Source of the DNA: Sclerodactyla briareus
Taxonomy: Eukaryota > Echinodermata > Holothuroidea > Dendrochirotida > Sclerodactylidae
Reading direction: 5' to 3'
DNA: 64,000 bases
Assembly (NCBI GenBank): GCA_026419785.1
Contig: JAODTK010004777.1
Span: forward strand, 62,001-126,000
The notes beneath the pieces are model-generated. The model made no database searches. It saw only the letters and a list, made by a program, of their open reading frames with translations, and was not told the origin of the DNA. Numbering within the stretch: position 1 is the first letter of the stretch; every line of letters begins with the position of its first letter. This document shows positions 1 to 64,000 of this stretch, piece by piece. A program made the translations under genes and the position numbers.

Positions 1-2870
1 AGATGTTCAATGGCGCAAGGGTGGGGTGCAGGTAAGTTTAATATCTGAAATAGATTGCTAAAGATTAGTCAAGACTGACATTTTTCCTACAACCATGCGG
101 ACGAACCCCAAATGAGTCTAAATCATGCAAACAAAAGACCATATGATCCCGAATACTGGATTTCAACACCTTGCAGAGAACCACTATTAAGACCCACTGG
201 CCTGTAATTACAAGGAAGAGACTGGTTGCCTCTCTGACAAAAGAGAACATTTGCTCTACGCTAATCATCTGGGAGCAACAACTTCTTGCAATGGTTTTAT
301 TGAAAATAATAGCTAATGATTTTAATGAGAAGGGGTGAACTCCGTCCTGGCTTTACCCACTTTTGAGTTTCTGGGCAGTTTCTCCGTATCACATCAGCAC
401 ATACTATATGTACCATACCATAACTACATTACCAACATTATAATGCACACCAACATGAGTCCCCCCCGCAAAAGGAAAAATTATCCAAGTTCTCTGAAAT
501 AATAACCACCAAAATAGTTTTACAGAATGCTAACCATCTCCTAGGGCATGGCTTCTTCGCTCGTTCAACAGACCTACTAGGCCATTGTGTGGACAAACAC
601 AACATATATACATTGAAAACAGGTAGCATGGGAAGGTAGTCATGATCATGAAGCCCCGCACCTAGGCACTGCCCCCAACTTTTTTGAGCTACAGCACTAT
701 TGGTTCTCTAGTTATGTGTCCTTCATGCTGGAAAGGTAACAGTTTACCTTTCGTCCCAACATAGCGGAACAAATTAACAAGACCTCCCAGGGATGTGCAC
801 CTGTTCTGTAGACCCTCTCGACTGAGCAACACATTCCATTAGAGAGGACCTGGACTCCAAGCCAAATTAGCCCTTTTGTGTGGTACAGGGGATTTTCCTC
901 TTTCCTACTGACCTGCTCCATAGTGCCAACTTAGCACAGTAGCTCCCTAACAGAAACAAATTAATGATCTCAAGAAGACTTTAATTTTGGTGAAAACTTG
1001 ATAAGTACCCTCCAATCTGTTTGAAGAAGAGAACTGCTTCGCTGTTTGAACCAAAAGGAAGAAAATTGACCCTCAGATAATTTCACCTCAAATTCCTACA
1101 CGTCCTAAAGTAGCAATTTGAATAAACTGTGAACGAGAGATGAATAGCCACGCAGAATCACAATACACACCCAGCACCTGCTGGGGTAAGCTAAAAAAGA
1201 AAAGAAAAAGAAAAAAGAAGAAACATGCACTACAACAACGTATTGTTGGTAGTTTCCCACGTGGCTGGGAATGAACAAGCAGCAGCTTCGTCACTGAAAG
1301 GCAACGGGGAGGCACCTGGAATTGTGCGGTTCAGTATCCTTTCTTTCAACAGCACGCACCCTCCTCTATATATCATCAGCTGGTGAGGCGGTAAAATGCA
1401 CATATAGTCTGTTAACATAGATGATTTATATGTTGGTGGTACACTGCACTCAATTCTTACAATCATTAATGGCAGGTACCAGTTCCACAAACAATCCTTA
1501 CCATCCTGATATCTAGACTTGTTCCACGAAGCAATCCTTACCATTCATATAGGCAGGTACAGGTCCACAAATCAGGGTCATGATAAATTGCACAGCATAC
1601 TATTTGCCATCCACAGTCGAGTTCTGTACCAGAACACTCCCAAGGATGACAACATATGAGACAGAATGGCCAGCTAGGAATCCGTTTGCCATTGGTCATG
1701 GTGCGGTACAGAACAGCACAAAAAAAAAACATGGGAATGTCGAGCGCATCCTTGCTAGCGTTAGTTTTACACCTCTTCGTCCTTGGTGCTGGGCTAGGTT
1801 CGGCACTCCCAATGTGATAGGATAGGATTTCAGTGTATTTAGTCATACGAGTCTTGATGTGACGAGACAAACAGGAACACTACTGCATTTGCTAAATAAC
1901 TGCCTGGATTGTACTCAGTATGTGTTCACTGGTTTTAAATATGCAAGCAAGACTATACTAGATGTTCGTTGGGCATCCTCTCCAATTATGATGATCAATG
2001 ATGAAAGTCATCGTACAAGATCTGGCAATGGAGATTGTCAATTAACGTTGGAACAGACATATATATGTATATGGTATTTCAATCTCCCTGAAGGCGACTC
2101 CCTCATATCAGTTTAAGCTATCAGCTTACAGGGTCATCACCTTGTCCATTTCTTCTCACTTTCTACTTTCCACTACGTGCATCTCCACTGGTATGGACTG
2201 GATTCCATTTATCTGCAAACTGAGAGAAACACATGAAAGCAAGGTTATGCTAAGGACTGGTCCAGATGAGATAGAATTCTTTGTTGCCTCTTGGCAACAT
2301 ACCCCTGATCTACAGAGCAAATAACATTCCGACTTGTAGACCCAAATTTGACTAAGTATCTTTACTATTCTAAACATTCCTGATGCGTAAGTGATTTCAT
2401 TTCAGGCTCAAGAAGCACTTCTGGTTATTTTCAGTTACAGAACACACTTTGTCAGGCAATTTCTGGGAAACTGCAAATTGTCTTGACTTTGTCACCTAAA
2501 ACTATTCAATAATTCTGCCTAAAATTGTATTTTATTTATCCAAACATTTCATTTATGAAGACTACTGTTAAATGAAAGTTTCTGTCAATATGTGATAAAT
2601 TTTGGACCAGTGAGCTCCCTGGGTGTGTCATTAAAAATGACATTTTTGAGTCATTTAATACTGCTTAGATGCAAAATATGGTTGCCAGCATTTTATACAC
2701 TTCGTAATTGTATCTACATCAACGAGTTGACAAAAATCCATAAATTTCCGGAAAGAATAAAATGCATGACAATTTTCACAGGCAGGTCTATTTCATTTTG
2801 GAATACAACTGACAAAAAATAAACCCATGAAACTGTACCTACTTTCTGTACAGGTAGCAGGCTTACTTTT
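1..2870. other. Unannotated AT-rich DNA, no gene recognised
   Basis: No exon, transposon protein or tandem array is recognisable here. Visible items are a purine-rich stretch around 1190-1225 and a short direct repeat (ggcaggtac...ccacaaa) near 1470 and 1551. Open frames are at most about 110 codons, overlap on both strands and resemble no family I know. TTTATT at about 2884-2889, just past the end, is AATAAA on the minus strand. It could serve as a poly(A) signal for the minus-strand gene further right, but nothing else supports that. Confidence 0.5.
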
Positions 2871-3500
2871 TTTAGAAAAATGCTTTATTGTATGCTAAAG
2901 ATGTGGTAAATAATAAAAGCAAAATTACAGTTAAAGGCAGTCTCAATCAGAATATCCACATTAATCAAGTCTGCAAAAAAAAAAGATATATTTACTCCTT
3001 CACCGTACACTCTAAAAAATGCTGCGAAGTTTGCAGTTAGCATTGAGCCCTTTCACCTAATATTAACAAACCGTGGCTCATAATGACCAACAAGGTGTTC
3101 TCAAAACAGTAACAACTAGACATTTGCGGAATGCTATATTACAGCAACGTTTGAGTCTCAATTTGAGTCCCTCGATGAGAACGAATAGAAATAAAGTTGG
3201 ACTAACGTATTTTACACTTCGCCCCACCCCCTGCCCCCCCCCCCCCCTGGGCGCCGCACCTGAAGGCCCTCATCAAAAATTTGCTATCCGCATCACTGAG
3301 TATGGGGAAAATTGAAATCTAGACCAGTTAGCAAATACAGTATAACACGGCGATCGCCTGAATTGCGCTCAGTGTTTACTTCTATTAGTCCTCCATTCAA
3401 ACAATTACAAGGCATTCCTTGTTGCTTGAAGATTTCGGTATTAGCATTTTACAGAACAGCCTACAATCAGTGACCATTTCAAATTCAAAAGGACTAATTA
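2871..3500. other. Non-coding spacer with a long poly-C tract
   Basis: This is AT-rich sequence with one C-rich tract near 3226-3248, interrupted by a single G. No coding similarity is seen. It borders the LINE that starts near 3500. Confidence 0.4.
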
Positions 3501-5005
3501 TTGACAATGTCTACTAATGGAGTAAAAGTTTTGTTGAAGTGTGACGAAAATTGTGACCACGGGTCCCTAAAAGGTTACGCCACTGAATTAGCCCCATGTT
3601 GGCCATTATTTTCAAGTCTCTTGGACAAGTTGAACTCCCTGCCTGACGGGAGGAGCAAACATTCCCAATCAATAGAAGGGGCCTCGTGAAAAGCCATGCA
3701 TTACAGACCATTTCCTTGACTTCAGTCACGAGTAAACTTTTAGAGCATATTGTTCACTCGCACATAATGACTCATTTTGACACCATAGTAATTCTCACAC
3801 CACAACAGGCACGGGTTTATGGACAAGACATTCCTGTGAAACTCAACTGATTCAGACGTCCCATGATCGCTTTCTCTCTAAACGATAACAAACAGACTGA
3901 TGTCATCATCATGGACTTTTCAAAGGCATTTGACACCGTTCCGCACAACCGGCTCTTCTGAACTCGACCAGTATGGGGTTGATGGCACAATGAATAGGTG
4001 GATATCCTGCTTTCTCACAAACCGCAAACAGCGTGTGGGGTTGTGGGTGGGGAGGTTTTCTCAATGGGCAAGGGTTGACTCTGGTGTTCCGCAAGTACCG
4101 TTTTAGGCCCATTGTTGTTCAACGCCTATATAAATGATTTGCCAGACCACCTACACTCATCTGTTAGGCTGTTTGCTGACGATTGTGTTTCTTTATAGAA
4201 CATTAATTCCATACAAAGACTATGATTCTGCCTACAAAGTGACCTGACTTATAGCAGCCTGGACCAAAACATGGCAAATGAAATTCAATGCTGAAAAATG
4301 CAACGTGCTTCGTATCCCTGCTAGTAGATCCCCTATAGTTTACAACTACACCTTGGGTAGCACCATTCTTAAAGGGGGGGGGGGGGGGGGGACACTGCTG
4401 CGCATACTTACCTTGGTATTGACATACAACATGAACTGAAGTGGAATAATCACATAACCATAATTACCTTGCTGCTAACAAAACAATTGGCTTCGTTCTC
4501 GGAAACCTAAACTCCTGTACTACAGACACCAAAGCAGAGGTTTATAAGACCCTCATCCGTCCAAGCATTGAATACTGTTCCTCTGTTTGGGACCCGTACG
4601 CTGTACAGCTCACTCAGAAGCTTCAAAGGGTTCAGAGACGTGCAGCCAGTATGGTACACAACAACTATGATTGGGACCACAGTACATCTGCCCTTGTTCA
4701 AAACCTTCATTGGGATCATTTGACCACTAGGAGGGAGATTAACAGGCTCTCTACTTTCACAAAGCCATAGGGGGGCACCTGCCATTCCTATTCATGATCA
4801 CCTTCAGCCGCCCAACGAGAACCCGCCGCCCACCTCGACACAATTATATGTGACATCACAACGTCGGGACCTGCTACAAATACTCCTTCATTCCAAGAAC
4901 CACAAGGGACTTGAACAACTGCCACATGAATTACAAGTATTGTTAGCCCAGCGAACTTCAAGCTGCTGTTGAACGACACCTGAGGCTTCAGCATCGGAAC
5001 TAGCA
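3500..5005 (+). pseudogene. Degraded CR1/Jockey-type LINE, reverse transcriptase ORF
   Basis: This is the reverse-transcriptase half of a non-LTR retrotransposon, read on the plus strand across several frames. From 5' to 3' one sees a YRPISLTSV-like segment (about 3700-3760), RT motif A as FSKAFDTVPHNR (about 3917-3952), WISCFLTNRKQRV (4003-4035), SGVPQ followed after a frame change by LGPLLFNAYINDLP (4081-4150), the catalytic FADDCV motif (about 4170-4190), a W..KFNAEKCN segment (4265-4300), and the C-terminal block IRPSIEYCSSVWDP, LQRVQRRAASMV and LTTRRE (4550-4745). Frameshifts, stops and an 18-G run at 4374-4391 disrupt it. The 5' endonuclease is absent, so the copy is 5'-truncated and dead. 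The clade assignment (CR1/Jockey/L2 group) rests on motif style only. Confidence 0.85.
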
Positions 5006-5009
5006 CTCC

Positions 5010-5480
5010 CCCTGTTTAGTAGCACTGCACACACCCAACCCTGCTCGTTTTGTTCCTTATGGAATGTTGGGCAGTCCCCAAGAACAAGAAAATTGCTAAA
5101 TTATGCAATTTAGGCAATTTACCAAGTTTCAAAATCGCAAATGCCAAATTAAAAAAACATGTTATAGACCCTCCAGTGACCCTGAATCCATGATAAAAAA
5201 AATCGGAACTCAAGGTGAAACCACCCATAACCCCCCAGGTTTCATGAAAATCCAAGCAACTTAAAGATTCTGCATAAATCATGTAAATTAGGTATGTTGG
5301 GTATGGGTCCTATGGGTATGCTGGGTCCTAGACACTTATAACATACTATATTTGTGTTGATTAAGAAGCGGAGCACAGCTGTATGATTTGTTGCAGAACT
5401 ATACTGAACATGGACCCAGTATTCCCCAATGCTTCATTGTCATTCCGTGCCCACTGCATGAATTTTGCCACAGTCACCGC
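5010..5480. repeat. Diverged dispersed-repeat DNA
   Basis: Short motifs such as aaattatgcaatttagg and a palindromic-looking tail around 5285-5335 (tatgttgggtatgggtc...tatgggtatgctgggtc) suggest old repeat material between the LINE and the satellite array. The atgcaatt-type motif recurs at 8.8-9.3 kb and at 23.6 kb. No coding signal is seen. Confidence 0.35.
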
Positions 5481-7185
5481 GGAGTTATCGTGTTCACAAG
5501 GTTCTCAGACGTTGACCTCTGGTGACCTCAGATGACCTCTGACCTGACCCCAAAACAATAGGGTTCATGTACTCATCATGGGGAACAAACATACCAAGTT
5601 GAGCTCATCATCCAGGTGGGGTCAAGTTATCGTGTTTACAAGCCAAATGGCAAATATCAACTTTTCACAAATTTCTACTTTTTTTTTTTGTTTTTTTTGT
5701 TTCGATCAAAACTCAATCCTGACCTGAACCAAAAACAATAGGGTTCCTATACTCCCCATAAGAAAGCTATACACCTAATTTCAACTTGATCAGACCAACA
5801 ATTATGGACTTATCGTGTTTACAAGGTTTCAGACTTTGACCTCTGGTGACCTCAGATGACCTCTGACCTGACCCCAAAACAATAGGGTTCATGTACTCAT
5901 CATGGGGAACAAACATACAAGTTTGAGCTTCATCCATCCAGGTGGGGTCAAGTTATCGTGTTTACAAGCCAAAATCTGCCAAAATATCAAATTTTCACAA
6001 ATTTTCTATTTTCGATCAAAACTCACTCCTGAACCTGAACAAAAACAATAGGGTTCCTATACTCCCCATAAGAAAGCTATACACCTAATTTCAACTTGAT
6101 CAGACCAACAATTATGGACTTATCGTGTTTACAAGGTTTCCAGACTTGGACCTCTGGAGACCTCAGATGACCTGACCCCAAAACAATAGGGTTCATGTAA
6201 TCATCATGGGGAACACACATACCAAGTATGAGCTTCATCCATCCGGGTGGGGTCAAGTTATCGTGTTTACAAGCCAAAATCTGCCAAAATATCAAATTTT
6301 CACAAATTTTCTATTTTGACCAAAATTGACCCCGACCTGAACCAAAAACAATAGGGTTCCTGTACTCCCCATAAGAAAGCTATACACCTAATTTCAACTT
6401 GATCAGACCAACCATTCTGGACTTGTCGTGTTTACAAGGTTTCAGACTTTGACCTCTGGTGACCTCAGATGACCTCTGACCTGACCCCAAAACAATAGGG
6501 TTCATGTACTTATCATGGGGAACACACACATACCAAGTATGAGCTTCATCCATCCAGGTGGGGTTGAGTTATCGTGTTTACAAGCCAAAATTGGCCAAAA
6601 TATCAAATTTTCACAAATTTCTGTTTTCGACCGAATTCACTCCTGAACTGAACCAAAAACAATAGGGTTCCTGTACTCCCCATAAGAAAGCTATACACCT
6701 AATTTCAACTTGATCAGACAACCATTCTGGACTTATCATGTTTACAAGGTTTTCAGACTTTGACCTTGGTGACCTCAGCGGACCTCTGACCTGATCCAAA
6801 ACAATTAGGGTCATGTACTCATCAGGTGGAAACACACATACCAAGTATGAGCTTCATCCATCCAGTGGGGTTGAGGATCGTTTACAAGCAAAATTGCCAA
6901 AATATCAAATTTTACACCAAATTTTTCTATTTTCGACCAAAATTACACTCCCGACCTGAACCAAAAACAAGAGGGTTCCTGTATCCCCATAAGAAAGCAT
7001 CTACGAATTTCAACTCTGGTGACCTCAGATGACCTTGACCTGAACCAAAAACAATAGGGTTCATGTACTCATTGGGGAACACATATACCAAGTTGAGCCT
7101 GACCTACCCAGACCTGATAAAGTTATCGTGTTACAAGCTGGGCGTCCACACACCACACACACACACACACCCACAACCGTGACGC
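5480..7185 (+). repeat. Tandem array of a ~310-bp satellite, about 5 units
   Basis: Successive copies of cagactttgacctctgg occur near 5505, 5828, 6141, 6444 and 6755, giving spacings of about 302-321 bp. Each unit contains, in order, a TGACCTCTGGTGACCTCAG block, accccaaaacaatagggttc, a catggggaac block, gagcttcatccatcc, ttatcgtgtttacaagcc, a cacaaatttctattttcga block and a second aacaatagggttcctgtact block. Each unit is therefore itself an internally diverged dimer. The last unit is truncated and runs into a (CA)n tract at 7155-7172. All units share one orientation. Related single copies lie near 12.1-12.9, 13.5-14.0 and 19.4-19.7 kb. Confidence 0.9.
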
Positions 7186-7212
7186 ATACATTCCTTGACT
7201 TGTCGAGGAATC
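7148..7212 (+). repeat. (CA)n plus terminal hairpin, end of satellite-associated element
   Basis: A (CA)n run is followed by gacgcatacattccttgac and the inverted gtcgaggaatc, giving a perfect stem ATTCCTTGAC/GTCGAGGAAT with a short loop. The same layout (CA-rich tract, gcata, ttcctt hairpin, ggaat) occurs at 12861-12886, 49780-49953 and 54880-54961. I take this as the 3' boundary of a non-autonomous element family. Confidence 0.6.
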
Positions 7213-8800
7213 AAAAATACAATACTGGTGTTATTGGCCGACACTGTACAGTCGGAGAAGAGAATGAAGCTCAGTGGTTTTAATGATCTCAGACAGGAAG
7301 TGAAGAATCCTATCAGAGCAATGCAATATCACTTATTTAGTTACCTTGATTGGGTTAAGGCCTCACACGCTGTATATTAACAAAGATACAACTCACCGTT
7401 ACTGTTATTTGATACGTTCCAAATTCTCTGATTGGTTTCTCGGGCAGTGCAAGGGCAATGGTCAGGACTCAACTCCGTCCGGAATTGATAGGGTTGCATT
7501 TCACAAAAAATACACTGTAATGAAATCATTAGTTGTGTTTTGATTGGTTTTACCTACCTAAGACCAATAGTCATTGTGACAGCTCTCCTTGAATCTAGCA
7601 CGTGACAAAAAACAAGGCGTCGCCAACCAGTGTCTCGCCTGGTTGCGCGATGCAGTGATTTGTTCCTTTTAGTCACCATGCAAACAATTACAGGTAAAAT
7701 CAGACACAATACCACGGAATTCCCATTGACCCAGTTTCTGACTTCAATTATTCTCAAATACTCTTCGAAAGGTTCATGAAAATCAACAAACTTTGCAAAT
7801 TTGGAATGAGCCATGCAAATAAGACACACGTGACTGTACCTCCGTCTACGTAAATAATAATGTAATAATATATTATAGAACAATAACTGATCTCTGTCTG
7901 TTTCAGATAGGAATACTAGTTCAGATGAATGGAAATACCATACCTGAGATGTTGAAGTTGAAGAGTAAATTCAAATAGATAGTTCCGCTATATTGATAGT
8001 GATGCGAGCTAGACTATAACCTCTTAAATGGGTGCCGAGAGGGAAAATACTAATCAAAACATGTATGGAGATTTGTTGGGGCTATTTTTAGCTAATTTCA
8101 ATACTTCTCACAATTAAGATTCGAATAATTGAATGGCCTTTTATAACATAACAGTTTTATGAAATATCCCATCATAAATAAGCACCTTGTCTCGAAACCT
8201 CAGCCATATCACATACATCCTTTTGGAGCTATTGCAAGGGATTGTTATTATTTGGCATTATTGGTCCATAATACCTTGATTACCTTAATGCATTCCAGTT
8301 TTTTATGAAAATGTTACCATTGTCCTATGCTGCATGTCCCCAATTTCCAGCCATATCACACACGTCTTAGACTATTGCAGGAACTGTTATTATTTGGCAG
8401 TTCTTGTCCATGATGGACCTCAATGACTTGATGACATGACGGTTCTTTGACAATGCTTGCCTCGATGTGATGCACCAATCCCTCAAAAGCTTACTTCTCC
8501 ATATACACACGCCCATGCTATCGCCCAAAAGGTCTTCAATCGACCTTTGGCCCCTTTAACTTGAAGACCAGGTGTCAGATCCGAAGCGGGAATTAGTTAC
8601 GTCTATGAAGCACACAGAGCTCTATCACCTACCAAAATTGACAGTGTTTTATTTCTTGGCCTGTAACTCCTAAAATAAGCATTTTTTCTTACAAAACTTT
8701 ACCTTTTACCTTGTCTTTAGATGTTGTTTGATCCACTGAACCAATTACCATGACCAATCTCGACGAGCACCCTGACTGCTCTCATTCCAATTGGTTACTG
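7213..8800. other. Unannotated intergenic DNA
   Basis: No conserved coding frame is visible. A minus-strand frame of 109 codons (7554-7883) has no recognisable motifs and overlaps AT-rich repeat-like DNA. Phrases around 8210-8420 (cagccatatcacacac, ttggcagttcttgtccat) occur twice, about 170 bp apart, which indicates a diverged local duplication. Confidence 0.4.
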
Positions 8801-8814
8801 GCCATTTACAAAAC

Positions 8815-9480
8815 TTTGAAAAATTGGGGGGCGGGGATAATTTATGCAAATTATCCACATTAAATACCTTAAGTTACCTTTGCAAACTGTTGTTTATATT
8901 TATCAGGATCAAAGGCGTCCCATCTCCACCAAGTTTCAGGAGGTTTCAACCAACTTAAAATCCTGCATAAATTATGCAACTTAAGACTAGTAAATGCAAA
9001 TTAGTAACATGAAATGACCTTTGGTGGCCTCGTCCCTACTGTAAAATTTATTGGGCCTAGATAACCAATCTCCCAAGTTCGTCAAAATCCACGAACTTCA
9101 AAAATATCGCATAAATTATGCAAATTAGACTACTTAAGTAGCCTTATAATGCCAGGACTCAATCAGTTCGTGTACACACTTCATAGTTGTTATATACCCC
9201 GAACGGCATCACCAATGCATCTACCGCTCAAGAGTATATCTTGTACACACCTTCCGGCCAATTTTCATTAAATATGCAAATTTATGCAAATGAGTATGGT
9301 CTTTTGGGACGAAAAGTGGATTCACATCGGCAACTCTTCACCGTGCACCTCCAAAAACGGTCCCCAGCATGATGGCTTCCACGGTTCAGAGATATCTAAC
9401 CGCACATACGGACAGACAGACGACAGACAGACAGACAGACAGACACACAGCAAAGTGACCACTATGTCTCTCCCTTAACA
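8815..9480 (+). repeat. Octamer-rich dispersed repeat ending in a (GACA)n microsatellite
   Basis: The unit ttatgcaaatta or gcataaattatgcaaattag recurs at about 8837, 8950, 8990, 9105-9125 and 9270-9290, always in repeat context with ccaagtttc and aaaatccacgaacttc phrases. The segment ends in a (GACA)n tract at about 9411-9447, followed by caaagtgaccac. The motif contains the POU-type octamer ATGCAAAT. It reads as two to three diverged copies of one dispersed element. No protein is encoded. Confidence 0.6.
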
Positions 9481-9919
9481 AAGTTCAGGCGAGACAAAAA
9501 ACCACTCTAGCATGTTACCCTATCGAGTCAATTCAACTTTGAGGCATTTATGACATCACAGTGGGAATATGTCAAAGGCCACCATAGACTCTACACAGTA
9601 AATGCCCCTATCTTCAACCTCTATTAATAGATTGACAGAATAGGTTCATCCAGATGGAAATGAATATTATATTTTTCATATCTTGTGACAATTTTATGAA
9701 TTATCTATAGTCATTTGCTACCCGTTATCAAAGTACATGTTTACCATGACTTTGTATTACCTGTCACTTTCACATGGAGGGTGGAAACTCTGGAGCCCGA
9801 CAAGAAAAAAACTTTTTTTCTGACCACCATTTTTGTCTGAAGCTTATTCTATTTTAATTCTTGTCCAGTTCCCCCCCTACTGTGTTCCCAATTTGTTGTC
9901 TCATCTACAGCCTGTAGTA

Positions 9920-10345
9920 ACTACTCGAATCCGGACCTTTTGACTCAAGTCCGGACTCAAAGATTCATACTCCGGACTCGTGACTCTTGGACTCGGACTC
10001 GCCTCAAGATCAAGACTCAGGACTCGGACTCACCTGTCTGGACTCGGGACTTTTCAGCACATGTCCAGAGATGAGTCCTTCAATATTTTTTCTCCATTTT
10101 TGTCAATATCAAAGGGATAGAACTGTAAGAATTTTGAAATGTTGAACTGATTGTGAGTCCCCCACCAATTATTGTCAATATGCAGAATAACTGCAAATAA
10201 TAGGACAAATGATGAAATCAACTCAAGACTGCAAGAGTCGGACGCAGATTGACTACGACTCCATGCATTAGGACTCAGCCTTGGCCTCAACTACTGGGGT
10301 GCACTGACTCACTGTGCCTTAGTGGGACTCAAACTATCCATGAGT
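9920..10345 (+). repeat. GGACTC-rich degenerate minisatellite
   Basis: Short phrases of the type ggactcggactc, agtccggactc and tcaagactcagg recur many times at 9930-10050 and again at 10215-10345. Spacing is irregular (6-20 bp), so this is a degenerate simple-sequence array rather than a clean tandem repeat. Between the two patches no feature is recognised. Confidence 0.6.
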
Positions 10346-11385
10346 GACTCCGCTACAGCACTGTCATTCACTCATGCTACAATCTGACTACGGGGGCTCA
10401 GAGACCGGACCCTTTACCACTCAGACACAAATTTTTCTTACTCAAGAGGGATGTCCCTCTCCCACACGCCCACCAGCTTACCCCCCTTGGTTTAATCAAC
10501 AACATCCACAGCCTTTTTTTGTTTTGCCCCTGTTCCTGCTAATCGGAGCACACTCATAATCTAACACTGTCAAAGTCTAGAATATGAACCAACTTGGAAT
10601 CCATTTCGGGACTTCCTGTCAGAGGACCCTTGGCCATACGTTCAGTTGACAAGATGAACCGGCTAAACAACAAGAAACAACTTCAGTGGCTAGAGCCAAA
10701 CCATAGTGCTTAAAGATATTTCCTGTAATCATGAAAACGGTATGCTCTCTAAACATTTCTGGAAGAGTGGAGAAGATATGTGCCAAGGTTCATCACAGGT
10801 TTCCCCCCCTCAATTACACCAATTGACAAATGGAGCTTTCGGCCATTCCCCCCCCCCCCTCCTCAAATGGATGTCCCCCATCATTTTCACACAGTAACTT
10901 TTTTTGTTCTTTGACCCATCATTTTGGGGGGATGCAGATTCTCATTACGACCTTTGACCCTTTTCCAAATCAAGGGAATCTATTCAGAGTCCAGCTCACT
11001 TCTCAGGACCCCGCTGCTCCGACTGAGGGTATCGTCTCAAGACAGGTGCAACCACCAAAACAGTCCATGAAAATCCCAACTGGGAGGATACATATTAGCA
11101 GACTTCTGACATTGAAACTATCATAAACCTATCTATTACCGGCTTATTTGTCAATACATCAGAATTAGCTCAGTTCAAAATTTGGAGTTGGCCAATAGTG
11201 CATTTGATGCACTGTTGGAACACTGTCCGCAAAAGGTGGCATCCTCATGAGACTACCCTGTGCTCACCTGTAGAGCGCTGGGAAATGCAACATTACAATA
11301 TACTGAGATAATGGCACCAAACCAACTGTGGTCAATGATTTTTGTTTTTTTGAAGCTATACCAGATATTTCTCCTGAACTGTCGA
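10346..11385. other. Unannotated DNA in or beyond intron 5 of the MRPL9-like gene
   Basis: C-rich tracts (10801-10808, 10849-10862) and no supported exon. I looked here on the minus strand for the missing last exon of the bL9m homologue (expected VVP...LPEEPI...WG.Y..V.VN) and saw nothing convincing. A minus-strand GTTTTGGTGGTTGCACC near 11050 would read VLVVAP, but the flanking sequence does not fit. Confidence 0.4.
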
Positions 11386-11495
11386 GTTATAATAGGGACT
11401 CAGGACTTGAACCAAAAGGACTCGGACTTGACTCTGACTCAGATGTCTTGAACCCAGACTCGATTGGCTGGCCTTGACTCCAACACTGGTGCACT
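11385..11495 (+). repeat. Second patch of GGACTC-rich repeat
   Basis: The segment has repeated gggactcaggacttg, ggactcggacttgac and cccagactcg phrases. It matches the degenerate array at 9.9-10.3 kb in composition and orientation. Confidence 0.5.
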
Positions 11496-11680
11496 GTACC
11501 ACTCCTATACCACATGACTATACTAGATTAATTTGGGCTACATAACTATACCACTGATATACTATAAACATGACCTGACTATACCTTCCTGACTTACCGC
11601 ATGACTTAACACTGCACCTGTCCAAGAAGGATGTGATCATCGATTTTTTCAAGTACTTATCCTACATATAATGTATGTAC

Positions 11681-11782
11681 CTTCTTGAAAGCTAGTAACA
11701 CAGGGTCCTTTGGTAGGACATCCCACTCAAAGTCTTCATGAATCTCCAGCCTCAGTGGCTTAGACTGTATGTGGGCCATAGT
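11681..11782 (-). CDS. MRPL9: MRPL9 homologue exon 5 (C-terminal half, IHEDFEWDVLPKD)
   Basis: The acceptor gaaatttctcctcag-like tract (ctatttctcctcag) precedes ACTATGGCC at 11782, and the exon runs 34 codons to AAGAAG before GTACAT. It is open, phase 0 at both ends and has no indel. TMAHIQSKPLRLEIHEDFEW, then DVLPKDPVLLAFKK, aligns with the MRPL9 segment T(V).(F)L.S..L.(I/V)......W.L.......F.K. The following exon, expected to begin near LGVVVP, was not found between here and the left edge. Confidence 0.75.
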
Positions 11783-14700
11783 CTGAGGAGAAATAGAAAA
11801 AAAGTAAAATACAAACATGTGAGAGTTATGTTTTGCATGGATCTTTGGTCATGTCCTACATAAATGCCGAAATAGTCCTGATTTTCATTGGATCCATCTT
11901 CTGTCTTCACGATCTGAAAATGTAGATTCTTGCCAGTCAGCTCTGAATGGCTGATGACCTCTTGCATTATAGTGGACTTTGAACTTGACTTGATACAAAA
12001 CAGCTTTATTAAAGTCTCCTGAACTATAAAATTACGGAAGTTAAAACACAACCTGAAGTTTTGGGATGGTGCTGTACCTTGACTGAAAAAGTTGATATTT
12101 TGCACCTTGTGGACCTCAGATGGACCTTGCCCTGACCCTGAAACAATAGGATTCATGCAATCCAATGTAAGGGAAACCCACCTTTTACTACATATGAGCT
12201 TTGATCATCCCAGTGGGGTTCGAGTAGTTAATGTGTTAACACAGGCCAAAGTTTATCCATTTTTCACATTTCATCATATTTCTGAAAATGTCCCCTACTA
12301 AATGGCAAAAAAACCATAGGGTTTCTGTACTCACAAGGAGACTGCATTGCCGAATGTTCAGGCCTGATCCGACCAAACATTCTGGACGTCTGCATGTTCA
12401 AATGTTAGCAGACTTGACCTCTGGTGACCTCAGATGACTCTAACTCGACCCAAAACGAACAGGGTCATGTACTCATCAGGGGGCATTTACACATACCAAT
12501 TATGAGCTCCATCCATCAGCTGGGATCGAGGTAGGGTTTACAAGACAAAATTGGCACAAATATTGAATTTTCACTAAGTTTATATTCTAGACTGAAAATT
12601 ACCTTGATCTACACCAGAAACGATACAATTTGAACTCGATCCAACCAACAAATCTGAACTGATGGTGTTTGCAATGCTTTCAGACTTCGCCCTCTGGGGA
12701 CCGCAGATTACTCGGGACCTGACCCACCTGAAATGGAGTACATTGTACTTATCATGGGAAACATACAAGTATGTGCTTCATCATCAAGGGTGGGGTCGAG
12801 TTATAATGTTTACAAGCTGGGCATCACATAAATACACAATACACCCGGGCATGACTGCATAGAATTCCTTGATTTGTCAAGGAATAAAATTACCTCCTGT
12901 GCCAATAGTGATAGCCTCTTCGGACCAGATGCGTCTTGCTGAAGGAAAAGAGGAGAAAAGTTAAGGAGTTATAAAGGATCTTAACAAATACTGCTTACAG
13001 CATTTCTCTCACTCTATGTGTGTCACTCCAATACATAGAATACTAAGGCAAAGTTAGAGGTGAATAATCGTTTTACAAGACATCACACAAGTGCAATACA
13101 TCAAGCCTGTGTTGTGTCCTTTTTGTTTCCTCTCATGGAGAATACGTCATATTCATGAGTTCTGCACTGAGAATTCTAGTTTGTATATTTTTAATACACA
13201 ACTCTAAAGACAATAACCCTTCTGCATCAACAATTCTTTTTCATGCATTTCAGCAGCACCTGTAAAGGTCAAGGGATAACAACAAATATTTCCGAACTAG
13301 CCAAAAAGACAAGAAAGATATGTTAGAACTTCTCACTCGATGGTTTTGATTCTGGTATGTTGCCTTGATGGGTTAAGAAGGTATCAAAATTTCTCGGCCT
13401 CCATATTGTAACCACTCCAGTGATTTCCAGAAGGAAGATGTAATCTTCCCATGGTAGTACTGTGGAATATGATGGAATTGGTGCATCAAATACAACATAC
13501 TCAATGAGCCTACCCATCAAGGTGGGGTAAAATTATTGTGTTTCACCATCCAAAATTCGCCAAAAAATCTTTTTTTTTGCAATTCGCCGATTTTACCCCG
13601 TCCCCCCAAAAAAAGTCACACACTTCACCTGAGCATTAAGCATTTTGGACTCATCTCAATCACAAGGTTTTCTTCACCTCTGTTGACCGCAGAGACCGAC
13701 CCACCCAAAAATGGGATCATATACTCATGGTGGGGAAGCCACCAACCAAGTAGGGTCAGCCAAAATTGGCCCAAATATAAATTACCTTTCAAAATTTTCC
13801 CATGTTCCCCCAAATTTACCCCACAATCCACCAAAAGCATAGGGTTCTTGTACTTCTTATAAGAAAGCTGCTGCCAAGCTTCGGACCCAATTGTGTTCAC
13901 AAGGTTTCCAGATTTAGATCACAGAAGACCTTTGACATGACCTCAGAACAATATGAATCATGCACTCATTATAGGAGCTTTGACCTACCGATATGACATC
14001 ATCAGCATCCTCCAGATATATCTCTAATCCTGTAGATGCATTGTCCTATCCAATTACTAGTCTGGGGATTTTCTTCTCATTGGTATTCAATACAATCAAG
14101 CAGAAATCAACTATTGTAGTGAGTAAGGACTACCTGTAATCGAACAGCTCTCGCCTTCAGATTCCAGGTGAGGCATAATCGCTAGGCCCTCAGGAATCAG
14201 CTTGTCCCGTAGAATTCCCTTTCTTGACAAGCGACTATGTCATTCTTTAAACCAACTCCTGTTCGAAGAAATTAGAAGGTTAAAATTTCTTATGTATTTC
14301 CCATTGAAGGTCCATACCCCCCAAATTAGCAGCAACGTCCCCTCTCCTTCTACTTCCATAGATTCAAATGTGAATTTTCTAATGCCACTCTGTTGTCATT
14401 TCGGTACTGTTTGAGAATTTTGTTGCATCTTCACGGAATAGTGGTGTGTGGCGGTCCATGATATTTGAACAAAAGAACCAACTCTGTTTTTTTGGCACGA
14501 TCGTGCTTCCGTCTTGCTATATCTAGTGCAGGTTTGAATGCCCCTTGCTGGGCTGAGACAATCGATTGGATTGCCCTTAGAGACTCCTCCAGCACACTTC
14601 ACAGCATTCTCAGTTACCACTGACCTATCATGGTTACCCCCAGGGTTCTCAGGTATAGGGGAATGGTGAAGGTTAGCTGGCCTGATTCAATGATCGCCCA

Positions 14701-17700
14701 CTGCAATTTATTGAGGCATATGGCGCACATATGGTGCACCTATTGAGGGACTATCCTGCCACCATGTCCTGCCTGAGAGGGATCCGGCGGGTGGGCCGAC
14801 TGCCGGGACAAGCCCCGTAGTACATGGTTGGTGCAGCTTCAAGGGTAAACCAGTCAGGGAGGTTAGGGGATTGGCCAGGCCCGGCCTGGTACTTTGTCCG
14901 AGGTTGGGTGTTGGGAGCGGGAGATGGATACCGCTAGGCGCCTTCCTGGCATGTTCTCCCAAGCATGAGTGAGTGAGTTCCAACTGTGGGTGGTACCCTT
15001 GTCGAGGGGGGGGGGGGGGGGGGGCGCCAGGAACTACCATCATTATTCTTTGCCAAAATTGCTTAATATTCGTATTAGACTACTATTGACACATAGCAGA
15101 GGTGTAATGCCAAGCGTCGCTAAAGGTTGTCTATGTCATTGGAAGAGGTCATTTGTAGGTTTGATCCCCTTGTGAGTACCCCCTAATGAGAGATTGCTCC
15201 ATAGGATATTTAACCTGGCACCTTCCTCCATCAGTATGACCTTGCAGACTTACCTGGCACGTCTCCAGCAGTATGACCTTGACAGACTTACCTGGCACGT
15301 CCTCCCGCAGTATGACTCTTGGACAGACTTCCTGGACCGTCGCTCAGCATAATGTACCTTTGACAGGCTCACCTGGCACGTCTTCCAGCAGTATGGCCTT
15401 GACAGACTACCTGGCACGTCTTCCAGCAGTAATGACCTTGAACGACCTACTGCCCGTCTTCCAGCAGTATGATCTTGACAGACTTACCTGGCATGTCTTC
15501 CAGCATATGACCTTGACAGACTTACCTGGCAAGTCTTTCAGCAGTAACCTCTGACATACTTACCTGGCATGTTCTTTCCAGCAGTAATGACCTTTACATA
15601 CTTCCTGGCAGGTCGTCCCGCATATGACCTTGCAGACTTACCTGGCACATCTTCCAGCAGCATGAAACCTTGACAGACTTACCTGGCATGTCTTCCAGCA
15701 GTAAATCTCGACAACTTACCTGGCACGTCTTCCAGCAGTATGCTGACAGACTTACCTGGCACTTCTTCCAGCAGTATGACCTCGACAGACTTACCTGGCA
15801 CTCTTCCAGCAGTATGACCTCGACAGGACTTACCATGCACTTCTTCCAGCAGTATGCCACCTTCAACATACTTACCCGGCACGTCTCTAGCAAGTATGAC
15901 CTTGACAAGCTTTATTACCTGGCATACCTTCAGCATAATGACTTGACCGACTTACCCTGGCACATCTTCCAGCCGTCAAAATGACCTCGACAGACTTACC
16001 TGGCAAGTCTTTCAGCAGTATGACCTTTACAGACTCCCTGGCACGTCTTCATCAATATGCCTTGACAGACCTTACCGCACGTCTTCCAGCCATATGACCT
16101 CACAGACTTACCTGGCACGTCCTTCCCGCATATGACCTTGATAGACTTCTTGGCCTTGTGTTGGGTGTCCTCCACAACTCATAGACAAAGTGTTCCTCTA
16201 GGAAGGGTTTGAACCTCAGCCCGGTGTTCTTGACCTTGACTGGGTGCTTCCTCCTGAGTACGACGACACCCTGCAGACAGTAGAGACAAAATAAAGGTCA
16301 GGTAAGGTTTGCTCTTGTGCTGTGCGGTCGGTGGGGGGTGGCGTTGATGATGGGCACTCACTATGCATGCATTACCACGACTGTGCTCAATAAAAGTAGC
16401 ATTATGTCCAGAGAAAACTATTCAGAATGTAGATATAGAGTATTTCCCTTATGCTGAGTTGAACCGTTTAGCAGACACTAGATGGTGCAATGTTCATTTC
16501 AGTTCATTACCAACCGAAATACTAACTGAGCCACCCAAGAGAAGAAGTGCCATAGAAAGCCATTTTAGGGCTCAGCCGAGCAGGACACTCCCTGCATACT
16601 CGGCAGGCAAAAACAATTCAAACATCCTATATGTTATATTCACACAAACATAGAAAAACGGTCGGAAACTAATGATGGAATTGAAGAGAAGAGAAAAGAG
16701 TTATGCTAGGGGCCTAAGAATATATAAATAATCTAAGTACGTCTTAATAATTTAAGTATTCATTGACATATGCTCTAGTAATTTATTTTCAAAAACTGAT
16801 GTTGATGGAGAAGTAACTATTGAATCTGAGAGGGAATTCCACCCTCCTACACAGCTACACTTTGATTACATGAACTCAAGGTGGTCACATGTTTGACTAT
16901 GCTTGCATTTTTTTTCATGTATTAAAGGTGGTGGTGTGCTCACTACAGTATGACAGCATTTAATGACATATTAACACATCAACATATGAGTAGTGGGAGT
17001 GTATGTAGCTGAGTGGTACCATCTGCTTTTGTAGCATACTAAAGGTCCTAGGACTGAATATTGCTGAAAACACTGTCGTGTCTTGTTTTCACTGTACCTC
17101 ACTTTTTTAAATGCAGAAAAGTGGCTGCATTGAATAATCACCCAGGTCCATCTGATGGGGACGTGAACAGGAGCAGGAACCATTCATACCTGCCTTGTTA
17201 AAGCCTGGGTGGGCCTACTGAAGAAGAGAAGGCGGTACTTTGTCTTGGGTGTCCGTCTACACTCAACACTGGTTTACATAATTAACATGTATACACAGAG
17301 GGTGCATAGTAGAGTACAATCACAGTCTACCTGACATAAGTGTTCTCATCACTACATGCAAGCCTGTAGCAAGCAAATTGTTTCAATGATCAATGTCCAT
17401 GGGGCCTGGGGGGAGGGGGACAGAGAGTCCAGGGGCTTAGGGGTTCCTTCAAACCAGAAACTTTCACCCCAGTTTGAACAAATCTTAATTTCAGTAGAAA
17501 ATTGGTTAATTCAACTTATAATTCAACAAGGTCAAACCTCTCTGATCTAAGATCTGCATGGCAAAACCTCACTATGATGGTGGTGGCTGACATAGTAGGC
17601 CAAACTGTTTTTCCCTTTCCTTTTTTAGGTGAGTTCAAGTTGATATTAGCATGAATCTTCCACTTTAGTGCCCCCCATGTGCAGCATTCTAACATTTAGG

Positions 17701-20700
17701 GCTTTACGTGTATTTTCTAATTAAAAAAAGACAAAATACACTAGCGTGAGACAGGAGGTGGGTCCCTACCTATTCTACTATTTCGCACATATTCGAGGGT
17801 GCCTGAATTTATAATGAGAGTGCAGCGTAGCGTAGCGGTAGAGTGGCCGTTTAGTATGTAAAGTCCGGGTTCCATTCCCGGGAATCACAAAAGTTGATAT
17901 CTCCTATCCTGCCTCATTGCAGGAAATGGGCTGCATTTGGAAGGTCACTCAAGGCCGTCGGATGGGACGTAAAACGGCGGTACCGGGAGCAGGAAGATCT
18001 ACGCCTGACCCGTGATAAGTCTGGACACTATTCGAGGAGAGAAGGCGAGTGTTCACCGGTGTCCATCCACGATCACACTGAAGATCAGTGAGACTGTCTA
18101 CTACGTAGACCTCCATCAAATGCCCTTTATGAGGGTGCATTGGAGTATGAACCAGAACCAGAAGCAAGCAAATTGTTTCAATGATCAATGTCCATGGGGC
18201 CTGGGGGGAGGGGGACAGAGAGTCCAGGGGCTTAGGGGTTCCTTCAAACCCAGAAACCTTCCCAGTTTGAACAAATCTTAATTTCAGTAGAAAATTGGTT
18301 AATTTCAACTTATAATTCAACAAGGTCAAACTCTCTGATCTGAGATCTGCATGGCGAAACCTCACTATGATGGTGTTGGCTGACATAGTAGGCCAAACTG
18401 TTTTTCCCTTTCCTTTTTTAGGTGAGTTCAAGTTGATATTAGCATGAATCTTCCACTTTAGTGCCCCCCCCCCACACGCAGCATCTAACATTTAGGGCTT
18501 TACGTGTATTTTCTAATTAAAAAAAGACAAAATACACTAGCGTGAGACAGGAGGCGGGTCCCTACCTATTCTATTATTTTGCACATATTCGAGGGTGCCT
18601 GAATTTATAATGGATACTACATATCACTTACTTCGTTATACATAAACCTATACTACTCAGACTTTTATTCACACACTCCCTGCAAACCCCTCTACTCTCA
18701 CAGCACTGAATAGACAGGCAGGCGAGGCAAACCCCTCTACTCTCACCGCACTGAATAGACAGGCAGCAGAGGCAAACCCCTCTGCTCTCACAGCACTGGA
18801 TAGACAGGCAGGCAGAGGCAAACCCCTCTGCTCTCACAGCACTGGATAGACAGGCAGGCAGAGGCAAACCCCTCTACTCTCACAGCACTGGATAGACAGG
18901 CAGCAGAGGCAAACCCCTCTCTCTCACAGCACTGGATAGACAGGCAGGCAGAGGCCTGCAAACCCCTCTACTCTCACAGCACTGAATAGACAGGCAGGCA
19001 GAGGCCTGCAAACCCCTCTACTCTCACAGCACTGAATAGACAGGCAGGCAGAGGCCTGCAAACCCCTCTACTCTCACAGCACTGAATAACAGGCAGCAGA
19101 GGCAACCCCTCTTCCACTCTCACAAGCGCATTGAAATACAGGCAAGCAGAGGCAAACTCCTCTACTCTCACAACTGGCACTGAATGACCGGCATGCAGAG
19201 GCAAACCCCTCTCCCTCACAGTCACTGATAGACAGGCAGCAGAGGCGAAACCCCTCACTCTCACGTCGCACTGAAGACAGGCGAGGCAGAGCCTGCAGAA
19301 CCTCTCTACTCTCACAAGCACTGAATAGATAGGCAGGCAGAGGCCTGAATCAACGAAGCCTCTTTATCATTTTGCTTGTAAGATGGTGAAACTCAAGACC
19401 TACAAGATTAGTGTCTTTCTTGTCCTCCCGATGGTCATTAACCTCGGGCAAGACCTCTGGACTTGACCTCCAAAGACAATTGGTATCACTATCATGTATG
19501 CATGTATGGGAAACCCATATACGAGGAAAAGTTGTGTCCCTCTATTAGGTCACGTTTTGTACTAACAATGCTAAACAAGCTGAAATCACCAAAATGTTGT
19601 TCACAATTCCCCCTTTTTTAACCAAATATTACCACAGGTAGACAGGCCTACCATACCACCAGCAGACCTAGGGTTCTTATACTCACCCCCTTACTGCATA
19701 CATAGTTTTTTGGCCTAGCTGCTAAGTTTTTAAAGGTTGCTGTGGCGGTGAGAGGCGGTGGGTCCAGGGCTTGCTGGTATGCGATCTAAGGTAGTCGCAG
19801 TGGTTACAAGAATACATACACACTACATACATATACATACCATATTCATTCCCGCTAGCGCGGCCAGGGCGCTTGCAATCAGTTTTTCTGGATGGGCTCG
19901 TTACTAGAGTATTAACTTGTACAAGTGCTTTTGTATCGTTTTTGGTGTATTTTTGCGGGACGAGCTGACACTGTGTGTACGTAGACACACATTCACAATA
20001 GTCGCACGGTTGAAGCAAACAATGTCTTGCTTTTCCAACAAGCAGTGTATCCGCCCCCCTCCGCAACCAACCCCCCTTCCCGATGACTGAAACTCACAGA
20101 AAGCGATCTGTTCATTCAGTGTCAGCCGGTAACATAAACACTAGTTTATATGCCTATCATCTGCACTGTACAGATACACGGCTCAAACTAACCAAGTGGC
20201 CTATGTTTAATAATAACACGAACACATACTGCATGCCACCACGTAACCATTGTCTCGATTTGGCATTGAATACAGAAGCAAAACACGACCTGGAATTTAT
20301 TGTGTCAAGTTGCTGAAATCACATTGCGAAAGCTGCTATTATTGTAATCGTTGTATCAAGTGAAATTGATGATCACTCCTCCATTCATTCATTAAATTGA
20401 GTCACCATAGGTCTACGGGCGAGTCACAGGACACAATATCATTATTGGCTAGCATGCATTCGGCAATTCAGTTTTAATATCATGTTGTTATGATAGTGTA
20501 TGGCTTAGTGCGGCACTCAGCAATGAATCGAGCAATAAGTGCTTGTGCTCCCTGCTGGCAATGCCAAACTCCGAAAATATTTTTGTCAGGCTTTTCGGCC
20601 GCGCATATGACTTTATATTTACAAGAGTGTGCAAAAAAGTTGGGTGGGCGCTTACGGGAGATGGCGCATAGCGTGAAGAATATGGTAATATACATACAAT

Positions 20701-22296
20701 ACCATATATACACCCCATATATAATGCACTATCATGACTCAATATGGCTCTGACATTTGAGTTCCGAAAATACTCCTCCAGTATCCTGTTCTGATGAACG
20801 AGTGTTCATCATGCACCGGATCATGATATTATTATAAGCTAACCTAACTTAAATGTAGTGTGACTATGTAAACATCTAACATGTTTTGTCAACAATATAA
20901 TTTTGCCCCCCAATGATCATTAGGGCCCAAACAGAAACACTATGCACACTGTATGTTTCAGAACACCTCTAATGTAATCACATAACTAAGGAGCACTTGG
21001 TCATTTTATAAAAGTTACCATTGTAAACTATGGTCCTAGGTGAGAAGGGTTTTCCCCTATCTCTGAAGTAGGTTGTGCAGACAATTCAACAGCGGATTCA
21101 ACCACCACGGGCTTTGTATTTGAGCCATCAAATAAGAATTAAGTACACTGACCTCTGCGTGACCTCTCAATCCCTGCAGAATGTTATACCCAAAGAGGTA
21201 TTTAGGTTCATTAAGGGTGTCACAAATTTCCCCTTTGCGTAAATGTTTCGAGTGAAGTAGCACATTACAATGTACATCAGCTGGGGAGAAAGCGAGCTTT
21301 GAAAAAATAAGTTGAAGAAAACCCCAACTCCACTATGGCATTATTAATTGAAGAAACACACATCCCTCAGTTTGGACACTGCTTACGCAGACATGAAAAT
21401 ACCTCTGCCCCCAACATAACCCTAGTGCACTGATCACATTGGCCTGATTTATGGCATGGAACTCAATGAATAGATAGCAATTCTTCTTCATTGTATCTGT
21501 TGTGTCACCCTCTAGGTTCATGATTAGAAGACTCTGGGTCAGCCGTTATGTGGGCCCAGGCAGGCACATGCTTTTGTTTGCATGCTGTGATTAGATTTCA
21601 ATCCGTCCAAATCTTAATACCCAATTCACTCTTCCCACTTCCATCCATCCCCACGGACTCTCTGCGATAGTGGTTTGTTTCCATAACTACCTAACCTTTG
21701 CAGCGGAGCGCAACTGCAGACACAGAGATTGTTCATTCGCATCCATCCAGAACAGCTCATGCACGTAGACTGCCTTGAGTTGAGAGTCCTATTCCAATTA
21801 TAAAATCAAATTTTCAAGCATTCAGTGTTTCCACATATTAATTATTTTTTGAGGTTTTTAAGCAGCGGTATGTATCAATTATCTGTGAATCATTTAAATT
21901 TCTGAATTCTGGAGTGTATCCGCCCACCGCTACGCAGACACTTCATGATTGCCTTTTGGTTATATTATTTGTTCTTCCAATGACATACTCTCGAGGATTT
22001 TGTTGCATTCTGAAATCCCCCCTTTTCCATTATGTCAATTGGAATCCAAATGTTTTGCAACTGCATGGTGGTCTCGGACCATAAATCATTCCTGCCTCAC
22101 CGACTCTCTCCTCACTGAAAATATATTGCAAGCCAGAGAGGATGTGTCCAATCATGTAGGAACGCAGGCCTTACCTCGCTGGCTGGTGGTCAGGACATAG
22201 TTTGACCCTGTCTGCAGCTCTGTCACCAGTATGGGACAGCCTTATACCTGGGAGGACACCCAGGTACCAGCTCTGTGAAGCTCTGATGGGGCACAT
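11681..22296 (-). CDS. MRPL9: Mitochondrial large-ribosomal-subunit protein bL9m (MRPL9) homologue, spliced, 3' incomplete
   Basis: bL9m is a nuclear-encoded protein imported into mitochondria; by homology with bacterial L9 it is an rRNA-binding protein of the large ribosomal subunit. Five minus-strand exons join in the order 22175-22296, 16112-16270, 14134-14258, 12894-12938 and 11681-11782. Their peptides run through SNYVLTTSQR, GVVVLRRKHPVKVKNTG, FVYEL-VEDTQHKAKKS, IKVI...DVPG, VGLKNDIV, LRDKLIPEGLAI-YASP, NLKARAVRLQ, and LRLEIHEDFEWDVLP. This order matches metazoan MRPL9, and the middle is the Ribosomal_L9_N domain (bacterial consensus MKVILLEDV..LGKKGD...N.LIP.GLA). Introns are about 5.9, 1.85, 1.2 and 1.1 kb and all follow GT-AG. 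Single-base frame corrections are needed in exons 1, 2 and 3 but not in 4 and 5. The C-terminal exon or exons are missing. Either the assembly is error-prone or the locus is a recently damaged, intron-bearing copy. The family call is firm; functional status is open. Confidence 0.82.
12080..12890 (+). repeat. Diverged relatives of the 310-bp satellite inside MRPL9 intron 4
   Basis: About two and a half diverged units are present. Recognisable blocks are gacctcagatggacc...ccctgaaacaataggattc (12112-12155), tgacctctggtgacctcagatgac (12416-12440), tatgagctccatccatc (12500-12516), and gccctctggggaccgcag (12690-12708). The orientation matches the 5.5-7.2 kb array, so it is antisense to the gene. 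The segment ends with gcatagaattccttgatttgtcaaggaat, the same terminal hairpin as at 7190-7212, abutting the exon 4 donor. Confidence 0.7.
12894..12938 (-). CDS. MRPL9: MRPL9 homologue exon 4 (45-nt linker exon)
   Basis: The acceptor ctcctcttttccttcag is followed by 45 nt ending GGAG before the donor GTAATT. In the phase set by exons 3 and 5 it encodes QDASGPKRLSLLAQE with no indel. It sits in the variable helical linker between the two halves of MRPL9, so the peptide alone is not diagnostic. Support comes from good splice sites, phase 0/0 compatibility and its position. The donor lies only about 7 bases from the end of a satellite-type element whose hairpin is at 12861-12886. Confidence 0.65.
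12940..13490. other. MRPL9 intron 3, unannotated portion
   Basis: AT-rich intronic sequence. No repeat family or exon is recognised between the exon 4 acceptor and the satellite relative that begins near 13490. Confidence 0.4.
13490..13970 (+). repeat. Satellite-related copy in MRPL9 intron 3
   Basis: Blocks similar to the 310-bp satellite are visible: cccatcaaggtggggtaaaattattgtgtttcacc (13513-13547, matching ggtggggtcaagttatcgtgtttac), agcatagggttcttgtacttcttataagaaagct (13837-13870), and caaggtttccagattta (13901-13917). It is more diverged than the tandem array and in the same orientation. Confidence 0.6.
14134..14258 (-). CDS. MRPL9: MRPL9 homologue exon 3 (VGLKNDIV ... LRDKLIPEGLAIYASP)
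   Basis: The acceptor ccttctaatttcttcgaacag precedes GAGTTGG at 14258. With the G carried from exon 2 the frame is GVGLKNDIVA, then VKKG, then ILRDKLIPEGLAI, YASP, NLKARAVRLQ. This is the second half of the L9 N-terminal domain (LGKKGD...RN.LIP.GLA.YA). Four single-base indels interrupt it: an extra T before GTCAAG, an extra A in GGGAATT, a missing T in ATTATGCC, and a missing base in CCTGGAATC. They sum to zero, so entry phase 1 and exit phase 0 still fit the neighbours. The donor is CAG|GTAGTC at 14133 downward. Confidence 0.75.
14400..15060. repeat. GC-rich repeat-like segment with a 19-G run
   Basis: This lies in MRPL9 intron 2. Bases 14700-14985 are notably GC-rich (ccggcgggtgggccgactgc, ggccaggcccggcctgg), unlike the flanks. 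A minus-strand proline-rich frame of 111 codons covers it and matches no family I know. An uninterrupted run of 19 G lies at 15006-15024. It may be a fragment of a transposable element. Confidence 0.35.
15220..16140 (-). repeat. 39-bp minisatellite made of the exon 2 / intron 2 junction, about 23 units
   Basis: Units recur every 36-44 bp (mean 39) from about 15248 to 16105. On the sense (minus) strand a unit reads GTCAAGGTCATACTGCTGG, then AAGACGTGCCAG, then GTAAGTCT. The first two parts are exon sequence encoding KVILLEDVPG, the conserved first strand of ribosomal protein L9, and the third is a consensus 5' splice site. Fifteen of the ~23 units keep an exact GGTAAGT (acttacc on plus); the others have one or two changes. 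The unit is 13 codons and reads GKSVKVILLEDVP in the exon frame with no stop. Single-base indels in many units break long frames. The exon-proximal unit overlaps the true exon 2 end. Confidence 0.9.
16112..16270 (-). CDS. MRPL9: MRPL9 homologue exon 2 (VVVLRRKHPVKV ... VEDTQHKAKKS ... DVPG)
   Basis: A strong acceptor (ttttgtctctactgtctgcag) precedes GGTGTCGTC at 16270. The peptide reads GVVVLRRKHPVKVKNTGLRF, then KPFLEEHFVYEL, then VEDTQHKAKKSIKVI...DVPG. VYELVEDT and KVIL.EDVPG are hallmark MRPL9/L9 segments. A missing G in GAGTTGTGGAG (near 16169-16173) breaks the frame between VYEL and VEDT. The exon stops at CCAG before GTAAGT (16106-16111), phase 1. The final ~30 bases plus this donor are the parent of the 39-bp minisatellite that continues directly downstream. 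The exon's own copy (ATATGCGGGAAGGAC) differs from the array consensus (ATACTGCTGGAAGAC) by two small indels and a substitution. Confidence 0.85.
16280..16975. other. MRPL9 intron 1, unannotated portion
   Basis: Sense-strand exon 2 acceptor sequence occupies the left end. Beyond it there is AT-rich DNA with no recognisable repeat or exon. Confidence 0.4.
16980..17350 (+). repeat. Old tRNA-derived SINE, diverged copy
   Basis: The head gtgtatgtagctgagtggtacc resembles a tRNA A box (TAGCTGAGTGGTA), and aggtcctaggactgaatattg lies where the B box should be, badly decayed. The body shares catctgatggggacgt, aggagcaggaa and agaagagaaggcggt phrases, in order, with the better SINE at 17817-18161. A 450-bp duplicated block follows both copies. 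Confidence 0.55.
17369..17816 (+). repeat. 450-bp direct duplication, copy 1
   Basis: The copy begins gcaagcaaattgtttcaatg and ends gcctgaatttataatg. It matches 18162-18612 at roughly 96-97% by eye, with a few single-base indels (for example ttcaaacc versus ttcaaaccc). The ends have no TG...CA and no obvious target-site duplication, so it is not a typical LTR. No gene is recognised in it. Confidence 0.85.
17817..18161 (+). repeat. tRNA-derived SINE
   Basis: The 5' head has an A-box-like tagcgtagcggtagagtgg (about 17826-17846) and a B-box-like gggttccattcc (about 17868-17879), spaced as in a tRNA. An unrelated body follows, containing ggccgtcggatgggacgt and ggtaccgggagcagg. Its 3' end passes directly into the second copy of the 450-bp block. 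It sits in MRPL9 intron 1, antisense to the gene. Confidence 0.75.
18162..18612 (+). repeat. 450-bp direct duplication, copy 2
   Basis: Second copy of the block at 17369-17816, in the same orientation. The two SINE copies that precede the blocks are far more diverged from each other than the blocks are. Confidence 0.85.
18670..19345 (-). repeat. 42-50-bp minisatellite in MRPL9 intron 1, about 14 units
   Basis: The plus-strand unit is cccctctactctcacagc, then actgaatagacaggcagg, then cagaggc with an optional cctgc. Periods are 42, 46 or 50 bp. On the gene's sense strand each unit carries TTTGCCTCTGCC, TGCCTGTCTATTCAG and then TGCTGTGAG, that is, a pyrimidine-rich tract ending in CAG, like a 3' splice site. 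The right half (19080-19320) has many single-base indels and the left half is nearly uniform. No exon is seen on either side. Confidence 0.9.
19430..19720 (+). repeat. Distant relative of the 310-bp satellite
   Basis: The order of phrases (agacctctgg...gacctcc, catgtatgggaaaccc, caccaaaatgttg, cctagggttcttatactcacccc) follows the satellite unit at 5.5-7.2 kb, strongly diverged. It is in the same orientation and lies within MRPL9 intron 1. Confidence 0.45.
19740..22165. other. MRPL9 intron 1, upstream part, unannotated
   Basis: No exon or recognised repeat. CpG-containing sequence near 19855-19880 and 20055-20080 and an AT/TATA-like stretch at 20690-20730 are visible but too weak to call regulatory. 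Confidence 0.35.
22175..22296 (-). CDS. MRPL9: MRPL9 homologue exon 1 (presequence and SNYVLTTSQR)
   Basis: The exon ends ...AGCCAGCGAG before a GTAAGG donor at 22169-22174. The last codons read SNYVLTTSQR with one base carried over, which lines up with the NFSLSQNRG segment just before VVVER in vertebrate MRPL9. An ATG at 22296 opens a frame MCPIRASQSWYLGVLPGIRL, rich in Arg/Ser and free of acids, as expected of a mitochondrial presequence. One extra base in AGGGTC near 22202 must be ignored to join the two frames. Alternatively this is an internal exon starting at 22219 after the acceptor ggtgacag. The splice to exon 2 needs one G fewer in the GGG at the junction. Confidence 0.6.
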
Positions 22297-23000
22297 AACT
22301 CTGGAACTGTGGATTGATAATTATAATAATAAACAATACTGGTTTAAATTCCAATCGGTGGTGTACCGAGAGATTGGGGGAGGGGGGTTGATGTCGTACC
22401 CAAGTGAAGTTTGCCTTATTTATAGATAAGCCTCACCCTCTCAATTGGCACATTCATTGCATTTGTGGTTTCCGAACCCCTGCTGTGCAACATTTATCAA
22501 CAACAGCTGTAGAATGTCTACTGAACAGTGGAAAGAATGGTTTATGTGTTGAAGATTTCCTTGGTCCACATGGGTGATTAGGTTTATGACCAAGCAATCC
22601 CCCCCCCCCTCTGCATACGCCACTGGTTCCAATGAGAGCATACTGCGGGAATACAAACACATAGCTGCACAATTATAATGAAATTGGCCAAACTACCTAC
22701 GAATCCTGCATGTGATCGGGTCTGTCGTAGACAAAATATATCGGAGAAAAATACATCTCGAAATGTATGAATCTGTGCAATGTAACCTGTGCTTGATGTA
22801 TAATCAGTTCAAAATTGATTTGACATGGCGACACAAAGTTGGAAAACATGCAGGTGTGTTTCTATGGGGGCATGAGTTTTAACATTTAACAATTTTAGCA
22901 TAAGCCTTGTGGAGGACATGTCAGGAAACCGAAAATACCTGTAACAAGCAGGACTCACAATGAGCGGGGGCCCAAGAGCAATTAGCTCCCTGAAATGCAT
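22297..23000. other. Sequence upstream of the MRPL9-like exon 1
   Basis: If 22296 is the start codon, the promoter should lie here, read leftward. A ccaat box-like element (22352-22356, plus orientation) and AT-rich DNA are present, but no CpG island or TATA box is clear. A C-run at 22600-22609 sits in repeat-like DNA. The absence of promoter character leaves open a further upstream exon. Confidence 0.3.
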
Positions 23001-23004
23001 CGAT

Positions 23005-23360
23005 GACCCCTGGTCCCAATAAAATTCATGAACCAGGGGCCATTTTCAGGGGAAATAGCCCCCGAACCGTTCCGCAGTTGATCACACCACACTGGCGTGA
23101 AAGATGCAGCATGCACTATTTCAAGGTTTTGTGAGCTAGACTAAAGTAACACTACTAATAATATGTGAGCCGTTCTGCGCTGGGGGTTTACTTACTGCAT
23201 GCTTACGCAATGCATGATATGAGAAATAATATATGCCCCTGGTCCTATCGAAATAACCCCTGGTCCTCATGCCATAATCCAAGAACAGCAGGGTTATTTC
23301 TGTTGAAAAGTAACCCCTGGTCTCTGTCGCCTTATTTCGACCGCCTGGTAAAAGTGGGTT
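23005..23360. repeat. Repeats of CCCCTGGTCC in both orientations
   Basis: cccctggtccc (23007) is followed by gaaccaggggcc (23031), giving a short stem, and then by cccctggtcc copies at about 23236, 23256 and 23310. Each is flanked by att or ataa motifs. It reads as a short degenerate inverted and direct repeat cluster. No coding signal. Confidence 0.5.
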
Positions 23361-23369
23361 CTCCCGACA

Positions 23370-23735
23370 GCTAGTCTTGCCTTATTCGTGATCATTGGTT
23401 CAACCACTCTGATCAAAATAGAAAGTTTTGCTAGTTTGCATATAATAGCAAGCAGAATCTAGAAGCATCACAGAGGAGGCTATAGTTTAGGTTGCTTTCA
23501 CCGCTGCTCCCGCCATTAAATTCATTGGAACTGAATTTGTAGCAGGTCTACCAGCTCTTGTGTAAAATGTGATAAATTATAAATTAGACTCATGTGACCT
23601 CCATGATCCCTCATCAGGACCGGAAATTTTGCATAAATCAGCAAATTAACCACAATAACTGACTTCCAACAACTCTGACTGATATGTTAAATCAATCAGA
23701 ACTGATGGGCAATGGCAATACCACAGATCCAACAA
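23370..23735. other. Unannotated DNA between repeat clusters
   Basis: AT-rich sequence with one octamer-like gcataaatcagcaaatta near 23630, as in the 8.8-9.3 kb repeat. No gene. Confidence 0.35.
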
Positions 23736-23739
23736 ACTG

Positions 23740-23945
23740 TCACAACTCACAATTTGCAAGAAACTATGCATATAGACACATAGACTATGTCCCTGCTCCA
23801 ATTCCTTGTTCCGAGCACACCTTCAAGAAGGCACACAGGTACTATTTTGATCTTTGGTATTATCCAACGGGTTTTCGACTCCCCATCTCCTGGTGGAGCT
23901 GATGCTCTACCAACTGTGCCAACGCACTCATTTAGGGGGTAGTTC
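23740..23945 (-). repeat. tRNA-derived SINE
   Basis: On the minus strand the head reads gagtgcgttggcacagttggtagagcatc, an excellent tRNA D-arm/A box, near 23895-23930. An anticodon-arm-like stretch follows, then a degraded B box ggggagtcgaaaaccc (about 23867-23882). The body continues to about 23740. This looks like a SINE head rather than a tRNA gene because the B box is broken and the acceptor stem does not pair. Confidence 0.65.
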
Positions 23946-23949
23946 CAAA

Positions 23950-24945
23950 CACATCCACCTAGCTCCTCTGATTCCAGCCATGGGTGCATCGCTAAAGGCT
24001 CAACCAATGATTACTTAATGCGAAGCTAATTTTCTACCCCACGTATTCATTGACCTCCACGCTAGCCCCCAATATAACCAGATTTTGGTTCACGTGGCCA
24101 TCCCCCATACCTCATTGGTGATGTATTGGGGTGTATTAAAAAACACTTAACCCATACATACATTTTCAGTGATGCCACTGGGAGTTTTCAAAAAAATCGC
24201 CCCTGAAAGTTGTTGAGATATTGCCATTGTTGGAATTGTTAGATTGGGCACATAAACAACACGATTGTTTGACACTTTTCTTCCTGATCCAGCAAACAAT
24301 TATTTGAACAGTAGCTCTAATGTTCTCCGCTTATCCTGTTTACTATAATTTTTTTCAGCCCAACTACTACAGGAAAACCTCTGTTATAAGGTTTAGAGCA
24401 CATAAACAATTGAACCACACACACGCATTCCTTTGGGCCACCTCATTGATATCATCAGAACAGGTTTGATGATAATCAACCTATGGTTGTTGTTTGGAAT
24501 TTTGCATTTTATGATTTTGTTTGTGAGTCTGCACTACCTGTAGTGAATAGATTAGTACCAGGAACAACAGGATTCATCTCTCATTATAGGCATGCCTCTC
24601 TCAAGTATGGAAGCAGTAGTATTTCTTCCAGTATATCCTTCATATATTGCTTTCACATTATATTATAATTATAGGTTCTACTTCAAGGCCATGCCCACTC
24701 ATATATTCAGATCAGCAAATTAGTCAACAATACTGACCATCCACTCAATACGGCAGAAAGTAAGGACAGCATTGGTCACTGTTAGTGTCCGATGCAGTAA
24801 TAACAACCAGCGATGATGAGATGGCTGGCGTTCTTACTTCTTAGTAACTTTTTGTTCAGTGGTTTCAATAAGAATAAGCCACCAACCTTGTGGTTGTGTG
24901 CCTCATAATACTACTGGTAATATAGATGTTCACTGATGTGAATAA
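23950..24945. other. Unannotated AT-rich DNA
   Basis: No repeat family, exon or RNA gene recognised on either strand. Confidence 0.4.
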
Positions 24946-24949
24946 AGGA

Positions 24950-25885
24950 GAAGAAACTGACAGAGGTTCAAAGTGGTAAGCCCCCTGGTCCGGACAGAGG
25001 TCCCCCCCCTTTTATTGATGAAATCGTTGACCGAACAGTTGTGTTTTCATTAGCTATTATTGAGAAATAAAAAAACTTGTGCAAGAGGAGTTGCTCTGAT
25101 GATGGAGGAGAGCAAATGTTTTCTCAATTTCAAGAAAGGCAATCGGTCCTCTTTTGTAACTTTTACAGGCCAGTGGTATTATAGTGTTGTCTGTTGTAAG
25201 GGGTAGGATCCATCATTCAGATCATATTTGATTTTTTCAATGAGTATAGTCTCATTCAGGGTTCTCAGCATGGTTTCAGGAAAAAATGTTTGTGTTGTGA
25301 CTAATTATGGAAGATGTTACTAGTTGCATTGACAAGGCAGTTTTGCTGTTGATATACAGGTTCCGGAACTTCCAAAAAAAAAAGCTTTTGACAAGGTTCC
25401 TCTAGAGGGCTCTTGTTTAAATTGTTAAATTTTTGGCCAATTAAGGAATGTCCTTAGTGACTTGTCAGTGGCTCATGGGCGTAAGTCTCCTTGGCAAAAG
25501 GTCACTAGTGGTGTTCCCAAGAATTTTTTTCGGGCCTTTACTTTTTCTGGCTTATATTGACGATCCCGAATTTGGTTGCATTCTCGGTTAAAGTTTGGCA
25601 GATGATACCAAGATAAGGGATCTTGATAAAAACTCCAAATGGCCTTCCAATGTCCATGTGTTTTCAATGCCGATAAGTGCGAAGTTATGCATGTTGGTTT
25701 CCACAATCGCACAGCTTCTTTCATTAGTCTACATGGGCAAAATATATCATCAGGTGAATCAGAAAAGGTATCATTGGCTGTTCATTTTGATTCTTCTTTG
25801 CAACCTTCTGAGCAGTATGGTTCGTTTGTGCACGCGGCTTTGGTATGCGGTACTAAGACTGCGAGCGCAGGCATTCTAGGCTCCG
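24950..25885 (+). pseudogene. LINE fragment: N-terminal and central reverse transcriptase
   Basis: Read on plus across frames, LTEVQSGKPPGPD at 24958 matches the PGPDG finger segment. SLIQGSQHGFRK follows near 25248-25283, then a KKAFDKVPLEGS motif A remnant near 25378-25412, GVPKNFF for GVPQG near 25510, and LADDTKIRD, the catalytic block, at about 25594-25620. FNADKCEVMHVGFHNR is near 25665-25710. Many frameshifts are present. After 25885 the similarity stops, so the C-terminal half is missing. Motifs match those of the element at 46.6-48.5 kb (DDTKF, CE.MHVGFHNRNASF), so they are probably one family. Confidence 0.8.
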
Positions 25886-25889
25886 ATCC

Positions 25890-28785
25890 GCAATATAGAT
25901 ATCATCTAATCCAAGTCTATGGAATTTCTTTTGTTTATCTTGTGATTCGCGTCGGGCCGGCGATGTCCCCGTGCAAGGATCCTATCCGTTGTGTGACCGG
26001 TGGGACCCAATTTCTTAGAGGTGTGAGTGGAAATTTCTCCTATGACTTAGCCTAGGCTAACTGTGAAATGCATCCTTTAAATTTTAACTGTAGCTGTCAT
26101 TGTCAGTTTGTCATCGCGTGCACACCTCATTATTTGTTTCAAATTGATTCCAAATTAGAGCCATGAAAAAATACTCTGTGACCTCCACTTAACGGGACCA
26201 ATATCAAACGGAAACTACTTAGACACACACAGGCCCTTATACTCAGTGCTCGAAAAATATTTTGAAATTTAGGAGCCCTCCGGGCCCCAAGTGGCTGATC
26301 TGGGTATCCCGAAAGGGCCGACTGTGGGGGTCCCAGTCAATTACCGGTGATTTAAAAAAATTACGTGCCAAAACAAAAACCTGAACTGAACTCTCGATCA
26401 TTCCCTTGGCCCCACTCTCATATTGCACTCGCGATTTGCTGGGGCCCTGCCATCTGTGGTGCCAATTCCACCAATGCTCTCTATCCCTTGAACCTTTGGA
26501 CTTGCCCCAAATACAAAAAACAATACACTCCCCACGTTTCCTCCCGCCCTCGCGAAAATAACTTTGCTAGGGTAGCGCGTACCTATATTTTTTGGAACTG
26601 GTATTACCGTTGTCCTGGCACTAGTATCGGTGCCGGTACCGGTATTCCGCTTGCCTAAAATAATGCTAGCGAGTCGTTATATTACACTGCAAACTTGCAG
26701 CTCACTGTATTCTATTGCCCTTCTTTTATACATCCTCTTTTTGAAGTCCAAAGAGTGGCCCCCAAATTATATATTTTGTATAATAAATGTTTGTACGTAC
26801 GTATGGCAAACAGCATATGTATGTGACCACTGTCCTGCTGGTACGAGGCAGATACATGTCCTACATTCTCCATACGTACATATGTAACCCCAGCCGGCCC
26901 GCCCGCACAAACAGGTCGCTAGTGCAATTGCCAGAAGGCCCTAACGTAACTGCGATCATTTTTAGCTAGAAAACTGAAGCAAGGCACAGTTTAAAATCAG
27001 CCTTAAGAGCCATCAGATTTGCGCTAAACCTTATGTATATTATTTTTCTCCCACCAATTGCCCAATTTAATCACCTTAATTCATTCATTAGAAGTGTTGG
27101 CCCACGCGAATTGCATAGCAGTATCGCGGATCGACGATCGCTAATAATTCCAGTCCTTAATCACAGAGTTAGTTAGAAACTCCCATAGATTTTAAGTGTG
27201 TGCGACTCAAAAGTTTTGTTGTCGGCGGCCTGTACCAAGTCAATAGGAGTGGCCGACTTGGTAGTTTGAGTAAGGCGCACTGTACATAATCAGTGGTAAT
27301 GCATTGTCAGAATGCAGTCCAACAGTCCGTAGGTGAGACCCCGTTGTTCCGAACAGGGCGATGTCTTGAAACTAGTGCCAACAGCATTGGGCGAGTAAGC
27401 AACATACATATATCTTTGGCATGCAGTTTTATTATTACGTAACCATTAAGCTGCGATGTCCATGGCAGCTGTGATATTCCGCAACACACTGGGGCAGTTT
27501 TATCATTCTCACAGTTGCGGATTGAGCTGCGATGTACGGGGCGGCTTGGATCCGGCGAAAACACATAATTCATATTTTTGGGCTGTTGGCAATATAATAT
27601 GGGCTCCGTATTACTGTACTTTTAACTTTACAGACTACAGATTGCGTTAGCCCCGGGCATTTCGCAACTGAAATCCTAGCCGACGGCAGGATGTGAAGCC
27701 CCGGGCTAACCGGCGCATACAGGATTTCTCGAGCCCTGCCAAGACTAGGTCATAACTGCTAAGTGCGATCCTAGCATCAATTTGCAATCATAACTTAAAT
27801 GAATGGCACTAGCTATGCCTCAGGCCTATATTTTCACATGATTCCGCACGCTGCCTATGGCCAGGCACTGTACTAGTTTACGAATCATAATGGAATCTGC
27901 CAAATCCAAATTACGAGGGGCTTTGGAATAGCCTCACAGTTCACAATGTTAGAACCTCCATTTAAAAATGGAGAAGATTCTTATAGGTACTTATGGATGC
28001 ATGAGAGACTTCACTGCTATTCCCGTTCTCGCTTCAACGGGCTTGGTACTTACGAGTTTCACTTTTTTCTACTCGGTAGGAATAGAATTTTGCAGGTGCA
28101 CGATAATATAATAGCCCATGGTGGCGTGCACGATAATATAATAGCTCCATGGTGCGCACACGATCCCAGCGCCCCCGCTCTTATCTTAAGGTTGTAGTTA
28201 GTAGTTTCACCAGTCCGAAATCACTTAAGGATGAATTAAAGGGCAAGTCTGAAGTCTTAATAGCTGCGGACGGCAAAATTCCTGTGGCGAATCCACTGCA
28301 TCTGTTCTTCACCAATCCACATTAACTGTTTGTTCACATTCAAATAATTGACCTTTACTGACAGCTGTCATAACCTTGGAATGGCTTGGAACGGGCTACT
28401 ACATTAGCCTAATCATTGCTATCCCCCCCCAGTGCCCAGCACAAATTACCCAACTAATCATTCCTACTTCCTAGGACTGTATATCAGCTATACATATACC
28501 AACAAAACTAATATGTGTACCAGCACAACTCCTAGGCATGTAGCAGTGAACAGTGTGAACTCCTGTATGACAGCAACTCAGTTGCTGACAGACAAATTAA
28601 ACAGTCCTCCCCAATTCAAGCAGTATGTCTGACAGCTCAGGGGAATAATGTAAACAAACCACTATCACAGAGAGCTCAATGGGGAGGGCTGTGGGTAGAC
28701 AAATGGGGTTTTAATGAATTAATTGAATCTAATCACACGGTGCAAACAAAAATGTTACTCAGCCTAGCAGTGGATGCTTCATCCC
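25890..28785. other. Unannotated DNA
   Basis: No supported gene. The region is mixed AT-rich and CpG-containing. A ttacgtacgtatgg cluster lies near 26790-26815, and a twice-repeated gtgcacgataatataatag phrase at 28096 and 28126, a 30-bp tandem duplication. Open frames here are short and overlapping. Confidence 0.4.
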
Positions 28786-28790
28786 ACTCA

Positions 28791-29128
28791 CCAAGTTTCA
28801 ACCTGATCGCACGCTACGGTCGAAGTTAGGAAGAACGTGGACGAACAGAATGGACGACCTAACCAACGAATGACAAGAAGAACGAACGAAACGAAACGAC
28901 GGACGGAGAGGAGCTGATGACTGCATTAGCTGCTTACCCGACAGCTAAAAATAGGGCAGGCCTGTTCTGACATTTTTAGTGCGGTTTCGGGAGCAAACTC
29001 TACAAGTCATAATTTTTTTTGGGTCTCTCGTTCGTTCGTTATTCGTTCTTCGTCCGTTTATGTTTCGTTCAAGTTCACTCAAAAGTCATAACTTCTAAAC
29101 CGTACATGCGATCAGGTTGGAAATAAGT
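28791..29128. repeat. Imperfect inverted repeat (~110-bp arms), foldback element
   Basis: The left arm (28791-28906) starts ccaagtttcaacctgatcgc and contains gaagaacgaacgaaacgaaacg. The right arm (29021-29128) ends gcgatcaggttggaaataag and contains ttcgttcgttattcgttcttcg. The arms are reverse complements with scattered mismatches and enclose about 115 bp. A G-run (29130-29140) borders the right arm. It looks like a foldback or palindromic non-autonomous transposon. Confidence 0.7.
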
Positions 29129-29139
29129 GGGGGGGGGGG

Positions 29140-29600
29140 GGCATGCCGTTGGGGGCATGCCACTGGATCGGCTGAATTACATTTTCGTTAGCATAGTGTG
29201 ATCAGATTTATTTTTATTTAAATACAAATATGATCACAATTAGTAGTCCCCCCCCCGCAGCAATTAGCGCAGCGCGTGGGGAGGCTCTCTTTTCAGGTTT
29301 TCAGAACTCTGTTAGGAGGTTTGGTTCACATCAATCACCCCCTATCTCTGCAGACCGGCAGCAGAAGGGGAGCTTTTTATTCGTCAGCACTGGGAATAGA
29401 GGAAATGGAGGACTACATGCAGTCTGTGGGAAATCGTCATCACGGTTTTGGATTCCTTTGTGATATGAAACCCCAAGGATCTTTGCAGGGGGGATTGGCG
29501 TATGGATTGCATGTAGCTGAATCCGACAGTATTCTCTCTGTTCATTAGTCCGTTCGACTTTTCTTTCTTTATGATCAGTCGAAACTTGGCGGGGCATCCG
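29140..29600. other. Unannotated, repeat-like C-rich segment
   Basis: A C-run at 29248-29256 followed by gcagcaattagcgcagcgcg. A plus-strand frame of 90 codons lacks recognisable domains. Probably transposon-derived. Confidence 0.3.
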
Positions 29601-29619
29601 CTGAGGCCGGACTAGGAAC

Positions 29620-29735
29620 CGTGTGTGTATGTGTGTGTGTGTGTGGTTGTGTGTGCATGTGTGAGAGGAGGGTTGGAGTGTGTATTGTTTTGTTGTTTGG
29701 TGTTGGTGTTTGTGTCGTGTGTGTGTGTGTGTGAT
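29620..29735 (+). repeat. (GT)n microsatellite
   Basis: Interrupted GT-rich tract with clean runs at 29630-29645 and 29718-29733. Confidence 0.9.
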
Positions 29736-29850
29736 TTCGGTGGTATAGATTTTAAATCAAAATCGATAGTCAGTCCCAATATTTTTGGTCCCCTTGAGCT
29801 CATCTGTGAGAGAGGAATTTGTTTTACAAGGGCGGCAATTTGATGGCGAT

Positions 29851-29940
29851 TGGGGGGACGGACAAGATCAACAACTATCTAAGCGGAGGGCCAACACAGG
29901 TTGGCGCGTAGCGCACAAGAAATGTTTTCGTTTGACAGAC
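29851..29940 (+). repeat. GCGCCAAC-palindrome repeat, copy 1
   Basis: The order ggggggacggacaag, atctaagcggaggg, ccaacacaggttgg, cgcgtagcgcacaagaaa matches the copies at 35905-36040 (+), 56118-56190 (-) and 63135-63290 (-). The core ccaac...gttgg is a short palindrome. Non-coding, dispersed. Confidence 0.6.
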
Positions 29941-30262
29941 CCCCTAGATTGCAGTAAACGACCTTCACGGCCTTATGGAAATTCAGCAGCATTTCATTAA
30001 ATTTTATCACGACTTTTTTTCAGTTTACTGAGGAAAGGTTCTCCAAACCTATCGGCTTTAGATGATCGATCATTTTCAAGGTTTTGGGTTGGTTGGGTGT
30101 GCGTTCATTCTGAACTCACGATGCATTGAGGTTACGGTCATGGAAAAAGGCAATGGCAACAACCCCTACGTTCGCGCGGCGAAGCAATGAAATTTTGCAG
30201 GATCCAATTTGACAAACGACATTGCATTGACCCTCTCTGACTAGGTTAGGCCTGAAGTATAC

Positions 30263-30960
30263 TCAAAGATACACCCCCCCATTTTCATTTTCCTTTCTCG
30301 CGGACCACAGGCGCAAGTGGGAGGGATACTTTCGAATTGGGGCAAGGCAGGTGGCCAAATGAATTAATAAAACACAGAAGTAAAAAAACCGCAACTGAGC
30401 AACGGAGCGCTCGCGAAATTTTTCATACTTTTTTGGGCATTTCATCGAGAAGTCAGCCAATCTTTGATAGAAACTATCTTCACCATCACCTGAATTTAAA
30501 ATCATGTCTTTGCACGAATTTTTGGCGTCAATGACCAATTTCGAATTTCCGGCGCTATATAAGGTTTTTCCACCCGCACCGTGTGCCTGCCCACTTAGTA
30601 TATGCACCAGTGTGCACCGCACGCAAAAATTAACTTTCAACAAGTGGCCCCACCCATAAATTGATTGCTGAATACTCCATTTTAAATTTTTAAATAACTG
30701 CAAAAACAAATTCAAAGTTCCCGCCAGGTGGTAGATTACCCCCGTCGCCTCATCTCCTTCCTTAAAAAACAACAGTTTACACTCTTGGGAATTCCATCGG
30801 TGCCCTTGGCCTTTTCTTTCTCCACCTGAAATTTGGATCATGTCTTTTTGACAACGCAATTTTTAGCGTTCCCTTGCCCAATTTCCCGTCGATTGCCGCA
30901 CCGTGTGCCCTAATAGTTGATTGTATGTGCCACCCAACCCAAATATTAGGGGGGGGGACG
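30263..30960 (-). repeat. Dispersed repeat carrying a 198-codon open frame, minus copy
   Basis: A minus-strand frame of 198 codons (30263-30859) has no recognisable domain. The DNA around 30430-30610 is matched, inverted, by 31855-32010 (aggcacacggtg, gtgcaaagacatgatt, caaagattg.ctgactt). The segment near 30780-30920 also repeats phrases from 30500-30600 (gatcatgtcttt, gccgcaccgtgtgcc). This is a repeat element, so the open frame is more likely chance or a transposon remnant than a host gene. Confidence 0.4.
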
Positions 30961-31480
30961 CCGTCCCTCCGTCCCCCATAGATCGCCGCCCCTGCCTAAA
31001 CCTGTAACTTTGGTATCGACTTATCAATACGAAATTTCGTGAATGTAAACCACCACAACTGTCTCATCTTGAAATGGGAAGTGATATACACAAACAAGGG
31101 CCGGCGAATCATGTGGGGGGAGACGCAATGCATTTATTTGTCCCCCTCAATATTTAACCGTACTGCTATTTTGCTGACACTGTATCCAACATATCCCGCA
31201 GCGCCGGGGTTTAACAAACGCGGGTATTTTTGTGGCACCGATATGTTCATACATGCTGTCCTTGGCAGACACAGATGTTTCCTTAACGAAAAAAAGCCTG
31301 AAATTACTCTTTGTTGTTCATATTATCAATGGGAGAAGGGTTCTCCATCAATTCCATCGGATGCATAGACTAACTTTAACCAGCTTGGTCACGGTGTTTG
31401 GCTGCTTCATTGGACGTTACTGATTTCCTGCTAGGGGACCAGTTTAGTTAAATAACGAACAAACTAACATAGAAAGCGCT
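30961..31480. other. Unannotated spacer between inverted repeat copies
   Basis: No recognised feature; short overlapping frames only. Confidence 0.3.
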
Positions 31481-31484
31481 AACT

Positions 31485-32030
31485 TGAAGGTGCAGGGGGT
31501 TTGCAGGCGACCGGGGTAGATAGACCACCACCTTGGCGGGATCTGTGATTTTTATTTAGTTATTGGTGCGACCACTTGTGGTTGAAAGTTGGGTGCAGCG
31601 GTGCAACATACTATCACTAGGCAGCCTGGAAACGCCACAAAATATTGCGTTGTCAAAAGACATATTCTGGATTTTCGATGGATGCCAAAAGTGTACACTT
31701 TGTTTGTTTTTGAGAGAAGGAGGTTGAGGCTACGGGGTAAGGTTTTTCTACACCCCCCCCCTGGCGGAACTGTGATTTTTCTGCTATATGGTTTATCTGC
31801 AAACTTATAATGGGATATTCAGCAAGCAATTGTATGTGGTGCCGACCACTTGGTGAGAGTTGGGTCGTGCACGGTGCACATCCTAAGGAGGCAGGCACAC
31901 GGTGTGGGTGAAAACTCCTAAAATAAGCCGCGTAGATTTGGCTAAGGACCGCGACAAATTCGTGTGCAAAGACATGATTCAAATGCAGATGGAGATAAGT
32001 TTTATCCAAAGATTGCCTGACTTTAGCTGG
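31485..32030 (+). repeat. Dispersed repeat, inverted partner of 30.4-30.9 kb
   Basis: Two diverged sub-copies share ggcgg.a.ctgtgattttt, ggtgc.gaccacttg.gg and agttgggt.gtgc (31535-31610 and 31765-31875). The second continues into ggcaggcacacggtgtggg and gtgcaaagacatgattcaaa, the inverse of the element at 30.43-30.61 kb. Confidence 0.55.
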
Positions 32031-32090
32031 ATGTGGCTGATGGATGGTAGCTGCTTGAATGGATGTTCTTACCCTTGATGAGAACATGAC

Positions 32091-32312
32091 CTATTTTTTG
32101 CACGACCGACGAGGGGTCATTTTGGTAAAAACGGGAATTATGGAATTTCGAATAAAATCCTTGTAATCACCTAAGTCAGCCTGCCATTTCTGACAATCGA
32201 GCTGAAATTGGGGTGTGTTGGTTTCCACAATTGTTACAGGATCGTTTTTATTTTTGTACTGAATAGGGGCCAAATTGGACCAAATCGAACCAAAATTGAC
32301 ACAAGCACTCTC
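32091..32312 (-). CDS. Hypothetical coding segment, possible exon or transposon ORF
   Basis: The minus-strand frame from about 32312 (after an upstream TAA) to a TAG at 32091 is open for about 73 codons. It reads SACVNFGSIWSNLAPIQ, then YKNKNDPVTIVETNTPQFQL, DCQKWQADLGDYKDFIRNSI, then IPVFTKMTPRRSCKK. Composition is balanced and not low-complexity, unlike the neighbouring frames. There is no ATG at its start, so it would need an acceptor upstream. I do not recognise the family. It lies next to dispersed repeats, so a transposon origin is as likely as a host exon. Confidence 0.3.
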   Translation of the reverse strand, partial: ESACVNFGSIWSNLAPIQYKNKNDPVTIVETNTPQFQLDCQKWQADLGDYKDFIRNSIIPVFTKMTPRRSCKK

Positions 32313-32319
32313 ATGAAAT

Positions 32320-33220
32320 TAACATTGTAATCCAGAATCTCATGCTTCTTCTCATGGTCCACAAGGAATCGCCAAGTCTTGGCTTTCTTGGTATTATTAG
32401 GTGCTGGCTGGACTTGCTATGTGGATCTACATCAATGTTGGAATGAATTGAGCAACGGGGTACTCACATGCGGTCCAATGTGTTTCACTATGCAACTGCT
32501 ACAGGTCCAGAAATGTGTGGCTAGTCCATAGCCTACATAAAATTATGCTTGGTACATAAGAACACATATACAGGCCTAGAATGAGTTGGCTGGGTACATA
32601 TGAAGATGTGCTGGCACATCTAGCAAATATTCTTGACCAATGTGGTAGACTGTTCAATTCATTCCAAGGTTGATGTCAGTAAAGTCACATACAATTCCAG
32701 GTCCACTGTGAACATGCAATAATTGGAAGAACATGCTTCGCCGAGACTTTTTTGCACCCAGCTACCAAGACATTTTGACTTGCGCTTGTTTTTCAGTCTT
32801 ATAAAATCTCCCCCTACCGAACCTCAGAATTGGAGGGGTTACGTAAGTGTGGAACTTGAATGTCATCTTTGTTACGTAATTCCTGATGCCATGTGAAAAA
32901 CCCTCTTCAAGTCCCTGGGAACAGCAACATACCAGTTTTTTTCTATATTCGGTATTAATCCAGGACGTACTTGAGCTGAAGGAAGTGTTTACGCTAGATT
33001 CCATTATCGTATCCAGCAAACAACATGGAACTCAAAATAGTCTCTGTACGCACATGCGGATATATGATCGTATATTTTTGATAAGAACATGAAAATGGAT
33101 AAACAGGCAGCAAGTTTGCAAGACTGGTTTCTAAACTATAATTTGCAATCTCAAAAGATTAGAAAACATATGTCTTCTAAAAAACAATGAGCACTTCGGT
33201 ACATTCTTTCATTCATAGTC
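32320..33220. other. Unannotated DNA
   Basis: No repeat family or exon recognised. Confidence 0.35.
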
Positions 33221-33224
33221 ACTT

Positions 33225-33720
33225 GGACATTTGCAACAGTTTGCTCTGTGGAATTCCAGGGTATTTTGACTCAGAGGCTGCAACGCCTGCAGAACAGTGC
33301 AGCTAGGCTTTGTTGTGAACTGCTATTATGATTCAACACACCATCGTTGAGCATCGTCAATCTTTGCACTGTTTGGCCTGTTGAGTTCATACTTAAGTTC
33401 AAAATAATTGCTCATTGTGTATAAATGCATTCATAGTATGGCACCATCCTATTGTCTGACGAATTGTCATTTCGGGTGATAACCGCCTATACCTTGCGTT
33501 CTGGCAATACACTTACTCTTACGGTTTCCAAGAACTAAACTGAAAAAACCTATGGCGATCGCGCATCCTAGCCCATAAGCCGGGCCCAAGCTCTGGAACG
33601 GTCTGCCCTCACAATCAGGAAGTTCCCAAACTCTTGGCCAGTTCAAGTCCCATTGAAGACTCATTTTTCAGTGGGTTTTCATTAGGGCGCTTGTACAGCG
33701 CTATGATACTCGTAGATTTT
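33225..33720 (+). pseudogene. LINE fragment: C-terminal end of reverse transcriptase ORF and 3' tail
   Basis: Plus-strand frames read LTQRLQRLQNSAARLC (about 33268-33315), then FILKFKIIAHCV near 33390, SYLSD-like and FRV.TAYTLRSGNTLTL (about 33470-33520), KTYGDRA near 33548, AGPKLWNGLPS (about 33580-33612) and LGQFKS near 33637. This is the standard thumb and C-terminal region of CR1/Jockey-type RTs (LQNRAARL, YNLRS, P+T+L+TYGDRAF...P+LWN.LP..I+...S...FK). It is severely 5'-truncated with several frameshifts. Confidence 0.8.
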
Positions 33721-33724
33721 AGCG

Positions 33725-34050
33725 CTTTTAAGTTTATCTAGTATTAATTATATATTATTAATTTTCCACCGATAAAACCACATCACTCCGGGCGGTACGT
33801 CGATGCAAGCAGTGAAGGAAAAGTACAGGGAAAAGGCATTAAAACAAAAATAGCATATCACTGACAAGAGGAAAAAACAGAGGTTTCAGCTGGCCATGTA
33901 GTAGTGTCTTCAAAGGGAGGGTGGAGGGAGGGTGAAGTATGTGACGTAGGAACAATTGCCCGCGCGGTTACTAACAAAAGAAGCGGTGGCCGATTTTAAA
34001 CACAATCGTGCACCTCTTCCCACTTTCAGGGTGTAGATGCGCTTATATAA
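33725..34050. other. Unannotated DNA
   Basis: No recognised feature. Possible LINE 3' untranslated remnant at the left edge. Confidence 0.3.
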
Positions 34051-34057
34051 GAAACGT

Positions 34058-34171
34058 GTATTATTATTATTATTTTATTATTATATTATTATTAATTATT
34101 ATTATTTTTTTATTATTTATATTATTATTATTTATTATATTATTATTATTATTATTCTTATTATTATTATA
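34058..34171 (+). repeat. (TTA)n microsatellite
   Basis: Interrupted ATT/TTA trinucleotide tract of about 110 bp. Predicted frames through it are artefacts. Confidence 0.95.
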
Positions 34172-34179
34172 TGCTTATC

Positions 34180-35900
34180 TCATCGTCCCCGAAGGGCCAG
34201 ATGGATATTCTAGTCAGTTTGCCATTTCACTAAACATCTTTAATGTTACTGGTTGCCATAGCACCGATTGCAATTAGTGCACTCGCGAAGGTTGTCAGTT
34301 TGTGTGTGCGTTTGCGGTTCCGGCAGATTTTCTTATTGTTTTTTCGCAAATTCTCCATTTCGGAGGGGCTGTGAACATGATAAAATTAAACCCGCCTGGA
34401 ATGAATCAGAAAACACATATTTCCTCTCAGAATTAGGCGGAAACTAGCAAAGTTTGAAATTTAGTGGGGCCAAAAAAATTTGGGGGGCATTTTTCATTTT
34501 GAAAAAATTTTTCATATTTTCAAGAGATATTAACTGATTCATGGCTTAGCCTGATTTCAAAACATTGTTGCAAGTGAAAAGGCACACATAAACTTTATCC
34601 CATGCAATCAGCCGAAATTACAACAAAAAGTGGATTTTAAGGGGGGGGGGTGGATTTTTCTGCCAAATTTGGGAATTTCGCAAATCTGTTTTCTGTATAT
34701 TTTCGGTATGTGGGGGGGGGGGAGGGGGTGTCCCAGAATGAGCTTACGGCGACACCAGAGACTGGTACAGTCAGACAGGGGACACTCCAATATTCTAAGC
34801 CTAATAAGTTCTCGCAAAAAACGGACATTTGTTTAAACAGACATTAATTTATGCCGGTGTAAAAAAGGAAAATACCCATTGTAATACAGGTGTGTGTTTA
34901 CATGTCTCCTGTATTGTTGCGATAACATATTATACTGAACGAGAACCCACTTTCGGAGAGGCAAGTATTTCCTGTGATACCGGGTTAGTTGATGAAACTC
35001 CCTTAGTAACAAATAGGTCAACTCTCAGTTGCAGACAACCGAAGTAGAGATTGAAGAACAGAAAAGCAGGGAATTTAATGAAACTTAATTTTGAGGATAT
35101 ATTTCTACTCGTTCCATGCCTCGACATGTACACAACCATATGGGTGCGACCCACAAGACTGGGGACTAGCCAATCGTTAACAACACAACACGGGAACTGA
35201 GGTGTATTTAGCCGTTAATAATAAATGAGATAAATTCAATGACACCACAACACCCCTTACTTCAGGCCTGGAGGCGGGGGGGGGGTGGGGGGGTTGGTGG
35301 GGGGAGGGACAATGCATGCCGGCCCCCCCGGCAACATGCACGTACGTTAATTCTCGTCGAATGAATTACCTGATCAGTATGCAATGAGGTGCCAGGTACG
35401 CGAACCTAATTCACTTAAGTGCGCAAATTGCAACTTATGTTGGGAGGAGGGGGGGGGGGCTTGGGCATGGGCCCGCAGAGCCCCGCCCCCCATTTTTTTT
35501 TCAGAGTGTAATAAATTCTCGTGTTTAGAAGTAGACTTAGTCAATTGTTCTTTGAAAAAATCGTGCGCCCCCCCCCCCTCCTCCCACACAACACACACAT
35601 ATACACCTCAACTGCGACAAAATATCGAGGTAAGTATAATGCCATTGTCTTTCGAATCTGTCTGTCCTAAGCTCGCGCTCGATATTGATATAGAAAAAAT
35701 GCAGCTAGTGAACATCAAAATTTTGCGTGAATTACACGCTGGTGGATCCCCCTGTATTGTATGTTGCTTTTTTGTTTCTATTCTTGGAAACATGCAAAAT
35801 ACACAAACAGCACTCGGGGGGTTACCAAATACGGTGCGCGGGGCCAGAATCGCCTGCAGATGCATGATTGCAACACGCACACCATAATTACCAAGTTACA
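34180..35900. repeat. Cluster of G/C-tract dispersed repeats
   Basis: Runs of 8-12 G or C occur near 34641-34650, 34711-34722, 35275-35285, 35446-35457 and 35567-35577, each embedded in 100-200 bp of otherwise AT-rich non-coding DNA. The segment 35440-35580 forms a loose inverted pair (gaggagggggggggg and ccccccccctcctccc). No gene. Confidence 0.45.
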
Positions 35901-35904
35901 GGGG

Positions 35905-36040
35905 CGTCAGAGCGTTCCGAAAAGTGGGGGGGGGGGGACACATAGAGGCCAATGACCATCTAAGCGGGGCGCCACCATTGTTGGCGCGGAAGACGTACCC
36001 AGGAAATTTCGATTCCATCCCTCCAGACGACGGCAACGGC
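35905..36040 (+). repeat. GCGCCAAC-palindrome repeat, copy 2 (most complete)
   Basis: In order: ggggcgtcagagcg, ttccgaaaagtggg plus a G-run, acacatagaggccaatgacc, atctaagcggggcgcc, accattgttggcgcgg, agacgtacccagg, tccatccctccagacgacgg. The same order, inverted, is at 63135-63290. Confidence 0.65.
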
Positions 36041-36183
36041 TCCAATCTCAATAGCAACCCTCTACATGTGTGATTTTTGAGTAAAAGGCAGACCAAAAAA
36101 GTTGTATTGTGGATACGAAGATGATTTACCGAGATAAACATGGTATTTCAGTTTTTATTCATTACCTTCTGGCTTTGTTTGCG

Positions 36184-36785
36184 TGGATCCCGGGGGGTCT
36201 ACGAACGGTCTCTGGTGGGACGAGGGGGAAAAGCCAGGGGACGGGAACCACTCCAATTTGGGAGCAGCAAAAGTTGCACCCGAATTTTGCAAGTCGGTCA
36301 TGGAAACTACCGGAGCGCCGAAGCGCGGGAAAGAAGTAAATTGCATCTTTCCAGCATTTTATCGAAAAAGACTGCAAAAAATTCAGGCCATTTTTCTTTT
36401 TGCTATTTTCCTTCCCAATTTTTCACGAATTTCGTCCAGAATTTACATCTCAGAAAGAGAAAAATTGGGGGGGGGGGCAGTCTGCCACAAGGCTTCTGAA
36501 ATTGATAGAGTGAACGTAAATGATTCGAACGCATTACATCGCTTCATTTTAACCTACCGCGCCTGGAAGAAAAACGCAGTTTGCGCGAGAAAAAACACTT
36601 GAAAAATAGCACTTTCGGGCTATCGATTTAAAATCGGAACTCGGTATGAAGAATGGGTAATCCCTTCCACTCCGGCCCTAGTCGGGTCCAGATCTTACCT
36701 GGGGCCGCACCTTGAATTAGTGGACTTAAGGACAATTTCCAATGCCATTATTGTTTGGTTAGACAAAAATTGGAACATTGAGTAT
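36184..36785 (+). repeat. ~600-bp dispersed repeat, plus copy
   Basis: Matches 62458-62992 on the opposite strand throughout. Shared phrases are ggatcc.gggggtct, acggtc.ctggtggga, gaccactccaattggggagca, tatcgaaaaag, cagtctgccccc, gaatcattt.cgttcactc and gtggacttaaggacaatt. It contains an open frame of 139 codons on plus that is broken in the other copy, so it is probably not a gene. Confidence 0.7.
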
Positions 36786-37519
36786 ACAATTAGGGCATGT
36801 GACTATTAATTTTATTACGGTCCGGAAAAGTGGGGGGACCAAACGATTATGATATCCCCCCACTTCTGAAAAAAAAAGGGGGGTGGGGGTTGTACATTGT
36901 CCCCCCGTCCCCCACCTGTGACGGCCATGCCAAAGTTAGGAAAGGATTTGTAACGTTTTGCAGACCGAGAGAGAAGGTAGGGAATTATAACAACGTTCAA
37001 AAGCTTCAGTCAATTATATAAGGGGGACCAATCTTAATTTTCAGGGCCATGGATTTTGTAATATATTTTTTTTATTATGAATGCACATCCTAGAAAATGA
37101 CATTTGCGACCCACAAACATCCCTTTTTGACAATTTCGATGCCTTCGCTTGCTTTACAAATCATGTGCCACTTACCCACTTCACTTAATCTAAAATCGCT
37201 GAATTTGAGTATTTTGTTTATGGTGAAGTTCATTTTCAATTTATAATATGAAAAATTTGCAATCCGGTCCCACCATTGGCGTCTCTTTCTAGAACACCCA
37301 ATTTTGGATTTTTTTTTGGCTATGGTGTTGAAAATTCATTTCAGTCATGCCTCTTCGCAATTATAGGCCAAATTGCATGACACATAGAGACTTAGAGAGA
37401 CTAAGTGCACTTCATTCTATTGTGATGAAGTTCACTTTTAACTTATTCATGGAAAAAGCTTTCTGGAATCACCCTTTGGCAGTTAATTTGTGACTAATTT
37501 TTCGCAAATGCTACGTGCG
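36786..37519. other. Unannotated DNA with a G/C hairpin
   Basis: A short inverted repeat, gaaaagtggggggacc and tatccccccacttctg, lies at 36827-36866. The rest is AT-rich without recognised features. Confidence 0.4.

Positions 37520-37563
<44 letters not shown>
37520..37563 (+). repeat. 44-nt uninterrupted poly-C
   Basis: All 44 bases are C, flanked by ctacgtgcg and ggcaaacc. It is the longest homopolymer in the window and can form an i-motif or, on the other strand, a G-quadruplex. The true length is uncertain because such tracts are often mis-assembled. Confidence 0.95.
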
Positions 37564-37565
<2 letters not shown>

Positions 37566-40055
37566 CAAACCATGATGCCCTCGCTTGGATAGTCTTGAAC
37601 TCGCAGAAGAAAAGAATAAGAAATGACTAAGGTGTACTTCATACTAATGCCTTACAAGTTTATTTTTGGAAATCACATTAAAAATACCATGGAGATCACA
37701 ATTTGCCATTGAGAAGACCTAATTTCGAAAAAATTCGTACCACTGCGCGACAAGTAATGGTTGGCCGATTACGATTGGATAGTATGAAGCCGATGAACGT
37801 ACGGTGGCTAAGATGTGAAATTCATTTTAATTATTTCAATTGATATCTGAAAAATGGCCATCTGGGGCTCAATGTGTATCCGAGGAAGACCATTAATTGC
37901 AGGTTTTTAGACTACGCTTCGAGGGAAACCAATGGTGCGCGCTGCTTCATAGGCTTATGTTGTAATTCAACATTACTGTTGCTAAAGTGACCTGTTCCCA
38001 TTTCAAATTAGGTTTATTCAATATTTGAATGAAAAATGACCATCTGGAGAGCGACCCTTTGGCAACGAAGAAACACTTTACTATGAAAAAACCTCGAGCC
38101 GGAAATCAATTGTTGTCGCACAGCTTTGATAGATCACGACATGAGTTCAGGGGCACACTAGTTATCTCACATCTTTTTTGGCCCATCTGAAACCATCATC
38201 AGGAACCCTGGTAACTTACTTTGAGAGGCATAAATCAAGGAGTGCAAAAGAAGTGAATTGTAGCCAGAAGGCCTTCAACCTGAATATTTTCGAGATATTT
38301 CCCGGAATAAAAAGTTGGAAGTTTTTTTAAAGTTTAGGGGCGTGTGCTTGAATTCCATAAGGAACGGAAAGTGGGAGTGTCTTTTACTGCTAATTGACGA
38401 AAAATGTGTATGTATGTTGCGCGCACAAACCCGTGGTTGGTGCGTCGGACTCAGATAGTCATCACCTGTTGATGCCCCCCCCCTCCCAAATTTTTGCCAC
38501 GACGCCCCGGGTATGGGGCAATATTCAAGACAAAACATGAATATGCGTGCGTTCTTGTCGAACTAGTAATACCGTATTATATACGATATAAAACGCGTTC
38601 TTTCGGTACACAAGTGCTGACTCCAAGTCGTGACTTTTGGGAATTAAAAGATGAACCTCCACTCTCACGACTTGATTGGCGACAGTCGATACTCTCAATT
38701 CAGAAACTGAGGGTTATTCGAATGTTTCATCCATGAATAGGTAAATTCATGTGAACAACTTTGTAGATGAGAAGATTAGGACCCTAATTCACGGATTGAC
38801 TTGGATGGAAAAAATCTACGTATGGAGCAATTTCATCAAACTAGTGCAGCCGTCGAACGGTCGAAAAGACGAGGGCTTCTCGCGTAACCAATCCTATTGC
38901 ATTTTGATAATGATACAGTGGAATTTTAATAAGGCCGCTAAAACGGCCCGCTGTATTGACAAGTGCTGGTGTCGAAAGAACGCATCTCAGCCAGTTGGGA
39001 ACTCGTATGGACGGTATATACGACGTTCGAAAGAACGCAGCCAAGAATATCCCCGAACTGAGGATTATAATAACTGAGTTGGCAACCGGGCAAACCGAAT
39101 TCACGTTAGTACTATGCTACCCGACGCTGAACTTCTTGAATGAAGAAATTTACCCGATTCAAGTCAGAGAAAAACTGTATGTAACTTTGATCATACCACT
39201 TAAGACATGGGGTGTTTGCCCAATTCACATAAGAACATAAAACGCAGTACATAAAAGCCTGAAGCTTACAGCCGAAAATCACGACCTCGTATGGTAAACA
39301 ACATTCAGTTTGAAGAAATCCAGCACAACAGTCACAACAGCTACCTTCATCCTTTTTACCCCGAACTGTCAGAGCTGGAATAGTTGACCCAGGACACGAT
39401 AAGTGCGTCAAGTCACGTTCAAGTTAAAATTTTGGAAAGATAGAGCCTATAGCACGATATCTGGAAAACGGAAACATAAGCCAAGTTTATATTAGACATG
39501 GGAAATTCAGATATATGGAGAATCATGTCATGGCGAGGTCAAGAGGTGAAATCATGGGAAAGTTGTTCAACGTAACGATGGAAGGATGCAAACATTCTTA
39601 ACTTTAATCAGGGAATCATTAAATAGGGACTCAATCACTAAATATTGTCTCTGTTCTTGCTCGGATCACGTAGCAATGACGTTGCCAGTGTTAGATCGGT
39701 TCAGGAGCTTCACAAACAAACATTCTAAGTTCGAGTTTCAACATACATTCATACGATAGATAGGGAAAGAGGGATCAACTTTATTTTATCCAGATATGGA
39801 AATTACATGCTTGCAGGCATAAGATACATAAGACATAAGAAATATAAGACAATGCAAATGTAGGAAAACAAAATACCAACAGAGCAGAAGGCAAAGAAAA
39901 CACACGGACCCATGTGTGTAATTGGTTGTGTAAAATGTTTGTAAGATGCGTGTAAAACGTTACGATATTACAAATGTGGTGTAAAACTGGTAGGATAAAT
40001 AATTAGACCCACAAGGTGAAAACCGAGACAAGAATTTTATCGAGTAAATAATATT
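37564..40055. other. Unannotated DNA
   Basis: No recognised gene or repeat family. A C-run lies near 38476-38485, and short local repeats of gtcgaaagaacgca and cgttcgaaagaacgca near 38973 and 39025. Confidence 0.4.
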
Positions 40056-40059
40056 TATC

Positions 40060-40910
40060 AAAAAAATCTTAGAGGCTTGCCCAACAACGGAGGAAGGATA
40101 CCGATTGGTGTATGCTCTCGGGGGCCTAATCGCCACTGAGTGGATAATGGATTTGCCATTTTCCGTGGAGAGGGTGGGGGTTTGATTGACAGTCTTGAGA
40201 ACGGGTAAGTTCTGCTCATCCTAGTTCATTCACTCGTCAACCGTGGGGCAAAACTTTCCAATAGCCACCAAAACGATGATTATGTTAAAACTGCAGGGGG
40301 ATGTTGTACTTGCATCACGCCACGGCTGCCATACTGTAAGACCAAAACAATACCAATAAAGAGTTAATAAAATATGAATGAGATGTATGGACTAACTTTG
40401 GAAGAGTCTAGCTTATGCATACAGTACAAGCGACGTTGAAGGTTTTGCAACATAATAAACATGGGGCGTCCCATTTCAGTTAGCATCAAATAAAAACCAG
40501 TATTTGTACATTTACTCTAGTACTAATTTTGTCCTTAATAACAACGGCTCAGGATAGTTCTATTCTTCTTCCTATAGTCAATAACCAATTCCGTTGTCTA
40601 CTAACATTTACTGGAGGGTAATTCCTTGTCACAATCAGTAACAAAATCATCAGTTTGTTTCATAGCCAATAAGAGCCGGCTGTGTCATCAGCGAATTTGA
40701 CCAGAGGGCAACATGAATCAGTGGAACGTATGTCGGAGGTATACAAAGTAAAACGAAAAGTTGCTAAGTTGCACGTATACGATGCCCTGGGGGAACTCCA
40801 GTGTTACAATTCAAAACATTGGATACAACATTACGACTATTGCGGACGAAACTGGGACCGGTTAGTAAGATACTTCGTACCCATCGAATCAACGCAGGAG
40901 GGATAATGTC
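40060..40910 (-). pseudogene. L2/Rex1-like LINE fragment, reverse transcriptase to 3' end
   Basis: On the minus strand one reads YLTNRSQF (about 40870), NTGVP-QG with one extra C (about 40785-40803), then LVKFADDTA (about 40683-40706), DFVTDCDKEL (about 40620-40650), and RRLYCMHKLDSSKVSPYISF (about 40375-40435), which is the QRMYFLRKLNSFGVS.YIL..FY signature. PRAYTNRYPSS near 40085-40120 matches the P+ARTNRY+.SF.P tail of L2-clade ORFs. Frameshifts and stops are frequent. This is a different clade from the plus-strand LINEs. Confidence 0.75.
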
Positions 40911-40914
40911 AATT

Positions 40915-43735
40915 TTAAGCAAAGATCTAGCTGAAATGTGGGGCTGGATAGTTAGTATTTAAAAGCAGATGAAAAAATTGAAGAACATAACACAAGCTGA
41001 AACATTACCCTGTCTGGAGTCTTCAAGATAAAATATAAGTTGTCCAGTGTAAAACAATATAGCAATCTTCTGTGTTACGATTCCTTCCGATAGGCAGCGT
41101 TCTTCCTCAGGTGGCGGTACTCTCGGTTGCGTGAGTGAGGTTCTCAGATATTGCTTGGAGTCCCGCCGTTTTGCTGTAGATTGCTGGAGTTCATTTCATT
41201 TGTTTGCAGTTGGTCGGATGTGTAAGCAGTCACGTGGGACATGACTTCTCGTTTCGATTCCTCAGGTTTGAGAATTGGTCGGATTCGGAGTCACCGATTC
41301 GTACGTTATCCAGATGGGAATCGTAAATCGGCCGACAGCTCAGAAGTAGTTTGCATGAAAAACGTTTTTTTATACACCTGTTGTATCAAAACATCTACGA
41401 AATAGCGAGCCATCACTGTTCCATCCTATAAATTCAGCCAAGGTCCTTGATTGCGCCTATTTGCTTCCTGAACATGCTCAAAATGAATGATAGATGGAGA
41501 TGGTCATATAATTTTCAGCTTTATGAAAGTTCGGTTTTCGTTTCGTTATTTGTTTGAGAGGAATATATATTATTAAGCTATTATGATGCCCTCTTGTTTT
41601 CAGCACGCGTTATTTCCAACCTCTCATCAAGGGGAGAGAAGCGAGGCTCGGCTGTTTGGCAAGGAATTAACAGGGTGAAATCCGGACCAGAGCGTACCCA
41701 CGGGGGGGGGGTCCGGTGTCGGGGTCAATGAATTTTTTTTTTTAACCACAAAAAACTGATTTTTCACAGTTCAATAGATGTTTTGCCCTGTGATTTAGAA
41801 ATTTATCCGCAGCGGCAGTGTCTAGGGGCAATATAGATTGTAGGCTACTTATTTGCCAATGGTAGGGCACTTCCTGGGTGCAGACTTTCAACCCCCCCCC
41901 ACAAGACCAATTCTCTCGGTACGCGCATGATCCGGACATACGAATGTTGATGGAATATCAGCAGAAACATGCAGAATACCAAGGATAGCCGCTTTACGAA
42001 CTGGGGAGACTTGGCGGGGTTGTCCCTTGGGTAATAGTGTTCCGGTATTATTACTTCGAAATGTTAGTTCTATGTTCTATCACAATCGAAGAAAAAAAAG
42101 TTATCATTTCAATATTGTCTTTGTAAAAGGGCTGAACAGATGGTCGAAACTATAACGTTCCTTCGGAATCCGGATTTATGTGTAGAGGAATATCTGAAGG
42201 GTATGTTGGGTTAGCGATAAAGGAGTGACCGTACGCGAAGAAGAACCACTATCGAAAATCTCTGCCTGATGAATATATGCATGTGGTCTTCCATTACTTG
42301 AAAAAGAAATATTCAGAATGACCAAGATTTTGTTAGACGTTAGACGTTCCTATATAACTATAAACTCTCTCATGCACCACACATATGTATCAAAATTTAT
42401 AAATAAATTTAAAACTTATAAAAAAAACTATAAACTCCACATTGGCCCGGTGTACATGTGTACTGCGGTAGTTTGTGTGCCAGATCGTGAAATAAGTAAC
42501 CAGGGGGAGAGACTCGTGAACTTGAATCTACAATGACCGTTGGCATAACGGTGAAAACCAGTCGAAAATCTTTTTTTTCACTCTCACCTTTCTGAAGTCA
42601 ATTAATTTCATTTGTTGGTCGGCAGTGATAGCCATTGCCGAATGTAGGTGATACGCCTGGTATCGCGGTACTTACTTCCGATTCATATTCATTTGATACC
42701 CGTTATAGACCTATGGTGACTTTTTGTGATTTCGATAATAATCATGTACGAAAAAGGCTAAATGTATTAAAAGTTCAGGAGTGAAAAATGTTGATTGGTG
42801 TTTGTTGGATTACAAGACAATGTCAGCACCATTGTGTACTATCATTCAATTAGCCGGCTGATGAGCTGATAAAAAAATACCCTCAACAGTTTATACTACA
42901 AACTCTCGACAAAAAAAAAAATGTGATTCCTCACACTCGAGTAAGAAATTATTTTGAAATATTCAAACCTATTCAAATTGCCAATAATCTGTGAAAAACT
43001 GTGGGAAAGTGTAATACTAAAAATTCGCACCGATTTTTTCATTCACAAAAGCAAATTTTTTCACTAGCCCTAATGAAAAGGAAAAAACCCGTTGATTATA
43101 CTTCTGTGAAAACAATTTTAGGATTTTTACCGATATATGTATATTTCTGTAATCAATTGCACTGAAGAAAAGGCTAGAACTATGCTCGAGACCCTAAAAT
43201 TGCACTAATACTGTCAAAATCAACAACAATAAATTACTGGCAATTCCATTTACTGTATATTCTGAAGAATAAGACTGTTCACAAGTTGTCACATAGATTA
43301 TTTTATTGTATATGTGGAGTTTCGTATATTGAGGAAGCTACATTGGTAAAACAGAGCAGGTTTATAGTTTCACAATGATTTTCATAGTTCACTGACCTTT
43401 ATTGGTTTGTTCCTACGAAGTTGCAGTCTCTAATTTCAATTATTCGATTGATGCAAAACACGAAAATCTACTTCCTCCTTGGGACTTTAATGTGATACTA
43501 CCGGGTGGATGGCAATTCATCTGCATTCATAAGTAATGTGATATCAGGAGGTTTATCTATGGGAATCACAGACCAACCCAAATTTCTGAGAACTATGCTA
43601 CGCTGGTTGATAATATATAAAAACATTAACAGTCTACTAGCTATACACCTAAGTAGTGTATTTCTTGTGACAGATCTTAAGTGATATTTCCCAATTCTTC
43701 TTAAATGATTTCCACAACTGTGTTAAACTCGACAG
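40915..43735. other. Unannotated AT-rich DNA
   Basis: No supported gene. A G-run at 41702-41710 and a C-run at 41892-41900. Frames are short and AT-driven. Part of it may be decayed LINE sequence flanking the 40.1-40.9 kb and 43.7 kb fragments. Confidence 0.35.
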
Positions 43736-43890
43736 CTAAGGAGAATTAACTCTAACATAAGAGGATTTTTCTCCAGAAAGCAATATGCCAAAATGTTACT
43801 GATTATCTAAGCAGTGGCAAAACCTACTGCATGAGAGAGATAAAGTGTGGCATACAACAAAATTTTTTGTGCGATATTTACAGATGTCCA
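43735..43890 (+). pseudogene. Possible LINE reverse transcriptase scrap
   Basis: Plus-strand frames give FFSRKQYAK (43770-43795), then TDYLSSGKTYCMREIKCGIQQ (43800-43862, two frames), resembling the L..RKQYV......S....I.CGVPQG stretch between RT motifs A and B. The match is short and no catalytic DD motif was found downstream. Confidence 0.35.
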
Positions 43891-44049
43891 CAATAGAGGT
43901 TTTCCAATTATGGAATCGAAAAATCAGAGTTAAGTCCAGAGGTCACCGGATTACTTCGGCCTCTCAAGCAGTGAGGAATAAAAACGACCTGACAGAATCT
44001 ATGAAAAAGAACCATCTGGGCAAAATAAATATTAAAAAAGTATTTTAAA

Positions 44050-44555
44050 TTCCGAAAAATAATCACCCCGCTTACTACGCGACATCTCAAAAAACAAAAC
44101 TATTTTGTTCAAAAGTCCATGATAACACTGCGTAATATAAAAGAAGATTGAAAATTTATTAAGGTTGTTGAGTTGTGTTGGTTAAAGGGACGGTAACAAA
44201 ATTAGCCTGATACCACTCAGAGCGCCCAGACAATTAGGTTATTATAGGAAACAATTCAAATCAGCACTCTTATTGTTAGTATTTTGTTATTTGGTACCTC
44301 ACTGCCTCACTGGCGGGAAATCTGCAGATAATTACAAGTAGCTATAAGTAGCACAAAAAAGTCCTCAAGTAATAAAAGCGGGTCGTTTTTGATCAGTTCA
44401 AGACACATATAGGTACGGCAGTGTTTTATTTATACATTCAGCCGCTACCCACGTCTTCAATCGTCTCTAAGGAATTGGGTTGTTTTTTTATCAAACTGAA
44501 ATAATAAAGTAAATCTATTATCAAGAATGGTTTACTATGGGGACGGGCCTAATAA
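44050..44555. other. Unannotated AT-rich DNA
   Basis: No feature recognised. Confidence 0.3.
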
Positions 44556-44559
44556 GCGT

Positions 44560-45260
44560 CCTATCTCTATCTTGTCCTGCTTTCTCATAGAAAAAATTAA
44601 TGTTTGAACGTTGCACAATTTTCTCTAGGGATACTCATCTATTAAGTAGTTGTTCAATATGGACTGACGCCCCAAACTACTCAACAGCGTTAGCGCTGTT
44701 GATGTTCATGACCAGCTCCGCATGCGACGAGACCTTAATCACAATCATTTGGCTGGATCCCTGGATGTCTCTAAAGCCTTTGACACTATTGATCATTACC
44801 ATCCTATGGCCAAGCTATCGATTATGGATAAGAGGATGGCAAGTCTTGACTCGCCGTTAATATTGATAATAGAAAGGAGGTAATCGATTTATATGTTGAA
44901 CAATCAGTTTTCCCTTAGAAATCAAGTGTGGGGTTCTCCAAGTTTGATACTAGGGTTTTATTATTCATATTATTCAAAATGACATTCAGTACAGAAATAC
45001 AGTTATTCAACAAATGTTCAGAGTTGTATTTTCTTGCAGACGACACCAATCTGTTTATAGTGATTACTAAGAATTGAAAACATAGTTTGTGAAGAACTGA
45101 GTGAATTCAGTTGTGGTTTGCTGCCAACAAACTGTCTTGAAACATTGACAAAAAGTTCGTTGTATGTTGACGACAAAGAAGCATAATGTAACATTTGACT
45201 CACTGGGGGTAAATCAATATGTAAAGTCTTGATCGATTCACGATTATCTTGGAGTAAAAT
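44560..45260 (+). pseudogene. LINE fragment: central reverse transcriptase
   Basis: Frames on plus give LAGSLDVSKAFDTIDHYH (44748-44800, motif A), an NNQFSLRNQVWGSPS segment near 44895-44945, LADDTNLFIV (45033-45062, catalytic motif) and ELSEFSCGLLPTNCLETL / FAANKLS.N (45095-45145), matching the W...NKL.LN..KT block. It is disrupted by frameshifts and stops. A DDTNLF-type RT differs from the DDTKI/DDTKF copies at 25 and 47 kb, so it is another family. Confidence 0.75.
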
Positions 45261-45294
45261 TCGGGGTTGGTTTTTAGTCTTGTATCAAGACAGC

Positions 45295-45615
45295 GCCTCC
45301 TCACACCGACTAGCGACTTAATCCCCTGGTCATGGTAACCAGATGAAGACCTCGCCTGCACCACCCACGTGCAGGTTCGCTCACGACCTACTAAACACCC
45401 CTGGCAGCCAACGCAGCGGCGCCTCCTCCGTTACCTGGCAGGTACCATCCCACTTTTACTGGGTACGTGGACATTCTAAGGAGACGTGCCTTGTCTAACC
45501 ACCACTGCCCGGAAAAAGCCCTCGGGCTTTCATCACTGGGATTCGAACTCGCTCTATCGATCTAAGTCCCGGAGGCTCTTCCGCGACTGATCTAATCCGC
45601 CTCCACTGTGACGAG
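45295..45615 (-). repeat. tRNA-derived SINE
   Basis: On the minus strand the head is ggcggattagatcagtcgcg (A-box region, about 45585-45605), followed at proper spacing by an intact B box, gagttcgaatcccag (about 45535-45550). The body continues with a gcccgagggctttttccggg hairpin, acgtacccagtaaaagtggg, and gcgccgctgcgttggctgcc to about 45295. It lies directly after the LINE fragment at 44.6-45.26 kb in the opposite orientation. Confidence 0.75.
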
Positions 45616-45619
45616 TTTC

Positions 45620-46430
45620 TCACATACAAGCAAATATCTGAAGCTTTGTTATTCTTTAGTAAGCGCAAGCACATATCCCCAGCAAAGAATCCTGAGAACC
45701 TATCTAAGTTTGATTTCACTTCCATTTTTTTCGTACTGTTCTATTATAGGTCCAGGTATCTCCAATCTCACCATTACCGTTATACCACGTGTATACGAAA
45801 TATCACAATGGCTTGCTCCACGTGCGATATAAATCCACTGTTTACATCACGGAACTTGTTTAAGGACAACTGCGGGCTTGGATTAACAGAGATTTAACGT
45901 GGAGAATGGGAAAACTCTAGCTATCTGTCCAAACCCCATTTCAATACGATGTTCCTATGTGGATTTATCTGGTTATTGGCCGTCAAGTGTTTTTGGGCCA
46001 TTAAGCAGATAAATGGGAAGAATGCCAATTGCGCAATGATACATGGCGTCACACATGGAAAACCGGAAAATTATGTTTGTATTTCATTGTTTCATGTTGT
46101 TGAATAAGGCAACACAAGCAGAGTAATGTTGTCTTTCTCTTCAACCAAAGTAACCATACAATCCCTACCACCCACTACAGCACTCCTCTCCAAAGACTGA
46201 ATGCGTTTCGAATTGAGATTATGTTTGATTCTAATAGAAAAACAAAGAATGTTTGCAGGCTTTTGTCCAGTAGGACATAATTTATTTTGCATGATGGGAT
46301 GCCTTTCAATCTTGCGCCATACACATCTTCACAATATACAGAAAATTCAGATGGATATAACCGCCTTCACGGCAAAGTCCTTGAACTTCCGGTTTTGGCC
46401 TGAACGCATTTTCTTTGACGCGTTTAATTA
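45620..46430. other. Unannotated DNA
   Basis: No feature recognised; frames of up to 83 codons lack motifs. Confidence 0.3.
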
Positions 46431-46434
46431 GCTA

Positions 46435-46459
46435 TTTTTTTTTTTTTTTTTTTTTTTTT
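46435..46459 (+). repeat. 25-nt poly-T tract
   Basis: Uninterrupted T run. It could be an antisense retroposon A-tail, but no retroposon body is visible next to it. Confidence 0.9.
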
Positions 46460-46559
46460 ATAGTAGCCCCTTTATAAATCACCTGCAGTTGTCCCTGCCC
46501 TAATGATCACTTACCTCAACACCAGTCTGCTCTGCTCACAATTATTAGTTGGCGTGTGT

Positions 46560-48480
46560 ATCGGTTCTCCCATAGCTCTGAAGACCACAATCTCTGCTTC
46601 CGACATGTTTTTCGAAGTTTCTAGGAAGAGTACCATCATTATGGGTGATTTTCAATTATCCAGATACTTTTTGGTCTGATGTTACATAAGGTGGCGTCCA
46701 TGGATCTGGCTTTTTCAATGTCCACACAGGATTTGTTTCCGTTCTCAGCATGTGACCATTTTTTCCTGTCCAAAAAGCATAATATTTTGGATTTAGTTTT
46801 GAGCAGGATCCAGATGGGGAGATAATGTAGAATGCTTGGGTAAGCTCGGTGCAAATGACACGATATTTTAGCTTTCAATGGTGTCTTGTTCGTAATATCC
46901 CACAGAGTGTAGTAGAGCTTGTTCCTTGTTTGGCGAAGGCAAGGGGGGGTTGTCGATGGCCTTCCTAGGTTTTTCAGCGAAAATATCTTGGACGTAATGT
47001 TAGAAAGGTACGAATGCTGTTGACTTTGGAATGGTTTCTTGAAAAGGTTAACGAGTTATGAAAGTTTGCGTTCCTTGAGGAAACGTCGCAGTAAGAACAA
47101 GAGGCCTTATATGCGATGAATAGGGAAGTTTTCCTGGCCCATCAAACGTAAGCGACATTTATGGCGACTTTATCGTCTTCTGGGTCACGTGTGTGATTTA
47201 GAGCATTTCAAAGTCAGCAAAAGCGTGTCCAGCCTTTGTTGTCTGGTTGTTTCTGATGTTCTGTGAAGCGGAAATGCTGTGATATAATTTTCCTGCGACT
47301 TCAGAAAGCTTTTGATAGGTTCCTAATGAGCGTCTCTTGACTCAAGTTGGAGAACTTTGGTATTCATTGAGAGGATTGTCCTTAAGTGGATTCGTTAGTG
47401 GCTTAATAATAGGGAACAACGAGTTGCATTAACGGGGCGGTCAGTCTTCTGGCAAAAGGTACTGTGGTGTTCCCCAAAGGATCGGTTCTCGCGGCCGTTA
47501 CTTCTTTATGGCGTATATTGACGATCTTGAGGTTCTGTTCATTCCAGGGGTAAGAAGTTTGCAGACGATACAAAATTTTATCGGGCGGTCGGTTCGAATG
47601 ATGATGCTGCAATTGTTCATAGGGATCTGGATATAATTTCCAAATGGTCTTCCGACTGGCAGGTTTTTCAATGTCGCCAAGTGCGAGTTATGCATGTTGG
47701 TTTTTCACAATCGCAACGCTTCCTTCAAGTTAAATGGCCAAAATATTCAGGAGGTGATTTCAGAAAAAGCTCTTGGGGTGTGTTTTGATTCTTCTTGAAA
47801 CCTTCTAAGCGTGTGCCCGAAAGCTGCTAGAAGAGGTAATTGGATTCTTGGCTTGATTAGACGTCCACTTTAAATTACTTGATAATGGTATTGTTGTCGG
47901 CGTTTAAGCAAACTGTGATGAGACCGCACCTGGAATATTTTGTACAAGGGGGAATCCCTACTTTGGCAAAAAGACAAGCAGGTTATTGAAAACGTCTAGC
48001 GTAGGGCAACTAGAATGATTGACTGTCTGAAAAATTTATCCTACGAGAAAGATTAAGGCGTCTCGGTCCTAACTACCATGGAGCTAAGGCGCATTCCCGG
48101 GTGACTTGATCCGGTTTTTCAAAATTGTCATAGGACTCGATGAACTGTCCTTCCACTACTTCTTTGAATTTTCCAATGTTACTGCAATAGAGGCACTGTC
48201 TCACGCTTCGTGGCAAGCGCTGCAGATTGGACATTCGTAAATATTTCTTCTCGCATAGAGTGTCACTGATGGGAATTGTCTCCCTGAAAATGTTGTTCTC
48301 TCTAAGAGTGTGAATGCTTCAAGAACGTTTGATTTATGTTTCAGGAAGCACTGGCGAATTATTTAGTGGTTTTGGTTTCATTTTCTTTTCTGGGATGTTG
48401 TGGCTCCGGGTTCGTTTATGAGCAATTCCTGTCCGTCCTGATCCTTTTCAATAAACTAACCTAAACTAATGATCTAACTC
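46560..48480 (+). pseudogene. Longest LINE copy: endonuclease remnant, reverse transcriptase and 3' tail
   Basis: An AP-endonuclease remnant is visible: IIMGDFQL (46637-46660, the MGDFN motif), HNILDLVLSRIQMG (46780-46818) and GANDTIF for the S/N-D-H motif (about 46850). The RT follows: QKAFDRF (47305-47325, motif A), SGVPQ/RIGS (47460-47490), AYIDDLE (47510-47530), FADDTKF (47557-47578, frameshifted), MHVGFHNRNASFKLNGQNIQ (47690-47750), ALGVCFDSS (47772-47800), RRATRMIDCLKNLSYE (48000-48048), LRRIPG near 48080 and the final RKHW..I block near 48340. AATAAACTAACCTAAACTAA at 48450-48469 looks like the 3' end. Numerous frameshifts; inactive. Same family as 24.95-25.9 and probably 59.0-59.45 kb. 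Confidence 0.85.
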
Positions 48481-48484
48481 GTCA

Positions 48485-48825
48485 ATCTGGCGATCTACAT
48501 CCAGTGCTTTGCCGGACGTCCCAACGAAAACTTAGTCTGAAATATAGTTCAAATCTAGAATAACTTGCCTCTGACTGTGAAAAACAATGTACTAAGGTAA
48601 TCAAAGTTAATGTTAGCATTGTTGGATACCTGGAAAAACTACTACTAGTATCCTCACTTCTCTAACTATCTATTCATGGACAATCAGGTGTTGGCTGTGG
48701 GTGTTGTGGGAGTGTTGGGTCGTTTTGCGCTTATTATATCTTGATGGTGTGTGTTCTGTGCGCATTTTTCTGTTGTTGTTGAAGTTGTTGTTATTATTCA
48801 ATTCACTGTTTCTTTGCTTATATTT
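48485..48825. other. Unannotated DNA
   Basis: GTT/TTG-rich stretch near 48765-48800; otherwise nothing recognised. Confidence 0.3.
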
Positions 48826-48829
48826 TCAG

Positions 48830-48960
48830 GGAGTAACCTCTTGAGAGACTTCACGGGTGTCTGGTTTACTTCCTTCCATTTTGCATGTCAATCAATGATA
48901 TGCCGGGATCCGTAGATGATCTGTGGAAAACAAATGAATACTGAAAAATAAATAATGGCA
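48830..48960 (+). pseudogene. Possible RT scrap (FCMSINDMPGSVDD)
   Basis: The plus-strand frame LPFCMSINDMPGSVDDLWKT (48875-48935) resembles GPLLF.(I/L)YINDMP, and a gggagtaacctcttgagag stretch before it could be a decayed GVPQGS. The match is short and isolated. Confidence 0.4.
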
Positions 48961-48964
48961 GCTC

Positions 48965-49775
48965 GCACACATGAATCATAATACCCCTTCAAAGTCCTTA
49001 GCTATCGATATTGGCCAAAAGTGACTTAGCAGTCAATAACAGTACTTCTTGAAGTTGTCAACATTCATCAAAGACCATAAGCCAGTGAGGGCCAATATTT
49101 TGTTACCTGATCTCATGACATGTGACCAATATTAAACATGTTATGACAACTTTTGGAAGCAAGGGCCTATGGACTACTATAACAAAGTTTCGAGACAGTT
49201 TAGGCCTTAATGCTCTTTGTAGGAGGAAATGCACATTGCGATTTTCACACAATAATTCATTATGCCTCTTCCTCCATTTCGCAGATTATTATTATTATTA
49301 TTATTATTATGTTATGTTTTTTCTCACTAATGTCCAATCCTGACAGGTTTACACTATACTGATTAACAAGCTTGGCCTAACTTTAACAATTCTGCCGGTG
49401 ATCATAATGTTTTGTTTTTTGTTTTCCCTATGTACATATTTTACCATTTTTCACCGGTAATTAATCGTATTTTATACGAGTAATTTATGTCATTCAACCG
49501 GTAAATTGACAACACTGGTACCAACAACCAAAATGCTATCGTATTTTCTCTAACTCTCGCTTATGTTAAATTGAAACAATTTCTGGGGACTCCCGACGTC
49601 GTTGTCGAATATCGCCATTCGGGCATATGTTTTAATGCTCAACCAACTCAAGAATAGTTGGCGCCAACACAATAGGGCCCATCCACTCATATGGAGCACA
49701 ACAACTATAGTAAAAGCTATTCCCTCTTTCTATTTTTATTTTTGGGGTGTCCAGGCGCTAAACACAACACGCACA
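48965..49775. other. Unannotated DNA with a (TTA)n run
   Basis: A clean trinucleotide run lies at 49286-49310. No other feature is recognised. Confidence 0.4.
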
Positions 49776-49779
49776 TACA

Positions 49780-49953
49780 CATGCCCCTATAAGGATCCCG
49801 TTCAACACCACACGCCACATGCTAATATGACACAACGCACAAATGAACGCACGCACATGCACGCACACATGCCTACACATAGATACGCCTACACATAGAC
49901 ACGCCTACACAAGACACGCGTGACCGCATAGAATCCTTATAAGAAAGGGATTG
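49780..49953 (+). repeat. CA-rich tract plus terminal hairpin
   Basis: Interrupted CA-rich DNA includes a ~16-bp tandem motif (cctacacatagayacg, about 49870-49910). It is followed by gaccgcatagaatccttat and aagaaagggatt, the same gcatagaatcctt...gg(g)att ending seen at 7.2, 12.9 and 54.9 kb. Confidence 0.55.
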
Positions 49954-49954
49954 A

Positions 49955-51895
49955 GAGGGTAAATTCGGGCCATTATCAAATAGCTACCAAGTTGGCATCT
50001 ATAGGAGGCACTTCCTTATTACCTTCCCTCTGCTGAAATCCAGGGCAATCACACTCACGGGTCTGCACAACGAATCGCTTCATACCGAGTTACCAACCAT
50101 ATCCGTTTTATGCCCGAAAACAAGGTCTACATTCTGAAGGGGATTTACCATGTAACCAGATAATGTTTTCATATGATGTGAATGTACGTATGTTATATAA
50201 GGACAAGAGCTACAAGGGTCGCTATGAAAGAGACAACACACCGATAGGTCCTGGAATAGTCAATACAAGAGAAAGGAAATTCAAATACGATCTGTGCAGT
50301 ATAATTGTATGTAAAGTTGCTGCTACAGTATTAGTCAAGCGGTAACTTCGACAAAGACCGTCACAAATTTCCAAAAGAGCCAGCTAGCGTAGTGTTAGTT
50401 TAAAAGATATACTGAAATCAGTAAATGACTATCTCAATTTCCAAGCTTTTCTATTTCATTTGCGGTACTCACTCGTGTATTTTGACAGGAACCGTGGAGC
50501 ACTATAGATGATTCCAGTATCCGATGCGGAACACAACGACAGTGATTTGTGTGCAGTGGTACTGGTGTCTGTTATTGTTATGTTACCAAAGTGGAGGATG
50601 CAAGAATGAATCAAACAAAATGTTCTGACCCATGGCCCAATATATTCTGGACTAATTAACTAAGAACTAAAAATAATATGTCGTCTTCTCAATGACAACC
50701 AGCCATCCTCAAGCGAGAAGGATGAATGACGATGCGCCTTCCACGTGCATTAGTTTCAATGAAACAATGCTTGAATATTATGGTATGAATGAAGCATGTA
50801 TACTATTGGCTAAGATACCAGTGTATTCAGGTTATAGGTCATATGCAACCACGATGCAACCAGGATTCTCCCGACTGCAAATATGGTTTTTAAAAAACTG
50901 CTACGTTTGTAGAATTTTGCCTCTCTTACTTCCAATTTAGGTCCTGTTTTGAATTTGCTACGTTTTCTTACGGTTATTCACGAATTCGTGACAAGTTGTG
51001 AGTTCATGGAAGTCTCAACAGTGCGTCACTACTATAGTGGTCTGCGGTCCACCACATTTACAGTTGGAAGTACGTTACCTCCCGGCCCGTCGCGATATGA
51101 CGGGGCCATCGCGTTTCCCAGGTTTCTTCAAAACAACCTCAGTCGATGTGTCGTTCATTGCTCAGACAGGAATAAACATTCCCCGCTGCTCCCGGATTCT
51201 ACGTATCTCCACCCAGACATCAATAAAAAAAAAAAACACGTTTTTCGAAGACAGTTTATGCATTGGAAAAATTGATTTATGCTGTTTCGGGATGGCTTCT
51301 TGATAAAACTTAACTTTATAGATCAATTTACATTTAAACAATAAACGCATACGATCTGTGGTCTACGTAAAACAATCGCCATCCCAACCCGTGATCGGCC
51401 ATTTCGCGATTCCACCATGACCATGCAAGCGTTTCAAGATTGTAATGTACATTGCCTGATTACGATCACATAAACTGTGCCTACACATTGACCAGTTTGA
51501 CCCAGGTGGTTGATCATGTCGGTTATTCATAAAAAAAGTACTATTAGGTTCATACTTGTCGTGCTGATCAACTTAAACCTGACCCGGTGTTAACGTGCCT
51601 CCGAATCGCTGTTTATGGCTTTTTTTTATGATCTTCTAATTTATATGTCGTAGCTTTCACTTCGGAGGTCCCTTCACACAAAGATTCAATTTGCTGAACC
51701 AGACCCCAGGTTCTGTTCTAGCAAATTGATCTTTATGTGAAGAGACCTTCTGACGGAGTTCACAGGTAGAACATTCTCTTCGTTACAACACCATAGGAGG
51801 ACGTATAAGAGTAATATTGAGGCTACACTACAATGGTCAGTCGACGTCGCCTCGCCCCCACGCCTATCAGATTGAAAGTACCTCCGCCGCTCCAC
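49955..51895. other. Unannotated DNA
   Basis: No supported gene or repeat. Overlapping plus-strand frames of about 100 codons at 50949-51303 show no known motif. Confidence 0.3.
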
Positions 51896-51899
51896 TGTT

Positions 51900-52240
51900 C
51901 ATAATAAACTATCCGAATACGAGGGGCGGTGCCAGAGGTTGACTTGTTGGGGGCGTGTCGAGAGTGATGAATCGTGATTTGGTGATGACTCTGGGTAGTT
52001 TAAGGGGTGCTCTCTCTCCCTGTGGAAAAGTTGTTGATGTTGAAACGTCCTTGGAAGCTCTGGTGCTATTTATAGTCGCCCCCCATATTAACCACCTAGA
52101 CCCTATACCCTTCTGCGAATAAAAATCGCAAAAATGCATTTTCAAGCCAAAATAACTTTCGGGTAAAAATATGATTGGGGTCACAACCAGAGCGTAGATG
52201 CGGGGGCTGAGGGTTCCATCCCCCCAATATTTGACGTTGG
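51900..52240. repeat. Putative dispersed repeat with GGGGGCGTG and GGGGTCAC motifs
   Basis: The texture (gaggggcggtgccag, tgttgggggcgtgtcgag, gattggggtcacaaccagagcg, tccatccccccaat) is that of the G/C-tract repeats elsewhere in the window. The phrase ggggtcac also appears near 61911. Non-coding. Confidence 0.35.
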
Positions 52241-52244
52241 GGGA

Positions 52245-53735
52245 TGGCCTATGTGATCACTCCCTCCCAATGATCAAGGGCATGCATTTCCCAAAATAAT
52301 TTATGAAAGAGGGTAAGCAACAAAGAGTTACAGTACGGCCGTGATGGGATGGGATAACAAAAAAAAACCCCAAGAAACGCAAGCCTGCGTAGTGATTCCT
52401 TGCCTTTTTCCCACATGGTCCCCTACAAAGGGTTGCTTGTGGATTCACCCTAAGATCAGCTATATCAAACCCTGCAAGATGTGTGTTGGCCAACTCGAAC
52501 CACGACACAAAACGACCCATTCACCTGCATATTTACGACCGCAAGAGATGCTGGTTGCTTTTGACAGGTCAAAAAGTAATATGAGGGCAATTGAAGTAAA
52601 ATGGAATAGGACAACCAAACATTATTCAACGTGGACTGAGGGGTAAGTCAATTGACAAGTCAATCAGTTCAATTTGAACAAAAGCAGAGTAGTCTGTGGT
52701 CTTTTAAAGTGCTGTGGGATTGTATCAATTTTCATTATTTTTTCAGGGGCACAAAAGTGACCTGAGGGGTGATTTCATTTTGTATGACCCACCTAAGTGC
52801 AATGACTCACCTGGTCTGGGGTACAGGGTGGGTAATGCAATTGAAAAATGCATAAGACTGTTTGAAATACTTGTATCAATAGCCATTTACCAGTCCATTC
52901 AAATGCTATTGGCCATTTTTAGGGTCAAACTTTTCACAACAAGGCTTGTTCAAATAAAATATTCCCTCTTACATTGGTGGGGTTTGGGGACAAAAGTCTC
53001 TCTATATGGCCCCCCCCATGCAGCAACCTCCCCATAACAAAAAAGATTTGACTGCATAATAATAATACAAAATCTAGGCCCAAAATAGATAACAGAACAG
53101 ACAAGATCTGTGCAATTTTCTATTGTTGAACATGGGCATATAGCCCATGTTGAGATATTTCTGATTTATGTGGGTTCAGTTAATGTTGATCCAGTAGGAC
53201 TTCTGGGCCCCAATTGTTTTAAAATGTGATTATCCGGGCAACCACTACTCTTCTCCCATGTCACATCATGTCACTGTCCAACAACACCAGATATAGCGCC
53301 CTGGGGAAGGAAGAAAGATTTTAATAGACTCAAACCCCTACCCATTTCTTTTCTCTTATCTGGTCCTGGGTACAGGTTATGCCCTCCCCCACGTTTTGCT
53401 CCATAGCGAAAAATGCCACAAATGTTTTGCCCTCCCGCCGTGCCCCTCTTCCTTGTGTGCCCTCCCCCCACTTTCATTCACAGAAGCTTCATCCTTGACC
53501 TTTGCTTTCTCTTCCTTCTTCTCTTTCTTCTTTCCTCCCACCCACGCCCTCTCACTGGTTTTACACACACCACAGTTAACTGGTTAATACCCTCATTAGG
53601 GCTTGGTCTATGAAAATCAGGTAATAATACCAAATTGTCAGTCCTGCCTGTCAATTAATTTACATCCTGGAAGTGTGGCTTCTTCTTGCATGCAATATGA
53701 GGGAAGTGTTAACTTTTAATGTGAACAATCAGATA
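52245..53735. other. Unannotated DNA
   Basis: No exon or known repeat. A pyrimidine-rich stretch (ctttctcttccttcttctc) at about 53504-53540. Confidence 0.3.
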
Positions 53736-53740
53736 ATCAT

Positions 53741-53866
53741 TAGACTGAGTGAACACATAGAATAATTGGATTACCCATCTCTTAATCCTCTGAGCAGTGT
53801 CAGGGTACCATTCCCACACTGAATGTCTGACAGGCAGTCAAAAAGTATTGTGTGTTCACTCAGTCT
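53741..53866. repeat. Short element with ~16-bp terminal inverted repeats
   Basis: agactgagtgaacaca at the left end is the exact inverse of tgtgttcactcagtct at the right end, enclosing about 94 bp. The element is MITE-sized, but a simple stem-loop cannot be excluded. No clear target-site duplication is seen. Confidence 0.55.
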
Positions 53867-53869
53867 CCA

Positions 53870-54370
53870 CCACAACCCGGGATATGTAATCCTTTGTGGA
53901 TTGGGACCATGATGTTGACAGCCTAACTGCAGGGCTTTATTAACAGTCATACACACACAATGCAGGCAGGGGTTGAAGAGGTTTATTGGCTCCACATAGG
54001 TTTTTATAACTGATTCAGCAGGACTTTTCTGATGTGCATTTCTGCTGTACTAAACCTAGTTAAATTAATGGGAGATCATATCACGTTTCCAATGAATGTA
54101 AGCACTCAAACTTAGCATTCCCCCTCGAGTAATATAAGATAGGCCTATGGAAAAATTTTAGTTTTGCCCTGTCCTCCCTTCTCCCATTCTCCTCCCATTG
54201 AATCCATGTTTACTAATCTCCCAATTTGTACCTTCCCCGAGAAAATGTCACTGATTAAATGCAAAATAGACACTAAATGAGGGGAAGTATAAACGCAAGA
54301 AGAGGCGCTTCTGCCGTGCAATTAGGAAATTGTCAATAAATGCAGTGATGCGGGCTTCAACTAGGGCTAC
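53870..54370. other. Unannotated DNA
   Basis: No feature recognised. Confidence 0.3.
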
Positions 54371-54373
54371 ATT

Positions 54374-54650
54374 TTTCAAATTGTCATAAGGCTGCCTATG
54401 AAACCCGGGGGGGGGGGGGGTGCAGTGCAAGACAAAATTACGACCCCACCGTAGAACACCACCCAATGACACAAATAGGGCTAGGAGCAACACCACAACT
54501 GATCTTCAAATAGGGCATTACATTTTTTCAATGCCATATAAGCTGCCTATGAACCCGGGAGGCACAGGGGGGTGGCGGGGGTTGCAGGCAAGACCGAATT
54601 ACGACCCCCACCCGTAGCAAAACCACTACGGATACAGGAGGTCCCACATA
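54374..54650 (+). repeat. ~160-bp tandem duplication with G-rich core
   Basis: aaggctgcctatgaaacccgggg...tgcagtgcaagacaaaattacgacccc (54386-54450) is repeated as taagctgcctatgaacccggg...tgcaggcaagaccgaattacgaccccc (54538-54608). Both contain long G-runs or GGCGGGGG. Confidence 0.75.
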
Positions 54651-54961
54651 TATGGTGGTCAAATTGTGCCAGTCCAATATTCAAACTATCGTTCGTTAGA
54701 TATCGTGCTGACAGCTTTTGAAAACTTTGCCTCTCGTGACCTCGAATGAACAGAACGGGCACCCAAAACACTGGAGGTCATCCCCCCATATTGTGCAACC
54801 ACATACCTAATTGGAATATGATAACCAGTTTGCGTTCGTGTAGATACGTGCTGACAAGGGGTTGTCACCACACCCACACACACACACGAGTACACACACG
54901 CACACACACATACTCACGGTGCATGAACTGCATAGATTCTGTTGCCTTCGGCAAGGAATCA
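54651..54961 (+). repeat. Satellite-like unit ending in (CA)n and terminal hairpin
   Basis: Two phrases of the type cgttcgttagatatcgtgctgac and gcgttcgtgtagatacgtgctgac lie about 130 bp apart (54693, 54831). They are followed by (CA)n at 54866-54912 and gcatagattctgttgccttcggcaaggaatc. The hairpin ending is that of the 7.2 kb, 12.9 kb and 49.9 kb loci. Confidence 0.65.
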
Positions 54962-54964
54962 AAA

Positions 54965-56110
54965 AGGCATAACACATATTTCTAATCAGATGCTAGAAAC
55001 GGTTATGCTGAGGAGGCCCAAAATGCTAAAAATGTCTTTTTGGTTACATGGGAACATAGTTTGGCCTATGAAAGGCACAATAACTTCGTCAGCAATTATG
55101 CTTTTTCGCCATACGTCTAGAAGTGGCATTGAACATATGGAGGAAAAGGTCACAAGGAGAATTGGTTTTGGGACACAATTATTGCTGCCCCCCCCAATGC
55201 TGAAATGCGACTGGGACATTTTCCTAACACTGCACATAACCAGTATTAACCTTTGTTATAGTCTCTAATTCTTATTGTTTTAACAGACTGGCTGTACAGC
55301 CCGACCATGCTGGTCTTGAGTGAGGTAGCAATATGCACGAAAAACAATCTGGGCAGGGGATTGTGAACATCAGTGTGACGGATTGACGTAATTGACGTTT
55401 GGCAGGGCAAACAATTCTGAGACATGTGAAATTTTGACAGAAAATTGAACGAAAAAAAATGCAAAAAATCAATTCCACAGCAGTGATGCAAGATGCGGGC
55501 AACCTCAACCCAATTGAGGGGGGCCTTATGAGCAGCGGAATACCTCTGAAATCGAAATATGTAGGGAATGGAGGCCCACGATAAGAATTGTAAGGGATAA
55601 TAACATTAACAGTTTTTGGAAATTTTATTGTCAATGTCAGTTAATGTTGTAACTGTACATAAGGCCCGGGACGGCAAAGAAGCCGTTTCTGCAATATGGG
55701 GGATTTAAATGTTTAGTATGATTAAACCGATATTTAAACCCAAATATTTCGCCTCGGACGCCGGCACCTGATAGTTGACGCTTCGCAGTTTAATTTTTAG
55801 CAAATCAGTGCGCTGTACTATTATAGTCAAGTGTTACTGACAAGTTTGGGAACATGTAGGCCTATGTCTGGATATGATGATGGACGAATGTAAATTGCGA
55901 GGATGAATGGCATAGTAGGAATGAATGAAAGAGAATGCTGGTAGATATGAGTCGTGTATCATCTAGACTATCGGATATTATTACATTTCCATAGTAGATT
56001 GTTATCTATCATGGCGTTAGGAATATGGGGGGCAGAATGAGATACATATTTAAGACCGATTGAATGCACCTCAAAACACCGGCTAGTGCCTTTCTGCAGA
56101 TTAGAAACTC
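54965..56110. other. Unannotated DNA
   Basis: No supported gene. Minus-strand frames of 81-120 codons (55246-55634) show no known motif. Confidence 0.3.
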
Positions 56111-56117
56111 AGTTTTC

Positions 56118-56190
56118 GGGATCCGCTACGCGGCCAATAGTCGTGGCGGCTCCGCTTAGATAGTGTTCTAGCGTCACCCCCCCCCCCTCC
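56118..56190 (-). repeat. GCGCCAAC-palindrome repeat, copy 3
   Basis: On the minus strand: G-run, gtgacgctagaacac, tatctaagcggagccgcc, acgactattggccgcg, tagcggatcc. Same order as the copies at 29.85, 35.9 and 63.2 kb, with decay in the palindrome. Confidence 0.55.
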
Positions 56191-56194
56191 AAAG

Positions 56195-56965
56195 CCTGAA
56201 AACAAATATTACGCACACAACTTACCTACAGGGGAGCAGCCATAAAACCATCAGGCGAAGTAGAATACACACTCTGACTGCTGACGGGGACTATTACCTT
56301 GAAACGATCTACCTATATAGTATCGTGATTTGAGAGCCCTGCAGTGAAGGCTCAATGGCCTAATACACTGTACAAAGACCTGTATGAGACCTATAAAACT
56401 ACAACATAAACACGTAGTAGTTGCTCATTCGATGTGCAGATACGTAGAAGTAATATTTGTCGCCAGTACAACAACCTGCCATGGGTACTAAAAATAGGAT
56501 AAGGACAATTATGAAACCGGAGATTGTCGATGGGTCTCAGGTTCGCTTCCTTATGTGATCCAAAATATATTCAGTTTGTGTCTATTGTCTATTACACTTC
56601 GGTTAGAAGCCTGTGCAACAAAAGTCTCAATAAAGTGACATTGTTACATTTTACATCACAACAGCGGTATTTATCGGATGGGTATGTAAGCTCTGTGTTG
56701 GATCATATTTACTCTTTTAAATAATGAATACTCTAAATCGACAGGTAATCCCCAAATTGAAATTACATTTTCTTCGATTGCCATTTTTGGTTTTGCACTC
56801 GTCTTGAAAATAATGACAAAGGGTCATACATACAAGTGCATAATAAAAATGGAAATATTAATACTGCTGGATAAATTGCCCCTCTCAGTTTATCCAACTG
56901 AAGTTTTCTCTCTGCTAATAAGAATATAGTTTTCTTCTTCTGAGCAAAGATTATTTTTGTTTAGA
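56195..56965. other. Unannotated DNA
   Basis: No feature recognised. A GGTTCGCTTCC at 56538-56548 resembles a B box, but no A box precedes it. Confidence 0.3.
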
Positions 56966-56970
56966 TCAAA

Positions 56971-57660
56971 GATCGGTTCGGTTTTAGGGTTTTGGCAGTT
57001 AGTACCCCCGCTAACAACTTGGTAAAAAAAATGAACAACAGTCAATTGAATTCATGCTTCCTCTCCATAGCTATATGAAGCAATAATTTCGTAAACAGAA
57101 TAAAGTTTTTCTGCAACAGAAAAGAAGGGGGGGGTGGGAGAGATGATTCGAATGTTTTATCACGGCCATTACAAAAAAGTGCAAATGGTGTCAGACGGCA
57201 ACGCCAGTGAGATGTTCACTATTCGTTTGTGTTACACCTAAGTCTATAGCGGAAATAACCTCACCTTAACATCCTGAATTCCATGGCAATCGCATAAGGT
57301 CATATTTTTCTGCAAACTTCGGTTCGGATTTATTGTTTTGGCAGTTAGTATGTAAACCTTGGTAAAAAAATTGAACAACAGTCAATTGAATTCATGCTTC
57401 CTCTTCCACATCTATATGAAGCAATAATTTCGTAAACATGAATAACGTTCTTCTCTGCTACCTGAGAAAAAGAAGAGGGGGGGGGGGAGAAGTGATCGAT
57501 TGTTTTATCCACTGCATTACAAAAAAGTGCAATTTATTGTGTCAGCGCAACGCCAGTCTATGGAACTAGTCGTTGTGAACACCCTAAGTCTATATCGTAA
57601 ATACCTCACCTTAACATCCTGAATTCCATGGCAATCGCATAAGGTAAATATTTCTTTCAA
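56971..57660 (+). repeat. ~345-bp tandem duplication
   Basis: Copy 1 (56971-57320) and copy 2 (57321-57660) share ttttggcagttagta, gaacaacagtcaattgaattc, atatgaagcaataatttcgt, a G-run, attacaaaaaagtgcaa, and ttaacatcctgaattccatgg in order. Identity is roughly 85-90% by eye with many short indels. The copies are directly adjacent. No coding signal. Confidence 0.85.
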
Positions 57661-57664
57661 ACTT

Positions 57665-59035
57665 CTCAACCGAAATGACCCTTTTATCAAAAATTGCAAA
57701 AATTTGCAACGCTCGAAACAGTGTTGAATTGAAGAAGGACTGCATTACGTGTGGTGTCGGATGACTCATCATATCATTCCTTGAGGTAAGTGAGGGTCTC
57801 CATGCGCGGTGGAGACTGCTTTCTTTCACTATCCCGGGTAAGCTTCCAAACGGAAATCTTTTGCGATTGCCATTTTTTCAGGGTTATTTAACAAATATGC
57901 AGCATCATGCGGCTAGGGGCCCATAAATTGTACTTATTTGCCCAATAGTGAGGGTGAGCGGTGAGGCCATTCATGAGGGCGCAATTCCTGGGGTTCCGAC
58001 CTCAACACAACCCGCCACCCTGACAAATCTTCTTGGCGTACGTACTATCTGGCATTGTCAAAGAAGTCTCTTGCACTGTACAGTTACACGTAACACATGG
58101 GATCAGAAAGCTTTTTGGCAAAACTGTCATTCCAAATAATCTGGTCCTCAAAACAATTGGTCGTGGTAACAAAGGTAAGACAACTCAGGCATGACAGCAG
58201 CCCCTCCCCAATCAAAAGGGATATTCCCATGCTCCCGATGTATATGATAGCAGAACCTTTCACCCACGGTTATCTTCATACTCCGCAGGAAATCAGCTAC
58301 ATGTATCTACGCGTTCTTCACGCGGTTGTACGGTATATTCCTTTTGATTTTCGTGCACGAGCTTACCACCCAATACATAGATATTTGAAGGAGGGGCCAT
58401 TGCATCTGAAGATTCTAGACTAGAGTGGATTACAAATAATGAAAATGGTAAAAACAACTATCCAGTGATAAAAGATAACCTTTTCACAATCGTCATTCGC
58501 CTTACGAAGAGTCAGATGGTGATTTAAGCCCACATATTCAGGTCACTTAGGTTCTAGATAGTTTATTTGGAGATAATTCAAGGAGAACAGATCATCGCCG
58601 TTGTTGGTAATCAGTATCCCGAGTTAGCCTGGTGGGCCTATGTGTGAATGGTCATTGGAACCTAGTACCGTTTTCTCGATCTCTCACATTGTCGATTCCC
58701 AGTGGGGAGAGGTTTGGATTCTGTCGAATTCACTTTCAAGCCAGATTGATACTTGTTGGGAAATTGTGGGGAATTTGTGAAGACCGTGACAAGGAGTCGT
58801 CCTTTTTTTTAATAGACTTTCAAGAATGTAACAAATGCACAAAATGGCCCACCTCAAAGGAGTCGTTATCGAATGAAAATAGAATATGAATACCTCGACC
58901 TACCGGATAACATTGAAACATTTGAATTCACTGTCAGCGTGAATTCAAACAGCAAGTGTTTCCTCATATAAGAAGGAAGATAGAAGCTCAGTGGAGGCCC
59001 CTATGCAATATGTTTGGACATGCAGAGAAACAGGA
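57665..59035. other. Mostly unannotated DNA, possible upstream LINE remnant
   Basis: A plus frame of 108 codons (58097-58423) has no known motif. Sequence from about 58600 may be decayed LINE continuous with the 3' end at 59.04-59.44 kb, but no catalytic motif is visible. Confidence 0.3.
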
Positions 59036-59039
59036 CCAA

Positions 59040-59445
59040 AGGGGAAAACCCGCGTTTAATGCATTGGTTCAAGAAAAATGCTGACCGGGCCTGACTTGAG
59101 GGAGCTGAGGCGAAGCCACGGGGTAGGTGATTGAGTCTGTGTTCGAAATTTTCCATGGCTTCGATGACAATGGTTCTCGCGCTCGGTAATAACGCAGCAG
59201 ATAATTAGTCACTCGGAAGTATTTTTGTTCGCAAAGAGGATTGATTATGAGATCAGTGGAAAGCCCTCCCTGTAGATGTTGTTTGATCTCAGAGTCTGAT
59301 TGCTAAGAAGTCTTGACTTGTTTTTCAGAAAGTGAGAAGAATTCAGTAAGTCTGCGGTTTTCGTCTGGTTGTTTGTGCTTCAGGGTCCTTCTTGGGACAC
59401 TGTTCTTCCCAACCCTTCCTACTAAAAATGAATGATCTAATTTAA
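59040..59445 (+). pseudogene. LINE 3' end (C-terminal RT region)
   Basis: Plus-strand frames read TGPDLRELRRSHGVGD (59080-59135), then FPWLR, SEVFLFAKRIDYEISGKPS (59210-59268), LLRSLDLFFRK (59300-59335) and a tail ending ctactaaaaatgaatgatctaa. The layout parallels the last 450 bp of the LINE at 46.6-48.5 kb (LR.R..GDLI..FK...G.D..., ...F..R......LP..VV...S...F...LD.FFRK). Confidence 0.55.
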
Positions 59446-59449
59446 TAGC

Positions 59450-59800
59450 GTACACAGTAATATTCTGAAATGATAGCCACGAAAGAGCATGATATAAAAA
59501 TTTTTTTTTGCGGAATCAACAAAAAAAATATTTCCCCTACACTTTCTGTATTTGTAGCAGACATATGGATGACATCATAATAGCCGGCGGATATTCACCG
59601 ATATCTCGATTCTTTGAGAAATCGGGGTATAAGAATGCATATGCATAGTTTGTAAAAATACCGGTAAACTCCGTTAACTTGTTAGCAATGTCCGCTGCTG
59701 CTAATTTATGACCTGAGTGTTTCCCCCACAACATGAGCCGGAATTGGCGACATTAAAAACGAAGTATTTAAAATCTGAGCACCAAGCGTAGCCTTTTTTA
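59450..59800. other. Unannotated DNA
   Basis: No feature recognised. Confidence 0.3.
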
Positions 59801-59980
59801 CCTGCCTGAGCACCATGCCGTGGATGGTTTCTGACTGAGTAATGGTGTGGGATGTTCGGATTGTTCGCCTCCTTGAGCATGGGCGTCGATCTCTGGGGGA
59901 GGGGGGGGCAGGAGGACACCGCCCCCCCACTTTTCGAAGGGGGAGGACCCTTCATATCAAATGCCCCCCCCCCCACCTCC
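59800..59980. repeat. Short 31-bp-type repeats joined to a G/C-tract element
   Basis: Degenerate copies of the 63.3-kb 31-bp unit (ctgagcaccatgccgtggatgg, ctgagtaatggtgtgggatg, cttgagcatgggcg) run from 59803 to 59885. They pass into gtcgatctctgggggagg and a G/C-tract inverted pair (aggggggggca...cccccccacttttcgaagggggag) at 59895-59950. Another C-run lies at 59964-59976. Confidence 0.55.
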
Positions 59981-59984
59981 TCCT

Positions 59985-62450
59985 TTTTGATCCTCGATGA
60001 AGACGAAAGTACATGTCCGTTACACACGTATCCGTTCAAAGTGCCCTTGTGGCTGAAAAAAACATTGAGAAAGGCCGGCCTCACAAGACCACAGCGGCCT
60101 TTATTCGGAACCCGATTGTCCAAAATCTCCGCGCGCTGCGCGCGCAGACAACCGTAATGTTGCTTCTACGGTGTCGTGAGCGATGCACTTTGAAGGATAT
60201 TCTGGCGATATGAAGCTTTTATGCAAGTTTATCACTCAGAAACATAGTGAGACGTTCTATTGTTGTTTTAAAACAAAGGTAGATTACAATGAAATGTCAA
60301 GTAGATTTGACACGAAGCGCGTTGGCATACGAGGCGGATGAAGAGTCGGACTGCTCCAAACAATATGGAAGTAGTAAAAAGAAAGTTTGCAGATCAAAGA
60401 ACAACAGCTTGGGCAAAGAAAAGGAACCAATTCAGGCAGACAAACCTGCCAAGAGGATAAATGTCAGCAGACTGCCGATTTCTCTTGTCGAAAGCCCGAG
60501 ATTGAGCAAAAAATTTGTCAATCTTGTCAAGTTTGGAAGTTGTGATTTATAGATGTCCAAGAAATATGCAAAGAATTCGTCCGTTTCGGTATCCGATGTT
60601 GTTTCGCCGCAGTACTGTAGACACGTACGATAGCTATGAGATACATCACTCAAAAGAATATTTGAGGTGCAATTTGTAATTCTGTGACAATTTTACAAAT
60701 TGCTCTAGACATCACATTCTAGCCAGCTGAAAAGCATCGAGAGGACGATGCACACTCCAATTTGAAACTAATATCTGCAATTCAATTTCAACAAAACAGT
60801 CCGTGGCCCGCCCATGACCGAAACGGAGACAGAAAAAATGTGGAGCGCGTCGAGGGGAAAATTATTCCCCACATTGTAATGAGCTAATTAGGAAAGGAAT
60901 ATGTATGTAAACAAACCGGGCAAGAAACGTAAATTCTTGCAAAGATGAGAAAAATTTTCTTAAATCTTAGACTATACCAGGAAAACGTGCGAAATAGCAC
61001 CTTTGACTTTGTGTGTTCTACCTTCATGATCGCAACAAAATTCGAACAACTTTGTGATATGAGTCAAAAATTCCGTCGAAAGAATCGGGTACGAGCCTAC
61101 GTAGGCTACGAGGCAAAACGAAAAATTATAGCCTGGGTTCTCTAGAATGGGCTACCGGTCTGACTCCAGCCTTTTCCCCTAGCTCGACTAGTCAGAAATG
61201 TCTACGTCCCTGCTGCCGACAGATGGAAAAAAAAATGAATAAATCTAGACCTCAGCGACGGATTAAGTTTTCCTTCTTTCTGCAACATGAATCCCACCTA
61301 CTAATACTTATTTCGCAGGCGAAAATACCTCACCCAATAAATCATTTGAGCTACGCCCCAGTGGGACAGAGATAAACTAGGCTACATAGTTGTTCACAAT
61401 TCATAATTGTAAATCCAAACTGCTTTGACTTCTGCCTCGGACTATAAATTGCGTAGCCCTTTGAAGAGGCAAAGTTATTCTGAATGAAAATTCGGGGCAA
61501 AAATTGAAATAAATTCGGGGAAAATTCCTGCGGACAGAAAAAGGCGAAAGTTTGATTACTGGCTGAATTTTCTATCAATACCCAGAAAACATGCACAATT
61601 TTTCGCGCGCGGGCCTGCTTTTCTGTCGTTTAGGAAAATCATGTTCTGCAAAAAATAAAAAAAAGGCCCGTACGCCTAGGCTAGCTCATCAGCACTTTTT
61701 TTTTTCTCCTTTCGAATTTTATTATCTGCAGTTGCCTACGAATGCATGGGGACCAAATTGTTCAGTGATGTGCTCAACAGCTTTGAACTGGCATTACATG
61801 GCTTGGGTATTATCAAGGGGGCAATTCTCCTGGCTGAAAGTGGGGGGTACCCAGGGTGGTTCAACAGTGAAATGAAAACACATATGTACGGAGCGGACTC
61901 CCAAAAAGTTGGGGGTCACGACCCTACAAAGACTGCGCCCTGGATTGGGAAAGAGTCCTAGCAGATAACGTATATTGCTAATGGCAATCATTTATCTTTC
62001 ATTCCTTTTTCCAACCCCAAGTTAGTTGATATTGTAAATTATCAATATAGTAAGATGGTAAAGTATATCACGGATGAGTACAGAACCAACTTAAGCAAAA
62101 CAGTCATAATATACGAGACTGGGTCGAGCCGGGGGTGCCCAGGATACTGAAAGTGAAAATAGAAAAGAGAAATACCCCAAAACTTTGGGGAAATAATGGA
62201 AGAAATTTGGGCATAGTAAAAATGAAAAGTTTTTTTAATTATGGATTTGGTGGCCAGACGAATTTCGCGCGCTCATCAGTAATGATTAAGTTGTGTTGTG
62301 CATATAAACGCAATGAAATCCACTAACTCTTGTTTAGCCTGGGAAAGTTGTTCTGCCATTTTCTGAACCTGTGAACGGTGTGTACCGTGCACCTGGTCAT
62401 TTTTTATATGGGTGGCGGTGGTTCGGTGAAAAATCGTAATTGATGATTTC
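59985..62450. other. Unannotated DNA with one protein-like open frame
   Basis: 60289-60552 (+) is an ATG-initiated frame of 87 codons with a polar, basic middle (SSKKKVCRSKNNSLGKEKEP), not recognised. A frame at 61746-61961 (+) includes LAESGGYPGWFN near a tccccaaaaa/ggggtcacgac repeat texture. gcgcgctgcgcgcgc at 60130-60144 is palindromic. None of this is enough to call a gene. Confidence 0.25.
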
Positions 62451-62457
62451 TAAAACT

Positions 62458-62992
62458 GATTCATTATTGTCTAACCGAACGATAATCGCGTTGGTAATTG
62501 TCTAAGTCCACTAATTCCAGGTGCGGACCCCAGATGAAAATGGACCCCAGTATAGGGCCGACAGTCGAAGAGATTACGCATGTTTCATAACGGAGTGCTC
62601 GAATTTTAAATCGAATGACCAAAACGACATAAATTTTCAATGGCGTTTTTCTACCCGGCGTTTTGAATATGCGATGTAGTGCTTCGAATCATTTCGTTCA
62701 CTCGAATAATTTCGGAAGCCTTGGGGGCAGACTGCCCCTCCCCCCAATTTGTCTGAGATGAAAAAATCGGGCGAAAATTCGTGGAAAATTGGAAAGGAAA
62801 AAGGCAAAATGAAAAAAAAAACCTCAATTTTCTGCTGACTTTTTCGATACATCCCGGAAAACAACAACATTGATGAACTGACTTGTAAATTTCGGCCAAA
62901 AATTAACTGCTCCCCAATTGGAATGGTCCCGTACGCCTATGGCTTTTCCCTTCGATCCCACCAGGACCGTTGGGCAGACCCCTGGATCCCAA
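62458..62992 (-). repeat. ~600-bp dispersed repeat, minus copy
   Basis: Reverse-complement match to 36184-36785 over its full length, with many small differences. Its left end corresponds to the right end of the other copy (gtctaaccg..., cctaagtccactaatt). Confidence 0.7.
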
Positions 62993-63134
62993 GCAAACGA
63001 AGCCGAGTAGAAAAGGTAATAAAAAATACCAAGTGTGATATGCGGTAAATCATCTTAGTATGCACAATGACAACTTTTTTGTCTGTCTCTTACTCAAATC
63101 ACACATGTAGATGGGTGCAATCGCGTCCTGGCAG

Positions 63135-63290
63135 TGCCGTTTGCCGGCGATCTGGAGGGTATGAAGCAACATTTTCTTGTAAGCTCCGCGCCAGCCAATG
63201 TTGGCGCTCCGCTTAGTGGGTCATTTGCATTCGATTGTCCCCCCCCCCCCCACTTTTCCAAACAGATCGCTCGACGCCCATGTCCCTGAG
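63135..63290 (-). repeat. GCGCCAAC-palindrome repeat, copy 4
   Basis: On the minus strand: catgggcgtcgagcg, ttggaaaagtggg plus a G-run, gaatgcaaatgaccc, actaagcggagcgccaac, attggctggcgcgg, agcttacaagaaaatg, ataccctccagatcgccgg. The right edge is the first unit of the 31-bp array. Confidence 0.65.
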
Positions 63291-63740
63291 CACCGTGGCG
63301 TGAAATGGTTGCCTCACTAAGCACCCTGGAGTAGGATGGTTGCCTGTCTTAGCTCCATGGCGTAGATTTTCGCCTCTCGAGCACCATTGCGTAGAGTGGT
63401 AAACTCTCTGAGCTCCACAGCTGGTATGTTTACCTTCCTGAGCACCCTGGCGTAGGATTGTTGACTCTCTAGGCACCATGGCGTAGGATGATCGCCACCC
63501 TCAGCACCCTGGCGTGGGATGGTTGCCTTTCTGGGCACCCTAGCGTAGGGTGATGCCAAGTTCCTGAGCAAAATGGCGTAGAATGGTTGCCGCTCTGAAC
63601 AGCACCCTGCCGTAAGATATTTACCTACCTGAGCACCATTGCATAGGATGGCTGTATGTCTGAGCACCATGGCGTAAGATATTCGCTTCCCTGAGCACAA
63701 CGGCGCAGGATGGTTGAGTCCCTGGATACCATGGCGTAGG
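63283..63740 (+). repeat. 31-bp minisatellite, about 15 units
   Basis: The unit is gagcaccctggcgtaggatgg followed by ttgcctctct. The first units are exactly 31 bp and later ones vary by a base or two. Divergence between units is 10-30%. Predicted minus-strand frames of 88-127 codons through it are a by-product of the repetition. Confidence 0.9.
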
Positions 63741-64000
63741 GTACATGTTTTCTGCCAAGGATACCCACAATAATGGGTATTTTAACCCATGATGATTAAG
63801 GTCGGCACATTATACGATTTTTATCGGATTGCTACACGATTTTTTTTCTCGTTTAGGCAAAAAAATCAGGTATGTAGTAATAAATGTCGTAATGAATGAT
63901 ATGAATTTGTGCAGTACTTAAATACCATCACCAAATCATAAGTGCCTTAACAACCATCGTTCCTTGGTGATGTCATATCAAAAAACAATAAAAATCGGAC
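63741..64000. other. Unannotated AT-rich DNA at the right edge
   Basis: A small stem (atacccacaataatgggtat, 63761-63780) and AT-rich sequence. No gene. Confidence 0.3.

Follow-up and report, generated by a model that had tools for sequence, protein, structure and literature searches.

A probable mirage-type minisatellite at the exon 2/intron 2 junction of a bL9m (MRPL9) gene

Amphioxus 'mirages' are tandem repeats that span exon/intron borders and carry AG/GT splice signals in many of their units (PMC3087553). The available text of that report describes them at both 5' and 3' borders, in Adh3, in the globin genes BflGb6 and BflGb9, in TnC (as cited there) and at two further similar loci, with units of 10–72 bp in Adh3 and of 150–160 bp in the globins. 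It gives 6 and 3 units for two haplotypes of BflGb6, mentions a report of somatic instability for Adh3, and has mirages described so far from cephalochordates. In the accessible portions of the two relevant papers, amphioxus mirages are reported with regular splicing (PMC3087553, PMC3902484), and the 60- and 108-bp imperfect repeats that abut or overlap splice sites of lancelet PGBD5, which were compared to mirages, were judged to be real and accurate splicing to be possible (PMC3902484). In potato, intron gain in RdRp has been linked, in the excerpt available, to a tandem duplication carrying splice signals (PMC4974935). MRPL9 was not mentioned in any of the listed papers on amphioxus, minisatellites or mirages. 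Here we describe a minisatellite in a bL9m (MRPL9) gene that, like the amphioxus mirages in the text available to us, spans an exon/intron border, with its first unit consisting of the tail of exon 2 plus the donor, and has units that carry a splice signal.

Within the 64-kb stretch of DNA that was analysed (the window), the array occupies positions 15213..16148 on the minus strand. TRF gave a period of 38, 24.0 copies, 77% matches and 11% indels, and wrap-around alignment resolved 24 copies of a 39-bp unit with the consensus AAGTCTGTCAAGGTCATACTGCTGGAAGACGTGCCAGGT. The array starts inside exon 2, and its repeat content corresponds to the last 37 bases of that exon plus GT. The exonic part of unit 1 (16112..16148, minus strand), from which the array derives, runs up to the first donor, CAG/GTAAGT, with a score of 12.6 bits. 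At the far end, the last unit closes with a weak donor, CAG/GTTAAA (15209..15217, minus strand; 3.4 bits), the terminus reading CAG followed by GTTAAATATCC. Beyond this unit, no homology to the exon tail above chance was found except for the donor itself. The original prediction needs correcting here: exon 2 ends at 16112, and the sequence after the last unit is GTTAAA instead of GTAAGT. A 234-bp period was also listed by TRF, and identity at a lag of six units was not above chance (p = 0.51), which does not indicate a higher-order structure.

Donors were scored with a weight matrix, sites above 7 bits being taken as donor-like. The original prediction had announced approximately 23 consensus 5' splice sites. 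The array itself is real, but it comprises 24 units, with 15 exact copies of GGTAAGT, the number that had been stated, and 19 donor-like sites, 18 of them at unit ends and one out of register; most units do carry a donor matching the U1 consensus. The remainder of the window contains five exact GGTAAGT on the minus strand and five on the plus strand, and exact CAGGTAAGT is found 12 times in the array, is absent from the rest of the minus strand and appears once on the plus strand. The density of donor-like sites was 17.4 per kb in the array versus 1.5 per kb outside it. Folding of the array as RNA gave a z-score of −2.06 against 20 shuffled sequences, none of which folded as well.

The product of exons 2 and 3 is the N-terminal part of the mitochondrial ribosomal protein bL9m, in agreement with the MRPL9-like gene originally proposed. 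A protein query that follows the window letters and bridges the splice junction and two frame shifts had six matches in PDB at E ≤ 0.001, all of them bL9m or mitochondrial L9 (best E, 3.7e-10), and Pfam Ribosomal_L9_N (PF01281) scored 23 bits against a cut-off of 20.7. An alternative query with three consensus residues placed in unit 1 scored higher (E 1.5e-12 in PDB, 41.8 bits in Pfam). Exon 2 (16112..16270, minus strand) has 159 nt as assembled, including one frame shift, and is bordered by ctgcag/GGTGTC and TGCCAG/gtaagt. Exon 3 (14134..14258, minus strand), also recognized by protein matches, has the borders gaacag/GAGTTG and TTACAG/gtagtc, which confirms the acceptor that had been placed at 14258. 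A probable exon 4 (12894..12938, minus strand; 45 nt; cttcag/CAAGAC and CAGGAG/gtaatt) was assigned by reading from its borders and open frame, and a probable exon 5 (11681..11782, minus strand; 102 nt; cctcag/ACTATG and AAGAAG/gtacat) has an open frame and residues found in the alignment with human bL9m. Exons 2 to 5 were placed in this way; exon 1 and the C-terminal end of the gene were not found.

There is one frame shift in exon 2 and there are several in exon 3, which on reading appear to be single missing bases at short runs. An MRPL9 protein query against the 319-Mb assembly returned three matches, all at this locus, and no second MRPL9 haplotype was found there. Given that the frame shifts appear to be of this kind, that exon 5 is open and that no other MRPL9 was found in the assembly, we disfavour a pseudogene; the frame shifts would seem to fit a noisy assembly better than decay of the gene.

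The window contains other repeats. The sequence upstream of exon 2, which is probably intron 1, holds a direct duplication of approximately 450 bp (17368–17816 and 18163–18612, 95.4% identical) and a second minisatellite (18682–19344, period 50, 14 copies), whose unit lacks a GTAAGT donor. A 311-bp tandem array of 4.9 copies at 5481–6998 shows 75–79% identity to 12309–12817, a segment between probable exons 4 and 5. The open frame at 4450–4770 is related to 28 database sequences, the best at E 7.9e-19, and one of these carries an annotated reverse transcriptase domain (PF00078). None of the 10 open reading frames searched in Pfam, from 53 in the window, exceeded the cut-off. Rfam gave no match in the 64-kb window, and tRNAs alone in sampled stretches of the assembly (14 of 21 stretches covered). 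Repeat style and the mirage papers would hint at a cephalochordate source, as a lead only; the COX1 family had no match in the assembly, a protein database search for MRPL9 had none either, and the GC content was 42%.

The original prediction also held that the array was amplified from the tail of exon 2, and alignment upheld this. The exon-2 tail differs from the unit by two mismatches and two single-base gaps, with a local score of 54, whereas none of 9,675 control stretches of 38 nt, taken at every 13th position on both strands of the rest of the window, scored above 26 against the unit. The translation of the consensus, KSVKVILLEDVPG, corresponds to the start of the L9 domain, and three consecutive consensus units scored 35.2 bits with Ribosomal_L9_N (cut-off, 20.7), above unit 1 as assembled. 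Passage of the Pfam cut-off by three consensus copies thus indicates that the array was born from exon 2, and, given that exon 2 is conserved as far as human and other mammalian bL9m, the exon is the original from which the array was copied.

With the anatomy of the array, its exon origin and the identity of the gene established, we put the probability at roughly 80% that it is a neutral mirage-type minisatellite derived from the exon 2/intron 2 junction of bL9m, the first donor presumably being the one that is spliced. A tandem duplication of the junction would have come first, after which slippage or unequal exchange would have raised the number of 39-bp units to approximately 24. The spliceosome would take the first donor, ending the exon at 16112, and the 23 further copies would be removed with intron 2, their donors being by-products without a selected function. 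At each unit border, the GT of the donor would join the exon codons AAG TCT to give CAG/GTAAGT, so that the AAGT at positions +3 to +6 in each internal donor would have come from the duplication itself. The terminal GTTAAA may be the ancestral donor, in which case the first duplication would have yielded a stronger one (from 3.4 to 12.6 bits); this idea depends on one base, given that GTAAAT in its place would score 9.1 bits.

The same step would acquire an adaptive meaning if the duplication itself improved splicing, by replacing a weak GTTAAA with CAG/GTAAGT, and if the first duplicate was favoured on that account. The array would then be a redundant, length-variable ladder of in-frame donors, one that could grow freely because a 13-codon unit keeps later donors in frame. 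Judged from sequence features, we consider this account unlikely.

Retention of the unit columns argues little for selection. GGTAAGT was retained in 94.0% of cells, compared with 90.0% for the other non-CpG columns and 70.8% for the two CpG columns, the most decayed of the array. The difference for the donor columns was not significant (permutation p = 0.09; seven random non-CpG columns, 20,000 draws), and the special retention of donors that had been proposed was accordingly not upheld: the donor is the best-kept seven-column window, and it shares that rank with TGCCAGG. Since it does hold this tied rank, there may be a weak constraint on the donor. Noise in the assembly weakens the tests of donor retention, synonymous share, unit length and phase alike. 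Taken as sequence evidence, these results suggest that the array probably has no function of its own and is a neutral passenger, and that the first donor is most probably the one used.

A working ladder, in which the units compete as 5' splice sites to give bL9m isoforms with 13 additional residues per unit, or in which a crowd of U1 sites ensures splicing or keeps intron 2 free of premature polyadenylation, appears highly unlikely from the sequence. The 19 donor-like sites with 12 exact CAGGTAAGT, a consensus unit of 13 codons with no stop, and AATAAA in intron 2 at 15916 and 14712 are as such a ladder would have them. The unit length, however, is exactly 39 bp in just 6 of the 24 units and a multiple of three in 11 as assembled; the phase of the first donor is common to only 6 of the 19 donor-like sites, itself included; conservation of the donors was not significant; and an insert would interrupt the L9 domain, which is conserved. 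Mirages described in the literature, moreover, are reported in the available text to splice normally (PMC3087553, PMC3902484).

It is very improbable that the array is an artefact of assembly, with few true units inflated by noisy long reads. Frame shifts in both exon 2 and exon 3 attest to such noise, so that neither the differences between units nor, perhaps, their number can be relied on. Part of the divergence among units (by wrap-around alignment to the consensus, 68 base substitutions, with 28 bases deleted and 28 inserted, across 936 positions) may be assembly error. The lack of order among the units, at a lag of six and between neighbours that were only slightly more similar than chance (p = 0.08), also speaks for an artefact. 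Some variants nevertheless recur, for example A-to-G at position 10 of the unit, seen in 5 of the 24 units, which suggests that the units are distinct. Other arrays of the assembly were equally noisy, with 26 TRF rows of 68–93% matches in 21 sampled 10-kb stretches, and noise therefore does not mark out the MRPL9 locus. It is hardly credible that the array is instead exonic, encoding tandem copies of the N-terminal L9 strand, with the true donor lying at its end or close to it: the consensus unit does retain the frame and the L9 motif, but no reading frame of the three stays open across the array as assembled, 18 of the 68 substitutions are synonymous (26%; expectation 29.5% when transitions count double), which indicates no coding constraint, the terminal donor is weak at 3.4 bits, and approximately 300 residues would be added inside the L9 domain.

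We also searched the 319-Mb assembly for arrays of donor motifs, defined as at least three motif copies separated by 18–48 bases, all counts being lower bounds. Arrays of AGGTAAGT were present at at least five loci including MRPL9 (at least 10 matches; reversed control, at least 55), those of AGGTGAGT on at least 11 contigs (at least 37 matches; reversed control, at least 21) and those of the permuted GATGAGTA on at least eight contigs (at least 30 matches; reversed control, at least 37). The last result gives no support to a genome-wide excess of donor arrays: the donor 8-mer is arrayed no more often than a permuted one, and such arrays therefore do not point to any special process. Among the 26 TRF rows, donor-like GGGGTGAG was found in two consensus sequences and AGGTAAGT in none. 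The genome is rich in minisatellites, and the MRPL9 locus stands out by its position at a coding junction, not by its motif.

At two of the four other AGGTAAGT loci, L031 and L036, the donor that ends a candidate exon marks the beginning of the array, the exon being defined in both cases by an open frame and borders alone. The candidate exon of L031 ends at 1299 with a first donor GTTAGT of 8.4 bits, followed by six further donors of 10.3–12.5 bits. In L036 (1152–2069, minus strand), a 51-bp (17-codon) unit has a first donor of 8.7 bits and eleven further sites of 7.2–12.6 bits, and one frame is open for 160 residues; L039 has the same array. Neither candidate exon had a Pfam match, and that of L031 had no PDB match either. 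The exon of L028 is von Willebrand D-like, its 19 bits falling short of the 22.9-bit cut-off. A 21-bp repeat of 20 copies (180–596) starts there approximately 10 bases past a candidate donor, and the following intron holds a 39-bp donor array (1466–1933), which starts approximately 85 bases inside that intron. L037 is a further AGGTAAGT locus. The own donors of the candidate exons (L031, 8.4; L028, 9.0; L036, 8.7 bits) are weaker than the best array donors behind them (12.5–12.6 bits), and correct splicing would therefore ignore stronger sites.

The MRPL9 array adds to a little-studied class of repeat an example that is both long and clean and that resides in a conserved housekeeping gene. With up to 19 donor-like sites, 12 of them identical 9-mers, after one exon, it constitutes a natural test of 5' splice site choice; should its length differ from one individual to another, it would also supply an allelic series. 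The idea that exon codons provided the AAGT of the donor at the birth of the array is testable.

On its anatomy the array is filed as mirage-type. The original prediction had called such minisatellites unusual, and the idea of a new kind was not supported: the kind itself had already been described, as amphioxus mirages, in the portions of the literature available (PMC3087553, PMC3902484). As far as the accessible text of these reports allows comparison, the MRPL9 array differs from the amphioxus mirages in residing in another gene, in its 39-bp unit, in its 24 units, compared with 6 and 3 in BflGb6, and in a consensus unit that is a whole number of codons. The PGBD5 repeats, unlike the MRPL9 array, have longer units, present in 2–7 and 3–6 copies depending on the assembly (PMC3902484, available text). 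The potato RdRp case, in the excerpt available, resembles the MRPL9 array in that splice signals were copied by tandem duplication; there, however, the duplication was linked to a new intron, whereas the MRPL9 copies lie inside an existing one (PMC4974935).
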